Shown piece after piece: positions 1 through 64,000 of a DNA stretch of 64,000 nt. The number at the start of each line of letters is the position of its first letter. Position 1 is the first letter of the stretch. The translations under genes and the position numbers were made by a program. Below the pieces are notes generated by a model. It searched no databases. It worked only from the letters and a program-made list of their open reading frames with translations, and was not told the DNA's origin. Source of the stretch: Pseudomonas fluorescens (GTDB taxonomy: Bacteria; Pseudomonadota; Gammaproteobacteria; Pseudomonadales; Pseudomonadaceae); NCBI RefSeq assembly GCF_001623525.1, contig NZ_CP015225.1, positions 4,414,501-4,478,500 of the forward strand. The letters are read 5' to 3'.

Positions 1-315
1 GAACCCGAAACCGACCCCAAGAAACTCCAGGAAGCCACCGACCGCGCGCTCGATTACTACCTGAAGCCCAAACAGCCCAACCCCGAAGAAAAACAGCCAT
101 CGGGCCAGCTCTTCACCATCGTGGACGGCATCGACACTGAAAGCCTGTTGGCCAACCTCAGCGAAAACCTGGCCTCAGCCGACGCCATGGTCAGTGACCT
201 TGCGTTCGACCTGGAAGGCTCGCGACGCCACATCGCCCTTGGTATTCAGCAACTGATCGAGCTGAGTGCTTTGTTGGCGAATCGGGCGCTGGACAACGTC
301 AACATACAACCCTAA
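1..315 (+). CDS. DUF6124 family protein, 5'-truncated by window edge
   Basis: The reading frame is open from base 1 and ends with TAA at 313-315, so the start lies outside the window. The visible 104 residues contain the pattern LFTIVDGIDTESLLANLSE and a C-terminal helical stretch (SDLAFDLEGSRRHIALGIQQL), which I recognise as the small DUF6124/DUF3077-type family that is very common in Pseudomonas. No catalytic residues, signal peptide or membrane segment are visible. Its function is unknown. It runs toward opgH, and a strong bidirectional terminator separates the two genes. Confidence 0.7.
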   Translation, partial: EPETDPKKLQEATDRALDYYLKPKQPNPEEKQPSGQLFTIVDGIDTESLLANLSENLASADAMVSDLAFDLEGSRRHIALGIQQLIELSALLANRALDNVNIQP

Positions 316-328
316 CCGCACCACGAAA

Positions 329-423
329 TGTGGCGAGGGAGCTTGCTCCCGCTGGGTGGCGCAGCCGCCCCCGCTTTTTGGCGTCCGCTGCGCGGCCGAG
401 CGGGAGCAAGCTCCCTCGCCACA
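329..423. repeat. REP/BIME pair, family A (GTGGCGAGGGAGC type)
   Basis: Two inverted copies of a palindromic core (tgtggcgagggagcttgctc and its reverse complement) flank about 45 bases. The same core recurs at about nine other intergenic places in the window. It is a typical Pseudomonas intergenic palindrome pair. A short open frame read through it is not a gene. Confidence 0.9.
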
Positions 424-475
424 GGTGTTAACCCTGTCCCCGGACCAAACAGTCGTGTTCACAACAGCGCCCAAC

Positions 476-511
476 AAAAAGCCCCGCTTCCTTTCAGAAG
501 CGGGGCTTTTT
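476..511. terminator. Bidirectional rho-independent terminator
   Basis: A 10-bp perfect GC-rich stem (481-490 with 497-506) and a 6-base loop are flanked by A5 on the left and T5 on the right, so it can terminate transcripts from both sides. It sits just after the opgH stop and downstream of the DUF6124 gene, between convergent genes. Confidence 0.9.
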
Positions 512-516
512 GCGTA

Positions 517-3087
517 TCAGGCCACTTGAGGCTGCACGCTCACCGGCTGTAGCGGTAGCAGCGGTGCATGAGGATCGGCCTTGACCGACTCACGCCACGC
601 CGCCAGCCACTCGGGATGCCCCTCGCTCCAGACCTGCTCATGCAGGCGGGACAAGGCCACCGGGTCGCTCAGCAGAGCCAGTCGCTCGGCGTTGCTGAGA
701 CCGGCCGGGCCGGTCTTCAAGGCGTGACGAACGCGTTCGACCCGCAGCCATTCGATCGGCTCGGCCTTGCCGTGACGCGAGGTTGCCAACGCATACGCCA
801 AGGCGTTCTGTTGTGGATCGACCACCGCCCGGATGAAACCGTCTTTGAGCGCATGCCAACGGTTTTCATGGGTGTACTGGTCCGTCGACAGCAGTTCCTG
901 TGGCGGTGCGTATTCCTCAGGGATCAGGAACAGGCTTTCATCGCGGGACTTCAAGCCCAGGCCCACGCGGCTGGAAATCACCGATACCGGAATCGACAGC
1001 ATCAGCGAGCCGACAATCGGCACCAGCCACCACAGGAAGCTCGGGTTCAGCCAGATCACCAGCAAGGCCCAGAAGAAGCCCAGCAAGGTTTGCGGACCGT
1101 GGCGCTTGACCGCTTCGCTCCATGGCGTGGAGTCGTCGTCACGTTGTGGCGAGTTCCAGGTTGCAGCCCAGCCCAGGAATGCGGCAAGCACGAAACGGGT
1201 GTGGAAAATCATCCGCACTGGCGCCAGCAGCATGGAGAACAGCATCTCCAGGAGCATCGACAGCGTCACCTTGAACTTGCCACCGAACTCCTTCGCACCC
1301 TTGGCCCAGATCAGCACGATACTCAGCAACTTGGGTAGGAACAGCAGCACGATGGTGGTGGAGAACAGGGCGATGGCTTTTTCCGGGTGCCATTGTGGCC
1401 ACAACGGATAGAGCTGACGCGGCTCGAGGAAGTACTGCGGCTCCATCAGCGTGTTCACCGCCAACAACGCAGTGGACAGCACCAGGAAGAAGAACCACAG
1501 CGGCGCCGACAGGTAGGACATCACGCCAGTCAGGAACACCGCACGGTGCACCGGGTGCATGCCCTTGACCAGGAACAGCCGGAAGTTCATCAGGTTGCCG
1601 TGGCACCAGCGACGGTCACGCTTGAGTTCGTCCAGCAGGTTCGGCGGCAGTTCTTCGTAGCTGCCCGGCAGGTCATAGGCAATCCACACGCCCCAGCCGG
1701 CACGGCGCATCAGCGCCGCTTCGACGAAGTCGTGGGACAGGATGGCACCGGCGAACGCGCCTTTACCGGGCAGCGGCGCCAGCGCGCAGTGCTCGATGAA
1801 CGGCTTCATGCGAATGATCGCGTTGTGGCCCCAGTAGTGGGATTCACCCAACTGCCAGAAGTGCAGGCCGGCGGTGAACAGCGGGCCGTACACCCGGGTG
1901 GCGAACTGCTGCATGCGCGCATACAGCGTGTCCATGCCCGAGGCACGTGGCGCGGTCTGGATGATGCCAGCGTCCGGCGTGGCTTCCATCAGGCGCACCA
2001 GGCTGGTCAGGCACGTACCGCTCATGACGCTGTCAGCGTCGAGCACGACCATGTACTTGTAGTCGCTGCCCCAACGACGGCAGAAGTCGTCGAGGTTGCC
2101 GCTCTTGCGCTTCACGCGACGGCGACGGCGGCGATAGAAGATCTTGCCGAAGCCCCCGGCTTCACGGCAGACATCCAGCCAGGCCTGCTGCTCGGCTACG
2201 CAAATATCGGTCTCGTTACTGTCGCTGAGCACGAAGAAGTCGAAACGATCCAAGTCACCGGTGGCAGCCACCGACTCGAAGGTTGCGCGCAAACCGGCGA
2301 ATACCCGCGGTACGTCTTCGTTGCAGATCGGCATCACCAGTGCGGTGCGGGCGTCCTTGGGAATCGGCTCGTTGCCGGCGCTGGCACCGGAGATGCGGTA
2401 CTTGTCGTGACCGGTGAGCAATTCGAGAAAGCCCATCAGCGCCGTCCAGAAACCCGCCGACACCCAGCAGAACAGGATCCCGAACAGGATCAGGATGCTG
2501 GTTTGCAACGCATACGGCAGCACTTGCGTGGCCGTCTGCAACAGCGGTTGGTGCAGGACTTCGTCCAGGTCCACCAGCGACCAGCCTTGGTACGGCATGA
2601 TGCCTTTCATGTACCAACCGGCAACGATGGTCTGGCCGAGCATCAGGATCAACAGGATGTAGCGGCGGATCGAACCCACGGTACGCCAGCGTGCATGGGG
2701 CAGCACGCGCTCATCCTTGGGCGGCTTCGGCGGGTTGGTACGCCCGGTCAGGCGCCGCCAACCGCGCACCAGGATATTGGTGCGCCACGGTTCCGGCACG
2801 ACCTTGGTCCGGCGAATCGGCGGCGTCGCCTTCAAGCACACCCGGCCGTTGGCATCGAGGGCCAGCATTTCGGCGTCCTCGAGTTCCTCGGCGGTGCTCA
2901 GCGTCAGGCGTCGGCCCACCGAGGCTTGCGCCGCCTCGTTGGGTGCGTCGAATGTCGAGGAAGCCAAGCGTTCATGCAATTGGCTGAATGACGTGCAGCC
3001 CGCCAGCTCGGCGCGCTGCTCGTCGGTCATCGGCAAGTGGGCCAGATACTCACTGAGAGTCTCTGGTCGTACGGACGTATTACTCAT
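517..3087 (-). CDS. opgH: Glucans biosynthesis glucosyltransferase H
   Basis: This 856-residue inner-membrane family 2 glycosyltransferase makes the beta-linked backbone of osmoregulated periplasmic glucans from UDP-glucose. Visible features are a long cytoplasmic N-terminus, two membrane segments around residues 140-160 and 192-220, the catalytic region with DAD at 350-352, and the RRW motif at 492-494, followed by several C-terminal membrane helices. The length is normal for the family. Its start overlaps the end of opgG by 8 bases, so it is the second gene of an opgG-opgH operon and probably translationally coupled. The terminator at 476-511 ends the operon. Confidence 0.96.
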
Positions 3088-4822
3088 CGGCAGGCAACTG
3101 GTAGCTCCAGGTCTCAGTCAGGACTTGTTCAGTCTGTTCCGGTTCCTGTTGGGTTGGGATCGGCTCGGCGACGGCGGTGGATGCCTTGACGGCCTTGGTT
3201 TCTTTCTGCTCGCCGGCTTGCTCGTTGGCTTGCTCTTTTTCGCTCTGCTGCTTGGCGACCTTGTCGGCCTTGGCCAGCGTGGCCACGGAATGCGCGGTGG
3301 CTGGGAGTTCGACAGGAACAAGCGGCCTGACCAAGGCGGCACGCATCTCGGTCGCTTTGCTCGGGTCCTTGATCTTCAGGCGCAGCGTCAGGCGCCAGCC
3401 CTTGGTTTCAGGGTTGTAGCGCACACTGTTCTCGACGATCTCGGCGTTGTCACCAACGCTCACCTGGCTACGCACTTCGGCTTCTTCAGGCAGCGCTTGC
3501 AGGGACGGCCCTTCGAAATCCACCAGGTAGGCCACGCTACCGTCCGGTTGACGGATCAGGTTGGACTGCTTCACGTCACCGGTCGAACGCAGGGTCTGCT
3601 TGACCCAGGCGCTGTCTGGCGAGTGCAGGTTGGCTTCGTCGAGGGTCCAGTGCAGACGGTAGGCGAAGTCCAGTGGCTGGCCTGGTTCAGGCAGTTTTTC
3701 CGGGCTCCAGAACGCAACGATGTTGTCGTTGGTTTCGTCGGCGGTCGGGATTTCAACCAGATCGACAGTCCCTTTGCCCCAATCGCCTTTCGGTTCGATC
3801 CAGGCGCTTGGACGTTTTTCGTAACGGTCATCCAGGTCTTCGTAGTGGCTGAAGTCACGACCACGTTGCAGCAGACCGAAACCACGCGGGTTTTCTACCG
3901 AGAAGTTGCTCACGGCCAGGTGTTTCGGGTTGTTCAGCGGACGCCAGATCCACTCGCCGTTGCCGGCATGGATGGACAGGCCGCTGGAATCGTGGAGTTC
4001 ACGACGGTAGTTCAGCACCTTGGACGGCTGGTTGGCGCCGAACAGGAACATGCTGGTCAACGGGGCGATGCCCAACTTGTTGACACGATCACGCAGGAAC
4101 ACCCGTGATTTCACGTCGACAACGGTGTCGGTGCCGGGACGCACGATCAGGCGATAGGCGCCAGTGGCCCGTGGCGAATCCAGCAGGGCGAAGATCACCA
4201 GGTGCTTGTCGGTCGGTTTCGGACGCTGGATCCAGAACTCGCGAAAGCGCGGGAATTCCTCACCGGAAGGCAACGCGGTGTCGATGGCCATGCCTCGAGC
4301 GGACAAACCGTAGACCTGGCCCTTGCCGATGACGCGGAAATAACTCGCGCCCAGCATGGTCATGATTTCGTCTTGCTTGTCAGCCTTGTTGATCGGGTAC
4401 AACACGCGGAAACCGGCGTAGCCCAGCTGTTCGGTGGCCTTGGGATCGAACTTCACGTCGCCGAAATCGAAACGTGTCGGGTCGTACTTGATCTCGTCGA
4501 CGGTGGTCGCGGTGATTTCGTTGATCTTCACCGGCGTGTCGAAATGCATGCCCTGGTGATAGAACGACAGCCGGAACGGGGTCTTCTGGTCGGCCCATTC
4601 AGCTTTTTCGGTGCGGAAACGAATTTTCTGATAATCGGCGAATTTCATTTCGCGGAATTCGTTCGGCAAATTGCTGCGCGGGGCTTCGAACTTTTGCCCG
4701 GCCAATTCTTGTGCCTTCGCCGATACATCATCCAGGCTGAATGCCCACAGTTGGCCCGCGCCGAACAGGCACAGCAGGGCCGAGCCCGCTACCAGAGCGT
4801 TTCTAAACCGTTTGGCAGTCAT
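3080..4822 (-). CDS. opgG: Periplasmic glucans biosynthesis protein G
   Basis: OpgG is a periplasmic protein needed to branch or process the glucan backbone made by OpgH. The chosen ATG at 4822 gives 580 residues beginning with a signal peptide (basic MTAKRFR, hydrophobic core, LWAFS around residue 26). The frame stays open upstream to 5014, but the extra 64 residues would bury the signal sequence, so I reject that start. No strong Shine-Dalgarno sequence is visible at either. The last 65 or so residues are a low-complexity Gln/Glu/Lys-rich tail that looks disordered and seems longer than in enteric OpgG. It is the first gene of the opgGH operon. Confidence 0.93.
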
Positions 4823-5172
4823 TTTTGGTGCATTACAGGGACTAACAATCACGAGCAACCCTCGCCGAAAACTGATCAAAAAACCAACGGCCAGATAAAG
4901 TATCTGCACGGTAACGGCACTGAAAAACCGTCCCTGCGGACCACTCTTGCCAAGTTGGCGAGCATTGTTCCGACTCCGATGGGACAAAATGATTCCCCAA
5001 ACGGTCCAGGACAAGTCTCTACCTAAGTCAAATGGACCAGCGAACGCTGATCCCCCGTAGCGCGCGATTATCTAGTAGCCCGCGTGACAACGCATCAGGG
5101 GTAGCAAAGTATTTATCGAGAAAACTCCCAGTTTTTCCTCGAAACAGGTCCGAAAAGATGTTTCAAGCGCTT
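4823..5172 (-). promoter_or_regulatory. Upstream region of opgGH (350 bases without a gene)
   Basis: This gap must hold the opgGH promoter because the gene beyond it (dtd) also runs on the minus strand and ends at 5173. I see no convincing sigma-54, heat-shock or terminator motif. A small TTTCAA direct repeat around an AAGCGCTT palindrome lies at about 5161-5177, at the dtd stop. No REP element is present. Confidence 0.4.
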
Positions 5173-5610
5173 TCAAACCTGTAACAGGAACGTTACCGGG
5201 CCATCATTGACCAAATGCACCTGCATGTCGGCGCCGAATCTACCTGATGCCACAGTGCCATGCACCTGTTTTGCCTGGGTGAGCAAATAGTTGAACAACT
5301 CTTCTCCCAGGGCCGGAGGTGCGGCTGTCGAAAAACTCGGGCGCAAACCACTTTTGGTGTCGGCCGCCAAGGTGAACTGCGACACCAGCAACAACCCACC
5401 ACCGACATCCGCCAGGGACAGGTTCATCTTGCCGTCGGCGTCGCTGAACACTCGATAGTTAAGCAGCTTATGCAGCAGTTTGTCGGCGCTGGCCCGGGTA
5501 TCCCCGGGCTCGACGGCCACCAACACCAGCAAGCCCTGGTCCACGGCGCCGACGATCTCACCTGATACTTCGACCCGTGCGCAGCGAACTCGTTGCAACA
5601 GCCCCTTCAT
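5173..5610 (-). CDS. dtd: D-aminoacyl-tRNA deacylase
   Basis: This 145-residue cytoplasmic enzyme hydrolyses D-amino acids, and glycine mischarged on tRNA-Ala, from tRNA. The two family signatures are present: SQFTLAADT in the middle and NDGPVTFLL at the C-terminus, which carries the Gly-Pro pair used for chiral proofreading. The length is exactly typical. Its ATG overlaps the stop of the upstream pip gene (ATGA), so the two are co-transcribed and probably translationally coupled. Confidence 0.96.
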
Positions 5611-6578
5611 GCTTCTTCAGGCGGCAGGTCGAGCAGGCGCCGGGCCATTTGCGCAGCGGCGCGCACCAGTGCGTCGGTGATCCCCGGCTCCGAAGCGGCG
5701 TGGCCGGCGTCGCGAATCACCTGCAGTTCGCTGTTGGGCCAGTTCTGATGCAGCTCCCAGGCATTGTCCAGCGGGCAGATGACGTCGTAACGGCCATGCA
5801 CGATGACGCCCGGCAAATGGGCGATCTTGCCCATGTCGCGAATCAACTGGTTGGGTTCGAGGAAAGCGTTGTTGGTGAAGTAGTGGCATTCGATCCGGGC
5901 GATCGACAGCGCCCGCTGCGGCTCGGAGAAGCGATCGACCACCAGCGGGTTCGGACGCAGGGTCGCGGTACGACCTTCCCAGGTGGACCAGGCCTTGGCC
6001 GCATGCATCTGGGCGATCTGGTCGTTGCCGGTCAGGCGCTTGTGGAAAGCGCTGAGCAGGTCGTCGCGTTCGTCCAAAGGGATGGGTGCGATGTAGTCCT
6101 GCCAGTAGTCGGGGAACAGGCGACTGGCGCCGGTCTGGTAGAACCACTCGATTTCCTGCGGACGGCAGAGAAAGATCCCTCGCAGGATCAGGCCGTGTAC
6201 CCGCTCGGGATGGGTCTGGGCGTAGGCCAGGGCCAGGGTCGAACCCCAGGAACCGCCAAACAGCACCCACTTCTCGATGCCCAGGTGTTTGCGGATGCGC
6301 TCCAGGTCTTCGACCAGATCCCAGGTGGTGTTGTTCTCAAGGCTGGCATGGGGGGTGGACCGACCGCAGCCGCGCTGGTCGAAAGTGACGATGCGGTACA
6401 GGTTCGGATCGAAGTAACGCCGGCTCTGCGCATCGCAGCCGGCACCCGGGCCGCCGTGAATGAACACCACCGGCAGGCCTTCGGGGGAACCGCTTTCATC
6501 GACATAGAGCGTGTGGGTGTCATCGACAGCCAGATCGTGCCGGGCATGGGGTTTGATCTGCGGGTACAAAGTCTGCAT
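5607..6578 (-). CDS. pip: Proline iminopeptidase
   Basis: This 323-residue alpha/beta hydrolase removes N-terminal proline from peptides in the cytoplasm. Visible motifs are HGGPGAGC (41-48), the oxyanion region, and GGSWGS (108-113), with Ser110 as the nucleophile in the sequence typical of S33 peptidases. I chose the ATG at 6578 ([10 protein letters not shown]) because it matches the usual family start. An upstream in-frame start at 6605 adds nine unconserved residues. The gene overlaps dtd by 4 bases. Confidence 0.95.
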
Positions 6579-6683
6579 TGCGCGCTCCGTAAGGGGTCGA
6601 GTCATCCCTGTGGGGACGTCTATTTAGTCTGCCGTCCGGCATCATAAACCCGAATTACCTTAATGAGCATGTCCCCTGCGCAG

Positions 6684-7595
6684 TCAAAGCATGTCAGCCA
6701 GGTACGCCAGCAGCGTGCGATACATCTGATCGACCTCTGGCACCTGGCCGCGGCCACGCAGGCAACCGTGGACCAGCCCATTGCCGACATACAGCACGGC
6801 GTCTCCCCCTGCGGCGTTCAGCCGCTCGCAATAAAGGACGCCGTCGTCGCGTAGCGGATCCCATTGCGCGACGGCAACCAGCGCTGGCGGCAAGCCGTCC
6901 AGGCTGTCGGCGAGTAACGGCATGGCATAAAGCGAGGGGCGAGCGCCACCCAGGTACAGCGCCTCATAGCGCTCCAACTCGCGACGGCTCAGGAGCGGGG
7001 CATCGAAGCACTCGTGACGCGACGGCAGATCCGCAGGGCCACCGAGCGCCGGATAAATCAAGACCTGGGCCCGCGGCAACGGTTGCCCGGCATCGCGCAA
7101 GGCCAGGCATAACGCGGCGGCGAGATTGCCGCCGGCGCTGTCACCGACCACCAGCCGTCGACGGGGGTCGATGGCAAACGGGGCGTCCGCCAAGTGGCGC
7201 CACACTGCCAGGCAATCTTCGAAACCGGCCGGAAACGGATGCTCCGGGGCCAGCCGGTAATCCACCGCCACCACCAACGCGCCCAACTCAGCGGCCAGCT
7301 CCATGCAGATGAAGTCATGGGAATCCAGGTCCCCCACGACCCAACCGCCACCGTGCAGGTAAAACATGCATGGCCAGCCGGCAAGCGGTGCCGCACGTTG
7401 CGGGTAATAGGCCCGCACCGCCACGCCGGCCAGTTCGAAATCCTCGACGGCCAGCGTCGGCGGGCAAGGCGCCGTGAACGCCCGGCACATCTGGCTGTAG
7501 GCCTGGCGCGAACCGGCAAGGCTGTCGTCCAGGCTGGTGAAGCTCAGGGTTTTGTCGATGAAGGCTGACATTGCCTGGGAGAGTGGGTAGGTCAT
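6684..7595 (-). CDS. Alpha/beta hydrolase, HSL-type esterase/lipase
   Basis: This 303-residue hydrolase is of the hormone-sensitive-lipase type. HGGG at 81-84 forms the oxyanion hole, and GDSAGG at 151-156 carries the nucleophile Ser153. A later WDPLRDDG and GLVHGCLR supply the likely Asp and His. There is no signal peptide, so it is probably cytoplasmic and acts on a short-chain ester that the sequence does not reveal. The frame is open upstream to 7712, but that part is translated REP element, so the start at 7595 (or the ATG at 7571) is preferred. It appears monocistronic. Confidence 0.88.
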   Translation of the reverse strand: MTYPLSQAMSAFIDKTLSFTSLDDSLAGSRQAYSQMCRAFTAPCPPTLAVEDFELAGVAVRAYYPQRAAPLAGWPCMFYLHGGGWVVGDLDSHDFICMELAAELGALVVAVDYRLAPEHPFPAGFEDCLAVWRHLADAPFAIDPRRRLVVGDSAGGNLAAALCLALRDAGQPLPRAQVLIYPALGGPADLPSRHECFDAPLLSRRELERYEALYLGGARPSLYAMPLLADSLDGLPPALVAVAQWDPLRDDGVLYCERLNAAGGDAVLYVGNGLVHGCLRGRGQVPEVDQMYRTLLAYLADML

Positions 7596-7617
7596 CGTGG
7601 TGTGGCTCAAAGGCTTC

Positions 7618-7711
7618 TGTGGCGAGGGAGCTTGCTCCCGCTGGGCTGCGCAGCGGCCCCAAAATTTTGCGAGCGCTACGCACTCGAGCGGGAGCAAGCT
7701 CCCTCGCCACA
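7618..7711. repeat. REP/BIME pair, family A
   Basis: Inverted cores of the GTGGCGAGGGAGC family flank about 45 bases, between the esterase start and the end of the binding-protein gene. Confidence 0.9.
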
Positions 7712-7739
7712 CAGGGTTATCAGTGCCCGGAAAATGCCC

Positions 7740-8687
7740 TCAGTTCTTGAGACTGGCCTGCACCGCCGCCACGCCATCCTTGCCATCGAAGCTCATGACA
7801 CCAGCCAACCAGCGCTGAAGATCCTCGGGATGCTCGCGCAGCCATTGCCGGGCGACGTCCTGGGGCGTCTTGCGCTCCATGATCGGCACCATCAACTGAC
7901 TCTCCTGGGCGGCGGTGAAGGTGAGGTTCTCCAGCAAGCGGTTCACGTTCGGGCAGCGCTGGGCATAGTCCGGCGCGGTCACGGTGGAGACCGTTGCGGC
8001 GCCTTCGTTCGGGCCATAGACATCTTCACTGCCGGTCAGGTAGGTGATGTGCATGTTGATGTTCATCGGGTGCGGGGTCCAGCCGACGAAGACCACGAAC
8101 TCCTTGCGATTCACCGCGCGCTGCACCGCCGCCAGCATGCCTGCTTCGCCGGATTCGATCAGCTTGAAGTCCTTGAGGCCGAAGTGGTTGGTCTCGATCA
8201 TGGTCTTGATGGTGGTGTTGGCACCGCTGCCCGGCTCGATGCCGTAGATCTTGCCGCCAAGCTGATCCTTGAACCGGGCGATGTCGGCAAAGGTCTTGAG
8301 CCCTGCCGCCGCCACGTAGTCGGGTACCGCCAGGGTGGCCTGGGCATCGGCCAGGCTTGGCTTGTCCAATACCTTCACTTGGTTGGCGGCCAGGAATGGC
8401 GCGATGTTCTTGTCCATCGCCGGTTTCCAGTAGCCCAGGAAGATGTCGAGGCGCTTGTCGCGGATGCCGGCAAAGATGATCTGCTGCACGGCGCTGGTCT
8501 GCTTGCTGTCGTAGCCCAGACCGGTGAGCAGCACATCGGCCATGCCGCTGGTGGCGATCACATCGGTCCAGTTGACCACGCCCATGCGCACGGTCTGGCA
8601 CGACGCAGGCTCGGCGGCCATCGCCCCGGCGCTCAAGAGGGTGGTACCGCAGAGGATCGACAGACAGCGTTTGAACAGTCTTTTCAT
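7740..8687 (-). CDS. Choline/betaine-type ABC transporter substrate-binding protein (orphan)
   Basis: This 315-residue periplasmic binding protein belongs to the OpuAC/ChoX class that captures quaternary amines (choline, betaine, carnitine). It has a signal peptide (MKRLFKRCLS followed by a hydrophobic core ending AMAAEP). The mature part carries family motifs such as GVVNWTDV, LGYWKPAMD and FVGWTPHPMN, whose Trp/Tyr residues fit an aromatic cage. No permease or ATPase gene lies beside it, so it may feed a shared transporter elsewhere. HutWV, about 6 kb away, belongs to the same transporter superfamily, but a functional link is only speculation. The frame extends upstream into a REP element, so ATG 8687 is the start. 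Confidence 0.85.
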   Translation of the reverse strand: MKRLFKRCLSILCGTTLLSAGAMAAEPASCQTVRMGVVNWTDVIATSGMADVLLTGLGYDSKQTSAVQQIIFAGIRDKRLDIFLGYWKPAMDKNIAPFLAANQVKVLDKPSLADAQATLAVPDYVAAAGLKTFADIARFKDQLGGKIYGIEPGSGANTTIKTMIETNHFGLKDFKLIESGEAGMLAAVQRAVNRKEFVVFVGWTPHPMNINMHITYLTGSEDVYGPNEGAATVSTVTAPDYAQRCPNVNRLLENLTFTAAQESQLMVPIMERKTPQDVARQWLREHPEDLQRWLAGVMSFDGKDGVAAVQASLKN

Positions 8688-8835
8688 CGGGAAGGTCTCG
8701 TGCGGCAGCGGATTATTGTAGGTCGGTGTCTTGCTGCACCGTGCCCAAAACATTACGCAGCGCCGAGGGGCTGAAGATGAACTGTGGCGACTCGGTTTTG
8801 CACGGTGGCGACAGGTTGAGGGCACTGAAGACCTC

Positions 8836-8929
8836 TGTGGCGAGGGAGCTTGCTCCCGTTGGGCTGCGCAGCGGCCCCAAAAACTTGCGAGCGCTACGCA
8901 CTCGAGCGGGAGCAAGCTCCCTCGCCACA
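8836..8929. repeat. REP/BIME pair, family A
   Basis: Inverted GTGGCGAGGGAGC-type cores lie immediately downstream of the hutG stop, between hutG and the binding-protein gene. They may mark the 3' end of the hut transcript. Confidence 0.88.
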
Positions 8930-8948
8930 GAAGCTGCCTCACCACAGG

Positions 8949-9752
8949 TTAATGCTTGTAAGCCTGCCGCCCCCACGCCAACAAGCCTTCCAGCAATTGC
9001 CTGAGCACCACTTGCGTCGGCTCCGCCAGGTCGGCGCGATAGTTGAACGGTTCGTACTCTTCCATGTAGGTGCTCTGGCACAGTTCCAGTTGCACCGCGT
9101 GGATGTCTTCGGCCGGATTACCGTAGTGCCGCGTAATGTGTCCGCCCTTGAACCGCCCGTTGAGCACGTGGGTGAACTGACCATGGCGAGCGCAGATGGC
9201 TTCGAGCTGGCTGGCCAGGGTCGGGTCGCAACTGGCACCGTTGAACGTGCCGAGGTTGAAGTCCGGCAGCTTGCCGTCGAACAGGTGCGGGATCACCGAA
9301 CGGATCGAATGGGCGTCGAACAGCAAGGCATAGCCGAACTCGGCCTTGAGCCGCGCCAGTTCCTGCTGCAGCGCCTGGTGGTAAGGCATCCAGATCTGTT
9401 GCAGATACCTCGCCCGCTCCTCGGCCGACGGTTCCAGCCCTTGGCGAAACAACGGCACGCCATCGAACAGCGTCGCCGGGTACAAACCGGTGGTGGCGCC
9501 GACGTACATCGGCTTGTCATCGGAGGGGCGGTTCAGGTCGACGACGAACCGTGAGTACTCGGCGGCCAGGGTGCTGGCGCCCAGCTCAGCGGCGAACTCG
9601 TAGAGCCTGGGAATGTGCCAATCGGTGTCTGGCAGGCTTTGCGCCTCGGGGATCAGCCCGGCCTGTACCGCCGGAGTCAGGCGCAGGCCGGCGTGAGGCA
9701 TGCTGATCAACAGCGGCACGCGCCCTTGCATGAAATTCAGGACCTTCTCCAC
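8949..9752 (-). CDS. hutG: N-formylglutamate deformylase
   Basis: This 267-residue enzyme hydrolyses N-formylglutamate to glutamate and formate, the last step of the five-step histidine route. Motifs SMPHAGL, DTDWHI, VVDLNRPSD and LLFDAHSIRS are characteristic and include metal-binding residues. The start is a GTG at 9752 preceded by GAGGAG, a strong Shine-Dalgarno. The in-frame ORF extends further up to 10343, but that overlaps hutI and is rejected. It lies 11 bases after hutI and is the last gene of the hutU-to-hutG unit. Confidence 0.95.
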   Translation of the reverse strand: MEKVLNFMQGRVPLLISMPHAGLRLTPAVQAGLIPEAQSLPDTDWHIPRLYEFAAELGASTLAAEYSRFVVDLNRPSDDKPMYVGATTGLYPATLFDGVPLFRQGLEPSAEERARYLQQIWMPYHQALQQELARLKAEFGYALLFDAHSIRSVIPHLFDGKLPDFNLGTFNGASCDPTLASQLEAICARHGQFTHVLNGRFKGGHITRHYGNPAEDIHAVQLELCQSTYMEEYEPFNYRADLAEPTQVVLRQLLEGLLAWGRQAYKH

Positions 9753-9763
9753 AACCGTTCTCC

Positions 9764-10966
9764 TCAATCGATTTCCACGCCGTGACGCACGACGCGTTTT
9801 TCCAGATCGCCACCGAGCCAGTACGCCAGATCGGCCGGCCGGTCGATGTGCCAGGCGACAAAATCCGCCACTTTGCCGGCCTCCAGCGAACCATGGGTTT
9901 GCGCCATGCCCAGGGCCTGGGCCGCATGAATGGTTACCCCGGCCAGGGCTTCTTCCGGGGTCATCCGAAAGCACGTACACGCCATGTTCAACATCAAGCG
10001 CAGCGACAGGGCCGGCGAAGTGCCGGGGTTGAGGTCGCTGGCCACGGCGATTTTCACACCGTGCTTGCGCAGGGCTTCCATGGGCGGCAGCTGGGTTTCC
10101 CGCAGGAAATAAAACGCCCCCGGCAGCAGCACCGCCACGGTGCCGGAAGCGGCCATGGCCTTGGCATCGTCCTCGGTCATGAACTCCAGGTGATCGGCCG
10201 ACAGCGCCTGGTAACGCGCCGCCAGGCTGGAACCGTGCAGCGACGACAATTGCTCGGCGTGCAGCTTCACCGGCAGCCCAAGTTGTTGCGCCGTGATAAA
10301 CACCCGCTCGACCTGCGCCGGGGAAAACGCCAGGTATTCGCAAAAGGCATCCACCGCATCCACCAGTCCTTCGGCTGCCAAGGCCGGAAGCATCTCGCTG
10401 CAGATGTGTTCGATGTAGTCGTCGGCGCGATCCTTGTATTCCGGCGGCAAAGCGTGGGCCGCCAGACAGGTGCTGCGTACGCTGACTGGCAGCTCAGCGC
10501 CGAGGCGGCGGATGACGCGCAGGATCTTGCGCTCGCTGGCCAGGTCCAGGCCGTAACCGGATTTGATTTCCACCGTGGTCACGCCGTCGCGCATCAAGCT
10601 TCCCAGGCGCTTGGCGGCGCTGGCGAACAGCTCGTCTTCACTGGCGGCGCGGGTGGCGCGTACGGTGCTGGCGATGCCGCCGCCGGCTGCGGCAATCTCG
10701 GCGTAGCTGACGCCTTGCAGGCGCTGCTCGAACTCACCGCTGCGGTTGCCGCCAAATACCGTATGGGTGTGACAGTCGATCAGCCCCGGCGTGACCCAGG
10801 CGCCCTTGAGGTCGTTGACCGCCGGGTAGTCACCCGTCGGCAATTCGGCACGCGGGCCGATCCATTGGATGTGCTTGCCCTGGGTGACGATGGCGGCGTC
10901 TTCGATGATCGAGTAGACGCCCTGGGCCATGGTGGCGGCGTGGCAGTTTTGCCAGAGGGTTTTCAT
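9764..10966 (-). CDS. hutI: Imidazolonepropionase
   Basis: This 400-residue amidohydrolase opens the ring of imidazolone propionate to formiminoglutamate. The metal-binding [12 protein letters not shown] motif is present near residue 65, and the family motifs KSGYGL and SDLNPGT are clear. The length is standard. It lies between hutH (upstream, separated by three small hairpins) and hutG (11-base gap), and so belongs to the hut polycistron. Confidence 0.97.
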
Positions 10967-10985
10967 TGATGTCCTCCGTCAGGAT

Positions 10986-11090
10986 CATTCCCACGCTCCG
11001 CGTGGGAATGCAGTCCGGGACGCTCCGCGTCCCTCGTAGAGCGGAACGCAGAGGGTCCCATGAGGCGTTCCCACGCAGAGCGTGGGGACG
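10986..11090. repeat. Three-hairpin intergenic repeat, family C
   Basis: Three short hairpins fill the hutH-hutI gap: 10986-11010 (11-bp arms, TCC loop), 11017-11033 (7-bp arms, TCC loop) and 11066-11090 (11-bp arms with one mismatch, AGA loop). The common core is TTCCCACGC/GCGTGGGAA. It differs from the A and B REP families elsewhere in the window. Inside a polycistronic message it could act as an RNA-stability or processing element. Confidence 0.8.
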
Positions 11091-11102
11091 ATCGAATCAG
11101 CC

Positions 11103-12635
11103 TTACAGGCTCGGCAACAACTGCGCCGTGACCAGCTCGTTCAGGCACCGACTCGCCAGCAATTCACTGGCCGCATTGATGTCCGGCGCAAAGAAGCGGT
11201 CCTTCTCGTAAAACGGCACTTGCGCACGCAACAGCCCCCGGGCCCGCTCCAGCTTCGTGGAGGTCTTCAAGCCGCCACGCAGGTCCAGCCCCTGGCAAGC
11301 CGCAAGCCATTCCACTGCGAGGATCCCACGGGTGTTTTCGGCCATTTCCCACAGACGCTTGCCGGCAGCCGGGGCCATGGAAACGTGGTCTTCCTGGTTG
11401 GCCGAGGTCGGCAGGCTGTCCACCGAATGGGGATGGGACAGCGCTTTGTTTTCACTGGCCAGGGCCGCCGCGGTGACCTGGGCGATCATGAAGCCGGAGT
11501 TCACCCCGCCATTGGCCACCAGGAACGGCGGCAACTGCGACATGTGCTTGTCCATCATCAACGAAATCCGGCGCTCGCTCAGGGAGCCGATTTCGGCAAT
11601 CGCCAAGGCCATGTTGTCGGCGGCCATCGCCACCGGTTCGGCGTGGAAGTTGCCGCCGGAAATCACGTCACCCTCGGCGGCGAACACCAGCGGGTTATCC
11701 GACACCGCGTTGGCCTCGATCACCAGCACTTCGGCGGCCTGGCGGAACTGGGTCAGACAGGCACCCATCACTTGCGGTTGGCAGCGCAGGGAGTACGGGT
11801 CCTGGACCTTGTCGCAGTTCTGGTGCGAATCGGAGACTTCGCTGCGCTCGCCCAGCAGATCGCGGTAGGCAGCGGCGGCGTCGATCTGGCCTTTCTGGCC
11901 ACGGGCGGCATGGATGCGTGCATCGAATGGCGAACGCGAGCCGAGCACCGCTTCCACCGTGAGGCCACCCAGGGCCAGGGCACCGGCAAACAGGTCTTCG
12001 CCTTCGAACAGGCCACGCAGGGCAAACGCGGTGGACACCTGAGTGCCGTTGAGCAGCGCCAAGCCTTCTTTCGCGGCCAGGGTCAGCGGCGCGAGGCCGG
12101 CCACTTTCAGTGCCTCGACAGCCGGCAACCATTCGCCTTTATAGCGCGCCTTGCCTTCGCCCAGCAGCACCAGGGACATGTGGGCCAGCGGGGCCAAGTC
12201 GCCGGAAGCACCGACCGAACCTTTAAGCGGTATGTGCGGATAGACCTCGGCATTGATCAGCGCGATCAGCGCATCGATCACCTGCCGACGGATGCCGGAG
12301 AAACCCCGGCTCAGGCTGTTGACCTTGAGCACCATGACCAGCCGCACCAGCGCATCGCTGATCGGCTCGCCCACGCCGGCGGCATGGGACAGCACCAGGG
12401 AACGCTGCAGGTTTTCCAGGTCTTCGCTGGCGATGCGGGTCGAGGCCAGCAGGCCGAAACCGGTGTTGATGCCGTAGGCGGTACGGTTCTCGGCGAGGAT
12501 CTGTTCCACGCAGGCGACGCTGGCCTCGATCTGCGCCGACGCGCTGGCGTCGAGGCTCAAGGTCACCGGTTGCTGATAGATGTCACGCAATTGAGCCAGG
12601 CTCAATTGGCCGGGAATCAGGTTTAAGGCAGTCAT
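11103..12635 (-). CDS. hutH: Histidine ammonia-lyase (active type)
   Basis: This 510-residue histidase converts histidine to urocanate and ammonia. The MIO-forming Ala143-Ser144-Gly145 is intact within [14 protein letters not shown]. Other active-site segments are also present: AYGINTGFG (with the catalytic Tyr), [18 protein letters not shown] and NQEDHVSM. The ATG at 12635 is preceded by AAGGAGC. It follows the hutH-like gene after 129 bases and precedes hutI. This copy is the one I expect to supply histidase activity. In P. fluorescens SBW25 nomenclature it corresponds to hutH2, as I recall. Confidence 0.97.
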
Positions 12636-12764
12636 GTATTGCTCCTTTTGAGAGTTTTGTTTTTACCCGCCAGTCGCTCCGGAATGTTCCGTTATCCGTC
12701 ACCTTCGCCTTTTGGGCGATGCTTTATGGGCAATAGGTGCCTTGGCACGCTGGCGCTATTTTGA

Positions 12765-14288
12765 TCAATTCAAATTCGGTAATACGCGGTGCAGCACGCT
12801 CGGGTCTTTAAGCAAGCCGGCGGCACTGGCGATGTCCGGCGCCAGCCAGCGATCCTGGTCGTAGGCCGGCACGCGCTCGCGCAGCAGTTTCCAAGCGATG
12901 TCGGTGCCGGTGCCGAAGCGCTGGGCCTTGAGAAATTCAAAGGCTTGGGCCGCCAGCAGGTATTCGATGGCGAGGATCTGCGTGCAGTTTTCCAGCGCCC
13001 TGTGCAGCTTCAAGGCCGCGTTGGTGCCCATGCTCAAATGATCTTCTTGCAGGCCCGAGGTGACGAAGTTGTCGAGCACCGCCGGTTGCGCCAGTTGCTT
13101 GTTTTCCGCGCACAGCGACGCGGCGACGTATTGCACGATCATCATCCCCGAGTTCACCCCGGGGTTGGCTACCAGGAAGGCCGGCAGGCCGCTGACGTGG
13201 GGGTTGATCAAGCGGTCGAGACGACGCTCGGCGATGGAGCCGATCTCAGCCATGGCAATCGCCAGCAGGTCCGCCGCCATCGCCACCGACTGACCGTGGG
13301 GGTTGGCCTGGGACATCACCCGGAAATGCTCAGGCGTGCCGAGCAACAGCGGGTTGTCGGTGGCGGCGTTGAGTTCGGTTTCGATCTGTTGCCGCGCATG
13401 CGCCAGCTGATCGCGAGCGGCACCGTGCACCTGCGGAATCGAGCGGATACTCAAGGCGTCCTGGGTACGAATGCCCAAGCTCGAGGCGATGACTTCGCTG
13501 CCGTCGAGCAAGGCCCGCAAGTTGACCCCGACCTGCTGCATGCCCGGGTGCGGCTTGAGGGCGATGATCTCGGCATCGAACGCGGCAATCTGCCCGCGCT
13601 GGGCCTCGAAGCTCATGGCGCCGATCACGTCGGCCCATTGCACCAGCCGCGTCGCATCGGCCAGGGCCAGGCAACTGAGGCCGGTCATGCACGGGGTGCC
13701 GTTGACCAGGCACAAACCGTCCTTGGCGCCCAACTGCACCGGTTGCAAGCCTTCGGCGGCCAAGGCCTGCTGAGCTGGCATGATTTGCCCGCGATAGCTG
13801 ACCTGGCCAACGCCCAGCAGCGCGATGCTGATGTGGGCCATGTGGGTCAGGTAACCCACCGAACCCTGGGACGGCACTTGCGGTGTGATACCCCGGTTGA
13901 GCAATGCCAGCAACGCCTCGACCACCCGGCGATGGATGCCGGACTTGCCTTGGCTGTAGTTGAGAATGGCGGCGCAGATAATCGCCCGGGTCTGTTCATC
14001 GGAAAGCGGCGCACCGACGCCACAGGCATGGCTGAGCAGGGTGTTGCGCGACAGTTGGCTGAGCTGTTCGTCCTTGAGCGAAACATTGCACAAGGCCCCC
14101 AGGCCGGTGTTGACGCCATAGGCGCGCTCGCCGCTTTCGACGATGCGCTGGACGATGGCCTGGGCATTGTCGATCCGCGCCCAGGCCTGGGCCGACAGCT
14201 CAAGCTCGGCACCGAAGCGGGCGACGGCGACCACATCCTGCCAACGCAACGGGGCGTCGGCGATTACGATTTTTTCAGCCTGGGACAT
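12765..14288 (-). CDS. Histidine ammonia-lyase paralogue lacking the MIO triad
   Basis: This 507-residue member of the aromatic amino-acid lyase family is co-directional with hutV and hutH. It keeps much of the fold and several active-site segments (AYGVNTGLG, SHACGVG, LQEDHLSM). At the position of [14 protein letters not shown] it reads GSVGYLTHMAH (142-152), so the Ala-Ser-Gly that cyclises to MIO is missing. QDPYSLRC is replaced by QDALSIRS, so that active-site Tyr is also lost. The DNA across the site is in frame with no stop, so this is not a decayed copy. I chose ATG 14288 because GAGG lies 8 bases upstream; ATG 14300 lacks one. It may be regulatory, structural or have another activity. 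It is probably the gene called hutH1 in SBW25. Confidence 0.9.
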   Translation of the reverse strand: MSQAEKIVIADAPLRWQDVVAVARFGAELELSAQAWARIDNAQAIVQRIVESGERAYGVNTGLGALCNVSLKDEQLSQLSRNTLLSHACGVGAPLSDEQTRAIICAAILNYSQGKSGIHRRVVEALLALLNRGITPQVPSQGSVGYLTHMAHISIALLGVGQVSYRGQIMPAQQALAAEGLQPVQLGAKDGLCLVNGTPCMTGLSCLALADATRLVQWADVIGAMSFEAQRGQIAAFDAEIIALKPHPGMQQVGVNLRALLDGSEVIASSLGIRTQDALSIRSIPQVHGAARDQLAHARQQIETELNAATDNPLLLGTPEHFRVMSQANPHGQSVAMAADLLAIAMAEIGSIAERRLDRLINPHVSGLPAFLVANPGVNSGMMIVQYVAASLCAENKQLAQPAVLDNFVTSGLQEDHLSMGTNAALKLHRALENCTQILAIEYLLAAQAFEFLKAQRFGTGTDIAWKLLRERVPAYDQDRWLAPDIASAAGLLKDPSVLHRVLPNLN

Positions 14289-14344
14289 CTTCAACCTCAT
14301 GGAAAATTCATCTCAGCAGCACATCTGGCTCAAGGCATAGCCCT

Positions 14345-14439
14345 TGTGGCGAGGGAGCTTGCTCCCGCTTGAGTGCGCAGCGCTCACAAGATTTTTGGGG
14401 CGGCTGCGCCACCCAGCGGGAGCAAGCTCCCTCGCCACA
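14345..14439. repeat. REP/BIME pair, family A
   Basis: Inverted GTGGCGAGGGAGC-type cores lie in the hutV to hutH-like intercistronic gap. They are internal to the presumed polycistron. Confidence 0.9.
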
Positions 14440-14462
14440 AAAGCACACCGACCACCACAGCC

Positions 14463-15289
<827 letters not shown>

Positions 15290-15293
<4 letters not shown>

Positions 15294-16141
15294 TTGCTCA
15301 CCTCATGCCGAGGACGACCATAGGCCTGGGTAATACGGTCGATGACCACGGCGAGAATCACGATCGCCAGCCCGGCTTCCAGGCCGCGGCCGACGTTGAG
15401 GGTCTGGATGCCCACCAGCACGTCTTCACCCAGGCCACGGGCGCCGATCATCGAGGCGATGACCACCATCGACAGGGCCATCATGGTGGTCTGGTTGATC
15501 CCGGCCATGATGCTCGGCAGGGCCAGGGGCAGTTGCACGCCGAACAACTGTTGCCAGCGGTTGGCGCCGAAGGCGTTGATGGCTTCCATCACTTCGCCGT
15601 CTACCTGGCGGATGCCCAGGTCGGTCAGGCGGATCAATGGCGGCGCGGCATAGATCACCGTGGCGAAAATCGCCGGGACCTTGCCCAGGCCGAACAGCAT
15701 CAACACCGGAATCAGGTACACGAAGCTCGGCATGGTCTGCATGATGTCCAGCAGCGGCATCAGCACCGAACGCAGGCGATTGCTGCGCGCCGAGAGGATG
15801 CCCAGGGGAATGCCGATCAACACCGAGATCAGCGTCGCCACCAGCATCAGGGCGAGGGTCTGCATCAGTTTGTCCCACAGGCCCACCGCGCCCACCAGGA
15901 ACAGCAGGCCGACGATCACTGCCGTGGCCACGACCTTGCGGGTGGCGTGCCAGGCAATGCCGCCGACGATGGCCAGCATCAGCCACCAGGGCGCCATGCG
16001 CAGCAGGCCTTCGAGGTTGACGATGGCCCACAGCAAGGTGTCGGAGATGTGCCGGAACACATCGCCATAGTTGGTCACCAGGGCGTCGACCCAACCGTTG
16101 ACCCAGTCGGCGATGGAGAAGGTAAAGCTTTCGGGAAACAT
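15290..16141 (-). CDS. hutW: ABC transporter permease of hut cluster
   Basis: This 283-residue ProW/OpuAB-type permease has about seven hydrophobic segments. Its central EAA-type loop reads [24 protein letters not shown], recognisable by the EAxxAxGA...QLPLALP pattern. It overlaps hutV by 4 bases and follows hutX after 69 bases. It would form the inner-membrane channel for the HutXWV importer. The start has only a weak Shine-Dalgarno (GAGAG). Confidence 0.92.
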
Positions 16142-16210
16142 AAGAGACTCTCGATCAGGTGGATGCAGTGAACGTCCCGGCCAACCCTAGGATTGGCCGG
16201 GGGATTCGAC

Positions 16211-17179
16211 CTACAGAGCCGCGTCGATTTTCTTGGCAGCGTCTTCACTGACCCAGGCGTGCCAGACTTCAGGATGTTCCTTCAGGAAGATCTTCGCCAG
16301 TTTCGGCGACTCGATCCGCTCCTTGGCCATGCGCCCGAGGTTCTGGTTCAGGATATCGATGGGCAGGTTGACCTTTTCCAGCACCGTCACCAATTCAGGT
16401 GCCTCGTCGTGGAAGGTCTTGGACAGGCCGACCTTGATGCTCACGCTTTTATCCACGCCCGGTTTTTCTTCCAGTTTCACCAGGTCCACCTGGCCCATCA
16501 GCGGCGTCGGCGACCAGTAGTAGAACAGGATCGGCTCGCCACGCTTGTAGCTCGACAGCACCGCCGCATCCAGGGCCGGGCCGGTGCCTGGACGGAAGTT
16601 GGTGTAGGTTTTTTCCAGGCCATAGCTTTTCAGCATTTCGCTGTTGTCCAGCTCACAGGTCCAACCGGCCGGGCAGTTGTAGAAACGGCCCTTGGACGGC
16701 TCTTCCGGGTCCTTGAACACGGCAGCGTATTGACCCAGGTCGGCGATGTTCTTCAGGCCCGGGGCCTTGGCTTCGAGCTTGCGCTTGGCGTCGCCCTCAA
16801 CCACGTAGCGCGGCACATACCAGCCTTCGATGGCCCCCACCACCGGGGCGCCGACGCCGACCACCTTGCCGGCCTTCTCGGCCTTGTTCCACACCTCGCT
16901 GCGGCCGACCCACTCTTCGGCAAACACCTGGATGTCGTTGCTGCTCAGGGCATTCTCCATGGTGATGGAGTTGCCTGGCAGGCTGTCGGTCTTGCAGCCG
17001 TAGCCTTTTTCCAGCACCACTTGCAGGACGTCGGTCAGCAGCATGCCGCTTTCCCAGTTCAGGCCGGCGAACTTCACCGGTTTGCCCGACTCGCACCAAC
17101 CCGCCGCTTGTGTGGCGCCGGCGCCGGCCAGCAGGCCCATGGAAAGCAGTGTGGTCAGCAGGGTCTTGTTCGACTTCAT
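16211..17179 (-). CDS. hutX: ABC transporter substrate-binding protein of hut cluster
   Basis: This 322-residue periplasmic binding protein has a signal peptide ending GATQAAG around residue 26. The mature domain is of the OpuAC/ProX class (NWESGMLLTDVLQVVLEKG, YYWSPTPLMG). A Shine-Dalgarno AGGAGC lies upstream of ATG 17179. It heads the hutXWV transport set inside the hut operon. Histidine is the likely ligand by context, although the family mostly binds quaternary amines, so ligand identity should be treated as inferred. Confidence 0.9.
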   Translation of the reverse strand: MKSNKTLLTTLLSMGLLAGAGATQAAGWCESGKPVKFAGLNWESGMLLTDVLQVVLEKGYGCKTDSLPGNSITMENALSSNDIQVFAEEWVGRSEVWNKAEKAGKVVGVGAPVVGAIEGWYVPRYVVEGDAKRKLEAKAPGLKNIADLGQYAAVFKDPEEPSKGRFYNCPAGWTCELDNSEMLKSYGLEKTYTNFRPGTGPALDAAVLSSYKRGEPILFYYWSPTPLMGQVDLVKLEEKPGVDKSVSIKVGLSKTFHDEAPELVTVLEKVNLPIDILNQNLGRMAKERIESPKLAKIFLKEHPEVWHAWVSEDAAKKIDAAL

Positions 17180-17249
17180 TATGTGACGCTCCTAATCAGT
17201 TGGATTGGCTTACGGCAGTCAAGAGGCATCCAGCCCTGTCAACGTCCCA

Positions 17250-18716
17250 TCAGACCGCTTGGATGCGGCCCGCCCTGCTCGGTTGTGCGTCAACCGCGTC
17301 CTGCTCGAGCGGCAGGATCAATTGATCGGGTACAGCGCTGTGCCATTTCTTGGCGGCGACGTAATACAGCCCCGCCGGGACCACCAGACCGATGATCCAG
17401 GAAATGTCCACACCGCCCATGGCTCCCACCAGCGGACCGGTATAGAACTTGGTGGCGATAAATGGCAGTTGAACCAGTACACCGAAGACATAGACGCTGA
17501 TACCCAAGGCGTTCCAACGACCGTAGCGGCCATTCGGATCGGCCAGTGCCGGCACGTCATAGCGCTCGCGGGTGATGCAGTAGTAGTCCACCAGGTTGAT
17601 CGCGCTCCAAGGCGTAAAGAACGCCAGCAAGAACAGGATGAAGGACTTGAACGCACCGAGGAACGAGTGCTGGCCGAGCAGCGCGATCAGCGTCGCAGCG
17701 CCGACGATGACCAGCACGAAGACCAGACGCTGCAAGCGCGTGACGTTCAGGTGACCACGAAAACCGCTGATGATGGTCGCGATGCACATGAAGCTGCCGT
17801 AGGAGTTCAGCGTGGAGATGGTGACCTTGCCGAATGCGATGCTGAAGTACAGCAGCGCAGCCGTGGCGCCGGCACCGCCCAGGCCCACGATGTAGGCCAC
17901 TTCGTGACCGGCGAACTGCCCATTGGCCGAGGCCGCGGCAAACACGCCGAGGATCATCGCCACCTGCGCGCCGATGACTGAACCTGCGCCTGCGGCAAAA
18001 AAGGTTTTCACCGAGGAAGTTTGGCTCGGCAGGTAACGCGAATAGTCCGCCACATAGGGGCCGAAAGCGATCTGCCAGGAGGCCGCGAGCGACACCGCCA
18101 GCAGGAAGCTGCTCCAACTGAAATGGCGGATTTGCAGGAGTGCGCCAACGTCCGTCTGGCTGATCAGGCGAGCGAACAGGTAAACGAAGGCGATCACACC
18201 CAGGATGCTGGCGACACGGCCAATGAAGTGAATCACCCGATAACCAAGCACCGTGACCAACACGATGACACTGGCGAAAATGAGGATGCCGACACTGTCG
18301 CTGACATCAAACAACTGGCCCAGCGCCTGACCGGAAAGCACGGTGCCCGTCGCGGTGAAACCCAGGTACATCAGGCACACCAGCACGATCGGGATGGCCA
18401 CGCCATACACACCGAACTGCACCCGACTGGAGATCATCTGCGGCAGGCCAAGCTTGGGCCCTTGCGCGGCATGCAGGGCCATGACGCCACCGCCGAGCAC
18501 TTGGCCGATCAGCAAACCGATCAACGACCAGAACACATCACCGCCAAGCACCACCGCCAATGCACCGGTGACAATGGCAGTGATTTGCAGGTTGGCCCCC
18601 ATCCAGAGGGTGAACTGGCTCAACAGCCGACCGTGTCGCTCCGCTTCCGGGATGTAGTCGATCGAACGTTTCTCGATCAACGGCTTGCTGCTTGCGCGTG
18701 TGCTACTGACAGCCAT
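17250..18716 (-). CDS. hutT: NCS1-family permease, probable urocanate transporter
   Basis: This 488-residue cytosine/purine/allantoin-type (NCS1) permease has about 12 membrane segments. An N-terminal cytoplasmic stretch (SIDYIPEAERHGR) precedes the first helix (FTLWMGANLQITAI). Located directly after hutU, it corresponds to the permease called HutTu in P. fluorescens SBW25, where it moves urocanate. That assignment is by position and family, not from substrate residues. A REP pair separates it from hutU, but the direction and spacing still fit one operon. Confidence 0.85.
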   Translation of the reverse strand: MAVSSTRASSKPLIEKRSIDYIPEAERHGRLLSQFTLWMGANLQITAIVTGALAVVLGGDVFWSLIGLLIGQVLGGGVMALHAAQGPKLGLPQMISSRVQFGVYGVAIPIVLVCLMYLGFTATGTVLSGQALGQLFDVSDSVGILIFASVIVLVTVLGYRVIHFIGRVASILGVIAFVYLFARLISQTDVGALLQIRHFSWSSFLLAVSLAASWQIAFGPYVADYSRYLPSQTSSVKTFFAAGAGSVIGAQVAMILGVFAAASANGQFAGHEVAYIVGLGGAGATAALLYFSIAFGKVTISTLNSYGSFMCIATIISGFRGHLNVTRLQRLVFVLVIVGAATLIALLGQHSFLGAFKSFILFLLAFFTPWSAINLVDYYCITRERYDVPALADPNGRYGRWNALGISVYVFGVLVQLPFIATKFYTGPLVGAMGGVDISWIIGLVVPAGLYYVAAKKWHSAVPDQLILPLEQDAVDAQPSRAGRIQAV

Positions 18717-18766
18717 GGTTCAACCTCTGTGGATTGTTCTGGAATTCATTTTCGCCGCTGCTTCCC

Positions 18767-18856
18767 TGTGGGAGCGAGCTTGCTCGCGATAGCGGTGGGT
18801 CAGCAGACAATGCTGTTGACTGACACGCCCTCATCGCGAGCAAGCTCGCTCCCACA
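18767..18856. repeat. REP/BIME pair, family B (TGTGGGAGCGAGC type)
   Basis: Two inverted copies of tgtgggagcgagcttgctcg flank about 40 bases, in the hutU-hutT gap. This second palindrome family recurs at 24281, 27511, 29363, 34534, 47916, 49283 and 60091. Confidence 0.9.
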
Positions 18857-18868
18857 AGGGGGCCGGGG

Positions 18869-20557
18869 TTACTTGCCGGTGATCATCGGCAAGTTCAGCC
18901 CCTGTTCCTTGGCACAATCGATCGCGATCTGGTAACCGGCATCGGCATGGCGCATCACCCCAGTACCCGGATCGTTGTGCAGTACGCGAGCAATGCGCTC
19001 GGCCGCCTCGTCGGTACCGTCGCAGACGATCACCATGCCCGAGTGCTGGGAGAAGCCCATGCCGACGCCGCCACCGTGGTGCAGCGACACCCAGGTCGCG
19101 CCGCTGGCGGTGTTGAGCAAGGCGTTGAGCAACGGCCAGTCGGAGACCGCATCGGAACCGTCCTGCATGGATTCGGTTTCACGGTTGGGGCTGGCCACGG
19201 AACCGGAGTCCAGATGGTCGCGACCGATCACGATCGGTGCCGACAATTCGCCGCTGCGCACCATCTCGTTGAACGCCAGGCCCAGCTTGGCGCGCTGGCC
19301 CAGGCCGACCCAGCAGATCCGTGCCGGCAAACCCTGGAAGCTGATGCGCTCGCGGGCCATGTCCAGCCAGTTGTGCAGGTGAGCGTCGTCGGGGATCAGT
19401 TCCTTGACCTTGGCGTCGGTCTTGTAGATGTCCTGCGGATCACCGGACAGCGCGGCCCAGCGGAACGGGCCGATACCGCGGCAGAACAGCGGACGGATAT
19501 AGGCCGGGACGAAACCAGGGAAGTCGAAGGCATTTTCGACGCCCTCTTCCTGGGCCATCTGGCGGATGTTGTTGCCGTAGTCGAAAGTCGGCACGCCCAT
19601 TTTCTGAAAGGCCAGCATGGCTTTGACGTGGATGGCCATCGATTGCTTGGCGGCCTTCACCACGGCGGCAGGTTCGGTCTTGGCGCGGGCACGGTACTCG
19701 TCCCAGGTCCAGCCGGCCGGCAGGTAGCCGTTGAGCGGGTCGTGGGCGCTGGTCTGGTCGGTGACCATGTCCGGACGCACACCACGACGGACCATTTCCG
19801 GCAGGATCTCGGCAGCGTTCCCGCACAGGGCGATGGAAATCGCCTTGCCTTCGGCGGTGTATTTCTCGATGCGCGCCAGGGCGTCGTCGAGGTCGGTGGC
19901 TTGCTCGTCGACATAGCGGGTTTTCAGGCGGAAATCGATGCTCACCTGCTGGCACTCGATGTTCAGCGAGCACGCACCGGCCAGAGTCGCGGCCAAGGGT
20001 TGCGCACCGCCCATGCCGCCCAGGCCGGCGGTCAGGACCCAGCGCCCCTTGAGGTTGGAGTCGTAGTGCTGGCGACCAGCCTCGACGAAAGTTTCGTAGG
20101 TACCCTGCACGATGCCCTGGCTGCCGATGTAGATCCAGCTGCCGGCGGTCATCTGGCCGTACATGGCCAGGCCCTTGGCGTCGAGTTCGTTGAAGTGCTC
20201 CCAACTGGCCCAGTGCGGCACCAGGTTGGAGTTGGCGATCAGGACGCGAGGGGCGTTGCTGTGGGTCTTGAACACACCCACCGGCTTGCCGGATTGCACC
20301 AGCAGGGTTTCGTCGTCGTTCAGGTTGGTCAGGCTTTCGACGATCTTGTCGTAGCACTCCCAATTGCGCGCCGCGCGACCTATGCCACCGTAGACCACCA
20401 GTTCCTTGGGGTTCTCGGCCACTTCCGGGTCGAGGTTGTTCATCAGCATGCGCAGCGGCGCTTCAGTCAGCCAGCTCTTGGCGGTCAGCGTGTTACCGCG
20501 AGGGGCACGGATTTCAACGTCACGGTATTTTTCAGGTTTGCGGGTAGCGTCGGTCAC
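18869..20557 (-). CDS. hutU: Urocanate hydratase
   Basis: This 562-residue NAD-dependent enzyme hydrates urocanate to imidazolone propionate, step two of histidine breakdown. The sequence is highly typical: [17 protein letters not shown] near the N-terminus, [12 protein letters not shown] for NAD binding, and [15 protein letters not shown] near the C-terminus. The length is standard. It is the first gene of the long hutU-to-hutG unit. Its leader carries a sigma-54 promoter with an overlapping HutC-type operator. Confidence 0.98.
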
Positions 20558-20656
20558 AGCAAAAACTCCTCAGCGATCAATCCAGACCAGCCCGGGCAGT
20601 GGGCAGCGATTTAGCGAACGTTGCGTTGAATATCAGTGACTCATACGCATACGTCT

Positions 20657-20676
20657 TTACTTGTATGTACAAGCAT
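20657..20676 (-). promoter_or_regulatory. HutC operator at the hutU promoter
   Basis: The palindrome CTTGTA-TG-TACAAG occupies 20660-20673. Read on the minus strand with flanks it is ATGCTTGTACATACAAGTA, which closely matches the HutC operator I recall for Pseudomonas putida and Klebsiella hut promoters. It covers the predicted start point of the sigma-54 promoter, so bound HutC would block initiation until urocanate releases it. Confidence 0.88.
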
Positions 20677-20678
20677 AT

Positions 20679-20693
20679 GCAATCAAGCGGCCA
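20679..20693 (-). promoter_or_regulatory. Sigma-54 promoter of hutU
   Basis: On the minus strand the sequence is TGGCCGCTTGATTGC, with GG and GC at the required 10-base internal spacing, giving a -24/-12 element. The predicted start is near 20667, about 110 bases upstream of the hutU ATG. Sigma-54 dependence with CbrB/NtrC activators is known for hut in SBW25. Activator sites further upstream are not resolved here. Confidence 0.8.
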
Positions 20694-20892
20694 ACTTGTT
20701 GGAGGTGGTGTTCAGAAACGGTTGGGGAATTGGCTGAAAGCCTTGTGATTTCAGGGCTGCTGAGCGGCATGAAATTTTTTAAGAGGGTTTTCGAGGGGAG
20801 AATCGGAGGTTCACAGAAGCATGGTGTTGCGCCACGCTGGGGCATTCGGTAACAAATTGGTGCGAAAAGAGGAAACAGCGAGGACGAGGCTT

Positions 20893-21464
20893 TTTGTGGC
20901 GAGGGAGCTTGCTCCCGCTGGGCTGCGCAGCAGCCCCCTCTCAAGCTCACTCAATCAACCTGATCCACCGCGTCGCCGGGTTTTAGGGCCGCTTCGCGCC
21001 CCAGCGGGAGCAAGCTCCCTCGCCACGGGAATTGGGCATGGCGCGGGTTAGGGGAATGCCTCGAATCAGTGTCAGTTTCAAGAGCTAATCGGTTGGTTGA
21101 CCGGGATGCTTTTGTGGCGAGGGAGCTTGCTCCCGCTGGGCTGCGCAGCAGCCCCCTCTCAAGCTCATTCAATCAACCTGTTCCACCGCGTTGCCGGGTT
21201 TTAGGGCCGCTGCGCGCCCCAGCGGGAGCAAGCTCCCTCGCCACGGGGAATTGGGCACGGAGTGGGTTAGGGGAATGCCTTGAATCGGTGTCAGTTTCAA
21301 GAGCAAATCGGTTGGTTGACCGGGATGCTTTTGTGGCGAGGGAGCTTGCTCCCGCTGGGCTGCGCAGCAGCCCCTCTCAAGCTCACTCAATCAACCTGAT
21401 CTACCGTGTCGCCGGGTTCTAGGGGCGCTGCGCGCCCCAGCGGGAGCAAGCTCCCTCGCCACAA
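20893..21464. repeat. Tandem array of a 218-bp REP-containing unit (about 2.6 copies)
   Basis: A unit containing a full family-A REP pair plus a linker is repeated head-to-tail with starts at about 20893, 21111 and 21330 (periods 218 and 219). The linker repeats too (for example CGGTTGGTTGACCGGGATGC), so the array arose by duplication of a larger segment and not by separate REP insertions. It fills the space between the hutD stop and the hutU upstream region. No gene is supported in it. Open frames through it are translated repeats. Confidence 0.92.
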
Positions 21465-21482
21465 GAGTGTGTTAGCCGGAAA

Positions 21483-22052
21483 TCAATGGGCCGTCAGCTC
21501 AATCACGCAGCATTGACCGTGAGTGGAGACATCCACCAACCCGGTGTTACCGCTCAGTTGCAAACAGTCGTAGAGGCCCAAGTCCACAGCGGACTCACCG
21601 AACTTGATAGCCAGCCCCGGGGCGGCACTGAACACCAGCACCGTTTCCGCGTCACTGAAAAACCGCTGCTGGCCGCCCAACCACTGCAACCGCGCCCGGT
21701 AACGTTGCGGCGCGTAGATCAGGTTGAAGTCACGAATCGGTCCGCCCAGCAGCGTGCAAAACACATGGCTCTCGCCGCTGAACGCAAAAGGGTCCAGCGG
21801 ATGCAGAGGTCGCGTGGCCTGGCCATCGACGTTCAGCGTCATGCCGCTCCCCTGCAAGACACTGATGACCCGCTCGTAACCGGCGAAGGTGGAGAAACCG
21901 CCCGACTCACCGATGTCGGCAATCGACAGCCGCCAGCCGAAACCTTCCAGGCCGGTGCCGGCATCGCGAGTGATTTCTTCGGTGCTGCCGCCACCGTTTT
22001 TCCACGGCATGCGTGGGTAGTCTGTCGCGCGTAAAACCTTCAAATGGCTCAT
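21483..22052 (-). CDS. hutD: HutD family cupin protein
   Basis: This 189-residue cupin-fold protein of the HutD/Ves family has the conserved opening RMPWKNGGGSTEEI. In SBW25 HutD is reported to limit hut operon expression and to bind small ligands. Its mechanism is not settled. Its ATG overlaps the hutC stop (ATGA), forming a hutC-hutD unit. It is separated from hutU by over 900 bases containing the repeat array and the hutU promoter. Confidence 0.92.
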   Translation of the reverse strand: MSHLKVLRATDYPRMPWKNGGGSTEEITRDAGTGLEGFGWRLSIADIGESGGFSTFAGYERVISVLQGSGMTLNVDGQATRPLHPLDPFAFSGESHVFCTLLGGPIRDFNLIYAPQRYRARLQWLGGQQRFFSDAETVLVFSAAPGLAIKFGESAVDLGLYDCLQLSGNTGLVDVSTHGQCCVIELTAH

Positions 22053-22798
22053 TTATGAAAGCGCCCTTCCAGACTGTGACGGGAACCCGGATGGATCAGG
22101 CGCGCAGCGGTCACCGGCTGGCGCCCGGACCAGGTACGGCGGCGGATCAATAGACACGGCTCGCCCCTTTCGATCTGCAACAGCTTGCATTCACTTGGCT
22201 CGGCCAGGATCGCCTCGACCACATGCTCGCCCTCGGTCAGCGGCGCGACCTGGTTCAGATAGGCGTAGGGCGTTTGCACGGTGAAGTCCTGCTTGAGGTA
22301 GTCAGGCGCCACCAGCGCGTTGACGAAACGGTCCTCGATTTGCACGGGGATGTCGTTCTCGAAATGCACGATCAGCGAATGGAACACTTTCTGGCCTTCG
22401 CGCATATCCAGGGCCAGTGCCCGCTCGGAACCGGCCGCCTCTTCTTCCAGGGTGATGACCTTGCACGTGTGGCGATGACCGCGGGAGGCGATTTCGTCGG
22501 CGATGTTATGCACTTCGAACAACGCGGACTGACTCTTGGGCTCGGCCACGAAGGTGCCGACACCCTGCATGCGCACCAACAGGCCGTCGGCGGTCATTTC
22601 CCGCAGCGCACGGTTGATGGTCATGCGACTGAAGCCCAGTTGGCTGACCAGTTCGCTTTCCGACGGCACGCGGTAATGCGGCGGCCAGTTTCCACTGTCG
22701 ATCTGCTGGGTGATCATCTGTTTGACGCGGGCGTACAGGGGTGCCGGACTGTCACCCATGTTTGCGGCCAGCGGCGGTTTGGCAGGCGGAGTCGACAC
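22049..22798 (-). CDS. hutC: Histidine utilisation repressor
   Basis: This 249-residue GntR-family repressor has an N-terminal winged helix (LYARVKQMITQQID, then SESELVSQLGFSRMTINRALREM) and a C-terminal UTRA ligand domain that senses urocanate. I chose the GTG at 22798 (VSTPPAKPP) because AAGGA lies at proper distance. The frame continues to 22888, but the extra 30 residues would run through the operator region. It is divergent from hutF, with a shared control region, and coupled to hutD. Confidence 0.93.
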   Translation of the reverse strand: MSTPPAKPPLAANMGDSPAPLYARVKQMITQQIDSGNWPPHYRVPSESELVSQLGFSRMTINRALREMTADGLLVRMQGVGTFVAEPKSQSALFEVHNIADEIASRGHRHTCKVITLEEEAAGSERALALDMREGQKVFHSLIVHFENDIPVQIEDRFVNALVAPDYLKQDFTVQTPYAYLNQVAPLTEGEHVVEAILAEPSECKLLQIERGEPCLLIRRRTWSGRQPVTAARLIHPGSRHSLEGRFHK

Positions 22799-22862
22799 GG
22801 CGGTTCCTTGTTCTGCGGATAAGAATGCTAGCTTGCCGGAGTTTACCGGCCAGGCAAACGTC

Positions 22863-22878
22863 TGTATATGTATATACA
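22863..22878. promoter_or_regulatory. Candidate HutC site in hutC-hutF intergenic region
   Basis: The sequence TGTATATGTATATACA contains the perfect 10-bp palindrome TGTATATACA (22869-22878). It lies between the hutC GTG and the hutF ATG. It resembles the TGTA/TACA half-sites of the hutU operator, so one HutC dimer could control both directions, including its own gene. Confidence 0.7.
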
Positions 22879-22902
22879 AATTACGCACGATGAGGTTGAA
22901 CC

Positions 22903-24267
22903 ATGTCCGCCTTCTTTGCCGAACGCGCGCTGCTGCCTAGTGGATGGGCCCATGATGTACGTCTTGAGGTCGATGCCGAAGGCGTCCTGACCCATATCCA
23001 GGCCGGTTCCCACGCAGACGGCGCCGAACGGCTGGGCGGCCCGCTGTTGCCGGGTATGCCGAACCTGCACTCCCATGCCTTCCAACGGGCCATGGCCGGG
23101 CTGGCGGAAGTGGCGGGCAATCCCAACGACAGTTTCTGGACATGGCGCGACTTGATGTACCGCCTCGTCGGAAAAATCAGTCCCGACCAACTCGGCATCA
23201 TTGCCCGCCAGCTGTACATCGAAATGCTCAAGGCCGGCTACACCTCAGTCGCCGAATTCCACTATGTGCACCACGACACCGATGGCGCACCCTACGCCGA
23301 CCCGGCGGAGCTGGCCCTGCGCATCAGCCACGCCGCCAGCGCTGCTGGCATCGGCCTGACGCTGCTGCCGGTGCTTTACAGCCACTCGGGGTTTGGTGGC
23401 CAGGCGCCCAATGACGGGCAACGCCGGTTCATCAACAGCACCGAAAACTACTTGAAGCTTCAGTCGCGCTTGCAGCCGATCCTGGCCGGGCAGCCGTCCC
23501 AGGCGCTGGGTCTGTGCTTCCACTCGCTGCGTGCCGTGACGCCCGGGCAGATCCAGGATGTGCTGGCCGCCAGTGACCGCGAGTGCCCGGTGCACATTCA
23601 CATTGCCGAGCAGCAGAAGGAAGTCGACGACTGTCTGAGCTGGAGCGGCGCCCGTCCGCTGCAATGGCTATACGAAAACACCGAAGTCGACCAGCGCTGG
23701 TGCCTGGTCCACGCTACCCACGCCAACGCCCAGGAAGTCAGCCTCATGGCCAGGAGCCGGGCGATTGCCGGCCTGTGCCTGACCACCGAAGCCAACCTGG
23801 GGGACGGGATTTTCCCCGCCGTGGATTTCCTCGCCCAGGGCGGGCGCCTGGGAATCGGCTCTGACAGCCATGTCTCGCTGAGCGTGGTCGAAGAATTGCG
23901 CTGGCTGGAATATGGCCAGCGCCTGCGGGATCAACGGCGCAACCGCTTGTATCGGGCGGATCAGCCTATGGTCGGTCGCACCTTGTTCGATGCGGCGCTG
24001 GAAGGCGGCGCCCAGGCCCTGGGGCAACCGATCGGCGCCCTCGACATCGGCAAGCGCGCCGACTGGCTGGTTCTCGATGGCAGCGACCCATATTTGGCCA
24101 CGGCCCAGGGCGACGCAATCCTCAATCGCTGGCTGTTTGCCGGTGGCGATCGCCAGGTACGCGATGTGATGGTCGGCGGCCGGTGGGTGGTGCGCGATGG
24201 GCGGCATGCCGGCGAAGAAGAAAGCGCCCGCGCGTTTACCCAGGTCTTGCGCGAGCTCTTAGGCTGA
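22903..24267 (+). CDS. hutF: Formimidoylglutamate deiminase
   Basis: This 454-residue amidohydrolase converts formiminoglutamate to N-formylglutamate and ammonia. The metal site NLHSHAFQR (near 51-59) and the later GSDSHVSLS segment are present. It is the fourth step in the HutF/HutG route used by Pseudomonas, replacing the direct formiminoglutamase step. GAGG lies upstream of the ATG. It is transcribed divergently from hutCD as a single gene. Confidence 0.97.
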   Translation: MSAFFAERALLPSGWAHDVRLEVDAEGVLTHIQAGSHADGAERLGGPLLPGMPNLHSHAFQRAMAGLAEVAGNPNDSFWTWRDLMYRLVGKISPDQLGIIARQLYIEMLKAGYTSVAEFHYVHHDTDGAPYADPAELALRISHAASAAGIGLTLLPVLYSHSGFGGQAPNDGQRRFINSTENYLKLQSRLQPILAGQPSQALGLCFHSLRAVTPGQIQDVLAASDRECPVHIHIAEQQKEVDDCLSWSGARPLQWLYENTEVDQRWCLVHATHANAQEVSLMARSRAIAGLCLTTEANLGDGIFPAVDFLAQGGRLGIGSDSHVSLSVVEELRWLEYGQRLRDQRRNRLYRADQPMVGRTLFDAALEGGAQALGQPIGALDIGKRADWLVLDGSDPYLATAQGDAILNRWLFAGGDRQVRDVMVGGRWVVRDGRHAGEEESARAFTQVLRELLG

Positions 24268-24280
24268 CGCAGATAAAAAG

Positions 24281-24370
24281 TGTGGGAGCGGGCTTGCTCG
24301 CGAAGGCGGTTTGTCAGCTAACGATTATGTCGGCTGATACACCGAATTCGCGAGCAAGCCCGCTTCCACA
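24281..24370. repeat. REP/BIME pair, family B variant
   Basis: The inverted cores read tgtgggagcgggcttgctcg, a G-for-A variant of family B. They lie between the convergent ends of hutF and the lipocalin gene. Confidence 0.88.
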
Positions 24371-24388
24371 TTGAATACTTGCAGGCAG

Positions 24389-24958
24389 TCAGTCCGAAGT
24401 CTTGGCCATCTGTCGATCCGACGCGCGCCAGATCAGTCGTGTCGTGTCATAGCCCTGCTGGCGTGCCATGCTCAGCAGTTCCTCGCGCACGACGCTATTG
24501 ACGGTCGGTGTACGGGACAGCAGCCACATGTAGCGACGGCTCGGGTCGCCGACGATGGCGGTCTTGTAGTCATCGCTGACGTACAACACCCAGTATTGCC
24601 CTTTCGCCACGCCCGGCACGATCCGCGAAAACCAGTTGTCGAACTCGACCCAGAGCTTGTCGGTCTTGCCCGGCACCTGCGGCGTGGCAGTGCCCCTGGC
24701 TTCTTCCCACTGCCAGTCCGAGGTCAGGCAGCGATTGAGCACGCCCACGCTGCCGTCTGGCTTGAGGGTGTAGTGAGCTTCCGATTGCGCGCAATTGCGC
24801 TGGAAATACATGGGCAGGCGGGCCAACTCATACCAGGTGCCTTGGTAGCGCTTGAGATTGACGCTGTTGACCGTCTTGGGTGCCAGCGGATCTTCGCCAG
24901 AAGTGGCACAGCCAGCCAAAATCAGGCCAGCCAAAAGCACAAAAACTAACCGCATCAT
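24389..24958 (-). CDS. blc: Outer-membrane lipocalin (Blc type)
   Basis: This 189-residue lipoprotein has a signal peptide with lipobox LAGC (Cys at about residue 17) and the lipocalin GTWYELARLPMYFQR signature near the start of the barrel. Blc proteins bind lysophospholipids or fatty acids at the outer membrane. Two consecutive ATGs are possible; the first at 24958 has GGGAG at good spacing. Its leader carries a 33-bp inverted repeat (24981-25053), so its expression may depend on RNA structure. Confidence 0.9.
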   Translation of the reverse strand: MMRLVFVLLAGLILAGCATSGEDPLAPKTVNSVNLKRYQGTWYELARLPMYFQRNCAQSEAHYTLKPDGSVGVLNRCLTSDWQWEEARGTATPQVPGKTDKLWVEFDNWFSRIVPGVAKGQYWVLYVSDDYKTAIVGDPSRRYMWLLSRTPTVNSVVREELLSMARQQGYDTTRLIWRASDRQMAKTSD

Positions 24959-24980
24959 TATTTTTCTCCCGCGGGCACTG

Positions 24981-25053
24981 TGGCCAGCATGGTTAGTTCG
25001 TCAGTTCTACTTCTGGCGCCGAAGTAGAACTGACGAACTAACCATACTGGCCA
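24981..25053. repeat. Long near-perfect inverted repeat (33-bp arms, 7-base loop)
   Basis: The left arm 24981-25013 and right arm 25021-25053 pair over 33 positions with a single mismatch (24989 against 25045). The loop is TGGCGCC. It lies between the stop of the small lipoprotein gene and the start of blc, both on the minus strand. No T-run follows, so it is not a standard terminator. It does not match the REP families elsewhere in the window. Confidence 0.92.
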
Positions 25054-25064
25054 CCATCCCCGGT

Positions 25065-25319
25065 TTACTTCAGGCCTTGGCCGGAAAACATCAACACTTT
25101 GTCACCGGCGTACTGCACGCTGATAAAGCTTTTCTGGTCGCCCCAGGTGCAACTGGACATGCCGAGCGCGCCCGAGCAATCGGTCGGTTTCCCCAGTAAC
25201 GTTTCGACTTCGGACTTGGGCATGCCAGCCGACAGCTTCGAATAGTTTTCCTGGTTGACCTTGCTGCATGCAGTCAATACGACACACACAAACAACAAGG
25301 CGATAGATCGCAGCGACAT
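25065..25319 (-). CDS. Small lipoprotein, SmpA/OmlA-like fold
   Basis: The product is an 84-residue predicted lipoprotein with signal peptide and lipobox LTAC (Cys at about 19). The mature part contains YSKLSAGMPKSEVETLLGKP, the opening of the SmpA/OmlA/BLIP-like fold, followed by two cysteines (DCSGALGMSSC) that might pair. The ATG at 25319 is preceded by AGGAGT. I do not recognise a specific function; it may be envelope-related. It could be co-transcribed with blc through the inverted repeat. Confidence 0.8.
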   Translation of the reverse strand: MSLRSIALLFVCVVLTACSKVNQENYSKLSAGMPKSEVETLLGKPTDCSGALGMSSCTWGDQKSFISVQYAGDKVLMFSGQGLK

Positions 25320-25427
25320 GGTGTACTCCTGGAACGGAAGGGGGGTGGCAGGTGCCAACCAGAAGCTTAGAAGAGAAAACCCCTATCTGGTTCCCCGACA
25401 CCCCCGGTATTTATTGGGTCTGGCCTG

Positions 25428-25447
25428 GTGTTTCATCGGTGAAACAC
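25428..25447. promoter_or_regulatory. Perfect palindrome upstream of the chemoreceptor gene
   Basis: GTGTTTCA-TCGG-TGAAACAC is a perfect inverted repeat with 8-bp arms and a 4-base spacer. It lies 155 bases upstream of the chemoreceptor start and 109 bases upstream of the small lipoprotein start. It has the form of a dimeric regulator site, but I cannot name the regulator. Confidence 0.5.
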
Positions 25448-25601
25448 TCACTTTGTGACAGCGTCGTGCATTTCGTCGGAATTGAACCGCTACCGGCTGA
25501 TGGGGCGCTCTGGCACGCCGATAAAAAGAAACAGCGCAAAGGAACGCGCTATGGCAAATTGACAGCCCGTCCTGACCCGTCCCTCCGCGGTAGTGTTATT
25601 A

Positions 25602-27494
25602 ATGACCAGAAACATGAAATTCAGCCATAAAATCCTGTTGGCTGCCGCCCTCGTGGTGGCCGTTGCATTCGCCTGTTTCATCCTGTTCAACGACTATCGT
25701 CAACGCCAGAGCTTGAACGCCAGCACCGAAACCTCCATGCAGGAACTCGGCAGCCTGACCAGTCGCAACATCCAGACGTGGGTCGACGGTCGCATCCAGT
25801 TGCTGCAATCGCTGGCCCAGCAGATTGCAGCGGACGGCAGCAGTGCCGACAGCCTCAAGCGCGCAGTTGGCTTGCCGGCCTACACCAGCAATTTCCAGCT
25901 CAGTTATTTTGGTGGCACCGACGGCGTGATGTTTTCGGTACCGGCCGGCAATCGCGCTGCCGATTACGACCCGCGCGCCCGTGGCTGGTACAAGGCCGCC
26001 AACAGCGCACAGCAAACCATCGTCACCGAACCCTACATCGCCGCCTCGTCGGGCAAGCTGGTGATCACCGTCGCCACCCCGGTGCAGCACCAGAACCAGA
26101 TGATCGGCGTGGCCGGTGCGGACATCGACCTGTCCAGCGTCAGCGCCATCATCAATTCGCTGAACTTCGGCGGCCACGGCCACGCGTTCATCGTCAGTGC
26201 CGACGGCAAGATCCTGATCCACCCCGACAGCAAGCGCGTGCTCAAGACCCTGGCCGAGGCCTACCCTAACGGCGCGCCTCAAATCAGCCCGGGCGTGAAA
26301 GAAGTCGACCTCGACGGCAAAACCCAATTCATCTCCTTCACCCACGTCAACGGCGTGCCGGGAGCCGACTGGTACGTGGCGCTGGTGCTCGACAAGGACA
26401 CCGCGCTGGCGATGCTCAGTGAGTTCCGTACTTCGGCGCTGATCGCCATGGTCATCGCCGTGGTGTTCATCATCGCCTTGCTCGGCATGTTGATCCGCGT
26501 GCTGATGCAACCGCTGCTGACCATGGGCCGCGCCATGCACGACATCGCCGAAGGCGAAGGCGACCTGACCCGGCGTCTGGTCATCCACGGCCACGATGAA
26601 TTCGGCGCGCTGGGGACTTCATTCAACCGCTTTGTCGAACGCATTCATACCTCGATCCGTGAAGTGGCCTCGGCCACCGGCCAGGTCAACGAAGTAGCCC
26701 TGCGCGTGGTCAGCGCGTCCAACTCGTCGATGTTCAACTCCGACCAGCAGGCTTCACGCACCAGCAGCGTAGCCGCTGCCATCAACCAGCTCGGTGCCGC
26801 CGCCCAGGAAATCGCCCAGAACGCCGCCCTCGCCTCGCAGCATTCCAGCGATGCGCGCAGCCTGGCTGAAGATGGCCAACAAGTGGTGGATAAAACCATC
26901 GCGGCCATGCAGCAGTTGTCGGCCAAGATCAGCGATTCGTGCGGCAACATCGAAACCTTGAACAGCAACACGGTGAACATCGGCCAGATTCTTGAGGTGA
27001 TCACCAGTATTTCCCAGCAGACCAACCTGCTCGCCCTCAACGCCGCCATCGAAGCGGCCCGTGCCGGTGAAGCCGGGCGCGGCTTCGCGGTGGTCGCCGA
27101 TGAAGTGCGCAACCTGGCCCACCGCACACAGGATTCGGCGCAGCAAGTGCAGAAGATGATCGAAGAACTGCAAGTGGGCGCCCGGGAAGCGGTGCTGACC
27201 ATGACCGACAGCCAGCGCCAGAGCGAAAGCAGCGTCGGCATCGCCAACCAGGCCGGCGAACGCCTGGGCAGCGTGACCCAGCGTATTGGTGAAATCGACG
27301 GCATGAACCAATCCGTGGCCACCGCCACCGAAGAACAGACCGCCGTGGTGGAGTCGATCAACGTCGACATCACCGAGATCAACACCCTGAACCAGGAAGG
27401 CGTGGAAAACCTGCAAGCCACCTTGCGCGCCTGTGCCGATCTTGAGCAGCAGGCGGCGCGGTTGAAGCAGTTGGTGGGTAGTTTCCGGATCTAG
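25602..27494 (+). CDS. Methyl-accepting chemotaxis protein with amino-acid dCache domain (PctA/B/C type)
   Basis: The order in this 630-residue receptor is: N-terminal helix (10-30), periplasmic dCache_1 domain (about 35-270), second helix (about 280-302), HAMP, and signalling domain with the hairpin tip [25 protein letters not shown]. The amino-acid-binding signature seen in P. aeruginosa PctA is complete: Tyr122, Arg127, Trp129, Tyr130 in [11 protein letters not shown], and Asp174 in AGADID. The start at 25602 aligns [12 protein letters not shown] with the PctA N-terminus; an upstream GTG at 25593 is possible. A GCCGATAA sequence at 25517 resembles a flagellar sigma -10 box but lacks a clear -35. 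Confidence 0.93.
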
Positions 27495-27510
27495 TGCCTG
27501 GACTGCCCCC

Positions 27511-27587
27511 GTCGCGAGCAAGCTCGCTCCCACATTAATGATTGCGAACGGGGTCAAATGTGGGAGCGAGCTTGCTCGCGATAGCGG
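27511..27587. repeat. REP/BIME pair, family B
   Basis: Inverted family-B cores lie between the convergent ends of the chemoreceptor and DUF924 genes. Confidence 0.9.
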
Positions 27588-27607
27588 CGTCAGCTACACC
27601 GAAAGAA

Positions 27608-28204
27608 TCAGAACCTGGACCCAGGCCTGTTCAAAAATTCCATTTCCTCAGCCGTGGACTCGCGCCCCAACACCGCATTGCGATGGGGAAACCGTCCAAA
27701 CCGCGCAATGATCTTCTGGTGCCGCTCGGCATAATCCAGGTTGTCTTCAAACACCGCCCGCTGCGCCTCCGGTTGCTCTCGAACCAGGTCGATGAAGCGC
27801 GACACGGCCTCGTTCTGTACCGCAAGGTTTTCGCAGTGTTCAAGCACGAGGTAGATGAATACGCGCTGGATCGGTTTGAGTTGCCGGTCGAAACCTGCTG
27901 CCATGCCCTGGGCTACCAGCGCTTGGGCACGCAGGTCACCGGAGAAGGCTTTGGGGGTGTCGCGAAAGATCATTCGCGGGAGTTGGTCGAGGAGCAGCAC
28001 CAGGGCCAGCCAACCTTCCGGGCGTTGCGCCCAGTCGGACAATTCGCCAGCCAGTGCCAGCTCGACCAGATCGCCGAAGCGCTCGTTGGCCTGGCGATCA
28101 TGGCGTTTGCCGAACCACAGCTTGCCTCTGTCAGCCGATATTTCGTCCGGTGTCTTGGCTGAACCAAACCACCAATCGAGCAACGGCTGCCAGGGCTCGG
28201 CCAT
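27608..28204 (-). CDS. DUF924 family protein
   Basis: This 198-residue soluble protein is recognised by LLDWWFG near the start, the central LLLDQLPRMIFRDTPKAFSGD motif, and FGRFPHRNAVLGRESTAEE near the end. The family has a TPR-like all-helical fold with no agreed function. It starts 3 bases after the fbp stop, so it is probably translated from the fbp transcript. Confidence 0.9.
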   Translation of the reverse strand: MAEPWQPLLDWWFGSAKTPDEISADRGKLWFGKRHDRQANERFGDLVELALAGELSDWAQRPEGWLALVLLLDQLPRMIFRDTPKAFSGDLRAQALVAQGMAAGFDRQLKPIQRVFIYLVLEHCENLAVQNEAVSRFIDLVREQPEAQRAVFEDNLDYAERHQKIIARFGRFPHRNAVLGRESTAEEMEFLNRPGSRF

Positions 28205-28207
28205 GAT

Positions 28208-29218
28208 TTATTCCTTGTGGTAGGCCGTAACGCGCGCCACTTCTTCCTTCGAACCGAGGAACACCGCCACGCGCTGGTGCAGGCCTTCGGGCTTGATATC
28301 AAGGATGCGCTGGTGGCCGTCGGTGGAAGCGCCGCCCGCCTGTTCCACCAGGAACGACATCGGGTTGGCTTCGTACATCAGGCGCAGTTTGCCCGGCTTG
28401 GACGGCTCACGGCTGTCGCGCGGATACATGAACAGACCGCCACGGGTCAGGATACGGTGCACATCGGCCACCATCGCGGCGACCCAGCGCATGTTGTAGT
28501 TCTTCTTCAGCGGGCCTTCTTCGCCTGCCAGCAATTCTTCGACGTAGCGTTTTACCGGAGCTTCCCAGTGACGCTGGTTGGACATGTTGATGGCGAATTC
28601 CTGGGTGGTTTCAGGAATGGTGATGTCTTCGTGGGTCAATACGAAGCTGCCCATCTCGCGGTCCAGGGTGAAGCCTTTGACGCCGTCGCCCAGGGTCAGC
28701 ACCAGCATGGTCTGAGGGCCATAGATGGCATAACCGGCGGCAACCTGTTCGGTGCCTGGCTGCAGGAAGGCCTTTTCATTCAAGGCTTCGTTCTGGCTCA
28801 GGTATTCGTTCGGGCAACGCAGTACCGAGAAGATGGTGCCAACCGGTGCGTTGATGTCGATGTTCGACGAACCGTCCAGTGGGTCGAACACCAGCAGGTA
28901 GGCACCCTTGGGGTATTTGCCCGGGATCTGGTAGGCATTGTCCATTTCCTCGGACGCCATGCCGGCCAGGTGACCGCCCCATTCGTTGGCTTCGAGGAGG
29001 ATTTCGTTGGACAGCACGTCGAGCTTCTTCTGCACTTCGCCCTGCACGTTTTCGGTGCCCATGCTGCCCAGGACACCACCCAGCGCGCCTTTGGAGACGG
29101 CGTGGCTGATTTCCTTGCACGCACGCGCCACCACTTCGATCAAAAAGCGCAGATCGGCAGGGGTGTTGTTGCTGCGGGTCTGCTCAATCAAATAGCGACT
29201 CAAGGTAACGCGGGACAT
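28208..29218 (-). CDS. fbp: Class 1 fructose-1,6-bisphosphatase
   Basis: This 336-residue gluconeogenic enzyme removes the 1-phosphate of fructose-1,6-bisphosphate. The metal and phosphate site [11 protein letters not shown] occupies residues 111-121. The length is usual for the proteobacterial form. It is followed immediately by the DUF924 gene. Pseudomonas lacks phosphofructokinase in its main glycolytic route, so this enzyme serves gluconeogenesis and hexose cycling. Confidence 0.97.
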
Positions 29219-29362
29219 GGACGGCTCCGAAGAATAGGGGACGGAAAAACCAGCGCAGTTTAGCGCGAGTCGGGACTTAATTCCTCCTATGAGACGGGGA
29301 ATGGCGGATTGAGTTCACGGGGTGGCGGCTCGCTTGTGGATTTTGGGTCGCTGGGAGACCGA

Positions 29363-29444
29363 ATCGCGAGCAAGCTCGCTCCCACAGTTTGACCGAGTTG
29401 TTTCGACGAACGCGGCCTACTGTGGGAGCGAGCTTGCTCGCGAT
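29363..29444. repeat. REP/BIME pair, family B
   Basis: Inverted family-B cores lie upstream of fbp and downstream of the DUF3999 gene. The rest of the 29219-29453 gap shows no gene. Confidence 0.9.
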
Positions 29445-29453
29445 GAATTCACC

Positions 29454-30830
29454 TCAACCCTTGACCGGTGGCTTGCGCAGCAAGCTGAACGCCATCGCCG
29501 CGAGGAACAGTACGCTCAGCAGCAGCACCGCCCACAAGCCGATTTTCTTCCAGTTGGTCCCGACCGTCGCAGGCGTGGCTGCCGTGGCCGCAACCGGGGT
29601 TGACGTGGCCGCGCCGTTCACGGTCGCCGTACCCAGCGTCGCCAGGCGCGACGGTTTGTAATCGGGCACCAGCGTGGTCAAGGGCAAGCTGGCCGCTTTC
29701 ACTGTCGCGCTGCCCAGGGCCAGGCGGTAAGGCCCTTCGCCGCGCGCCAGGAACACCACCTGCGTCGGACGCACGGCAAAGCGCAGGGCCGGGGCTTCGC
29801 TACCCAGGCCACCGCCACGCTCGTCCACGGTCAATTTCAATTGCTGCACGGTCTGGCCGGACAGTTGCAATTGGTTTTGCAGCACATCCTGGCCGTTCTG
29901 GGTCAGGCGATAGAGCAAGCCACTGCCCAGCGGTTGCCACGGATGGCTGCTTTCACGGCGACCGGCCAGGGTCACCGGCGCCAGGCTGTTGGCCTGGCTC
30001 AGCTCGACCTGCACCTGCTCGATGTTCAGCCCCATGGGCAACTGCCAGGTGTATTCACCGGCCTTCGTGATGCTGCCGGCCAACGGCTGCGACCAGGCCA
30101 GCGGCAACGGCAGGCTTTCGCGGCTGGCGCTTTGCAACTGGGCCGCGGTCAGGATCGGCGCGGAGGATGGCGAATCCCACAACAATCGCAGGTAACGCGC
30201 CGATTGCCCCGGCAAGCTCACTTCATGCTGCTCGACTCGCTCATCGGCAAAGGTCAAGCGCGCCACCTGGCCTTCACCCCACGACTGCCAGTGTTGCAAG
30301 TCATCACTGGCTTCGATGGTGAACCGCTGGAAGCCGTCGCGCTCACTGGTCCAGTCGAGGACCAACTGCTGCAACGGCGCCTTGATCGCACTGGCATCCA
30401 ACAACCAGCCACGCAGCTCCTCCTCCCCAGCTTCGAGCCGGCTGGAGGGTTGGACTTCCACCAAGGTGCCGTTGGCGTTCGATTGCACCCGCACACTGGG
30501 CGCGCGTTCATTGTCATCGGCGGCGTTGTACAGCGGGAACCACTTCACGTCGGTGAGGGTGCGGTTTTCCCGGCTCTGGGCCGACTCACGGACCAAGGCG
30601 TAGGCCTGGGCCTGACCGGCCGCGTTGAAGACCCGCAGATCGCTCAGGTCGGTCTGCCGCGCCTGCAACTGCACGTCCAACGGCAACGGCAAGCGATACC
30701 ACGGCCCCTCGCCGCTCAAGGCCAATGGCACCTGATGGGCGAAATCCGCCGGTTGCTCCTGGGCCACGGCCGACAATGCCGCCCATAACCCCACCACGCC
30801 CAGCCCGATCCGACTCAACTTGCGACTCAA
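29454..30830 (-). CDS. DUF3999 domain-containing envelope protein
   Basis: This 458-residue protein has a signal peptide (LGVVGLWAALSAVAQEQ), a long beta-rich exported domain (DUF3999), and a single C-terminal membrane helix (WKKIGLWAVLLLSVLFLAAMAF) with a short basic tail. It overlaps the upstream DUF2339 gene by 4 bases (ATGA), so the two are coupled and probably work together at the inner membrane with the large domain in the periplasm. Function is unknown. Confidence 0.88.
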   Translation of the reverse strand: MSRKLSRIGLGVVGLWAALSAVAQEQPADFAHQVPLALSGEGPWYRLPLPLDVQLQARQTDLSDLRVFNAAGQAQAYALVRESAQSRENRTLTDVKWFPLYNAADDNERAPSVRVQSNANGTLVEVQPSSRLEAGEEELRGWLLDASAIKAPLQQLVLDWTSERDGFQRFTIEASDDLQHWQSWGEGQVARLTFADERVEQHEVSLPGQSARYLRLLWDSPSSAPILTAAQLQSASRESLPLPLAWSQPLAGSITKAGEYTWQLPMGLNIEQVQVELSQANSLAPVTLAGRRESSHPWQPLGSGLLYRLTQNGQDVLQNQLQLSGQTVQQLKLTVDERGGGLGSEAPALRFAVRPTQVVFLARGEGPYRLALGSATVKAASLPLTTLVPDYKPSRLATLGTATVNGAATSTPVAATAATPATVGTNWKKIGLWAVLLLSVLFLAAMAFSLLRKPPVKG

Positions 30831-33800
30831 GACGACACTCCCTCACTGACAGGCATAGGCGGCTCATCCTGGGCGACCGTCTCCGGGCGCTTGGGTGGCA
30901 GCGGCGCAAAATAGCCCACTACCAGCAGCAACACGCCTACACCGATAAACGAAACAATCCGCGCCAGACCGCCACGGTTACTCAATTCGACAAAGAACAG
31001 CTTGGCCACGACCACGGCGATCAACGCAGCACCGATCAGCCACACTTCACGGCGATGGCGCAGATGCCCACCGATCATCAGCCCCAGGGCGATCAGGGTC
31101 CAGACAATGGACAACCCGGCCTGCACGAACATCGACTCGAGCAGCGCGTCCAGCGCGTATGGCACCCCCATCCACTGGTGGGCCGTGCGCATCACCAGGG
31201 CGGTGAAGAACGCGAACAGCGACACACCGGCGATCAACTGGGCGATGTGCCCGACGCGATTCCAGCCATTCGTCGATTGTTCCACGGCGTTGCGAGCCCA
31301 CACATAGATACCGAACAAGGCGAACAGCAGGCCCAGCTCCAAGGGGTTGAGCAACGGCACATAAGGCAGTGGCTCTGAGTTGCCATCGCTGAAGGTGTTG
31401 GTCAGCCAGAACCAACCGAGCATCAACAGCGCCATGGGTGCCGCCGCGTAGACCCGATATTCCCGTGGTTGTGCCGAAACCGGCCATGGCAGGGTACGCG
31501 GCGTGGCCATCAGCACCAGGTAAAGGCCTGGCAGGATCGCCCAGCCCAGCCAGCGCCAAGCGTTGTACTGCTCGGACAGCAATAGCAGACCGTAACGCAA
31601 CTCCAGCATCAACACCGCCATCAGCAACCAGCAACCGAGCACATGGGCCGTACTGCGCGCCGGGGCCGGCAGCATCGGTGCCAGGCGCTTGAGCGAGAGG
31701 AAGTGCACGGCAAATACCGCCAGCCAGGCCAGCCAGCCGAAATTCGCGGCCGGATGATAGTGGCTGTGCCACGTCGCCACCAGCACGCAGCCCGCCGCCG
31801 GAATCAGCAAGGTGCACAGCAGCCCCAGCGCCGGCCATTTCAACCGCAGCGACAAAAGGCTCCACACCACCACGCTGATGGCCGCGACCAACAACAGCAA
31901 GCTGCCTTGCAGGTTCTCCGGGGCAAAACGCAGCACTTCGCTGACCCACGCCAGCGCCCACCAACCCGCGCCCCAGATCAGCAACAGCTCGGACAGGCGC
32001 TGCAAGCTCAAGGCGTCCAGCTCCTGCGCCGCGTGCGCCCGTTGCAGGCGCCATGCGCCCACCAGCGCTGCCAGCCCCAGGACCAGCGGCGTCCAGAACC
32101 CGCTATGGGCCAGCGGTCGCAGTCCCTCGGCGTTGAGCGGCCCCAACAGTGCTGGCCCCGCCATCAGGAACGACGCACCGCCGAGCAGTTGCAGCAGCAG
32201 ACCGAAGACAAAGCTCACGCGCTGCTTCAGGTACAGGCTCAGCCAGATGATCAACAGCCCGCTGGCCGCCCACACACCACTCGCGGTTTGCCAGGGCAGG
32301 ACGAACAGCACCGCGAGGTTGATCAGCACCAGCCCCGCCAGCAGCACCACCGACAAGCCGCGCAGCAACCGGACATCGTTGCGCACCATATCGTCGCGCG
32401 CCGCCAGCAACATGCCGCCGATCAACGCCAGACCGATCAGAGAAGCACTGAGCAAACCGCTCCAGCCCGCGCTGAACACCGCCGCCGAATCGCCCTCGGC
32501 ACCTTGCAAGCGCAACAGGAACAGGGCTCCGCCGAGCAATTGCACCGCGAACGCCGTGAACAGGAAACTGCGCGATTGCAGGCGCAGGCCGACAAACAAC
32601 GTCGCCAATCCGGCCAAGGCCCAGGCGATGGCCGTGCCGTGAGTGAAGAAGAACAACGGTGCCAGCAGATAGAGGAAACTCAAGCCCAGCACTGCCAGCA
32701 CCGGCAGGCCTTGGCGCTCCCAAGCCGCCGTGTGTTCAGGGGCTGCCTTGCGCAGTTGGTAGAACGTGAACAACAAAGCGCCGCCGAGCATCAACGCCCC
32801 CAACGGTGAGCCGTCGAGCAGGCTGCTTTCGCCAGATCGCAATTCGCTGAGGAAGGCCAGCGCCGAACCCAATTGCAGCAACAAAGCAAAGGCTCGTGCG
32901 AAAGGTCGTTGCTGACGCAGGCCCAGCCAGAAGATCCCCGCACCCTCCACGGCCCACGCAGCGGCGGTCCAGCGGGCGTCGAGCCCCAAGGGAATCGCCA
33001 GGCTGGAAAAAATCACCCCCAGGGCCAGGCAGGTTTCCGCCAGCAACAAGGCGCGGCCGCCCATCAATAGCCGCGCCAGGCCCATGTAGATCATGCCCAG
33101 GGCCAGGGCGCTGAAGGCAGCGGCGAACTCCAGGTGCTGCACCAACGGGAACTGCAAGCCGAAGCCCACCAGCGGCGGGGCGAACAGCATGGTGCCGTCG
33201 ACGTAATCGCCCTTGCGCGCCGACCAGCGCAACAACGCGTCGCGGCTGCCCTCTTCGGGGGCGTCGTTCATTTCCAGCAGCTTGCGCCGGGTGAACAGCA
33301 AGCCAATCACCAGGTAGATAAGGAAGAACAGAATCAGGAACGGCTCGGTACTCCAGAGCAGTTCCGGTGTGTAGGAACGCATGCCCCAGGCGAAACCGAT
33401 ACCGAAGGTGCCGACAAAGCCGATCAGGTTGAGCAGGCGCCAGGCCTTGAACCAGGCAATCGCGAGGATGCCGGCATTGAGCAGGATGAAATAGCTGAAC
33501 AGGGCAACGTGGTTGCCACTGCCGGTGGAAGTCAGGATCGGCGCGGCAAACCCGCCCAGCGCCGCAGCCGCGGCCAGGCCCAGGGCGTTCTGGGTAATCG
33601 CCAGGATTGCCGAGAACACCGTCACCGCGACCAGCAAGCCCAGGGCCGCCTTGGAGTCGAGCAACGGATGCAGGCGCATGGCCGCGAACACCGTCAGGTA
33701 CAGCACCGCGATGCCAGTCCCCTGGAGCATAAGCGCATAGTTACTGTTGCGTTGGCGCAACCACCAGCCCAGGCCCAACAGGCCCAACGCACTGGCCGCG

Positions 33801-34450
33801 ACGCCGGCGTAACGCAACTCGATCGGCACCACCATGCCTTCGGTGGCATAGCGCAGCAAAAACGCCAGGCCGAGGAACAACAGCACCACGCCGACCCGCA
33901 GTACCGTGTTGCCGCCGAACAGCCAGTTGCGCGCGCCGATGATGGCGCGGTCGAACAGATTCGGACCACGCGGGGCCGCCGGCTCCGCAATCACTGGTTC
34001 CAGAGGCAAAGGGGCAAAATCACGCTCGGCACGTCGACTGGACGTCTCTGGTGCGGGCTTCCAAATGTCATCGGGCAACGGCTGGCTGGCCTGGGTGACC
34101 ATAGCGGGTGCGGGTTCGAGGTCTGACGGTAGTTCCCAGACGAGCTCCGGTTCGGTGCGCGTCGCGGGCTTCGCGGCCTGGGGCGCGACAACCTCGGGCA
34201 CAGGGGCCGGATCACTCGGTTCGGCCACCTTGCCGCGTTCGAGTACCGCCAGGCGTGCCTCCAACGTGAGCAAGCTCTGCTGGGCCTCTTGCAACAAGAT
34301 CTGTTGCTTGGCCGCCTGGACACCCAGGCGCCCCAATCGAAACGCCTGGGCGATGCCAAGCCCCACCAAGGCGCCTATCAGCGCATCGGCGAACGACTCG
34401 TCCACCACCCAGCCGATTGCCAGGCCCAACAGCGTCAAGATCCATTGCAT
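30827..34450 (-). CDS. DUF2339 large polytopic membrane protein
   Basis: This 1207-residue protein begins with a membrane-proximal helix (WILTLLGLAIGWVVDES), then a coiled-coil-like and proline-rich cytoplasmic stretch (about 40-165). It continues with roughly 25-30 hydrophobic helices to the C-terminus, typical of DUF2339. No transport or catalytic motif is evident to me. It forms an overlapping pair with the DUF3999 gene. The pairing is widespread in Pseudomonas as far as I recall, but its role is not established. Confidence 0.9.
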   Translation of the reverse strand: MQWILTLLGLAIGWVVDESFADALIGALVGLGIAQAFRLGRLGVQAAKQQILLQEAQQSLLTLEARLAVLERGKVAEPSDPAPVPEVVAPQAAKPATRTEPELVWELPSDLEPAPAMVTQASQPLPDDIWKPAPETSSRRAERDFAPLPLEPVIAEPAAPRGPNLFDRAIIGARNWLFGGNTVLRVGVVLLFLGLAFLLRYATEGMVVPIELRYAGVAASALGLLGLGWWLRQRNSNYALMLQGTGIAVLYLTVFAAMRLHPLLDSKAALGLLVAVTVFSAILAITQNALGLAAAAALGGFAAPILTSTGSGNHVALFSYFILLNAGILAIAWFKAWRLLNLIGFVGTFGIGFAWGMRSYTPELLWSTEPFLILFFLIYLVIGLLFTRRKLLEMNDAPEEGSRDALLRWSARKGDYVDGTMLFAPPLVGFGLQFPLVQHLEFAAAFSALALGMIYMGLARLLMGGRALLLAETCLALGVIFSSLAIPLGLDARWTAAAWAVEGAGIFWLGLRQQRPFARAFALLLQLGSALAFLSELRSGESSLLDGSPLGALMLGGALLFTFYQLRKAAPEHTAAWERQGLPVLAVLGLSFLYLLAPLFFFTHGTAIAWALAGLATLFVGLRLQSRSFLFTAFAVQLLGGALFLLRLQGAEGDSAAVFSAGWSGLLSASLIGLALIGGMLLAARDDMVRNDVRLLRGLSVVLLAGLVLINLAVLFVLPWQTASGVWAASGLLIIWLSLYLKQRVSFVFGLLLQLLGGASFLMAGPALLGPLNAEGLRPLAHSGFWTPLVLGLAALVGAWRLQRAHAAQELDALSLQRLSELLLIWGAGWWALAWVSEVLRFAPENLQGSLLLLVAAISVVVWSLLSLRLKWPALGLLCTLLIPAAGCVLVATWHSHYHPAANFGWLAWLAVFAVHFLSLKRLAPMLPAPARSTAHVLGCWLLMAVLMLELRYGLLLLSEQYNAWRWLGWAILPGLYLVLMATPRTLPWPVSAQPREYRVYAAAPMALLMLGWFWLTNTFSDGNSEPLPYVPLLNPLELGLLFALFGIYVWARNAVEQSTNGWNRVGHIAQLIAGVSLFAFFTALVMRTAHQWMGVPYALDALLESMFVQAGLSIVWTLIALGLMIGGHLRHRREVWLIGAALIAVVVAKLFFVELSNRGGLARIVSFIGVGVLLLVVGYFAPLPPKRPETVAQDEPPMPVSEGVSS

Positions 34451-34533
34451 GGTCGATATCCCTAAGCGGCCCGTTGCGGGCGTAACCGGGGTGATGCGGT
34501 GCCTGGATCAGTCTAGTGGAAACCCCCAAACCC

Positions 34534-34622
34534 TGTGGGAGCGAGCTTGCTCGCGATAGCGACATGACAGACACCTCAAGGTTGACTGATACACCGCTAT
34601 CGCGAGCAAGCTCGCTCCCACA
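34534..34622. repeat. REP/BIME pair, family B
   Basis: Inverted family-B cores flank about 40 bases between the glgP stop and the start of the DUF2339 gene. The remaining part of the 34451-34740 gap shows no gene. Confidence 0.9.
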
Positions 34623-34740
34623 TTGGATTGTTGGCACTTCCAGTGCTGAGCCCGGCTACATAGCCCGGCGAAACTGGCGCCTAGTATATCGACGAAGCCC
34701 AACCGCCGTTGGGCTTCGCTCACATTTCTGACAGCAAATG

Positions 34741-37191
34741 CTACTCCAGGGCTTTCCAGATGTCGGTGGCGTACTCACGAATGGTCCGGTCCGATGAAAA
34801 CCAGCCCATGCGCGCGGTGTTGAGCACCGCCGAACGCCACCATTGCTTGGAGTCGTGCCAACGCTCTTCGACCTTGGCCTGGGCGTTCCAGTACGAGTCG
34901 AAGTCGGCGCAGACCAGGAAGCGGTCGTAATCGATCAATGAGTCCACGAGCCCGGCGTAGCGCATCGGATCATCCGGCGAAAACACTCCGCCGCGAATCG
35001 CCTGCAGCACGTCGTTGAGCCGATGGGACGCGGCGATGTCCGGCGCGGCGCTGAACTCACCGTTTTGCTTGCGGGCCTCCACCTGCTCGGCGGTCAGGCC
35101 GAAGATGAACATGTGCTCACCGCCGACGCGCTCATGCATCTCCACGTTGGCGCCGTCCATGGTACCGATGGTCAGTGCGCCGTTGAGGCCGAACTTCATG
35201 TTGCTGGTGCCCGACGCTTCGAAACCGGCCGTGGAGATCTGCTCCGACAGGTCCGCCGCCGGAATGATGCTTTCGGCCAGGCTGACGTTGTAGTTGGGCA
35301 GGAACACCACTTTGAGCAAGCCGCGCACGGTCGGGTCGTTGTTGACCACCCGGGCGATGTCGTTGGTCAGCTTGATGATCAGCTTGGCCTGGTGGTAACT
35401 GGCAGCGGCCTTGCCGGCGAAGATCTTCACCCGCGGCACCCAGTCCACCTCCGGCTCGGCGCGAATCGCCTGGTACAGCGCCACAGTGTGCATCAAGTTG
35501 AGCAACTGGCGCTTGTACTCGTGGATCCGCTTGACCTGCACGTCGAACATCGCCGCCGGGTTCACAGCGATGCCCAGGCGCTCGTGGATCAGATAAGCCA
35601 GGGCCTTCTTGCTGTGCAGGCGCTGCTCGGCGAACAGCTTGCGAAACGCTGGCTTGTCGGCAAACGGCTCCAGTTCGATCAGGCGTTCCTCGGGATTGTC
35701 GAGCACGCTCGGGCCGAGGGCATCGACCATCATCGAGGTCAATTCGGCGTTGGCCTGGAACAGCCAGCGGCGGAAGGTGATGCCGTTGGTCTTGTTGTTG
35801 ATCCGCTCCGGATAGAGTTTGTGCAGCTCGGAAAACACCGTGCTGCGCATCAACTGGGTATGCAACCCGGACACGCCGTTGACGCTGTGGGAACCGAGGA
35901 ACGCCAGGTTGCCCATGCGCACCCGGCGGCCATTGTCCTCTTCGATCAGCGAAACCGAACGCAGCACATCGAAATCGTGCACGCCCTTGGCCCGCAGTGA
36001 ATCGATGTGCTGGGCGTTGATCAGGTAGATGATCTGCATGTGCCGGGGCAACATGCGCTCCATCAGCCCCACCGGCCAGGTTTCCAGGGCTTCGGGCAGC
36101 AACGTGTGGTTGGTGTAGGACAGCGTGTCCTGGGTGATCTGCCAGGCCGCATCCCACGCCACGTCGTAGACGTCCACCAGTTGCCGCATCAGTTCGGCCA
36201 CGGCAATGGATGGGTGAGTGTCGTTGAGCTGGATCGCCGCGTGATCGCCCAGGGTCAGCACCGAGGTGTGCATGTTGCGATGGCGACGCAGCAGGTCCTG
36301 CAGCGAGGCGGCCACAAAGAAGTATTCCTGGCGCAGACGCAGTTCCTGGCCAGCCTCGGTGCTGTCGGCCGGGTACAGCACGCGGGAAATACTTTCGGCC
36401 CGGGCCACTTCGGCTACCGCGCCCAAGTGGTCGCCGGCGTTGAAGCGTTCCAGGTGCAAGTCTTCCACAGCGCGGGCGCGCCACAGGCGCAGGGTATTGA
36501 CGCTGGCACCGCGCCAGCCCACCACCGGCGTGTCGTAGGCAATGGCCCGCACGGTTTCGGCCGGGGACCAGACTTGCCGGGTCTTGCCGGCCTCATCGGT
36601 CACGGTTTCGACGCTGCCGCCAAAACCGATCGGGTAGACCACCTCCGGGCGCTCGAACTCCCAAGGGTTGCCGAAATCCAGCCAATGCTCGGTCTGCTCC
36701 TGCTGCCAGCCGTCAACGATGGCCTGACGGAACAGGCCGTGCTCATAACGGATGCCGTAGCCATGGCCGGCAATACCCAGGGTCGACATGCTTTCCATGA
36801 AGCACGCCGCCAGGCGGCCAAGGCCACCGTTGCCCAATGCTGCATCCGGCTCGAGCAGACGAATGCGCTCCAGGTCCACACCCAGCTCGGTCAGCGCCTC
36901 GCGCGCCGTGTCCAGCAGGCCGAGGTTGCTCAGGCTGTCGTAGAGCAAGCGACCGATGAGGAATTCCAGGGAGAGGTAATAGACGCGCTTCTGGCCCTTG
37001 CGGTAGATCTGTCGCGTGTGGTCCATCCAGTGATCGACCATGTGGTCGCGGGCGGCGAGGGCGATGGCTTCGAACCAATCGTGATCAAACGCATGATCCG
37101 GGTCCTTGCCGACGGCATAAGTGAGTTTGGTCAACACGGCGTCGCGAAATGCGGCAACTTCAGCTTCGCGAACAAGTGGTTCTTGAGTCAT
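34741..37191 (-). CDS. glgP: Glycogen/maltodextrin phosphorylase
   Basis: This 816-residue PLP enzyme releases glucose-1-phosphate from alpha-1,4-glucans. The PLP lysine motif EASGTSNMKFGLNGALTIGTMDGAN is represented by TSNMKF and the following Gly-rich loop. The N-terminal YYLSLEFLIGR and GNGGLGRLAACF segments are also typical. The length matches bacterial family GT35. No other glycogen gene is adjacent, so it is a stand-alone unit here. Confidence 0.96.
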   Translation of the reverse strand: MTQEPLVREAEVAAFRDAVLTKLTYAVGKDPDHAFDHDWFEAIALAARDHMVDHWMDHTRQIYRKGQKRVYYLSLEFLIGRLLYDSLSNLGLLDTAREALTELGVDLERIRLLEPDAALGNGGLGRLAACFMESMSTLGIAGHGYGIRYEHGLFRQAIVDGWQQEQTEHWLDFGNPWEFERPEVVYPIGFGGSVETVTDEAGKTRQVWSPAETVRAIAYDTPVVGWRGASVNTLRLWRARAVEDLHLERFNAGDHLGAVAEVARAESISRVLYPADSTEAGQELRLRQEYFFVAASLQDLLRRHRNMHTSVLTLGDHAAIQLNDTHPSIAVAELMRQLVDVYDVAWDAAWQITQDTLSYTNHTLLPEALETWPVGLMERMLPRHMQIIYLINAQHIDSLRAKGVHDFDVLRSVSLIEEDNGRRVRMGNLAFLGSHSVNGVSGLHTQLMRSTVFSELHKLYPERINNKTNGITFRRWLFQANAELTSMMVDALGPSVLDNPEERLIELEPFADKPAFRKLFAEQRLHSKKALAYLIHERLGIAVNPAAMFDVQVKRIHEYKRQLLNLMHTVALYQAIRAEPEVDWVPRVKIFAGKAAASYHQAKLIIKLTNDIARVVNNDPTVRGLLKVVFLPNYNVSLAESIIPAADLSEQISTAGFEASGTSNMKFGLNGALTIGTMDGANVEMHERVGGEHMFIFGLTAEQVEARKQNGEFSAAPDIAASHRLNDVLQAIRGGVFSPDDPMRYAGLVDSLIDYDRFLVCADFDSYWNAQAKVEERWHDSKQWWRSAVLNTARMGWFSSDRTIREYATDIWKALE

Positions 37192-37444
37192 TGATAAGAC
37201 CTCGAACGAGCATGGAATTGTCTGAGCCTAGACGGTCTGACAGACGGTACAGGCTCTTGGTTCGGTGGATTTCCCCGAGTGTCGGAGAATCGCCGCCATG
37301 GAATTGCCGGATGGTCGAATGAATGCAGGGGCCGTGCCGATCCGGGCGGGTTTGGCCGGGATGAAAAAAAACTGGCGGATGGTCGTTCAAAATTTCACCA
37401 GTCCCGGTATGATCGCGCGCCCTGATGCATGCTGGTAAACCGTG

Positions 37445-37882
37445 ATGATGAAGCCCAACCTGATCGCCGCCGCGGAGATCGACCGACTCGATACCTGGGC
37501 CAAATACTCCGCCCCGATGTGCGGTTCCTGCGTGTCGAGCTGCTGCACGCTACCGGTGGAGGTCAAGATCAAGGACCTGATCCGCATCGGCATCGTCGAT
37601 GAGTTCGAACTGGGCGACCCGCCGAAGAACATCGCCAAGCGCCTGCAAAAGGAAGGGATCGTCGAGCGCTACAACCAGAAGTCGGAAATCTTCACGCTCC
37701 AGCGCATGAGCAACAACGATTGCCTTTATCTGGACCGCAAGAGCCGGCTGTGCACCATTTATGAGAAGCGCCCGGACACTTGCCGCAACCATCCGCGGGT
37801 CGGGCCACGGCCGGGGTACTGTGCCTACAAGCCCAAGGAAGTGGAGCGCGAGCGCAATCCGCGGACGTTGGATAAGTTCTGA
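37445..37882 (+). CDS. YkgJ-family cysteine-cluster protein
   Basis: This 145-residue protein has the UPF0153/YkgJ pattern of cysteines, presumably binding zinc or iron-sulfur: CGSCVSSCC near residue 27, then DCLYLDRKSRLCTIYEKRPDTCRNHP (key residues are the spaced Cys), and a final GYC. Function is unknown; related proteins are described as Fe-S or Zn oxidoreductase-like. Several starts are in tandem (GTG, ATG, ATG); I use the first ATG. It is divergent from glgP and convergent with typA. Confidence 0.87.
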   Translation: MMKPNLIAAAEIDRLDTWAKYSAPMCGSCVSSCCTLPVEVKIKDLIRIGIVDEFELGDPPKNIAKRLQKEGIVERYNQKSEIFTLQRMSNNDCLYLDRKSRLCTIYEKRPDTCRNHPRVGPRPGYCAYKPKEVERERNPRTLDKF

Positions 37883-37911
37883 TCTATTGGTAATTCAGCG
37901 GTGCCTGAGCC

Positions 37912-37943
37912 GGCCCTATCGCGAGCTTGCTCGCGATAGGGCC
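37912..37943. repeat. Single perfect family-B palindrome
   Basis: The two 15-bp arms are perfectly complementary around a TT loop (GGCCCTATCGCGAGC and its inverse). It is a solitary REP-like hairpin between the YkgJ-family gene and the typA terminator. Confidence 0.8.
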
Positions 37944-37972
37944 CTGACAGCCGCCACATAACTTCCAGGCAT

Positions 37973-38012
37973 AAAAAAACGCCCCCGATCTAACGACCGG
38001 GGGCGTTTTTTT
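37973..38012. terminator. Bidirectional rho-independent terminator (typA / ykgJ-like)
   Basis: The stem CGCCCCCG/CGGGGGCG (37980-37987 with 37998-38005) is flanked by A7 and T7. It lies just past the typA stop and serves the convergent gene pair. Confidence 0.92.
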
Positions 38013-38033
38013 AGCTGCTAACTAAGTCGAAAC

Positions 38034-39854
38034 TCAGTTGCCGCTTTTCTTGGCAGCGCGGGTACGCTCGCTTTCGCCCAGGATCTTCTTGCGAAGACGG
38101 ATGGACTTCGGCGTCACTTCGCACAGTTCGTCTTCCTGCACGAACTCCAGCGCTTGCTCCAGGGTGAACTTGACCGGCGGAACCAGGGCGATGGTTTCGT
38201 CCTTGCCCGAAGCACGCATGTTGTCGAGCTTCTTGCCTTTGGTTGGGTTCACGCCCAGGTCGTTGTCGCGGCTGTTCAGGCCGACGATTTGACCTTCGTA
38301 GATATCCTGGCCGTGCTCGACAAACAGCTTGCCGCGCGCTTGCAGGGTTTCCAGCGAGTAGGTCAGTGCCTTGCCGGTCGCAACCGATACCAGCACGCCG
38401 TTCTGACGGCCGGACATGTCACCGGACTTCATCACGTCGTAACGATCGAAGATCGAAGTCAGGATGCCGCCACCGGAGGTCAGGGTCAGGAACTCGTTAC
38501 GGAAACCGATCAGGCCACGAGCCGGGATGTTGTACTCAAGGCGCACACGGCCCTTGCCATCCGGAACCATGTTGGTCAGGTCGCCTTTACGCAGGCCCAT
38601 TTGCTCCATGATCGCGCCCTGGGATTCTTCCGGCAGGTCGATGGTCACGTTTTCGTACGGTTCGTGCTTGACGCCATCAACCATGCGGATGATCACTTCA
38701 GGACGGCCCACGCCCATTTCGAAGCCTTCGCGACGCATGGTTTCGATCAGTACCGAGAGGTGCAGCTCACCACGGCCGGAGACCTTGAACTTGTCAGCCG
38801 AGTCGCCTTCTTCAACGCGCAGTGCAACGTTGTAGAGCAGCTCTTTGTCCAGGCGTTCCTTGATGTTACGGCTGGTCACGAACTTGCCTTCTTTACCGCA
38901 GAATGGCGAGTCGTTGACCTGGAAGGTCATGGAGACGGTAGGCTCGTCGACGGTCAACGGCTTCATCGCTTCGACGTTCAGTGGGTCGCACAGGGTGTCG
39001 GAGATGAACAGTTGCTCGAAGCCGCTGATGCAGACGATGTCACCGGCCGCAGCTTCTTCAACGTCGATGCGGTGCAGGCCGTGGTGACCCATCAGCTTCA
39101 GGATACGACCGTTGCGCTTCTTGCCGTCGGCGTCGATGGCAACCACCGGGGTGTTCGGCTTGATGCGACCACGGGCGATACGGCCAACACCGATCACACC
39201 CAGGAAGCTGTTGTAGTCCAGTGCCGAGATCTGCATCTGGAACGGACCGTCACGGTCGACTTTCGGCGCTGGTACGTCGTCGACGATCGACTGGTACAGC
39301 GGGGTCATGTCTTCAGCCATGTTGGTGTGGTCCAGACCGGCAATACCGTTCAGGGCCGAGGCGTAGACGACTTTGAAGTCCAGCTGTTCTTCGGTGGCAC
39401 CCAGGTTGTCGAACAGGTCGAAGATCTGGTCCAGAACCCAGTCCGGACGCGCGCCTGGACGGTCAACCTTGTTGATCACCACGATCGGACGCAGGCCAGC
39501 TTCGAAAGCCTTCTTGGTCACGAAACGGGTTTGCGGCATAGGGCCGTCCTGGGCGTCAACCAGCAGCAGCACGGAGTCGACCATCGACATCACGCGCTCT
39601 ACTTCACCACCGAAGTCGGCGTGGCCCGGGGTGTCCACGATGTTGATGTGGTAGCCATTCCAGTTGATGGCGGTGTTTTTCGCCAGGATGGTAATACCGC
39701 GCTCTTTTTCCTGGTCGTTGGAGTCCATCACGCGCTCGTCGTTGAGCTCGTTGCGCTCCAGGGTGCCGGATTGACGCAAGAGTTTGTCTACCAGGGTGGT
39801 CTTACCATGGTCAACGTGAGCAATGATGGCGATGTTGCGTAGATTTTCGATCAC
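38034..39854 (-). CDS. typA: Ribosome-associated translational GTPase TypA/BipA
   Basis: This 606-residue elongation-factor-like GTPase has G1 AHVDHGKT, G3 DTPGHADF and G4 NKVDR, followed by the EF-G-like domains III and V and the TypA-specific C-terminal domain. It acts on the 50S subunit in stress and cold growth. The length is standard. It is monocistronic, with its own terminator downstream. Confidence 0.97.
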
Positions 39855-39992
39855 TTGTGTATCTCGATCAGAGGATTCGGTGTGCTGACAGGTCGTGGCA
39901 GCGATTTACGTTGAGTCCGACAAGGCCGTTACAGCCTGTCGGCGGCGTCGGGGGGCCGGTGACGCAGGCCACAGGCAAACAGCCCCGGGCAC

Positions 39993-41447
39993 TTAGCTCG
40001 GTCGATAAACGCGCACATTGGCATGCCCCTCACTGAGCAAATGGTGGGCATGCAGGCGACTCATCACGCCTTTGTCGCAATACAGCAGGTACTGGCGAGT
40101 AGGGTCCAGTTCCTTGAAACGCGCGTTCACGGCATAGAACGGCATCGTTTTTACCTCGATGCCGGCGATCTCCAGCGGGTCGTCTTCAGCATCGTCCGGG
40201 TGACGGATGTCGATGATGATCTGACCGGCCAGCGCTTCGCCGACTTCTTCAATCTGAATGTCCTGGCCCAACTCATCGATGACTCGATCGATCGGCACCA
40301 GCCTGGCGTTTTCGAGCGCACGCTCGAGCACCGCCATGTCGAATTCTTTCTCTTCGTGCTCCACCCGCCCGCGCTTGGCCGCCGTCTTCGGATTGACCGA
40401 GATGACGCCGCAGTACTCCGGCATGTGCCGGGCAAACTCGGCGGTGCCGATTTCATTGGCCTGGTCGATGATGTCCTGCTTGTGGCTGGCGATCAGTGGA
40501 CGCAAGACCAGTTTCTCGGTCACGCAGTCGATCACCGACAGGTTCGGCAACGTCTGGCTCGACACCTGGGAAATCGCCTCGCCGGTCACCAGCGCATCGA
40601 TCTGCAGGCGATCGGCAATTCGAGAAGCGGCGCGCAACATCATACGCTTCAAAATGACGCCCATATGACTGTTATCGACTTTGCCGAGAATCTCGCCCAG
40701 GACTTCTTCGAATGGCACGCTCACAAATAACACGCGTTGGGAGCTGCCGTACTTCTTCCAGATGAAGTGCGCCACTTCCATCACGCCCAGTTCGTGGGCA
40801 CGTCCGCCGAGGTTGAAGAAGCAGAAATGGCTCATCAACCCGCGACGCATGATCTGGTAGGCGGCCACCGTGGAGTCGAAACCGCCGGACATCAGCACCA
40901 GGGTCTGCTCCAGCGAACCCAGCGGATAACCGCCGATGCTGTTGTGCTGGCTGTGGATCACGAACAGCCGTTGGTCGCGAATTTCGATGCGCACTTCGAT
41001 CTGCGGATCTTTCAGCGAAATACCGGCCGCGCCGCACTGTCGGCGCAACTGGCTGCCGACGTACTTCTCCACATCCATCGAACTGAACGGGTGCTTGCCG
41101 GCACGCTTGCAGCGCACCGAAAAAATCTTGCCGGCCAGGGCATCACCATAATGGAGCATGCACTTGGCAAGGATGTCGTCGAAATCCCCCAGCGGGTATT
41201 CATCGACTTGCAGGAAATGCGCGATGCCCGGCATGCAGCTCAGGCGCTCGGTCATTTCCTTCAGGACCTTGGGTTCGCTGACACGGGTTTCCAGCTCGAG
41301 GTTGTCCCACACGCCATTCACCACCACGGCCGGGTCCAGGTCTCGGAGCACGGCACGGATGTTCTTGGCCAACTGGCGGATGAAACGCATCCGTACCGGG
41401 CGGCTCTTGATGGTGATCTCGGGGAAGACTTTTACGATTAGTTTCAT
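39993..41447 (-). CDS. thiI: tRNA 4-thiouridine synthase / thiamine sulfurtransferase with rhodanese domain
   Basis: This 484-residue enzyme has an N-terminal ferredoxin-like and THUMP region, the PP-loop SGGFDS at 187-192, Cys346 in EYCGVIS, and a C-terminal rhodanese domain with Cys457 in LLYCDKG. Both cysteines needed for persulfide transfer are present. It makes s4U8 in tRNA and may supply sulfur for the thiazole of thiamine. I chose ATG 41447 ([12 protein letters not shown]) and reject a 21-residue upstream extension. It is divergent from glnA. Confidence 0.96.
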
Positions 41448-41543
41448 GAAAACAGCGCGCGAACGGCCAGCCGAAAAAGGGGGGCGCGGATTATAGCGGA
41501 AATTGCTCAAGGTTTAACCAGTTTATGTGCAGATGGTTTTACA

Positions 41544-41643
41544 TGCACCAAAACAGGTCATTATCGATTGACGACGCCACATTGCAGTGCGTTATTGTCT
41601 GACAATCTTTGATTTACGCCCTTAAAAGCGTGGATTTGGTGCA
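41544..41643 (+). promoter_or_regulatory. Candidate NtrC half-sites upstream of glnA
   Basis: TGCACCA at 41544-41550 and TTGGTGCA at 41636-41643 each match one half of the NtrC consensus (GCACCA...TGGTGC). They lie about 115-120 and 20-30 bases upstream of the glnA sigma-54 element. The rest of the 328-base thiI-glnA gap shows no gene and no REP. Confidence 0.5.
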
Positions 41644-41663
41644 AAAAACCCATGCTGGGGCAC

Positions 41664-41678
41664 TGGCATGCAATTTGC
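41664..41678 (+). promoter_or_regulatory. Sigma-54 promoter of glnA
   Basis: TGGCATGCAATTTGC has GG and GC at -24/-12 spacing and a good TTTGC. The predicted start is near 41690, leaving an 86-base leader. This fits nitrogen-limited, NtrC-driven glnA expression. Confidence 0.85.
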
Positions 41679-41775
41679 TCCCTTGTGAGGCAGGTTGCCT
41701 TGGCAGAGTATTCGCGCCGGCATCACCCATATCTAAGGGCACTCCACTACCCGCCCGAAGCCACCCGGAGGACAT

Positions 41776-43182
41776 ATGTCGAAGTCGGTTCAACTCATCA
41801 AAGATCATGACGTCAAGTGGATTGATCTGCGCTTCACTGACACCAAAGGTACTCAACATCACGTGACCATGCCGGCCCGTGATGCGCTGGACGACGAATT
41901 CTTTGAAATCGGGAAAATGTTCGACGGCTCCTCCATCTCCGGCTGGAAAGGCATCGAAGCCTCCGACATGATCCTGATGCCGGACGACGAAACTGCCGTC
42001 CTGGACCCGTTCACCGAAGAGCCGACCCTGATCCTGGTCTGCGACATCATTGAACCTTCGACCATGCAAGGCTATGACCGCGACCCACGCGCCATCGCCC
42101 ACCGCGCCGAGGAATACCTGAAGTCCACCGGTATCGGCGACACCGCTTTCTTCGGTCCTGAGCCTGAGTTCTTCATCTTCGACTCGGTCAAATTCAAGTC
42201 CGACATCTCCGGCTCCATGTTCAAGATCTTCTCCGAACAAGGTTCGTGGATGTCCGACCAGGACGTGGAAGGCGGCAACAAAGGCCACCGTCCAGGCATC
42301 AAGGGCGGCTACTTCCCGGTTCCACCGTTCGACCACGACCACGAAATCCGTACCTCCATGTGCAACGCACTGGAAGAGATGGGCCAGACCGTCGAAGTTC
42401 ACCACCACGAAGTGGCAACTGCCGGCCAGAACGAAATCGGCGTGAAGTTCAACACGCTGGTCAAGAAGGCTGACGAAGTCCAGACCCTGAAGTACTGCGT
42501 ACACAACGTTGCCGACGCCTACGGTCGCACCGCGACCTTCATGCCTAAGCCACTGTACGGCGACAACGGTTCGGGCATGCACGTTCACATGTCGATCTCC
42601 AAAGACGGCAAGAACACCTTCGCAGGCGAAGGCTATGCCGGCCTGTCGGACACCGCCCTGTACTTCATCGGCGGTATCATCAAGCACGGTAAGGCCCTGA
42701 ACGGCTTCACCAACCCGTCGACCAACTCCTACAAGCGTCTGGTACCAGGCTTCGAAGCACCGGTCATGCTGGCCTACTCGGCTCGCAACCGTTCCGCCTC
42801 GATCCGTATTCCTTACGTGAACAGCCCTAAAGCCCGCCGTATTGAAGCGCGCTTCCCGGATCCGGCTGCCAACCCATACCTGGCCTTCGCTGCTCTGATG
42901 ATGGCCGGCCTGGACGGTATCCAGAACAAGATCCACCCTGGCGATGCCGCTGACAAAAACCTGTATGACCTGCCGCCTGAAGAGGCCAAGGAAATCCCAC
43001 AGGTTTGCGGCAGCCTGAAAGAAGCCCTGGAAGAGCTGGACAAGGGCCGTGCTTTCCTGACCAAGGGCGGCGTATTCAGCGATGACTTCATCGACGCTTA
43101 CATCGCACTGAAAAGCGAAGAAGAAATCAAGGTTCGCACCTTCGTACACCCACTGGAATACGAGCTGTACTACAGCTGCTGA
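41776..43182 (+). CDS. glnA: Glutamine synthetase type I
   Basis: This 468-residue dodecameric enzyme makes glutamine from glutamate, ammonia and ATP. The N-terminal FDGSSISGW latch and the catalytic segments are present. Tyr397 lies in NLYDLPPEE, exactly at the adenylylation position of enteric GlnA, so it should be controlled by GlnE. GGAGG precedes the ATG. It has a sigma-54 promoter upstream and its own terminator downstream. ntrBC lie 2 kb further on. Confidence 0.98.
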
Positions 43183-43217
43183 TCCAGTAAACGCCGCCAC
43201 GCACGGCGTGAATAAAG

Positions 43218-43244
43218 AGAGGCCTCCTTCGGGAGGCCTTTTTT
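43218..43244 (+). terminator. Rho-independent terminator of glnA
   Basis: The stem AGGCCTCC/GGAGGCCT with TTCG tetraloop (43220-43239) is followed by T5, 36 bases after the glnA stop. Confidence 0.92.
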
Positions 43245-43303
43245 ATGGGCGCAGGTTACGTGCATGATGCCTCGTCGCTCCCCCATATAAGACGAGACTG
43301 CCC

Positions 43304-43867
43304 ATGACTTTGCGCCTCAAGCTCTGCCTTGCCCTGTCTGCCGCACTGCTGGCCTCCACCGCCGAAGCCGCCTCGGCTCGCGCCCCTGAGGCCCTTACCC
43401 CGTTGCTTAACGCCATTGGCGAACGCCTGGCCCTTGGCGATCAAGTGGCGTTGAGCAAATGGGACAGCCATAAACCGGTAGAAGACCGTCAGCGCGAGCG
43501 TGAAGTCATTGCCGCCGCCGTTGCCCAGGCACCGGCCTACAAGCTGAGTGGCGAAACCGTGGAAGCGTTTTTCGCCGCCCAGATAGAAGCCAACAAAATG
43601 GTGCAGTACATCAACCTGTCCGACTGGGCCCTGGAAGGCAAGGCCCCGGACCTCCCACGCCCGGACCTGGTAGGAGAGATCCGCCCGCAACTCGATCGCC
43701 TGCAAAAACGCCTGCTGCAACAACTGGCCGACTTCGCCCCTTACCGCACAGACCCGCAGTGCCCGCAATGGCTGGCTCGGGCCACCCATCACAACAAGCA
43801 GCACCCGGTGCACCGCCTCGCCCTGATCCGAGCGACCGGTGAGCTGTGCATCTCCCCAAAAGCCTGA
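43304..43867 (+). CDS. Secreted chorismate mutase, gamma class
   Basis: This 187-residue protein has a signal peptide (LKLCLALSAALLASTAEA) followed by the all-helical AroQ gamma domain. Recognisable features are NAIGERLALGDQVALSKWDSHKPVEDRQRE, with its Lys, Asp and Arg/Gln active-site residues, and AFFAAQIEANKMVQ. Such periplasmic mutases convert chorismate to prephenate outside the cytoplasm, and their role is unclear. A Cys pair (DPQC...ELC) near the C-terminus may form a disulfide. It sits between glnA and two DUF4124 genes. Confidence 0.87.
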   Translation: MTLRLKLCLALSAALLASTAEAASARAPEALTPLLNAIGERLALGDQVALSKWDSHKPVEDRQREREVIAAAVAQAPAYKLSGETVEAFFAAQIEANKMVQYINLSDWALEGKAPDLPRPDLVGEIRPQLDRLQKRLLQQLADFAPYRTDPQCPQWLARATHHNKQHPVHRLALIRATGELCISPKA

Positions 43868-43970
43868 GGCAAACGACACCGCTCCCACAGACGTTACGTG
43901 CAACAACTTGGGCCAATGCCCCTCCCTGACCTATGCTGCAACTCAACACTTTCAGTTTTCGGTCGATTTT

Positions 43971-44489
43971 ATGGGGCGCGGTTTTTCAATCATCCTGTTG
44001 TTGCTGTTGGCGCTGCCCGCCGCCGCGCAGATCTACAAGTACACCGACGCCGACGGCAACACCGCCTACAGCAACCAGCCGCCCCAAGGCGTGCCGGCCC
44101 AGGCGGTGGAGTTGCCGCCGCTCAACAGCATCGAACGCCAATCCCCGGCCAGCCCGAAAACACCGCCAGCCCCCGCCAACAGCGACGAGCCGCGCAATGC
44201 CTACGAGATATTGGAACTGACGGACATCCCCACCGACGAGGCCCTGCGCGCCAACAATGGCACCTTCACCGTTGGCGTCCGGGCGCAACCACGCCTGCAG
44301 AGCCCGCATCTGTTCCGGCTGTTGCTGGACGGCCAACCTTACGGCCAGGCGTCCAACGTGCCGCGCCTGCAATTGGTGAACATCGATCGGGGCGAGCACA
44401 GCCTGGCGGTTCAAGTCATCGACGGGGACAATCTCGTGCAACAGAGTGAAACCGTGACGTTCACCGTGCAGCGGGTGCACCAGCCGTGA
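43971..44489 (+). CDS. DUF4124 domain-containing exported protein (first copy)
   Basis: This 172-residue protein has a signal peptide (MGRGFSIILLLLLALPAAAQ), then the DUF4124 motif QIYKYTDADGNTAYSNQPP, a proline-rich linker, and a C-terminal beta-rich domain (LLLDGQPYGQ, HSLAVQVIDGDN). Function is unknown. The frame is open 44 codons upstream, but the signal peptide fixes the start at 43971. Its TGA overlaps the GTG of the next gene. Confidence 0.87.
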   Translation: MGRGFSIILLLLLALPAAAQIYKYTDADGNTAYSNQPPQGVPAQAVELPPLNSIERQSPASPKTPPAPANSDEPRNAYEILELTDIPTDEALRANNGTFTVGVRAQPRLQSPHLFRLLLDGQPYGQASNVPRLQLVNIDRGEHSLAVQVIDGDNLVQQSETVTFTVQRVHQP

Positions 44490-45109
44490 TCCGCTGGCTG
44501 ATCGCCCTTGGCCTTTCGCTGGCCGCGCTGCCGGGCATGGCACAGGTCTATACCTACATCGACGCCCAGGGCAATCGCGTCTTCACCGATCAACCGCGCC
44601 CCGGCAATGCGAAGAAGGTACAGCTGCCCCCCGCCAACCGCCTGCCAACGCCGCCCGCCAGCACAAACCCTCCGCCCGCGGCAGAAGTCCCGTCCAAGCC
44701 ACTGTTCCATTACGAAATGCTCCGGCTGCTGATCCCGGAGCCGGACGCGACGATACGCAGCACCGCAGGCGAACTGATCGTCAGCGTCACCAGCGAACCC
44801 GGCCTGAAAAAAGGCCACCGCTATCGCTTGTTGCTCGACGGCCAGCCAACAGGCGCGCCGGGACCAAGCCCGGTGTTTGCCTTGAGCAACATCGATCGAG
44901 GCACCCATCAACTGGCGGTAGAAATCCTCGATGAGCAAGACCGCATCGTCGAACGCACCGCCAACCAGCCCTTCCATATGCAACGCATGTCCCTGGCGCA
45001 AAAGCGCCGCATCAAACCCTGCGCCACGGCCGATTACGGTCAACGCCCCGAGTGCCCCCTCGCCGAAAAGCCTGAAGAAGAAAAAAGCAGCATCTTGCCG
45101 TTCTTCTGA
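44486..45109 (+). CDS. DUF4124 domain-containing exported protein (second copy)
   Basis: This 207-residue protein begins at a GTG overlapping the preceding stop (GTGA). It has a signal peptide ending GMAQ and DUF4124 motif QVYTYIDAQGNRVFTDQPRPG. Its layout matches the first copy (linker, then YRLLLDGQPTGAPG and HQLAVEILDEQDR), so the two are tandem paralogues. The C-terminus adds a Lys/Glu-rich tail. They probably act in the envelope as a pair. Confidence 0.87.
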   Translation: MIRWLIALGLSLAALPGMAQVYTYIDAQGNRVFTDQPRPGNAKKVQLPPANRLPTPPASTNPPPAAEVPSKPLFHYEMLRLLIPEPDATIRSTAGELIVSVTSEPGLKKGHRYRLLLDGQPTGAPGPSPVFALSNIDRGTHQLAVEILDEQDRIVERTANQPFHMQRMSLAQKRRIKPCATADYGQRPECPLAEKPEEEKSSILPFF

Positions 45110-45136
45110 TGCCGTTCAGGTTGGCGCACTATATTG

Positions 45137-45152
45137 GTGCAAACATTTGCAC
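45137..45152. promoter_or_regulatory. Palindrome upstream of ntrB
   Basis: GTGCAAA-CA-TTTGCAC is a perfect inverted repeat. With its left flank it contains TTGGTGCA, an NtrC-type half-site. It lies 212 bases upstream of ntrB, so it may be an NtrC site for autoregulation. No sigma-54 element is seen here, and the promoter is probably sigma-70. Confidence 0.5.
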
Positions 45153-45363
45153 GCTACTCAGTTTCCAAACCCATTTTGGTTCGAAAGTACCCGAAAAAGC
45201 TGGCAGAACGCCACGCAACTGGGCGAAAAACACCCTTTTGAGGCTCTAAACGCTTCTTTTCGGAGCCTTGGTTTGGTTTTTGCATTTTCCTTTGTAACAG
45301 CGCATTAATCGCGCGCGCAATTTGGGACCGGTCCCGAGTTGCTACGCTCCAAAAGAGGTCCTG

Positions 45364-46449
45364 ATGACCATTAGCGACGCACTACACCGCTTGCTGCTCG
45401 ACAACCTCACCACCGCGACCATCCTGCTCGACGCCGAACTGCGCCTCGAGTACATGAACCCGGCGGCCGAGATGCTCCTGGCCGTCAGTGGCCAGCGCAG
45501 CCACGGGCAGTTCATCAGCGAGTTGTTCACCGAGTCCGCCGAAGCGCTCAACTCCTTGCGCCAGGCGGTGGAACAGGCCCATCCGTTCACCAAGCGCGAA
45601 GCGATGCTCACCGCGCTGACCGGCCAGACCCTGACCGTGGACTACGCTGTGACGCCGATCCTGAACAACGGCGCCACCCTGCTCTTGCTGGAAGTCCACC
45701 CGCGTGATCGCTTGCTGCGTATCACCAAGGAAGAGGCCCAGCTGTCCAAGCAGGAAACCAGCAAGATGCTGGTGCGCGGCCTGGCCCATGAGATCAAGAA
45801 CCCCCTCGGCGGGATTCGTGGCGCGGCGCAGTTGCTCGCCCGCGAACTGCCGGAAGAAAGCCTCAAGGACTACACCAACGTCATCATCGAAGAAGCCGAC
45901 CGCCTGCGGAACCTGGTGGACCGCATGCTCGGCTCGAACAAGCTGCCATCGCTGGCGATGTGCAACGTCCATGAGGTGCTGGAGCGGGTCAGCAGCCTGG
46001 TGGAAGCCGAAAGCCAGGGCTGCATCACCTTGGTGCGCGACTATGACCCGAGCATTCCCGACGTCTTGATCGACCGCGAGCAAATGATCCAGGCAGTGCT
46101 GAACATCGTGCGCAATGCGATGCAGGCCATCAGCAGCCAGAACGAGCTGCGCCTGGGCCGCATCAGCCTGCGCACCCGGGCCATGCGCCAGTTCACCATC
46201 GGCCATGTGCGCCATCGCCTGGTGACCAAGATCGAGATCATCGACAACGGCCCGGGCATCCCTGCCGAGCTGCAGGAAACCATCTTTTTTCCCATGGTCA
46301 GCGGCCGTCCGGACGGTACCGGGCTGGGCCTGGCCATTACCCAGAACATCATCAGTCAGCATCAGGGCTTGATCGAGTGTGAAAGCCACCCCGGCCACAC
46401 CACCTTCTCGATCTTCCTGCCACTGGAACAAGGAGCCACATCGACATGA
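45364..46449 (+). CDS. ntrB: Nitrogen regulation sensor kinase NtrB
   Basis: This 361-residue cytoplasmic histidine kinase has a PAS domain (about 8-115), His142 in the H-box GLAHEIKNPLGG, and an ATPase domain with DNGPGIP and GTGLGLA. It phosphorylates NtrC under nitrogen limitation under PII control. I chose ATG 45364 (MTISDALHRL) over an upstream frame extension. It overlaps ntrC (ATGA). Confidence 0.97.
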   Translation: MTISDALHRLLLDNLTTATILLDAELRLEYMNPAAEMLLAVSGQRSHGQFISELFTESAEALNSLRQAVEQAHPFTKREAMLTALTGQTLTVDYAVTPILNNGATLLLLEVHPRDRLLRITKEEAQLSKQETSKMLVRGLAHEIKNPLGGIRGAAQLLARELPEESLKDYTNVIIEEADRLRNLVDRMLGSNKLPSLAMCNVHEVLERVSSLVEAESQGCITLVRDYDPSIPDVLIDREQMIQAVLNIVRNAMQAISSQNELRLGRISLRTRAMRQFTIGHVRHRLVTKIEIIDNGPGIPAELQETIFFPMVSGRPDGTGLGLAITQNIISQHQGLIECESHPGHTTFSIFLPLEQGATST

Positions 46450-47882
46450 GCCGTAGTGAAACCGTGTGGATCGTCGATGACGACCGTTCTATCCGTTGGG
46501 TCCTGGAAAAAGCCTTGCAACAGGAAGGCATGACCACCCAGAGCTTCGACAGCGCCGATGGGGTGATGAGCCGCCTGGCGCGTCAGCAACCGGACGTCAT
46601 CATCTCCGACATCCGCATGCCTGGCGCCAGCGGCCTGGACCTGCTGGCGCGGATCCGCGAACAGCATCCGCGGCTGCCGGTGATCATCATGACCGCCCAT
46701 TCCGACCTGGACAGCGCCGTGGCGTCCTACCAGGGCGGGGCTTTCGAATACCTGCCCAAGCCATTCGACGTCGATGAAGCCGTGTCGCTGGTCAAACGCG
46801 CCAATCAACATGCCCAGGAACAACAGGGCATGGAAGAGGTGCCGGCCCTGGCCCGCACGCCGGAAATCATCGGTGAAGCGCCGGCGATGCAGGAAGTGTT
46901 TCGCGCCATCGGGCGCCTGAGCCACTCCAACATCACCGTGCTGATCAACGGCGAGTCGGGCACCGGTAAAGAACTGGTGGCCCACGCCTTGCACCGTCAC
47001 AGTCCACGAGCGGCATCGCCGTTCATCGCGCTGAACATGGCGGCGATTCCCAAGGACCTGATGGAGTCCGAGCTGTTCGGACACGAAAAAGGTGCGTTCA
47101 CCGGCGCGGCCAACCTGCGGCGCGGGCGCTTCGAGCAAGCTGACGGCGGCACGTTGTTCCTCGATGAAATCGGCGACATGCCGGCGGACACCCAGACCCG
47201 CTTGCTGCGCGTACTGGCCGATGGCGAGTTCTATCGGGTGGGCGGGCATACGCCGGTCAAGGTGGACGTGCGCATCATCGCCGCGACCCACCAGAACCTG
47301 GAAACCCTGGTTCACGCCGGCAAGTTCCGTGAGGACTTGTTCCACCGCCTGAACGTGATCCGCATTCATATCCCGCGCCTGGCGGATCGTCGCGAAGACA
47401 TCCCGACCCTGGCCAGGCACTTCCTCAGCCGCGCGGCCCAGGAATTGGCGGTCGAGCCAAAGCTGCTCAAGAGCGAAACCGAGGAATACCTCAAGAACCT
47501 GCCGTGGCCGGGCAACGTGCGTCAGTTGGAGAACACCTGCCGCTGGATTACGGTGATGGCTTCGGGTCGCGAAGTGCACATCAGCGACCTGCCGCCAGAG
47601 CTGTTGAGCCTGCCGCAGGACTCGGCTCCGGTGACCAACTGGGAGCAAGCCCTGCGCCAGTGGGCCGACCAGGCCCTGTCCCGTGGCCAGTCGAGCCTGC
47701 TGGACAGCGCGGTGCCGAGTTTCGAGCGGATCATGATCGAGACCGCCCTCAAGCACACCGCTGGCCGCCGCCGCGACGCCGCGGTGCTGCTGGGTTGGGG
47801 CCGCAATACCTTGACCCGCAAGATCAAGGAATTGGGGATGAAGGTCGATGGCGGGGATGATGATGACGGGGATGAGGGCTGA
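46446..47882 (+). CDS. ntrC: Nitrogen regulation response regulator NtrC
   Basis: This 478-residue sigma-54 activator has a receiver domain with phospho-acceptor Asp55 (IISDIRMPG), an AAA+ domain with Walker A GESGTGKE and the sigma-54 contact loop GAFTGA, and a C-terminal Fis-type helix-turn-helix (RRRDAAVLLGWGRNTLTRKIKEL). An acidic tail (GGDDDDGDEG) ends the protein. Its likely targets in this window are glnA, hutU and the nrsZ-type sRNA. Confidence 0.98.
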   Translation: MSRSETVWIVDDDRSIRWVLEKALQQEGMTTQSFDSADGVMSRLARQQPDVIISDIRMPGASGLDLLARIREQHPRLPVIIMTAHSDLDSAVASYQGGAFEYLPKPFDVDEAVSLVKRANQHAQEQQGMEEVPALARTPEIIGEAPAMQEVFRAIGRLSHSNITVLINGESGTGKELVAHALHRHSPRAASPFIALNMAAIPKDLMESELFGHEKGAFTGAANLRRGRFEQADGGTLFLDEIGDMPADTQTRLLRVLADGEFYRVGGHTPVKVDVRIIAATHQNLETLVHAGKFREDLFHRLNVIRIHIPRLADRREDIPTLARHFLSRAAQELAVEPKLLKSETEEYLKNLPWPGNVRQLENTCRWITVMASGREVHISDLPPELLSLPQDSAPVTNWEQALRQWADQALSRGQSSLLDSAVPSFERIMIETALKHTAGRRRDAAVLLGWGRNTLTRKIKELGMKVDGGDDDDGDEG

Positions 47883-47915
47883 AAGGCCTTAGTTCTTCGC
47901 TGATCAGTAGGGCCA

Positions 47916-47978
47916 ATCGCGAGCAAGCTCGCTCCCACAGGGGAAACAATTCCTGTGGGAGCGAGCTTGCTCGCGATG
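47916..47978. repeat. REP/BIME pair, family B (short linker)
   Basis: Inverted family-B cores are separated by only about 15 bases, just after the ntrC stop. Confidence 0.9.
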
Positions 47979-48084
47979 CTTTTAAAGGCTTCATGCACCG
48001 CATCAATGCACTGCGAACCGCAATGGCACATGCACCACCGGCCAAAACCAATCGGCCCAGCTCGAAAAAAACCGCACAAACAAG

Positions 48085-48108
48085 ACAAAAGCCCCGGAAT
48101 ACGGGGCT
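48085..48108 (-). terminator. Probable terminator
   Basis: The stem AGCCCCG/CGGGGCT has a 5-base loop. On the minus strand it is followed by TTTTG, so it best serves leftward transcripts coming from the gene at 48374-48748. The poor right-hand flank makes it weaker for ntrC. Confidence 0.6.
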
Positions 48109-48151
48109 TCTCGACTCAGCAGCAGTTTTTTTGTGACAAGCCATTTAAAAC

Positions 48152-48166
48152 TGGCACGCCCCCTGC
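48152..48166 (+). promoter_or_regulatory. Sigma-54 promoter of the nrsZ-type sRNA
   Basis: TGGCACGCCCCCTGC is a canonical -24/-12 element with correct spacing. The start is predicted near 48178, just before the first repeat. NtrC-like half-sites (TGCACT and TGCACCA) occur in the 48007-48040 stretch about 110-145 bases upstream. Confidence 0.88.
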
Positions 48167-48177
48167 AATAGCTCAAT

Positions 48178-48380
48178 CACTACCCAGTTTCGGGGACCTT
48201 GGTACAGGCAGGCCGGGGATTCCCCATTTTATACCGGGCTCATCGAGCCCACTGTTTTGGGGGCCTTGATACAGGCAGGTCAAGGTTTCCCTTCTTTACA
48301 CCAGGGCTGGACCTTCGCGGTAAGCCCTCCCGTTTTGGGGACCTTGGTACAGGCAGGCCGGGGATTCCCTCTTTTATTGC
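48178..48380 (+). ncRNA. nrsZ: NrsZ-type nitrogen-regulated small RNA (three tandem repeats)
   Basis: Three imperfect 48-base repeats, each containing a version of CCTTGGTACAGGCAGGCCGG, occupy 48186-48233, 48253-48300 and 48331-48378. Two small hairpins separate them (48236-48250 with arms GGGCTC/GAGCCC; 48303-48328 with arms AGGGCT/AGCCCT). A sigma-54 promoter stands directly upstream, and the locus lies just 3' of ntrC. This matches NrsZ of P. aeruginosa: ntrC-adjacent, RpoN/NtrBC-dependent, about 200-230 nt, with three repeated modules and processing. The 3' end is estimated; the last repeat ends with TCTTTTATT. It overlaps the 3' end of the antisense gene by a few bases. Confidence 0.85.
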
Positions 48381-48748
48381 TCCTGGAGACGGACCTCCAG
48401 CCGCCAGCGGTCATCGACCTCGCTGCCGGTCCACGCCCCGCGCAATGGACGCGCCGCCACCAACGTCAGCAACAACCCCTTGTCACTCAACCGCACCCGC
48501 CAGTTCACGTCCTTGCCGTTGAGCTTTAACTGGCCGTTCTGCGATCGCCCTTCTGCTTCGAACAACAGCGCCACCGAGCCGTCGATGACTTCCCCGTGCA
48601 GCTTGGGTTCGGTGTTGAACCAGGCCACCACCCCACCGTCTATCACCTCGACCTGCTGCAGCACGCTCGGTTCAGGCGTGGTCAGGCGTCCGATCATCAA
48701 TCCGACCATCATGCCGAAGATCGCCAACGAGCCCATCACCCGAGGCAT
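48374..48748 (-). CDS. Hypothetical membrane-anchored protein
   Basis: This 124-residue protein has an N-terminal membrane helix (SLAIFGMMVGLMIGRL) and a small beta-rich domain ending WRLEVRLQEQ. I recognise only its position: a small unknown protein between ntrC and trmL, as in other Pseudomonas. The frame extends to an ATG at 48814, but that codon overlaps the divergent trmL start, so I prefer ATG 48748. Shine-Dalgarno support is weak either way. Its stop lies inside the last repeat of the sRNA on the other strand. Confidence 0.65.
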   Translation of the reverse strand: MPRVMGSLAIFGMMVGLMIGRLTTPEPSVLQQVEVIDGGVVAWFNTEPKLHGEVIDGSVALLFEAEGRSQNGQLKLNGKDVNWRVRLSDKGLLLTLVAARPLRGAWTGSEVDDRWRLEVRLQEQ

Positions 48749-48812
48749 TAGCTTCGAACGTCGGTCGGTTTGAAGCGTAGAATGCCGCTCATCTTCATCT
48801 GCGGAGCCGTGC

Positions 48813-49268
48813 ATGTTTCACGTCATCCTTTTTCAACCGGAAATTCCGCCGAATACCGGCAATGTCATCAGGCTGTGCGCCAACAGCGGCTGCCACCTGC
48901 ATTTGATCGAACCGCTGGGCTTCGAGATGGACGACAAGCGCCTGCGCCGTGCCGGCCTCGACTACCACGAGTATGCCACCTTGCAGCGCCATGCAGACCT
49001 CGCCAGTTGTCTGGAAAGCCTCGGGCATCCGCGCCTGTTCGCCTTTACCACCAAGGGTTCGCGGCCGTTCCATGACGCCCGCTTCGTCGCTGGCGATGCG
49101 TTCCTGTTCGGCCCGGAAAGCCGTGGCCTGCCGGCCGAGGTGCTGGACGCCTTGCCCGCCGACCAGCGCTTGCGCCTGCCAATGCGCGAAGGCTGTCGCA
49201 GCCTGAACCTGTCCAATACCGTGGCAGTGGCGGTTTATGAGGCGTGGCGGCAGAACGACTTTCTATAA
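48813..49268 (+). CDS. trmL: tRNA (cytidine/uridine-34 2'-O)-methyltransferase
   Basis: This 151-residue SPOUT methyltransferase methylates the wobble ribose of tRNA-Leu. The family signatures IPPNTGNVIRLCANSGCHLHLI at the N-terminus, FGPESRGLP, and the knot segment MREGCRSLNLSNTVAVAVYE are all present. The length is standard. Confidence 0.96.
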   Translation: MFHVILFQPEIPPNTGNVIRLCANSGCHLHLIEPLGFEMDDKRLRRAGLDYHEYATLQRHADLASCLESLGHPRLFAFTTKGSRPFHDARFVAGDAFLFGPESRGLPAEVLDALPADQRLRLPMREGCRSLNLSNTVAVAVYEAWRQNDFL

Positions 49269-49282
49269 CACCTGATAACAAA

Positions 49283-49372
49283 TGTGGGAGCGGGCTTGCT
49301 CGCGAATAGGGAGTGTCAGTTGACATCAATGTCGCCTGACACACCGCTTTCGCGGGCAAGCCCGCTCCCACA
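49283..49372. repeat. REP/BIME pair, family B variant
   Basis: Inverted tgtgggagcgggcttgctcg cores lie between the convergent trmL and secB genes. Confidence 0.88.
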
Positions 49373-49386
49373 GGGTTTGCGTCGAA

Positions 49387-49869
49387 TTACTGAACGGTCG
49401 CGCCGCCTTCTTGCTGCATGCGCTGCAGTTCTTGCGCATACAGGGCATCGAAGTTCACCGGAGCCAGCATCAGGGCCGGGAACGAACCGCGGGTCACCAA
49501 GCTGTCCAGGGTTTCGCGGGCGTAGGGGAACAGGATGTTCGGGCAGAACGCACCCAGGGTATGGCTCATCGAAGCCGCATCCAGGTTCTTGATCAGGAAG
49601 ATCCCGGCCTGCTGCACTTCGGCGATGAACGCCACTTCTTCACCGTTCTTCACAGTCACCGACAGGGTCAGCACCACTTCATGGAAGTCGTCTTCCAGGG
49701 CCTTCTGGCGGGTGTTCAGGTCCAGGCCGACGCTCGGCTCCCACTGCTGGCGAAAGATCGCCGGGCTTTTCGGGGCCTCGAAGGACAGGTCACGGACATA
49801 AATGCGCTGCAAGGAGAATTGCGGTGCGGCTTCTTCTTCGCTGGCAGCTGTGTTCTGTTGGTCAGTCAT
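49387..49869 (-). CDS. secB: Protein-export chaperone SecB
   Basis: This 160-residue tetrameric chaperone holds preproteins unfolded for SecA. Conserved stretches include [19 protein letters not shown] (N-terminal part), [32 protein letters not shown], and an acidic/Gln-rich tail. It runs with grxC and the rhodanese-fold gene as a minus-strand cluster, the usual Pseudomonas order. Confidence 0.97.
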
Positions 49870-49908
49870 CGCAGATCCTTCTTACTTTCAGGTTCTTGAG
49901 TGGGAAAT

Positions 49909-50163
49909 TCAGGCCTTGAGCATCGCGTCGAGCTTACCGGCGCGCTCCAGGGCGAACAGATCATCGCAGCCGCCCACGTGGGTGCTGCCGATCCAGATCT
50001 GCGGCACGGACGTGCGTCCGGCCTTTTGGGTCATTTCGGCGCGCAGTTGCGGCTTGCCGTCGACCTTGATCTCTTCGAAAGCCACGCCTTTGTTCTGGAG
50101 CAGGTACTTGGCTCGAGAGCAATAGGGGCAGTAATCGCTGGAATAGACAACGACGTGGGCCAT
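49909..50163 (-). CDS. grxC: Glutaredoxin 3
   Basis: This 84-residue glutaredoxin has the dithiol active site CPYC in SSDYCPYCSRA, the cis-proline segment TSVPQIWI, and the glutathione-binding GGCDDL. It reduces protein disulfides using glutathione. It starts one base after the rhodanese-fold gene ends and precedes secB. Confidence 0.96.
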   Translation of the reverse strand: MAHVVVYSSDYCPYCSRAKYLLQNKGVAFEEIKVDGKPQLRAEMTQKAGRTSVPQIWIGSTHVGGCDDLFALERAGKLDAMLKA

Positions 50164-50164
50164 C

Positions 50165-50578
50165 TCACTTCACCAGGGGCAGGTTGTCGGCTTTCCAGCT
50201 CGTAACGCCACCGGAGAGCTTGGCGGTGGTGAAACCGGATTTCATCAACTCGCGGGCAAGGGTACCGGCGTGCTGGCCTTGGGCATCCACCAGGATCAGC
50301 GTCTTGGCCTTGTGCTTTTCCAGCTCGCCGATGCGCGCGATCAGTTTGTCCTGGGGAATGTTCAATGCCCCGACAATGTGACCGGCGGCGTAATCCTTGC
50401 TCGGGCGGATGTCCACCACCACACCGGCATCCTTGTTGACCAGCGCCGTCAGCTCGCCGGTGCTCAGGCTACGACCGCCACCCTGCATCGTATGGGCGAC
50501 CAGCAACGCCAGCAGTACGACGAAGATACCGACGAGAATGTAGTGGTTAGTGGCAAATTCAATCAGGTGAGCAACCAT
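50165..50578 (-). CDS. Membrane-anchored rhodanese-fold protein without catalytic cysteine
   Basis: This 137-residue protein has an N-terminal helix (about 12-30) and a single rhodanese domain (YibN-like). Where active rhodaneses have Cys-x-x-Gly, this reads Asp98-Ala-Gln-Gly101 (LILVDAQGQHAG), so sulfur transfer by the usual route is unlikely. I chose ATG 50578 (MVAHLIEFA) over a 17-residue longer frame. It sits directly upstream of grxC and secB on the same strand and is divergent from gpmI. Confidence 0.9.
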   Translation of the reverse strand: MVAHLIEFATNHYILVGIFVVLLALLVAHTMQGGGRSLSTGELTALVNKDAGVVVDIRPSKDYAAGHIVGALNIPQDKLIARIGELEKHKAKTLILVDAQGQHAGTLARELMKSGFTTAKLSGGVTSWKADNLPLVK

Positions 50579-50730
50579 CGAAGGAGGTTCCAGGGCGTTA
50601 AAATGTCGGCCAGTATACACAGCACGCAAGGCCGGCCAAACCCCGCCCGGCGGTGACGCCGTCGGAACTTACCTTTAAACTGCCCGTCCCTTTTCCATCG
50701 TCTTCTTTTAACCCGCCACGAGTGGATTCC

Positions 50731-52260
50731 ATGACTACCACGCCTAAACCTTTGGTCCTGATGATTCTCGACGGCTTCGGTCACAGTGACAGCCACGAAT
50801 CCAATGCCGTGTATTCGGCCAACAAGCCCGTGCTGGACCGCCTGTGGGCCACCGTGCCGAACGGCCTGATTTCCGGCAGCGGCATGGACGTCGGCCTGCC
50901 GGACGGGCAGATGGGCAACTCCGAAGTCGGCCACATGAACCTCGGCGCTGGCCGCGTGGTGTATCAGGACTTCACCCGTGTGACCAAATCGATCCGCGAC
51001 GGTGAGTTCTTCGAAAACCCGACCATCTGCGCCGCCGTGGATAAAGCCGTGGCCGCCGGCAAGGCCGTGCACTTCATGGGCCTGCTGTCCGACGGTGGCG
51101 TGCACAGCCATCAGGACCACCTGATTGCCATGGCCGAACTGGCCTTCAAGCGCGGCGCCGAGCAGATCTACCTGCACGCGTTCCTCGATGGCCGCGACAC
51201 CCCGCCGAAAAGCGCCACGTCGTCGATCGAACTGCTGGACGCAGCGTTCCAGGCACTCGGTAAGGGGCGCATCGCCAGCCTCATTGGCCGCTATTACGCC
51301 ATGGACCGTGACAACCGTTGGGACCGCGTGTCCCAGGCCTACAACCTGATCGTCGACGGCAGCGCCGAATTCAACGCCGCCACCGCCCAGCAAGGCCTGC
51401 AAGCCGCCTACGAGCGCGGCGAAAGCGACGAGTTCGTCAAGGCCACCACCATTGGCGAGCCGGTCAAGGTCGAGGACGGCGATGCCGTGGTGTTCATGAA
51501 CTTCCGTGCCGACCGCGCTCGCGAACTGACCCGCGTGTTTGTCGAAGACGATTTCAAGGAATTCGAACGCGCCCGCCAGCCGAAACTGGCCGGTTTCGTC
51601 ATGCTGACCCAATACGCCGCCAGCATCCCCGCGCCATCGGCCTTCGCCGCCGGCAGCCTGGAAAACGTGCTGGGCGACTACCTGGCGAAAAACGGCAAGA
51701 CCCAACTGCGCATCGCCGAGACCGAAAAGTACGCCCACGTGACGTTCTTTTTCTCCGGCGGCCGCGAAGAACCCTTCCCGGGCGAAGAACGCATCCTGAT
51801 CCCCTCGCCGAAAGTCGCCACCTACGACCTGCAACCGGAGATGAGCGCGCCGGAAGTGACCGACCGCATCGTCGAGGCCATTGAAAACCAGCGTTACGAC
51901 GTGATCGTGGTCAACTACGCCAACGGCGACATGGTCGGCCACAGCGGCGTGTTCGAGGCGGCGGTCAAGGCCGTGGAATGCCTGGACACCTGCGTTGGCC
52001 GCATCGTCGAAGCCCTGGAAAAGGTCGGCGGCGAAGCATTGATCACGGCTGACCACGGCAACGTCGAGCAGATGTCCGACGAATCCACCGGCCAGGCCCA
52101 CACCGCCCATACCACCGAGCCGGTGCCGTTCATTTATGTCGGCAAGCGTGACTTCAAGGTCCGTGAGGGCGGCGTACTGGCTGATGTGGCGCCAACCATG
52201 CTGATGTTGCTGGGCATGGAAAAGCCGGCGGAGATGACCGGGACTTCGATCCTGGTCTGA
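50731..52260 (+). CDS. gpmI: 2,3-bisphosphoglycerate-independent phosphoglycerate mutase
   Basis: This 509-residue two-metal enzyme interconverts 3- and 2-phosphoglycerate. Asp14 in MILDGFG binds metal and Ser64 in GNSEVGHMN is the phospho-acceptor. The C-terminal metal site is seen in [10 protein letters not shown] and GQAHTAHT. I chose ATG 50731 ([10 protein letters not shown]) and not the 26-residue longer frame. It precedes envC after a REP pair. Confidence 0.97.
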
Positions 52261-52290
52261 CCAACACGTAGTCACCGAGCATGGGCTTGT

Positions 52291-52423
52291 CGTGGCGAGG
52301 GAGCTTGCTCCCGCTCGGCTGCGAAGCAGTCGTGAACTGGCGGGTGCGGTGTGTCTGATGTTCCGCATCTGGCAGGTTTTAGGACCGCTTCGCGGCCCAG
52401 CGGGAGCAAGCTCCCTCGCCACG
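52291..52423. repeat. REP/BIME pair, family A (long linker)
   Basis: Inverted GTGGCGAGGGAGC-type cores flank about 85 bases between gpmI and envC. Confidence 0.9.
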
Positions 52424-52578
52424 GGCTTGTCATTGCCTCAAGTGAACAGCAAGCCCGCTCCCACATGGGGTTTGCAGTGTTTTTCCGGCCAGTTATCACA
52501 CAGCCCCAAATGGGCGTTTTTTTTGCAGCGTGGGGCGGGCATACTAGGCCGTCCCTTTCCCTGGTGTCGCCCGCCTCT

Positions 52579-53871
52579 ATGCTTCGCGTCCTGATAGCCC
52601 TCGCTCTGACTTGCCTGCTCCAACCGGCCTTTGCCGACGAGCGCGCGCAAACCCAACAACAGTTGGAAGCCACGCGCCAGGACATTGCCGAGCTGAAAAA
52701 ACTGCTGGGCAAGTTGCAGGAAGAGAAATCCAGCGTGCAGAAAGACCTGCGCGGCACCGAAACCGAGATGGGCAATCTGGAGAAACAGGTCGACGCGCTG
52801 CAAAAAGAGCTGAAGAAAAGCGAATCCGAGCTGCAACGACTCGATGGAGAGAAAAAAAAACTCCAGAGCGCGCGCACTGAACAGCAAAAGCTGATCGCCA
52901 TCCAGGCCCGGGCCGCCTACCAGAACGGTCGCCAGGAATACCTCAAGCTGCTGCTCAATCAGCAGAATCCCGAGAAGTTCGCCCGCACCCTCACCTATTA
53001 CGATTACCTGAGCCAGGCCCGCCTGGAACAACTCAAGAGCTTCAACGAAACCCTGCGCCAACTGGCCAATGTCGAAAAAGACATCGAATTGCAGCAAGCC
53101 CAGTTGTTGGTGCAGAAAAGCAGCCTCGACACCCAGCGCGAAGAACTCGAGAAAGTTCGCAAGGAACGCCAGGTGGCCCTGGCCAAGCTCAATGACGACG
53201 TGAAGGCCCGCGACAGCAAGCTCAAGGCCCGCGAGCAGGACCAGGCCGAACTGGCCAATGTGTTGAAAACCATCGAAGAGACCCTGGCCCGCCAGGCCCG
53301 AGAGGCGGAAGAAGCGCGCCAGAAAGCGCTGATCGCCCAGCAGGAAGCCGAAAAAAAGCGTTTGCGTGAAGCCCAGGCCGAAGCAGACTCCGGCGATGCA
53401 CCGCGCAAACCGGCAAAATCCAGCCCCGGCGCCCTGGTTTCCAGTGACGGCGAAACCTTCGGCGGTGCTTTTGCGTCGGCGCGGGGCAAACTTCCATGGC
53501 CGGTCAATGGTCGATTACTAGCGCGCTTCGGTGAAACCCGTGGCGACGACACCCGCACCAAGTGGGACGGCGTGATGATCAGCGCCTCCGCTGGCAGCCA
53601 GGTGCATGCGGTTCATGGCGGGCGCGTGGTATTCGCCGACTGGCTACGCGGCGCCGGCCTGCTGGTGATCCTGGATCACGGCAACGGTTATTTGAGCCTG
53701 TACGGCCACAACCAGACGCTGCTCAAGTCGGCGGGGGATGTGGTCAAGGCCGGTGAGTCCATCTCCACGGTCGGCAACAGTGGCGGGCAGGATACGCCAG
53801 CACTGTATTTCGCTATTCGTCAGCAGGGTCGCCCCAGTGACCCGGCCCAATGGTGTCGTGCGCAAGGATAA
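52579..53871 (+). CDS. envC: Murein hydrolase activator EnvC
   Basis: This 430-residue periplasmic protein has a signal peptide (MLRVLIALALTCLLQPAFA), a long coiled coil (about 25-270), a linker, and a C-terminal LytM domain. The LytM metal ligands are degenerate: KWDGVMI replaces the H-x-x-x-D motif and LYFAIR replaces the usual LHFEIR. It should therefore be a non-catalytic activator of amidases, as in EnvC. The frame extends upstream through the REP, so the ATG at 52579 is used. ctpA follows after 32 bases. Confidence 0.94.
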   Translation: MLRVLIALALTCLLQPAFADERAQTQQQLEATRQDIAELKKLLGKLQEEKSSVQKDLRGTETEMGNLEKQVDALQKELKKSESELQRLDGEKKKLQSARTEQQKLIAIQARAAYQNGRQEYLKLLLNQQNPEKFARTLTYYDYLSQARLEQLKSFNETLRQLANVEKDIELQQAQLLVQKSSLDTQREELEKVRKERQVALAKLNDDVKARDSKLKAREQDQAELANVLKTIEETLARQAREAEEARQKALIAQQEAEKKRLREAQAEADSGDAPRKPAKSSPGALVSSDGETFGGAFASARGKLPWPVNGRLLARFGETRGDDTRTKWDGVMISASAGSQVHAVHGGRVVFADWLRGAGLLVILDHGNGYLSLYGHNQTLLKSAGDVVKAGESISTVGNSGGQDTPALYFAIRQQGRPSDPAQWCRAQG

Positions 53872-53903
53872 GCGCGCCCATCCTATTAAGGAGTTCGTTC
53901 GAC

Positions 53904-55220
53904 ATGCTGCATTTGTCCCGCCTTACCTCGCTGGCCCTGACGATCGCCCTGGTGATCGGTGCACCCCTGGCTTTCGCCGCCGAACCGGCCCCGTCGGCAC
54001 CCGCCGCCACAGCCGCGACCACCAAGGCCCCGCTGCCGCTGGACGAACTGCGCACCTTTGCCGAGGTCATGGACCGGATCAAGGCCGCCTACGTGGAACC
54101 TGTGGATGACAAGATGCTGCTGGAGAACGCCATCAAAGGCATGCTCAGCAACCTTGACCCGCACTCGGCCTACCTGGGGCCGGACGACTTTGCCGAACTG
54201 CAGGAAAGCACCAGCGGCGAATTCGGCGGCCTGGGCATCGAGGTCGGCAGCGAAGACGGTTTCGTCAAGGTGGTCTCGCCAATCGACGACACGCCCGCTT
54301 CCAAGGCCGGCATCCAGGCCGGCGACTTCATCGTCAAGATCAATGGCCAGCCAACGCGCGGCCAGAGCATGACCGAAGCCGTGGACAAGATGCGCGGCAA
54401 GATCGGCCAGAAGATCACCCTGACCCTGGTGCGCGACGGCGGTACGCCATTCGACGTGACCCTGACCCGTGCGGTCATCCAGGTCAAAAGCGTGAAGAGC
54501 CAGCTGCTGGAGTCGGGCTACGGTTACATCCGCATCACCCAGTTCCAGGTCAAGACCGGCGAAGAAGTCGCCAAGGCCCTGGCCAAGATGCGCAAGGACA
54601 ACGGCAAGAAGCTCAACGGCCTGGTCCTGGATCTGCGCAACAACCCCGGCGGCGTGCTGCAATCGGCGGTGGAAGTGGTGGACCACTTCATCACCAAGGG
54701 CCTTATCGTCTACACCAAGGGCCGCATCGCCAATTCCGAGCTGCGCTTCTCGGCCACCGGCAACGACCTGAGCGAAGCCGTGCCACTGGTGGTGCTGATC
54801 AATGGCGGCAGCGCCTCGGCCTCGGAAATCGTCGCCGGCGCCCTGCAGGATCAGAAGCGTGGCGTGGTCATGGGCACCACCAGTTTCGGCAAAGGCTCGG
54901 TACAGACCGTGTTGCCGCTGAACAACGACCGCGCCCTGAAGATCACCACCGCGCTGTACTTCACGCCCAACGGTCGCTCGATCCAGGCCCAGGGCATCGT
55001 CCCGGACATCGAGGTGCGCAAGGCCAAGATCACCAACGAGCAGGACAGCGAATACTTCAAGGAAGCCGACCTGCAAGGTCACCTGGGCAATGGCAACGGC
55101 GGCGCCGACAAACCGACCGGTTCCGGTGGCAAGGCCAAGCCAATGCCACAGGATGACGACTATCAGTTGGCCCAGGCCTTGAGCCTGCTCAAAGGGTTGA
55201 ACATCACGTCCGGCCGCTGA
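53904..55220 (+). CDS. ctpA: Carboxy-terminal processing protease (S41)
   Basis: This 438-residue periplasmic serine protease has a signal peptide (LALTIALVIGAPLAFA), a PDZ domain (VVSPIDDTPASKAGIQAGDFIVKING), the nucleophile Ser in GGSASASEIVAG, and the Lys partner in TTSFGKGSVQT. AAGGAG precedes the ATG. P. aeruginosa has a CtpA at this locus position. The Gly-rich C-terminus (GNGNGGADKPTGSGGK) is flexible. It is in an operon with envC and the deacetylase-like gene. Confidence 0.95.
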   Translation: MLHLSRLTSLALTIALVIGAPLAFAAEPAPSAPAATAATTKAPLPLDELRTFAEVMDRIKAAYVEPVDDKMLLENAIKGMLSNLDPHSAYLGPDDFAELQESTSGEFGGLGIEVGSEDGFVKVVSPIDDTPASKAGIQAGDFIVKINGQPTRGQSMTEAVDKMRGKIGQKITLTLVRDGGTPFDVTLTRAVIQVKSVKSQLLESGYGYIRITQFQVKTGEEVAKALAKMRKDNGKKLNGLVLDLRNNPGGVLQSAVEVVDHFITKGLIVYTKGRIANSELRFSATGNDLSEAVPLVVLINGGSASASEIVAGALQDQKRGVVMGTTSFGKGSVQTVLPLNNDRALKITTALYFTPNGRSIQAQGIVPDIEVRKAKITNEQDSEYFKEADLQGHLGNGNGGADKPTGSGGKAKPMPQDDDYQLAQALSLLKGLNITSGR

Positions 55221-55221
55221 G

Positions 55222-56001
55222 ATGGGCCTGCGTTTCACCTTCGTCCTGCTGTGCCTGCTAGCGGGAGCCGTTAACGCGGCGCCCGCCACGCCCTCTTCGC
55301 CGCACAAGGCGTACCTGAGCCTGATCATCGACGACCTGGGGCAAAACCTGCCCCGGGATCGCCGGGTACTGGCCCTCCCCGGCCCGGTCACCACCGCGAT
55401 CATGCCTGACACGCCCCACGCCGCCGAATTCGCCCGCGAAGCCCATCGCGCCGGCAAACTGGTCATGCTGCACATGCCCATGGACCCGGCCACCGGGCCG
55501 TTCGCCTGGCATCCGGAGTTGCCCATCGAAGAGCTGGGCAAGCGCCTCGACGCCGCGTTCGCTGCCGTGCCTTATACCAGCGGGATCAACAATCACATGG
55601 GCAGCCGCATGACTGCCCAGCCCCAGGCCATGGCGTGGCTGATGGCGAACTTGCAGCAGCGACACAAGTTTTTCGTCGACAGCCGCACCAGCGCCCAGAC
55701 AGTCGCCGCCGCCGAGGCCCAGAAGATCGGCCTCGCCAGTGTCTCGCGGGACGTGTTCCTGGACGACGAGCGCACCGAAGCGGCCATCGCCCACCAGCTC
55801 CAGACCGCCATCGATCTGGCCCGCCGGCAAGGCTCGGCCGTGATGATCGGCCACCCCTACCCACAGACCCTGGCAGTGCTCGAACGCGAACTACCCAAGC
55901 TCAAGGGCCAGGGCATCGAGTGGATCGACATCAAGTCGATGATCAGCCTGCGCAGCAATCGGGCGATGGTCGGGCATGGGAAGGATGGGGTTTATCGGTA
56001 G
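55222..56001 (+). CDS. Divergent polysaccharide deacetylase (YibQ-type)
   Basis: This 259-residue exported protein has a signal peptide (LRFTFVLLCLLAGAVNAAP) and the DUF610/YibQ fold: LIIDDLGQN at the first metal position, HMPMDP, NNHMGS with a possible metal His, and VDSRTS. The family is related to NodB deacetylases, but its substrate is unknown. It starts one base after the ctpA stop and completes the conserved envC-ctpA-yibQ set. Confidence 0.9.
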   Translation: MGLRFTFVLLCLLAGAVNAAPATPSSPHKAYLSLIIDDLGQNLPRDRRVLALPGPVTTAIMPDTPHAAEFAREAHRAGKLVMLHMPMDPATGPFAWHPELPIEELGKRLDAAFAAVPYTSGINNHMGSRMTAQPQAMAWLMANLQQRHKFFVDSRTSAQTVAAAEAQKIGLASVSRDVFLDDERTEAAIAHQLQTAIDLARRQGSAVMIGHPYPQTLAVLERELPKLKGQGIEWIDIKSMISLRSNRAMVGHGKDGVYR

Positions 56002-56033
56002 CGGCTGGGCTCGATCTCAAACCGCGTCGCCTT

Positions 56034-56055
56034 CATCGCGAGCAGGCTCGCGATG
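56034..56055. repeat. Single family-B-like palindrome
   Basis: CATCGCGAGC-AG-GCTCGCGATG is a perfect 10-bp-arm hairpin between two convergent genes. It may aid termination. Confidence 0.7.
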
Positions 56056-56079
56056 GCGGCAATGCGGCGGGTACAGCCC

Positions 56080-56826
56080 TTAGAGATACCGCGCCATGAT
56101 CGCGTCCACTTCACCTTCCTTGCGCAATTCATCCAGGGCCTTTTGAAGCCGGGCAACCACATCGTCAGGCACGTCCTTGTTCAAGGCCAGGTACAGCTCG
56201 GCACTGTTGAAGCGCAGCACGGTCTTGAGATCGGTCACCCCTTCCTGACGCGCCAGATAACGCCCGGCAGGATCGCCAGTGGCCCACAGATCGATCTGGC
56301 CGTTGACCAATTTCCTGGCGTTGTCCTGATCGCGCAACACGACCACCGGTTTCAGTCCCTGCTTGGCCAGCGTCTCGGCAATCGCGTCGCCCTTGTAGGC
56401 ACCGATCTTGTACTGACGCGCCTGCTCCAACGAGTCGAGAGCGATCTTGCTGTCGGCCTTGGCGAGCATGATCCAGTCGTCCGGACCGATGGGGCCGACC
56501 CATTTGAAAAGCTTTTCACGCTCCGGCAACCGCGCCATGACAAACACCCCGTAACCCGGATTTTCCAGGGCAAGTTTGTAGATGCGCTCCCAAGGGAAAC
56601 GTAGCGTCAGACTGTAGGAGATATCGGCACGTTTGAATATTTCACGGACGACGTCCACGGCAATGCCATGGATGTTCTCGTCCTGGGCGAAGTTCTTGCC
56701 GTTCTTGGCCATGTTGTACGGTGGGAAGTTTTCCGTCAGCAACACCAGCGATGTATCAGCGGCGCGGACGGTGCCTGCGAGCAACAGCGTGGCACCGGCA
56801 AAGGCAAGAACGAGGCGTTTGAGCAT
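56080..56826 (-). CDS. Periplasmic family 3 solute-binding protein
   Basis: This 248-residue protein has a signal peptide (LVLAFAGATLLLAGTVRA) and the bilobed SBP_bac_3 fold: ENFPPYNMAKNGK at the start, then FPWERIYKLAL, and GAYKGDAIAETLAKQG in the second lobe. Related proteins bind amino acids or act as stand-alone sensors. No permease or ATPase gene is adjacent. The ligand is not evident. It lies downstream of hisF on the same strand. Confidence 0.87.
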   Translation of the reverse strand: MLKRLVLAFAGATLLLAGTVRAADTSLVLLTENFPPYNMAKNGKNFAQDENIHGIAVDVVREIFKRADISYSLTLRFPWERIYKLALENPGYGVFVMARLPEREKLFKWVGPIGPDDWIMLAKADSKIALDSLEQARQYKIGAYKGDAIAETLAKQGLKPVVVLRDQDNARKLVNGQIDLWATGDPAGRYLARQEGVTDLKTVLRFNSAELYLALNKDVPDDVVARLQKALDELRKEGEVDAIMARYL

Positions 56827-56889
56827 GTCGGGCTACCGCAATCCATGGTGTGCCCAAGAGTGCCTTGGGCCCGCCATAGTGTCCAGCGA

Positions 56890-57660
56890 TCAGCGAATGC
56901 AGATACCACGATGCGCCATGTAGGCCTTGGCTTCCGGCACGGTGTACTCGCCAAAGTGGAAAATGCTCGCCGCCAGCACCGCGCTGGCATGGCCTTCCAG
57001 GATGCCGTCGGCCAGGTGCTGCAGGTTGCCGACACCGCCGGAGGCGATGACCGGAATGCCCAGGGCATCGCTGATGGCGCGGGTGACGCCCAGGTCGAAG
57101 CCGTTTTTCATGCCGTCCTGGTCCATGCTGGTCAGCAGGATTTCACCGGCGCCCAGGCCTTCCATCTTCTTCGCCCACTCCACGGCATCGAGGCCCGTGG
57201 GCTTGCGGCCGCCGTGGGTGAAGATTTCCCAGCGCGGGGTTTCGCCCGGGCCGGAGACCTTCTTCGCGTCGATGGCAACGACGATGCATTGCGAGCCGAA
57301 GTGCTGGGCCGCTTCGCCGACGAATTCCGGGTTGAATACCGCCGCGGTGTTGATCGACACCTTGTCGGCACCGGCATTGAGCAGGTTGCGGATGTCCTGC
57401 ACGGTGCGCACGCCACCGCCCACGGTCAGCGGGATGAACACCTGGCTGGCCATGCGCTCGACGGTATGGAGCGTGGTATCGCGGCCATCGACGCTGGCCG
57501 TGATGTCGAGGAAGGTGATCTCGTCCGCACCCTGTTCGTCGTAGCGACGGGCGATTTCCACCGGGTCGCCGGCGTCACGGATATTCTCGAACTTCACACC
57601 CTTGACCACCCGGCCGTTGTCCACGTCCAGGCAAGGGATGATGCGTTTGGCCAGCGCCAT
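56890..57660 (-). CDS. hisF: Imidazole glycerol phosphate synthase subunit HisF
   Basis: This 256-residue cyclase barrel has catalytic Asp11 ([14 protein letters not shown]) and the later DKVSINTAA and TSMDQDG segments with the second Asp. With HisH it makes IGP and AICAR. It follows hisA after 9 bases in the hisB-hisH-DUF2164-hisA-hisF cluster. Confidence 0.98.
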
Positions 57661-57669
57661 GGTGAGTCC

Positions 57670-58407
57670 TCAGCCTTTGTAGGAGTCGCAGAAGGCCTGG
57701 GCCTCGGCGACGTCCAGGGTGCCTTCGTAGATCGCGCGACCGGTGATCGCACCGATGATGCCCGGCGCCTTGGCGTCGAGCAGTGCCTTGATGTCACCCA
57801 GGTTGTGGATGCCACCGGAGGCGATCACCGGAATCCTGGTGGCGGCAGCCAGCGCGGCGGTGAACGGGACATTGCAGCCCTGCATCATGCCGTCTTTGGC
57901 GATGTCGGTGTAGACAATGGCAGACACGCCATCGGCCTCGAAACGCTTGGCCAGGTCGATCACCTGCACGGTGCTGACTTCAGCCCAGCCGTCGGTGGCG
58001 ACGAAACCGTCTTTTGCGTCGAGGCCAACGATAACCTTGCCCGGGAAGGCGCGGCAGGCTTCGGCGACGAACTCAGGCTCCTTCACCGCCTTGGTGCCGA
58101 TGATCACGTAGCTCACGCCGGCCTTGACGTAGTGCTCGATGGTTTCCAGCGAGCGAATGCCACCGCCGATCTGGATCGGCAGGTTCGGATAACGCTTGGC
58201 GATGGCCGTGACTACTTCACCGTTGACCGGCTGCCCTTCGAAGGCGCCATTAAGGTCGACCAGATGCAGGCGACGGCAGCCGCCCTCCACCCACTTGGCG
58301 GCCATGCTCACCGGGTCATCGGAAAACACCGTGGAGTCTTCCATGCGGCCCTGACGCAGACGTACGCAAGCGCCGTCCTTGAGATCGATAGCGGGGATAA
58401 TCAGCAT
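57670..58407 (-). CDS. hisA: ProFAR isomerase HisA
   Basis: This 245-residue barrel isomerase has catalytic Asp8 ([14 protein letters not shown]) and later YTDIAKDGM with the second Asp. I chose ATG 58407 (MLIIPAIDL); an in-frame start 5 codons upstream is less usual. It converts ProFAR to PRFAR for HisHF. Confidence 0.97.
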
Positions 58408-58449
58408 CTGGCAAACCTTCAAATACGAATATTCAGCTTGGCTCGAAAA

Positions 58450-58704
58450 TCAATTTTTCTCGAGCGCCCACAAGTCGCTTTCAATGCTTTCGAACCTTTC
58501 TTTAAGGTGCGTCTGCACATCGAAAATCGCCCTGTTGTAATAGTGCGGAGCAATTTCGCGGGTAAACAGGTCAAGAATTTCCGCCGCTTCGAACGAGCCC
58601 AGGTCCAGCTCGAAACGTTCCTCCATGAACCGCTGGATCTTGCGGTTCGCCTCACTCTCCTGCTCGGGCGTGAGGGTGAGGATCGGCGGTTTCTTGCGGG
58701 CCAT
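58450..58704 (-). CDS. DUF2164 domain-containing protein
   Basis: The product is a small 84-residue protein with the DUF2164 pattern (LTPEQESEANRKIQRFMEERFELDLGSFEA shows its helical, charged nature; also LFTREIAPHYYNRAIFDVQ). No signal peptide is present. Its ATG overlaps the hisH stop (TAATG), so it is co-translated inside the his cluster, between hisH and hisA. Its function is unknown and its link to histidine synthesis is only positional. Confidence 0.87.
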   Translation of the reverse strand: MARKKPPILTLTPEQESEANRKIQRFMEERFELDLGSFEAAEILDLFTREIAPHYYNRAIFDVQTHLKERFESIESDLWALEKN

Positions 58705-59342
58705 TACCAGCGCCCGTCCCACGCTGCGAAGTTCTGCAACAGTTGCAGGCCATGGGTATGGCTCTTCTCGGGGTGGAACTGCACGGCGAAGCGCGAGCCA
58801 TCGGCCAGGGCCGCGGCGAAATCGACGCCATAGTGACCGCTGCCCACCACCTGCCGCGCATTGCCGGCGGCGATGTAGTAGCTGTGCACGAAGTAGAAGC
58901 GCGCCAGGTCCGGGATGTTGTGCCACAGCGGGTGATCCACCGTCTGTTTCACTTCGTTCCAACCCATGTGCGGGACTTTCAGGTGCTCGCCGTCTTCATG
59001 CAGGCCCTTGCCGAAAAACTTCACCTGACCTGGAAACATGGAGATGCAATCGACGCCGTCGTTCTCTTCGCTGCGCTCGAGCAAGGCTTGCATGCCCACG
59101 CAGATACCAAGGAACGGACGGTCCTGGCTGACTTCGTGCACCAGCTTGTCGAAACCCAGGCGACGAATCTCGGCCATGCAATCGCGAATCGCACCGACGC
59201 CTGGAAACACCACCCGGTCAGCTTCGCGAATCACGTCGGCATCGCTGGTGATCAGCACCTTGCCGGCCCCCACGTGCTCGAGGGCCTTGGCCACCGAGTG
59301 CAGGTTGCCCATGCCGTAGTCGATAACCGCGACCGTCTGCAT
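58704..59342 (-). CDS. hisH: Imidazole glycerol phosphate synthase glutaminase subunit HisH
   Basis: This 212-residue class I amidotransferase has nucleophile Cys in [13 protein letters not shown] and the His-Glu pair in VQFHPEKSH. It supplies ammonia to HisF. It overlaps hisB by one base (TAATG) upstream and the DUF2164 gene by one base downstream. Confidence 0.97.
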
Positions 59343-59935
59343 TACAGGACGCCCTTGGTAGAAGGCATCTGGCCGGCCATGCGGTCATCGAGCTCCACAG
59401 CCATGCGCAGGGCGCGGCCGAAAGCCTTGAACACGGTTTCGATCTGGTGGTGAGTGTTGTGCCCGCGCAGGTTGTCGATGTGCAAGGTCACGTTGGCGTG
59501 GTTGACGAAGCCCTGGAAGAATTCCTGGAACAGGTCGACGTCGAAGCCGCCGACGGTGGCACGGGTGTACGGCACATGCATCTGCAGGCCCGGACGGCCG
59601 GAGAAGTCGATGACCACACGCGACAGCGCCTCATCGAGCGGCACGTAGGCATGGCCGTAGCGACGGATGCCCTTCTTGTCGCCGATGGCTTTGGTAAAGG
59701 CCTGGCCCAAGGTGATACCGACGTCTTCCACCGTGTGGTGGTCGTCGATATGCAGGTCGCCCTTGCTGACGATGTCCAGGTCGATCAGCCCGTGACGGGC
59801 GATCTGGTCCAGCATGTGCTCAAGAAAAGGCACGCCGATATCAAACCGGGCCTTTCCGGTGCCATCCAGGTTGATCGAGGCTTTGATCTGGGTTTCCAGA
59901 GTGTCGCGCTCGACAGACGCCTTACGTTCGGCCAT
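59342..59935 (-). CDS. hisB: Imidazoleglycerol-phosphate dehydratase
   Basis: This 197-residue monofunctional HisB has the metal-binding motifs [23 protein letters not shown], and [12 protein letters not shown]. It lacks the HisB-N phosphatase fused in enterobacteria, as expected for Pseudomonas. The ATG at 59935 is preceded in frame by a GTG. It is the first gene of the his cluster here. Confidence 0.97.
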
Positions 59936-60090
59936 CACCAGCTCCGCAAAATCATTGGGCGAAAAAGGCAGCCATTATAGGGGCGCGAGCGGCAAACAGA
60001 AACACGGGAGGTGATATCCCTGACGGGTTGTCTCCCGGGCTGTCGGCGATAGACATGTCCATACAAGTCTTTGCCATCACCCAAAACGAC

Positions 60091-60180
60091 TGTGGGAGCG
60101 AGCTTGCTCGCGATGGCGGTGGGTCAGCAGACAATGATGTCGACTGACACGCCCCCATCGCGAGCAGGCTCGCTCCCATA
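60091..60180. repeat. REP/BIME pair, family B
   Basis: Inverted family-B cores lie between the OFA transporter stop and the hisB start. No other feature is visible in the 59936-60216 gap. Confidence 0.9.
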
Positions 60181-60216
60181 AGGGTTGCCCTGAGCCGATG
60201 ACACAGGGCAACGGTC

Positions 60217-61878
60217 TTAGCGGAACAACACCGCTGTCTTCTGCAGGGTCACCCACACACCCCACGCCAACGGAATGCCCACCACCAGCCAGGCGGCGAT
60301 CGCCAGGGGCTTGGTGCCCGGCGCGGCTTTCCACTCCAGCGAAGTGCTGCTGTCGGCGCCTTTGTCATGGCCCAGCGCCTGTTCGGCGGCCAGTTCGGCG
60401 TCGGTCATGAAGTACTTGTCGGCGACCGGGCGGACCAGCAGGTTGCACAGGAAGCCCAGCACCAGCAGGCCGGAGAGGATATACAAGGTGATGTCATAGG
60501 CCGCGGCACGTTCAACGCCGATGCTCAGCTGATATTCACGCAGGTAGTTCACCAGGACCGGACCCAGCACGCCTGCCGCCGCCCAGGCGGTCAACAACCG
60601 ACCGTGGATCGCGCCGACCATTTGCGTACCGAACAGGTCCGCCAGGTACGCCGGCACAGTGGCGAAACCGCCGCCGTACATCGACAGGATGATGCAGAAC
60701 GCCGCCACGAACAGCGCGACGCTACCCAGGTGACCCAGGTTCGGGATCAGCGCGTACAGGGCAAAGCCCAGGGCGAAGAACACGAAATAGGTGTTTTTGC
60801 GACCCAGGTAATCCGAGAAGGATGCCCAGAAGAACCGACCGCCGATGTTGAACAAGCTCAACAGACCGGTGAAACCAGCCGCGATGGCCGCGATCTGGCC
60901 CAGTTGCGTAGCGTCCAGTTGGCCAAACGGCAGGTCGTTGCCGAGCAACTTGCCACCGAACACTTCCTGCAGCAGTGGCGAAGCCATGCCGAGGATGCCG
61001 ATACCGGCGGATACATTCAGGCACAGCACCAGCCATACCAGACGGAACTGCGGGGTTTTCCAGGCCACGTTCACGTGAACGTGGCGATGGGTGATCATCG
61101 CGTTCGCGGCTTTCTTCGGTGCCGGGGTCCAGCCTTCAGGCTTCCAACCGGTTGGCGGGACGCGGTACGACAAGGCGCCACCGATCATGAACACAAAGTA
61201 GATCGCGGCCATGACCAGGAAGCTCTGCCATACGCCCACGCCGGTTGGCGAAGCGAAATGGCTCATCAGCGCCGCGGCCAGCGGAGCACCGACCATCGCA
61301 CCGCCGCCAAAGCCCATGATCGCCATGCCAGTGGCCATGCCGCGTTTGTCCGGGAACCACTTGATCAGGGTCGACACCGGGGAGATATAGCCCAGACCCA
61401 GGCCGATACCGCCGATCACGCCGGAACCGATCCACATCAGCCAGATCTGGTGGGTATAGATACCCAACGCGGAAATCAGCAGGCCACCGCACCAGCACAA
61501 GGCCGATACAACCCCGGCCTTGCGTGGCCCGGCGTGTTCCAGCCAGCCGCCCCAGATGGCTGCCGAGCAACCCAGGAAGATGAAGAACAGGGTGTAGATC
61601 CAACCGAGCATCGAGATCGGCCAGTCACATTGGGACGAAAAGACTTGCGAGATGAAGCTCATATCCGGTGCACAGGCCACAGGCTTGGTGATACCCAAGG
61701 CTTTGGACAGTGGCAGCCAGAACACCGAGAAGCCGTAGGCCATGCCGATGCAGAGGTGAATAGCCAGTGCGGCCGGTGGAACCAACCACCGGTTGAAACC
61801 GGGCTTGGCGATGATGCGCTCTTTGGAGAGGAACGCTGGCTGGTCGGCGATGCCGCCAGCCGTGATGCTCGTGCTCAT
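60217..61878 (-). CDS. OFA-family MFS transporter
   Basis: This 553-residue transporter has about 12 helices and belongs to the oxalate/formate antiporter (OFA) family. The first helix is preceded by NRWLVPPAALAIHLCIGMAYGFSVFWLPLSKALG. An MFS loop WFPDKRGMATGMAIMGFGGGA follows helix 4-5. The insert between the first two helices (ACAPDMSFISQVFSSQCDW region, two Cys) is typical of the longer Pseudomonas form. The substrate is uncertain: oxalate, formate or another monocarboxylate. It is a single gene. Confidence 0.88.
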   Translation of the reverse strand: MSTSITAGGIADQPAFLSKERIIAKPGFNRWLVPPAALAIHLCIGMAYGFSVFWLPLSKALGITKPVACAPDMSFISQVFSSQCDWPISMLGWIYTLFFIFLGCSAAIWGGWLEHAGPRKAGVVSALCWCGGLLISALGIYTHQIWLMWIGSGVIGGIGLGLGYISPVSTLIKWFPDKRGMATGMAIMGFGGGAMVGAPLAAALMSHFASPTGVGVWQSFLVMAAIYFVFMIGGALSYRVPPTGWKPEGWTPAPKKAANAMITHRHVHVNVAWKTPQFRLVWLVLCLNVSAGIGILGMASPLLQEVFGGKLLGNDLPFGQLDATQLGQIAAIAAGFTGLLSLFNIGGRFFWASFSDYLGRKNTYFVFFALGFALYALIPNLGHLGSVALFVAAFCIILSMYGGGFATVPAYLADLFGTQMVGAIHGRLLTAWAAAGVLGPVLVNYLREYQLSIGVERAAAYDITLYILSGLLVLGFLCNLLVRPVADKYFMTDAELAAEQALGHDKGADSSTSLEWKAAPGTKPLAIAAWLVVGIPLAWGVWVTLQKTAVLFR

Positions 61879-62050
61879 TGTGTATCCCCCAGTTATTGGA
61901 ATGGTCCGTCAGCCACGCGTCACCCTCAGCCTTCATTGCACGCAGGCATGGCTGTATTTTCTGGTGAAGCTCCATAGTGTGCGACATCAAGTCGCAGAAG
62001 GACGGACGAACGGGCAAAGGTTACCATTTGCTCGCGGCAGAAAAACCAAA

Positions 62051-62060
62051 GTGATATCAC
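62051..62060. promoter_or_regulatory. Palindrome upstream of the OFA transporter
   Basis: GTGATATCAC is a perfect 10-bp palindrome flanked by AAA and CTTTT. It lies 172 bases upstream of the transporter ATG and 79 bases upstream of the PanZ-like gene, in the divergent control region. It is a candidate regulator site with no named regulator. Confidence 0.4.
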
Positions 62061-62139
62061 CTTTTTCGTGCCATCTGTCTTATCGCACGCCCACTCGTTT
62101 TCTGTAGGGGGCTAACGATTTATTTTTTCAGGAATTTCC

Positions 62140-62538
62140 ATGCCCATCGTTGTCGAGCTCATCACCGACGCCAGCTGTCAGGACCAACAGGACCTGCAGA
62201 AAATCTACCGGGATGCCCCGGCCTGGCTGTTCGAACCGTTTAGCGATGCCACGCAACTGATTGCGCAATGCCTCGAGGAAGGCTCGCTGATCGCGGCACG
62301 CTTCAATGACCGACTGCTCGGTGCAGCACGCCTGCAACGGCACCAGAACGCCTGGTGCTTGTCCCACCTGTGCGTACGAAACGTTACCCGTCGCCGTGGC
62401 GTGGCTGAACGGCTGGTGAGCGAAGCTCGGCGAATGGCCGCACCAAGCGGTGCCGAGCTGCACTTGTTGGCCCCGGCCGGGCATCTGCAAGCCCAGGCGC
62501 TGGCGGCCAAATTGAAATTGCCGCTGGACGAATGCTAG
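62140..62538 (+). CDS. PanZ/PanM-like acetyl-CoA-binding GNAT protein
   Basis: This 132-residue GNAT-fold protein resembles enteric PanZ: DLQKIYRDAP, IAARFNDRLLGAARL and VRNVTRRRGVAERLV match the PanZ patterns LQKI, ARFNERLL and VREVTRRRGVG. RRRGVA is the CoA pyrophosphate loop. PanZ triggers cleavage of pro-PanD and senses acetyl-CoA. Whether this protein does so in Pseudomonas is inference. It is divergent from the OFA transporter. Confidence 0.8.
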   Translation: MPIVVELITDASCQDQQDLQKIYRDAPAWLFEPFSDATQLIAQCLEEGSLIAARFNDRLLGAARLQRHQNAWCLSHLCVRNVTRRRGVAERLVSEARRMAAPSGAELHLLAPAGHLQAQALAAKLKLPLDEC

Positions 62539-62559
62539 TTAAAGCCGAACACAAATCCC

Positions 62560-62692
62560 TGTGGCGAGGGAGTTTGCTCCCGCTGGGGGGCGCAGTCCCC
62601 CCAAAACCCAACGCCTCGGTGTGTTCAGGCACACCGATTCGCCCGGTTTGGGGCTGCTTCGCAGCCCAGCGGGAGCAAGCTCCCTCGCCACA
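62560..62692. repeat. REP/BIME pair, family A (long linker)
   Basis: Inverted GTGGCGAGGGAGC-type cores (left copy with one change, AGTTTGC) flank about 80 bases with an inner hairpin, between the PanZ-like gene and asmA. Confidence 0.88.
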
Positions 62693-62808
62693 GGATCACA
62701 CCTGCCGGCCTGACTGCGAGGGAGTGAGACACGATCACCCAACGCGCCACTAATTCGGGGCGTTATACTCCCGGCTAAATTTTGAACTCAACCTACAAGG
62801 ATTCGCCC

Positions 62809-64000
62809 ATGAAAGCGTTCGGCAAAATCCTGGGTCTGGTACTTCTCGGGCTGTTGCTGATCATTGTGGCCCTGGGCTTTGCCCTGACCCACCTGTTCGA
62901 TCCCAACGACTACAAAGAAGAGATCCGCCAGATAGCCCGCGACAAGGCCCACATCGAGCTGACCCTCAATGGCGACATTGGCTGGAGCCTGTTTCCGTGG
63001 CTGGGCCTTGAGTTGCACGATGCCAGCGTCGCGACCTTGGCCAGTCCGACCCAGCCTTTCGCTGACCTGCAGATGCTCGGCCTTTCGGTCCGGGTAATAC
63101 CGCTGCTGCGCCGGGAAGTACAAATGAGCGATGTGCGGGTCGAAGGCCTGAACCTGCGGCTCAATCGTGACAAGAACGGGCACGGCAACTGGGAAGACAT
63201 CGGCAAGGTGCCGGCCTCTGCGTCGACGGCGAACGCGCCGGCCCCCGTGCCATCCCAACAACCGACCCCGCCCGTCAGTACCCCGGCAGAAAAACCTGCC
63301 CAGCCGACCCGACTGGATATCGATAGCCTGACCGTGAACAACGCCCGGGTCGAATACACCGACGAGCAGACCGGCAAGCTGTTCACGGCCGAGAGCATCC
63401 AACTGAGCACCGGCCCGGTTCACGATTCCACCAACATTCCAGTCACCCTGACCGCATTTCTGTCCAGCAACCAGCCGGCCGTACGCGTACGCACCGAAGT
63501 GACGGGGGAACTGCGCTTCGAACGTGCCTTGAAGCGCTACAAGTTCGAAGACCTGAAACTGTCCGGCGAAGCCACCGGCGATCCCTTGCAGGGCAAGACC
63601 CTGAACTTCGCCATCCAAGGCCAACTGTTCCTGGACAAAGCCGCAAACGTCGCCGAGTGGACCGGCATCAAGCTGTCGCTCAATCAACTGCGCGCCCTGG
63701 GTGAACTGAAGGTCAACGACCTCGACAAGACCCCGCAATTGAATGGCGGCGTGTCCATCGCCCAGTTCGACTTGGCGAAGTTCGTCGAAAGCATCGGCCA
63801 GAAACTCCCAGCCATGGCCGAAGGCAGCCTGAGCAAGGTCGAGCTGTCCAGCCGCATTGCCGGTACGCCAACCAGTGTCGAGCTCAACGACATCAACCTG
63901 AAAGTGGACGACAGCAACTTCAGCGGTCGCATCGCCGTGGAGGACTTCGCCAAGCAGTCCCTGCGCGCGCAGCTCAAGGCCGACACGTTCAACGTCGACC
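62809..64000 (+). CDS. asmA: AsmA family protein, 3'-truncated by window edge
   Basis: The first 397 codons of an AsmA-type protein are visible. It has an N-terminal membrane helix (ILGLVLLGLLLIIVALGFALTHL), then the AsmA motif FDPNDYKEEIRQIARDKAHIELTLNGDIGWSLFPWLG (start of the beta-groove lipid-transfer domain), a Pro/Ala-rich linker (about 140-165), and further beta repeats. AsmA-like proteins bridge inner and outer membranes and affect phospholipid transport. AAGG lies upstream of the ATG. The end is outside the window. Confidence 0.92.
   Translation, partial: MKAFGKILGLVLLGLLLIIVALGFALTHLFDPNDYKEEIRQIARDKAHIELTLNGDIGWSLFPWLGLELHDASVATLASPTQPFADLQMLGLSVRVIPLLRREVQMSDVRVEGLNLRLNRDKNGHGNWEDIGKVPASASTANAPAPVPSQQPTPPVSTPAEKPAQPTRLDIDSLTVNNARVEYTDEQTGKLFTAESIQLSTGPVHDSTNIPVTLTAFLSSNQPAVRVRTEVTGELRFERALKRYKFEDLKLSGEATGDPLQGKTLNFAIQGQLFLDKAANVAEWTGIKLSLNQLRALGELKVNDLDKTPQLNGGVSIAQFDLAKFVESIGQKLPAMAEGSLSKVELSSRIAGTPTSVELNDINLKVDDSNFSGRIAVEDFAKQSLRAQLKADTFNVD

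Follow-up and report, generated by a model that had tools for sequence, protein, structure and literature searches.

The function we propose for HutH1, the product of a histidase-like gene in the hut operon of Pseudomonas fluorescens, is that of a MIO-independent hercynine trimethylamine-lyase, which probably converts hercynine to urocanate and trimethylamine. The proposal combines the deletion of the MIO triad, the replacement of the histidase Tyr280 by Leu, the retention of the other active-site residues, purifying selection on the gene, and the betaine-type importers found in its neighbourhood. The window, i.e. the whole stretch of 64,000 nucleotides that was analysed (NZ_CP015225.1), carries the genes in the order hutC-hutD-hutU-hutT-hutX-hutW-hutV-hutH1-hutH2-hutI-hutG on the minus strand.

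The hut operon and its second histidase-like gene

The features on which the analysis rests are the following.

7740..8810, minus strand: choline-type periplasmic binding protein after hutG, start approximate (TIGR03414 441.8 bits, above cut-off; PF04069)
8949..9758, minus strand: hutG, N-formylglutamate deformylase, start approximate (TIGR02017 395.7 bits)
9764..10966, minus strand: hutI, imidazolonepropionase (TIGR01224 492.4 bits)
11103..12635, minus strand: hutH2, canonical histidase with [14 protein letters not shown] (TIGR01225 724 bits; P. putida HAL, 1gkm, E 1.7e-274)
12765..14288, minus strand: hutH1, MIO-less aromatic-lyase-family protein of 507 aa, proposed hercynine trimethylamine-lyase (PF00221 561.8 bits)
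13440..13463, minus strand: QDALSIRS, in which Tyr280 of P. putida histidase is Leu278 and Arg283 is kept as Arg281 (alignment; coordinates converted from residue numbers)
13833..13865, minus strand: GSVGYLTHMAH, site of the missing MIO triad Ala-Ser-Gly (G000:C1:4428333-4428365)
14463..15293, minus strand: hutV, betaine/choline-family ABC ATPase (TIGR01186 368.6 bits, above cut-off)
15290..16141, minus strand: hutW, permease of the betaine/choline family (TIGR03416 293.7 bits, below the cut-off of 363)
16211..17179, minus strand: hutX, periplasmic binding protein with a glycine-betaine-type domain (PF04069 206.6 bits)
17250..18716, minus strand: hutT, NCS1-type, urocanate transporter HutTu by SBW25 gene order (TIGR00800 120 bits, below cut-off; name by analogy)
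18869..20557, minus strand: hutU, urocanate hydratase (hutU 1027.1 bits, cut-off 375)
21483..22888, minus strand: hutD and hutC (repressor), named by likeness and position

The hutH1 frame is open at 14300-12765 (-), without internal stop or frameshift, and, taken from the start at 14288, encodes the 507-aa form under which homologues are listed; the Pfam domain PF00221 (Lyase_aromatic) spans residues 13-469. Aligned with HutH2, the MIO site of HutH1 reads GSVGY---LTHMAH against [14 protein letters not shown]: Ala has become Tyr and Ser-Gly-Asp is gone, a net loss of three residues, which confirms the original prediction of a full-length histidase paralogue of the hut operon with its MIO triad deleted. 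The altered tyrosine segment that it described is equally real, the YSLRC of HutH2 (within QDPYSLRC) corresponding to LSIRS in HutH1 (within QDALSIRS), with Leu in place of Tyr280, as are the intact frame, the adjoining hutXWV genes and the retention of AYGVNTGLG, SHACGVG and QEDHLSM. The fold model (pLDDT 83.2, pTM 0.87) is similar to HAL structures and informs on the fold only, the stretches 319-322, 325-329 and 404-416, at or near the pocket, having pLDDT below 50.

HutXWV belongs to the OpuA/ProU betaine type by its OpuAC binding domain (PF04069) and its family ATPase (TIGR01186). Trp42, Trp90, Trp120 and Trp222 of HutX are invariant in 79/79 sequences and align with Trp residues of 7yle; these four residues would form a cage for quaternary ammonium. 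The choline-type protein at 7740-8810, which has no permease of its own and adjoins hutG in 38 of the 73 named loci that extend far enough to show it, is possibly an extra binding protein. Between hutV and hutH1 lies a REP-like inverted repeat (14344-14440; 38-nt arms, 89% complementary), of whose core the window contains 18 copies, with none expected by chance, also near 329, 7618, 8836, 20895-21463, 52291 and 62560; no Rfam match was obtained in 10900-21500.

A rebuilt active site under purifying selection

Tyr145 and His148, which occupy the position of the MIO loop, together with Leu278, Tyr386 and Leu412, are found in 25/25 rows of the HutH1 clade, and each differs from the residue that is uniform in six HutH2 rows. 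The MIO deletion and Leu278 are common to all 25, including the plasmid-borne copies of Burkholderia, Rhizobium, Sinorhizobium and Erwinia. Tyr56, His86, Asn195, Gln275, Arg281 and Glu414, which correspond to histidase Tyr53, His83, Asn195, Gln277, Arg283 and Glu414, are kept and invariant in a 17-row alignment. We take them to have the catalytic or substrate-binding roles that they have in histidase, so that the HutH1 pocket could still hold an imidazole-propionate skeleton. The altered part of the pocket is, judged from the alignment, the place of the amine and of its electrophile.

The DNA motif for GSVGY-x-x-HMAH is present in 104/149 Pseudomonas genomes; the same 104 give a best protein match of E <= 2.2e-181 (HutH1 rows at 58-100% identity), and the other 45 give none better than 6.1e-105. 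Across the phylum it occurs in 16 of 398 genomes, covering 8/212 genera. The genus-wide protein match and DNA motif count are free of the bias affecting the 81/81 motif count of the named loci and the window, which is not independent because YLTHMAHI was one of the six scan words; the 151/151 count is drawn from top-ranked matches with 78-96% identity to the window.

HutH1 is under purifying selection: the median pairwise dN/dS is 0.072 (3240 pairs; the 80 named loci and the window), to be compared with 0.046 for HutH2, 0.057 for HutX and 0.040 for HutU, the HutH2 set including one row of 80 that is the HutH1 copy of a contig-end locus and omitting one truncated HutH2. The alignment of homologues across Pseudomonas that had been suggested as a check thus yields a conserved deletion, conserved pocket residues and a ratio well below 1. 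A pseudogene or a sequencing error was ruled out, an early stop being found in 0/80 named hutH1 genes; the sole HutH1 row of the genus protein search flagged with an internal stop is that of genome G099.

Betaine-type importers beside HutH1 and the question of the substrate

We compared 102 HutH1 loci, consisting of 22 hand-picked diverse loci (nine low-identity Pseudomonas, nine of the 16 phylum motif matches and four from 896 plasmid records) and 80 named close relatives, with 20 control Pseudomonas hut loci chosen among the listed rows of the 45 genomes that lack HutH1. At a distance of no more than 6 kb, HutH1 is accompanied by an OpuA-type HutXWV in 82 loci, a HisJQMP importer in 11, a BCCT transporter in five and a GbcA-like Rieske oxygenase in two; the two loci with none of these are a 3.2 kb contig and a locus where the contig ends at HutH1. 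By equal criteria, none of the four occurs in any of the 20 controls, of which all have HutH2 and 19 have HutU; a generic ABC ATPase match (30%) in control L190 was not counted, and control L189 has hutT. These counts are to be read with the reservation that 80 of the 102 loci are not independent, because they are close relatives with one arrangement.

Two of the three importer types beside HutH1 are thus betaine families (82 OpuA and five BCCT loci of 102), which argues for hercynine, i.e. histidine betaine, as the substrate. In 5/5 cases the BCCT gene is located between hutU and hutH1. The GbcA-like oxygenase of two more loci (L089 and L090, members at 50% identity) also agrees with a betaine; a reductase and a mandelate-racemase-type enzyme are present in these loci as well. 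Against this stand the 11 loci with HisJQMP, a non-betaine family, and the report that HutXWV of SBW25 contributes to the uptake of histidine (PMC8871633, in excerpt).

The HisJQMP loci leave some room for a related reading, in which HutH1 would be a MIO-independent lyase producing urocanate from another histidine derivative, such as N-methyl- or N,N-dimethylhistidine or an imidazole-lactate ester. N-methyl-amino-acid oxidases scoring above cut-off adjoin HutH1 in L096 and L171, an observation that would suit this alternative and the hercynine lyase alike. The OpuA and BCCT families, however, indicate quaternary ammonium compounds, and secondary and tertiary amines are, by general chemistry, poorer leaving groups when MIO is absent, so we consider another derivative unlikely, though it is the best of the alternatives.

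The position of HutH2, next after HutH1 in 79/80 named loci, and its presence in 13/14 genomes queried could instead suggest for HutH1 a role without catalysis, as a partner, regulator or sensor for HutH2 or for uptake. Yet HutH2 lies inside the fetched stretch in only 7/22 diverse loci, no canonical HutH was found in genome G452 (discussed below), and the residues that are catalytic in histidase are kept; such a role is accordingly improbable. The same observations tell against three of the roles offered in the original prediction: a partner or subunit of HutH is disfavoured, in spite of the 13 genomes, and a ligand sensor or a binding protein would leave the kept catalytic residues unexplained. 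The best supported of its four readings is a lyase of different chemistry, here linked to uptake, given that the kept residues are under purifying selection and that the loss of MIO with Tyr replaced by Leu recurs in ergothionase; ergothionase, the betaine transporters and the wider taxonomy had no part in it.

The product side and genome G452

The product of HutH1 is most likely urocanate, to judge from the hydratases encoded with it. The window HutU scores 689.2 on the thiourocanate hydratase model, below its cut-off of 930, and the HutU of L116, a cluster in which HutH1 is the lyase, scores 945.2 for hutU and 662.7 for thiourocanate hydratase. In Burkholderia pyrrocinia (L170), HutH1 and an importer are followed by a HutC of their own above cut-off. 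Excerpts of PMC8871633 describe the induction of the hut genes by urocanate via HutC, and the title of a paper states that P. aeruginosa HutC senses PCA. The type of HutU and the HutC of B. pyrrocinia are what a hercynine lyase feeding the hut pathway would lead one to expect.

Several HutH1 loci appeared to lack a histidase and were dropped from consideration when HutH2 was found nearby or elsewhere in 13 of the 14 genomes queried; only G452 stands, and the case is therefore that of one genome. G452, 100% complete per its listing, has three family members. Its hut operon combines HutH1 with hutU, hutI, hutG, hutF, hutC, hutD and a BCCT gene; a separate ergothionase-like gene lies beside a weakly OsmF-like binding protein; and a MIO-bearing lyase encoded elsewhere scores best, below cut-off, on the tyrosine ammonia-lyase model and reaches 377.8 on the hutH model, below 539.15. 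The G452 hut operon may therefore run on a non-histidine substrate, unless HutH1 is a MIO-free histidase. In locus L120, an ergothionase-like lyase (L120:3510-5045; best PDB match 6s7j, E 1.4e-78) lies close to a HutH1 hut operon and adjoins a weakly OsmF-like binding protein (L120:2578-3465). In genome G080 (86% complete; L136 and L154), the HutH2 match is split in two, and a stop is flagged in one of the parts; its canonical histidase may therefore be broken.

A histidase working without MIO would account for a hut operon whose only lyase belongs to the HutH1 clade, and the NCBIfam hutH equivalog TIGR01225 (cut-off 539.15) does accept the window protein with 552.2. Histidases, on the other hand, depend on MIO, and Tyr280 is lost too. 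The model does not register the missing MIO; it gives clade members L168 and L120 449.0 and 494.5, below the cut-off, and accepts L091:6797-8326, a MIO-less protein of another clade, with 539.5; in the source databases, many members of the HutH1 clade are named 'histidine ammonia-lyase'. SBW25 hutH1 was reported as not required on histidine (PMC8871633, in excerpt), which speaks against a histidase, although HutH2 could mask such a role, and in favour of the hercynine activity, which, if true, would explain it. We regard a MIO-free histidase as very improbable.

The same low standing belongs to the idea that HutH1 is an ergothionase, acting on ergothioneine itself: it shares with T. denticola ergothionase (6s7j) the missing MIO and the Leu at position 280, but its identity to 6s7j is 27%, the HutU encoded with it falls outside the thiourocanate hydratase type, and G452 has its separate ergothionase-like gene. 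Thiourocanate hydratase (NF058530) is above cut-off in 5/398 genomes, with a lyase nearby in four of the five loci, and gave no match above cut-off in the window genome.

These four lyases have GS[IM]GCA-DIG at the MIO site and DPLSLR at Tyr280. Together with 6s7j, they indicate that MIO loss combined with Leu for Tyr280 is a signature of the known and probable trimethylamine lyases of this family, and HutH1 has both. In a 54-row tree, HutH1 forms one group (100/99) with the ergothionase-like rows outside, as in the other best tree. By parsimony one change suffices for the loss of MIO in HutH1 and the ergothionase rows, and AU tests reject neither a single origin (p 0.32) nor, in the 54-row tree, a clade uniting all Leu-280 rows (p 0.25), so that single and multiple losses are both possible. 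A further MIO-less group, clade B, adjoins HutH1 in this tree without firm support (87/82). Its members (L089:2885-4432, L091:6797-8329 and L092:6326-7810) read GSVGY---L..EGH and keep Tyr280, and that of L091 has beside it a HisJQMP-type importer and a true HutU of its own (1014.9 bits).

A model for the proposed hercynine trimethylamine-lyase

The model we propose starts with the import of hercynine, the imidazole betaine that would yield urocanate, by the OpuA-type HutXWV or, elsewhere, by a BCCT or HisJQMP transporter. By homology with histidase, Arg281 would hold the carboxylate of the substrate and His86 and Glu414 its imidazole, while Tyr56 and/or Glu414 would take the beta proton; the trimethylammonium group would occupy the space vacated by MIO and Tyr280, close to Tyr145, the new invariant residue. 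Histidase relies on MIO for the release of ammonium, which leaves poorly by itself. Trimethylammonium can depart without activation by MIO, and the MIO could therefore be lost and its space reused. The urocanate formed would be converted to glutamate via HutU, HutI, HutF and HutG and, as the hut inducer, would turn the operon on.

Extended to the whole clade, the model would make of the Pseudomonas 'second histidase' and its Burkholderia, Rhizobium, Sinorhizobium and Erwinia relatives a dedicated hercynine trimethylamine-lyase, i.e. a MIO-free entry to histidine catabolism by which histidine betaine would routinely supply carbon and nitrogen and would give rise to trimethylamine in soil; clade B, one locus of which has its own HutU, may act likewise on another derivative. 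We hold this wider view to be evenly balanced between right and wrong.

If the assignment is true, about 70% of the sampled Pseudomonas genomes (104/149) carry a mis-named enzyme. According to an excerpt of PMC4595634, histidine betaine released by a cyanobacterium is depleted in intact biocrust and was used by none of the isolates tested; HutH1 would then be a candidate consumer of the compound that vanishes there. In Pseudomonas sp. J380, both hutH copies are up under iron limitation (PMC8069873, in excerpt), a rise that is uninformative on the substrate.

PA5093 is presumably the second histidase-like gene of P. aeruginosa. An excerpt of PMC12772324 names it hutG, and the locus tag given there may therefore be a slip.

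Comparison with known systems

The fold, the family and the precedent of a MIO-free ergothionase are already known; a hercynine activity was not found in searches of open-licence literature, where no hercynine lyase is described among the titles listed on hercynine, urocanate and histidine betaine in Pseudomonas. The gene itself matches SBW25 hutH1 by the gene order described for that strain, with hutTu, hutXWV and hutH1 between hutU and the other hutH; the excerpted text presents it as a histidase and states no other role (PMC8871633). The GbcA and OpuA/BCCT systems are related to the neighbours of HutH1 and not to the lyase, the GbcA-like protein scoring 585.7, below its cut-off of 670, and the BCCT proteins remaining below the glycine-betaine BCCT cut-off.

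With the histidase of P. putida (HAL, 1b8f), HutH1 shares the aromatic-lyase fold and PF00221, but it differs by the absence of the MIO triad, by Leu at Tyr280 and Pro/Ala at Phe329, and by the new invariant Tyr145 and His148. By sequence it is nearer to the histidases (7tqr, E 6.6e-103) than to ergothionase (6s7j, E 1.8e-62), a point that weighs against the hercynine lyase. Ergothionase expels trimethylamine from ergothioneine without MIO (PMC13405746, in excerpt). Like HutH1, 6s7j lacks the MIO triad and has Leu for Tyr280 (QDPLSFR against QDALSIR), and it has IEDH at the Glu414 position; unlike HutH1, whose MIO loop is two residues shorter, it reads SSIGEGDI where MIO would form. It also retains Phe329, and Ser, not Asn, stands at the Asn195 site; these last two differences count against the proposal as well. 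HutH1 would work like ergothionase and be built like histidase, each of the two names failing at least one defining test. Could a lyase drop its protein-derived electrophile whenever the substrate brings a good leaving group? HutH1, set beside ergothionase, provides a test of this question.
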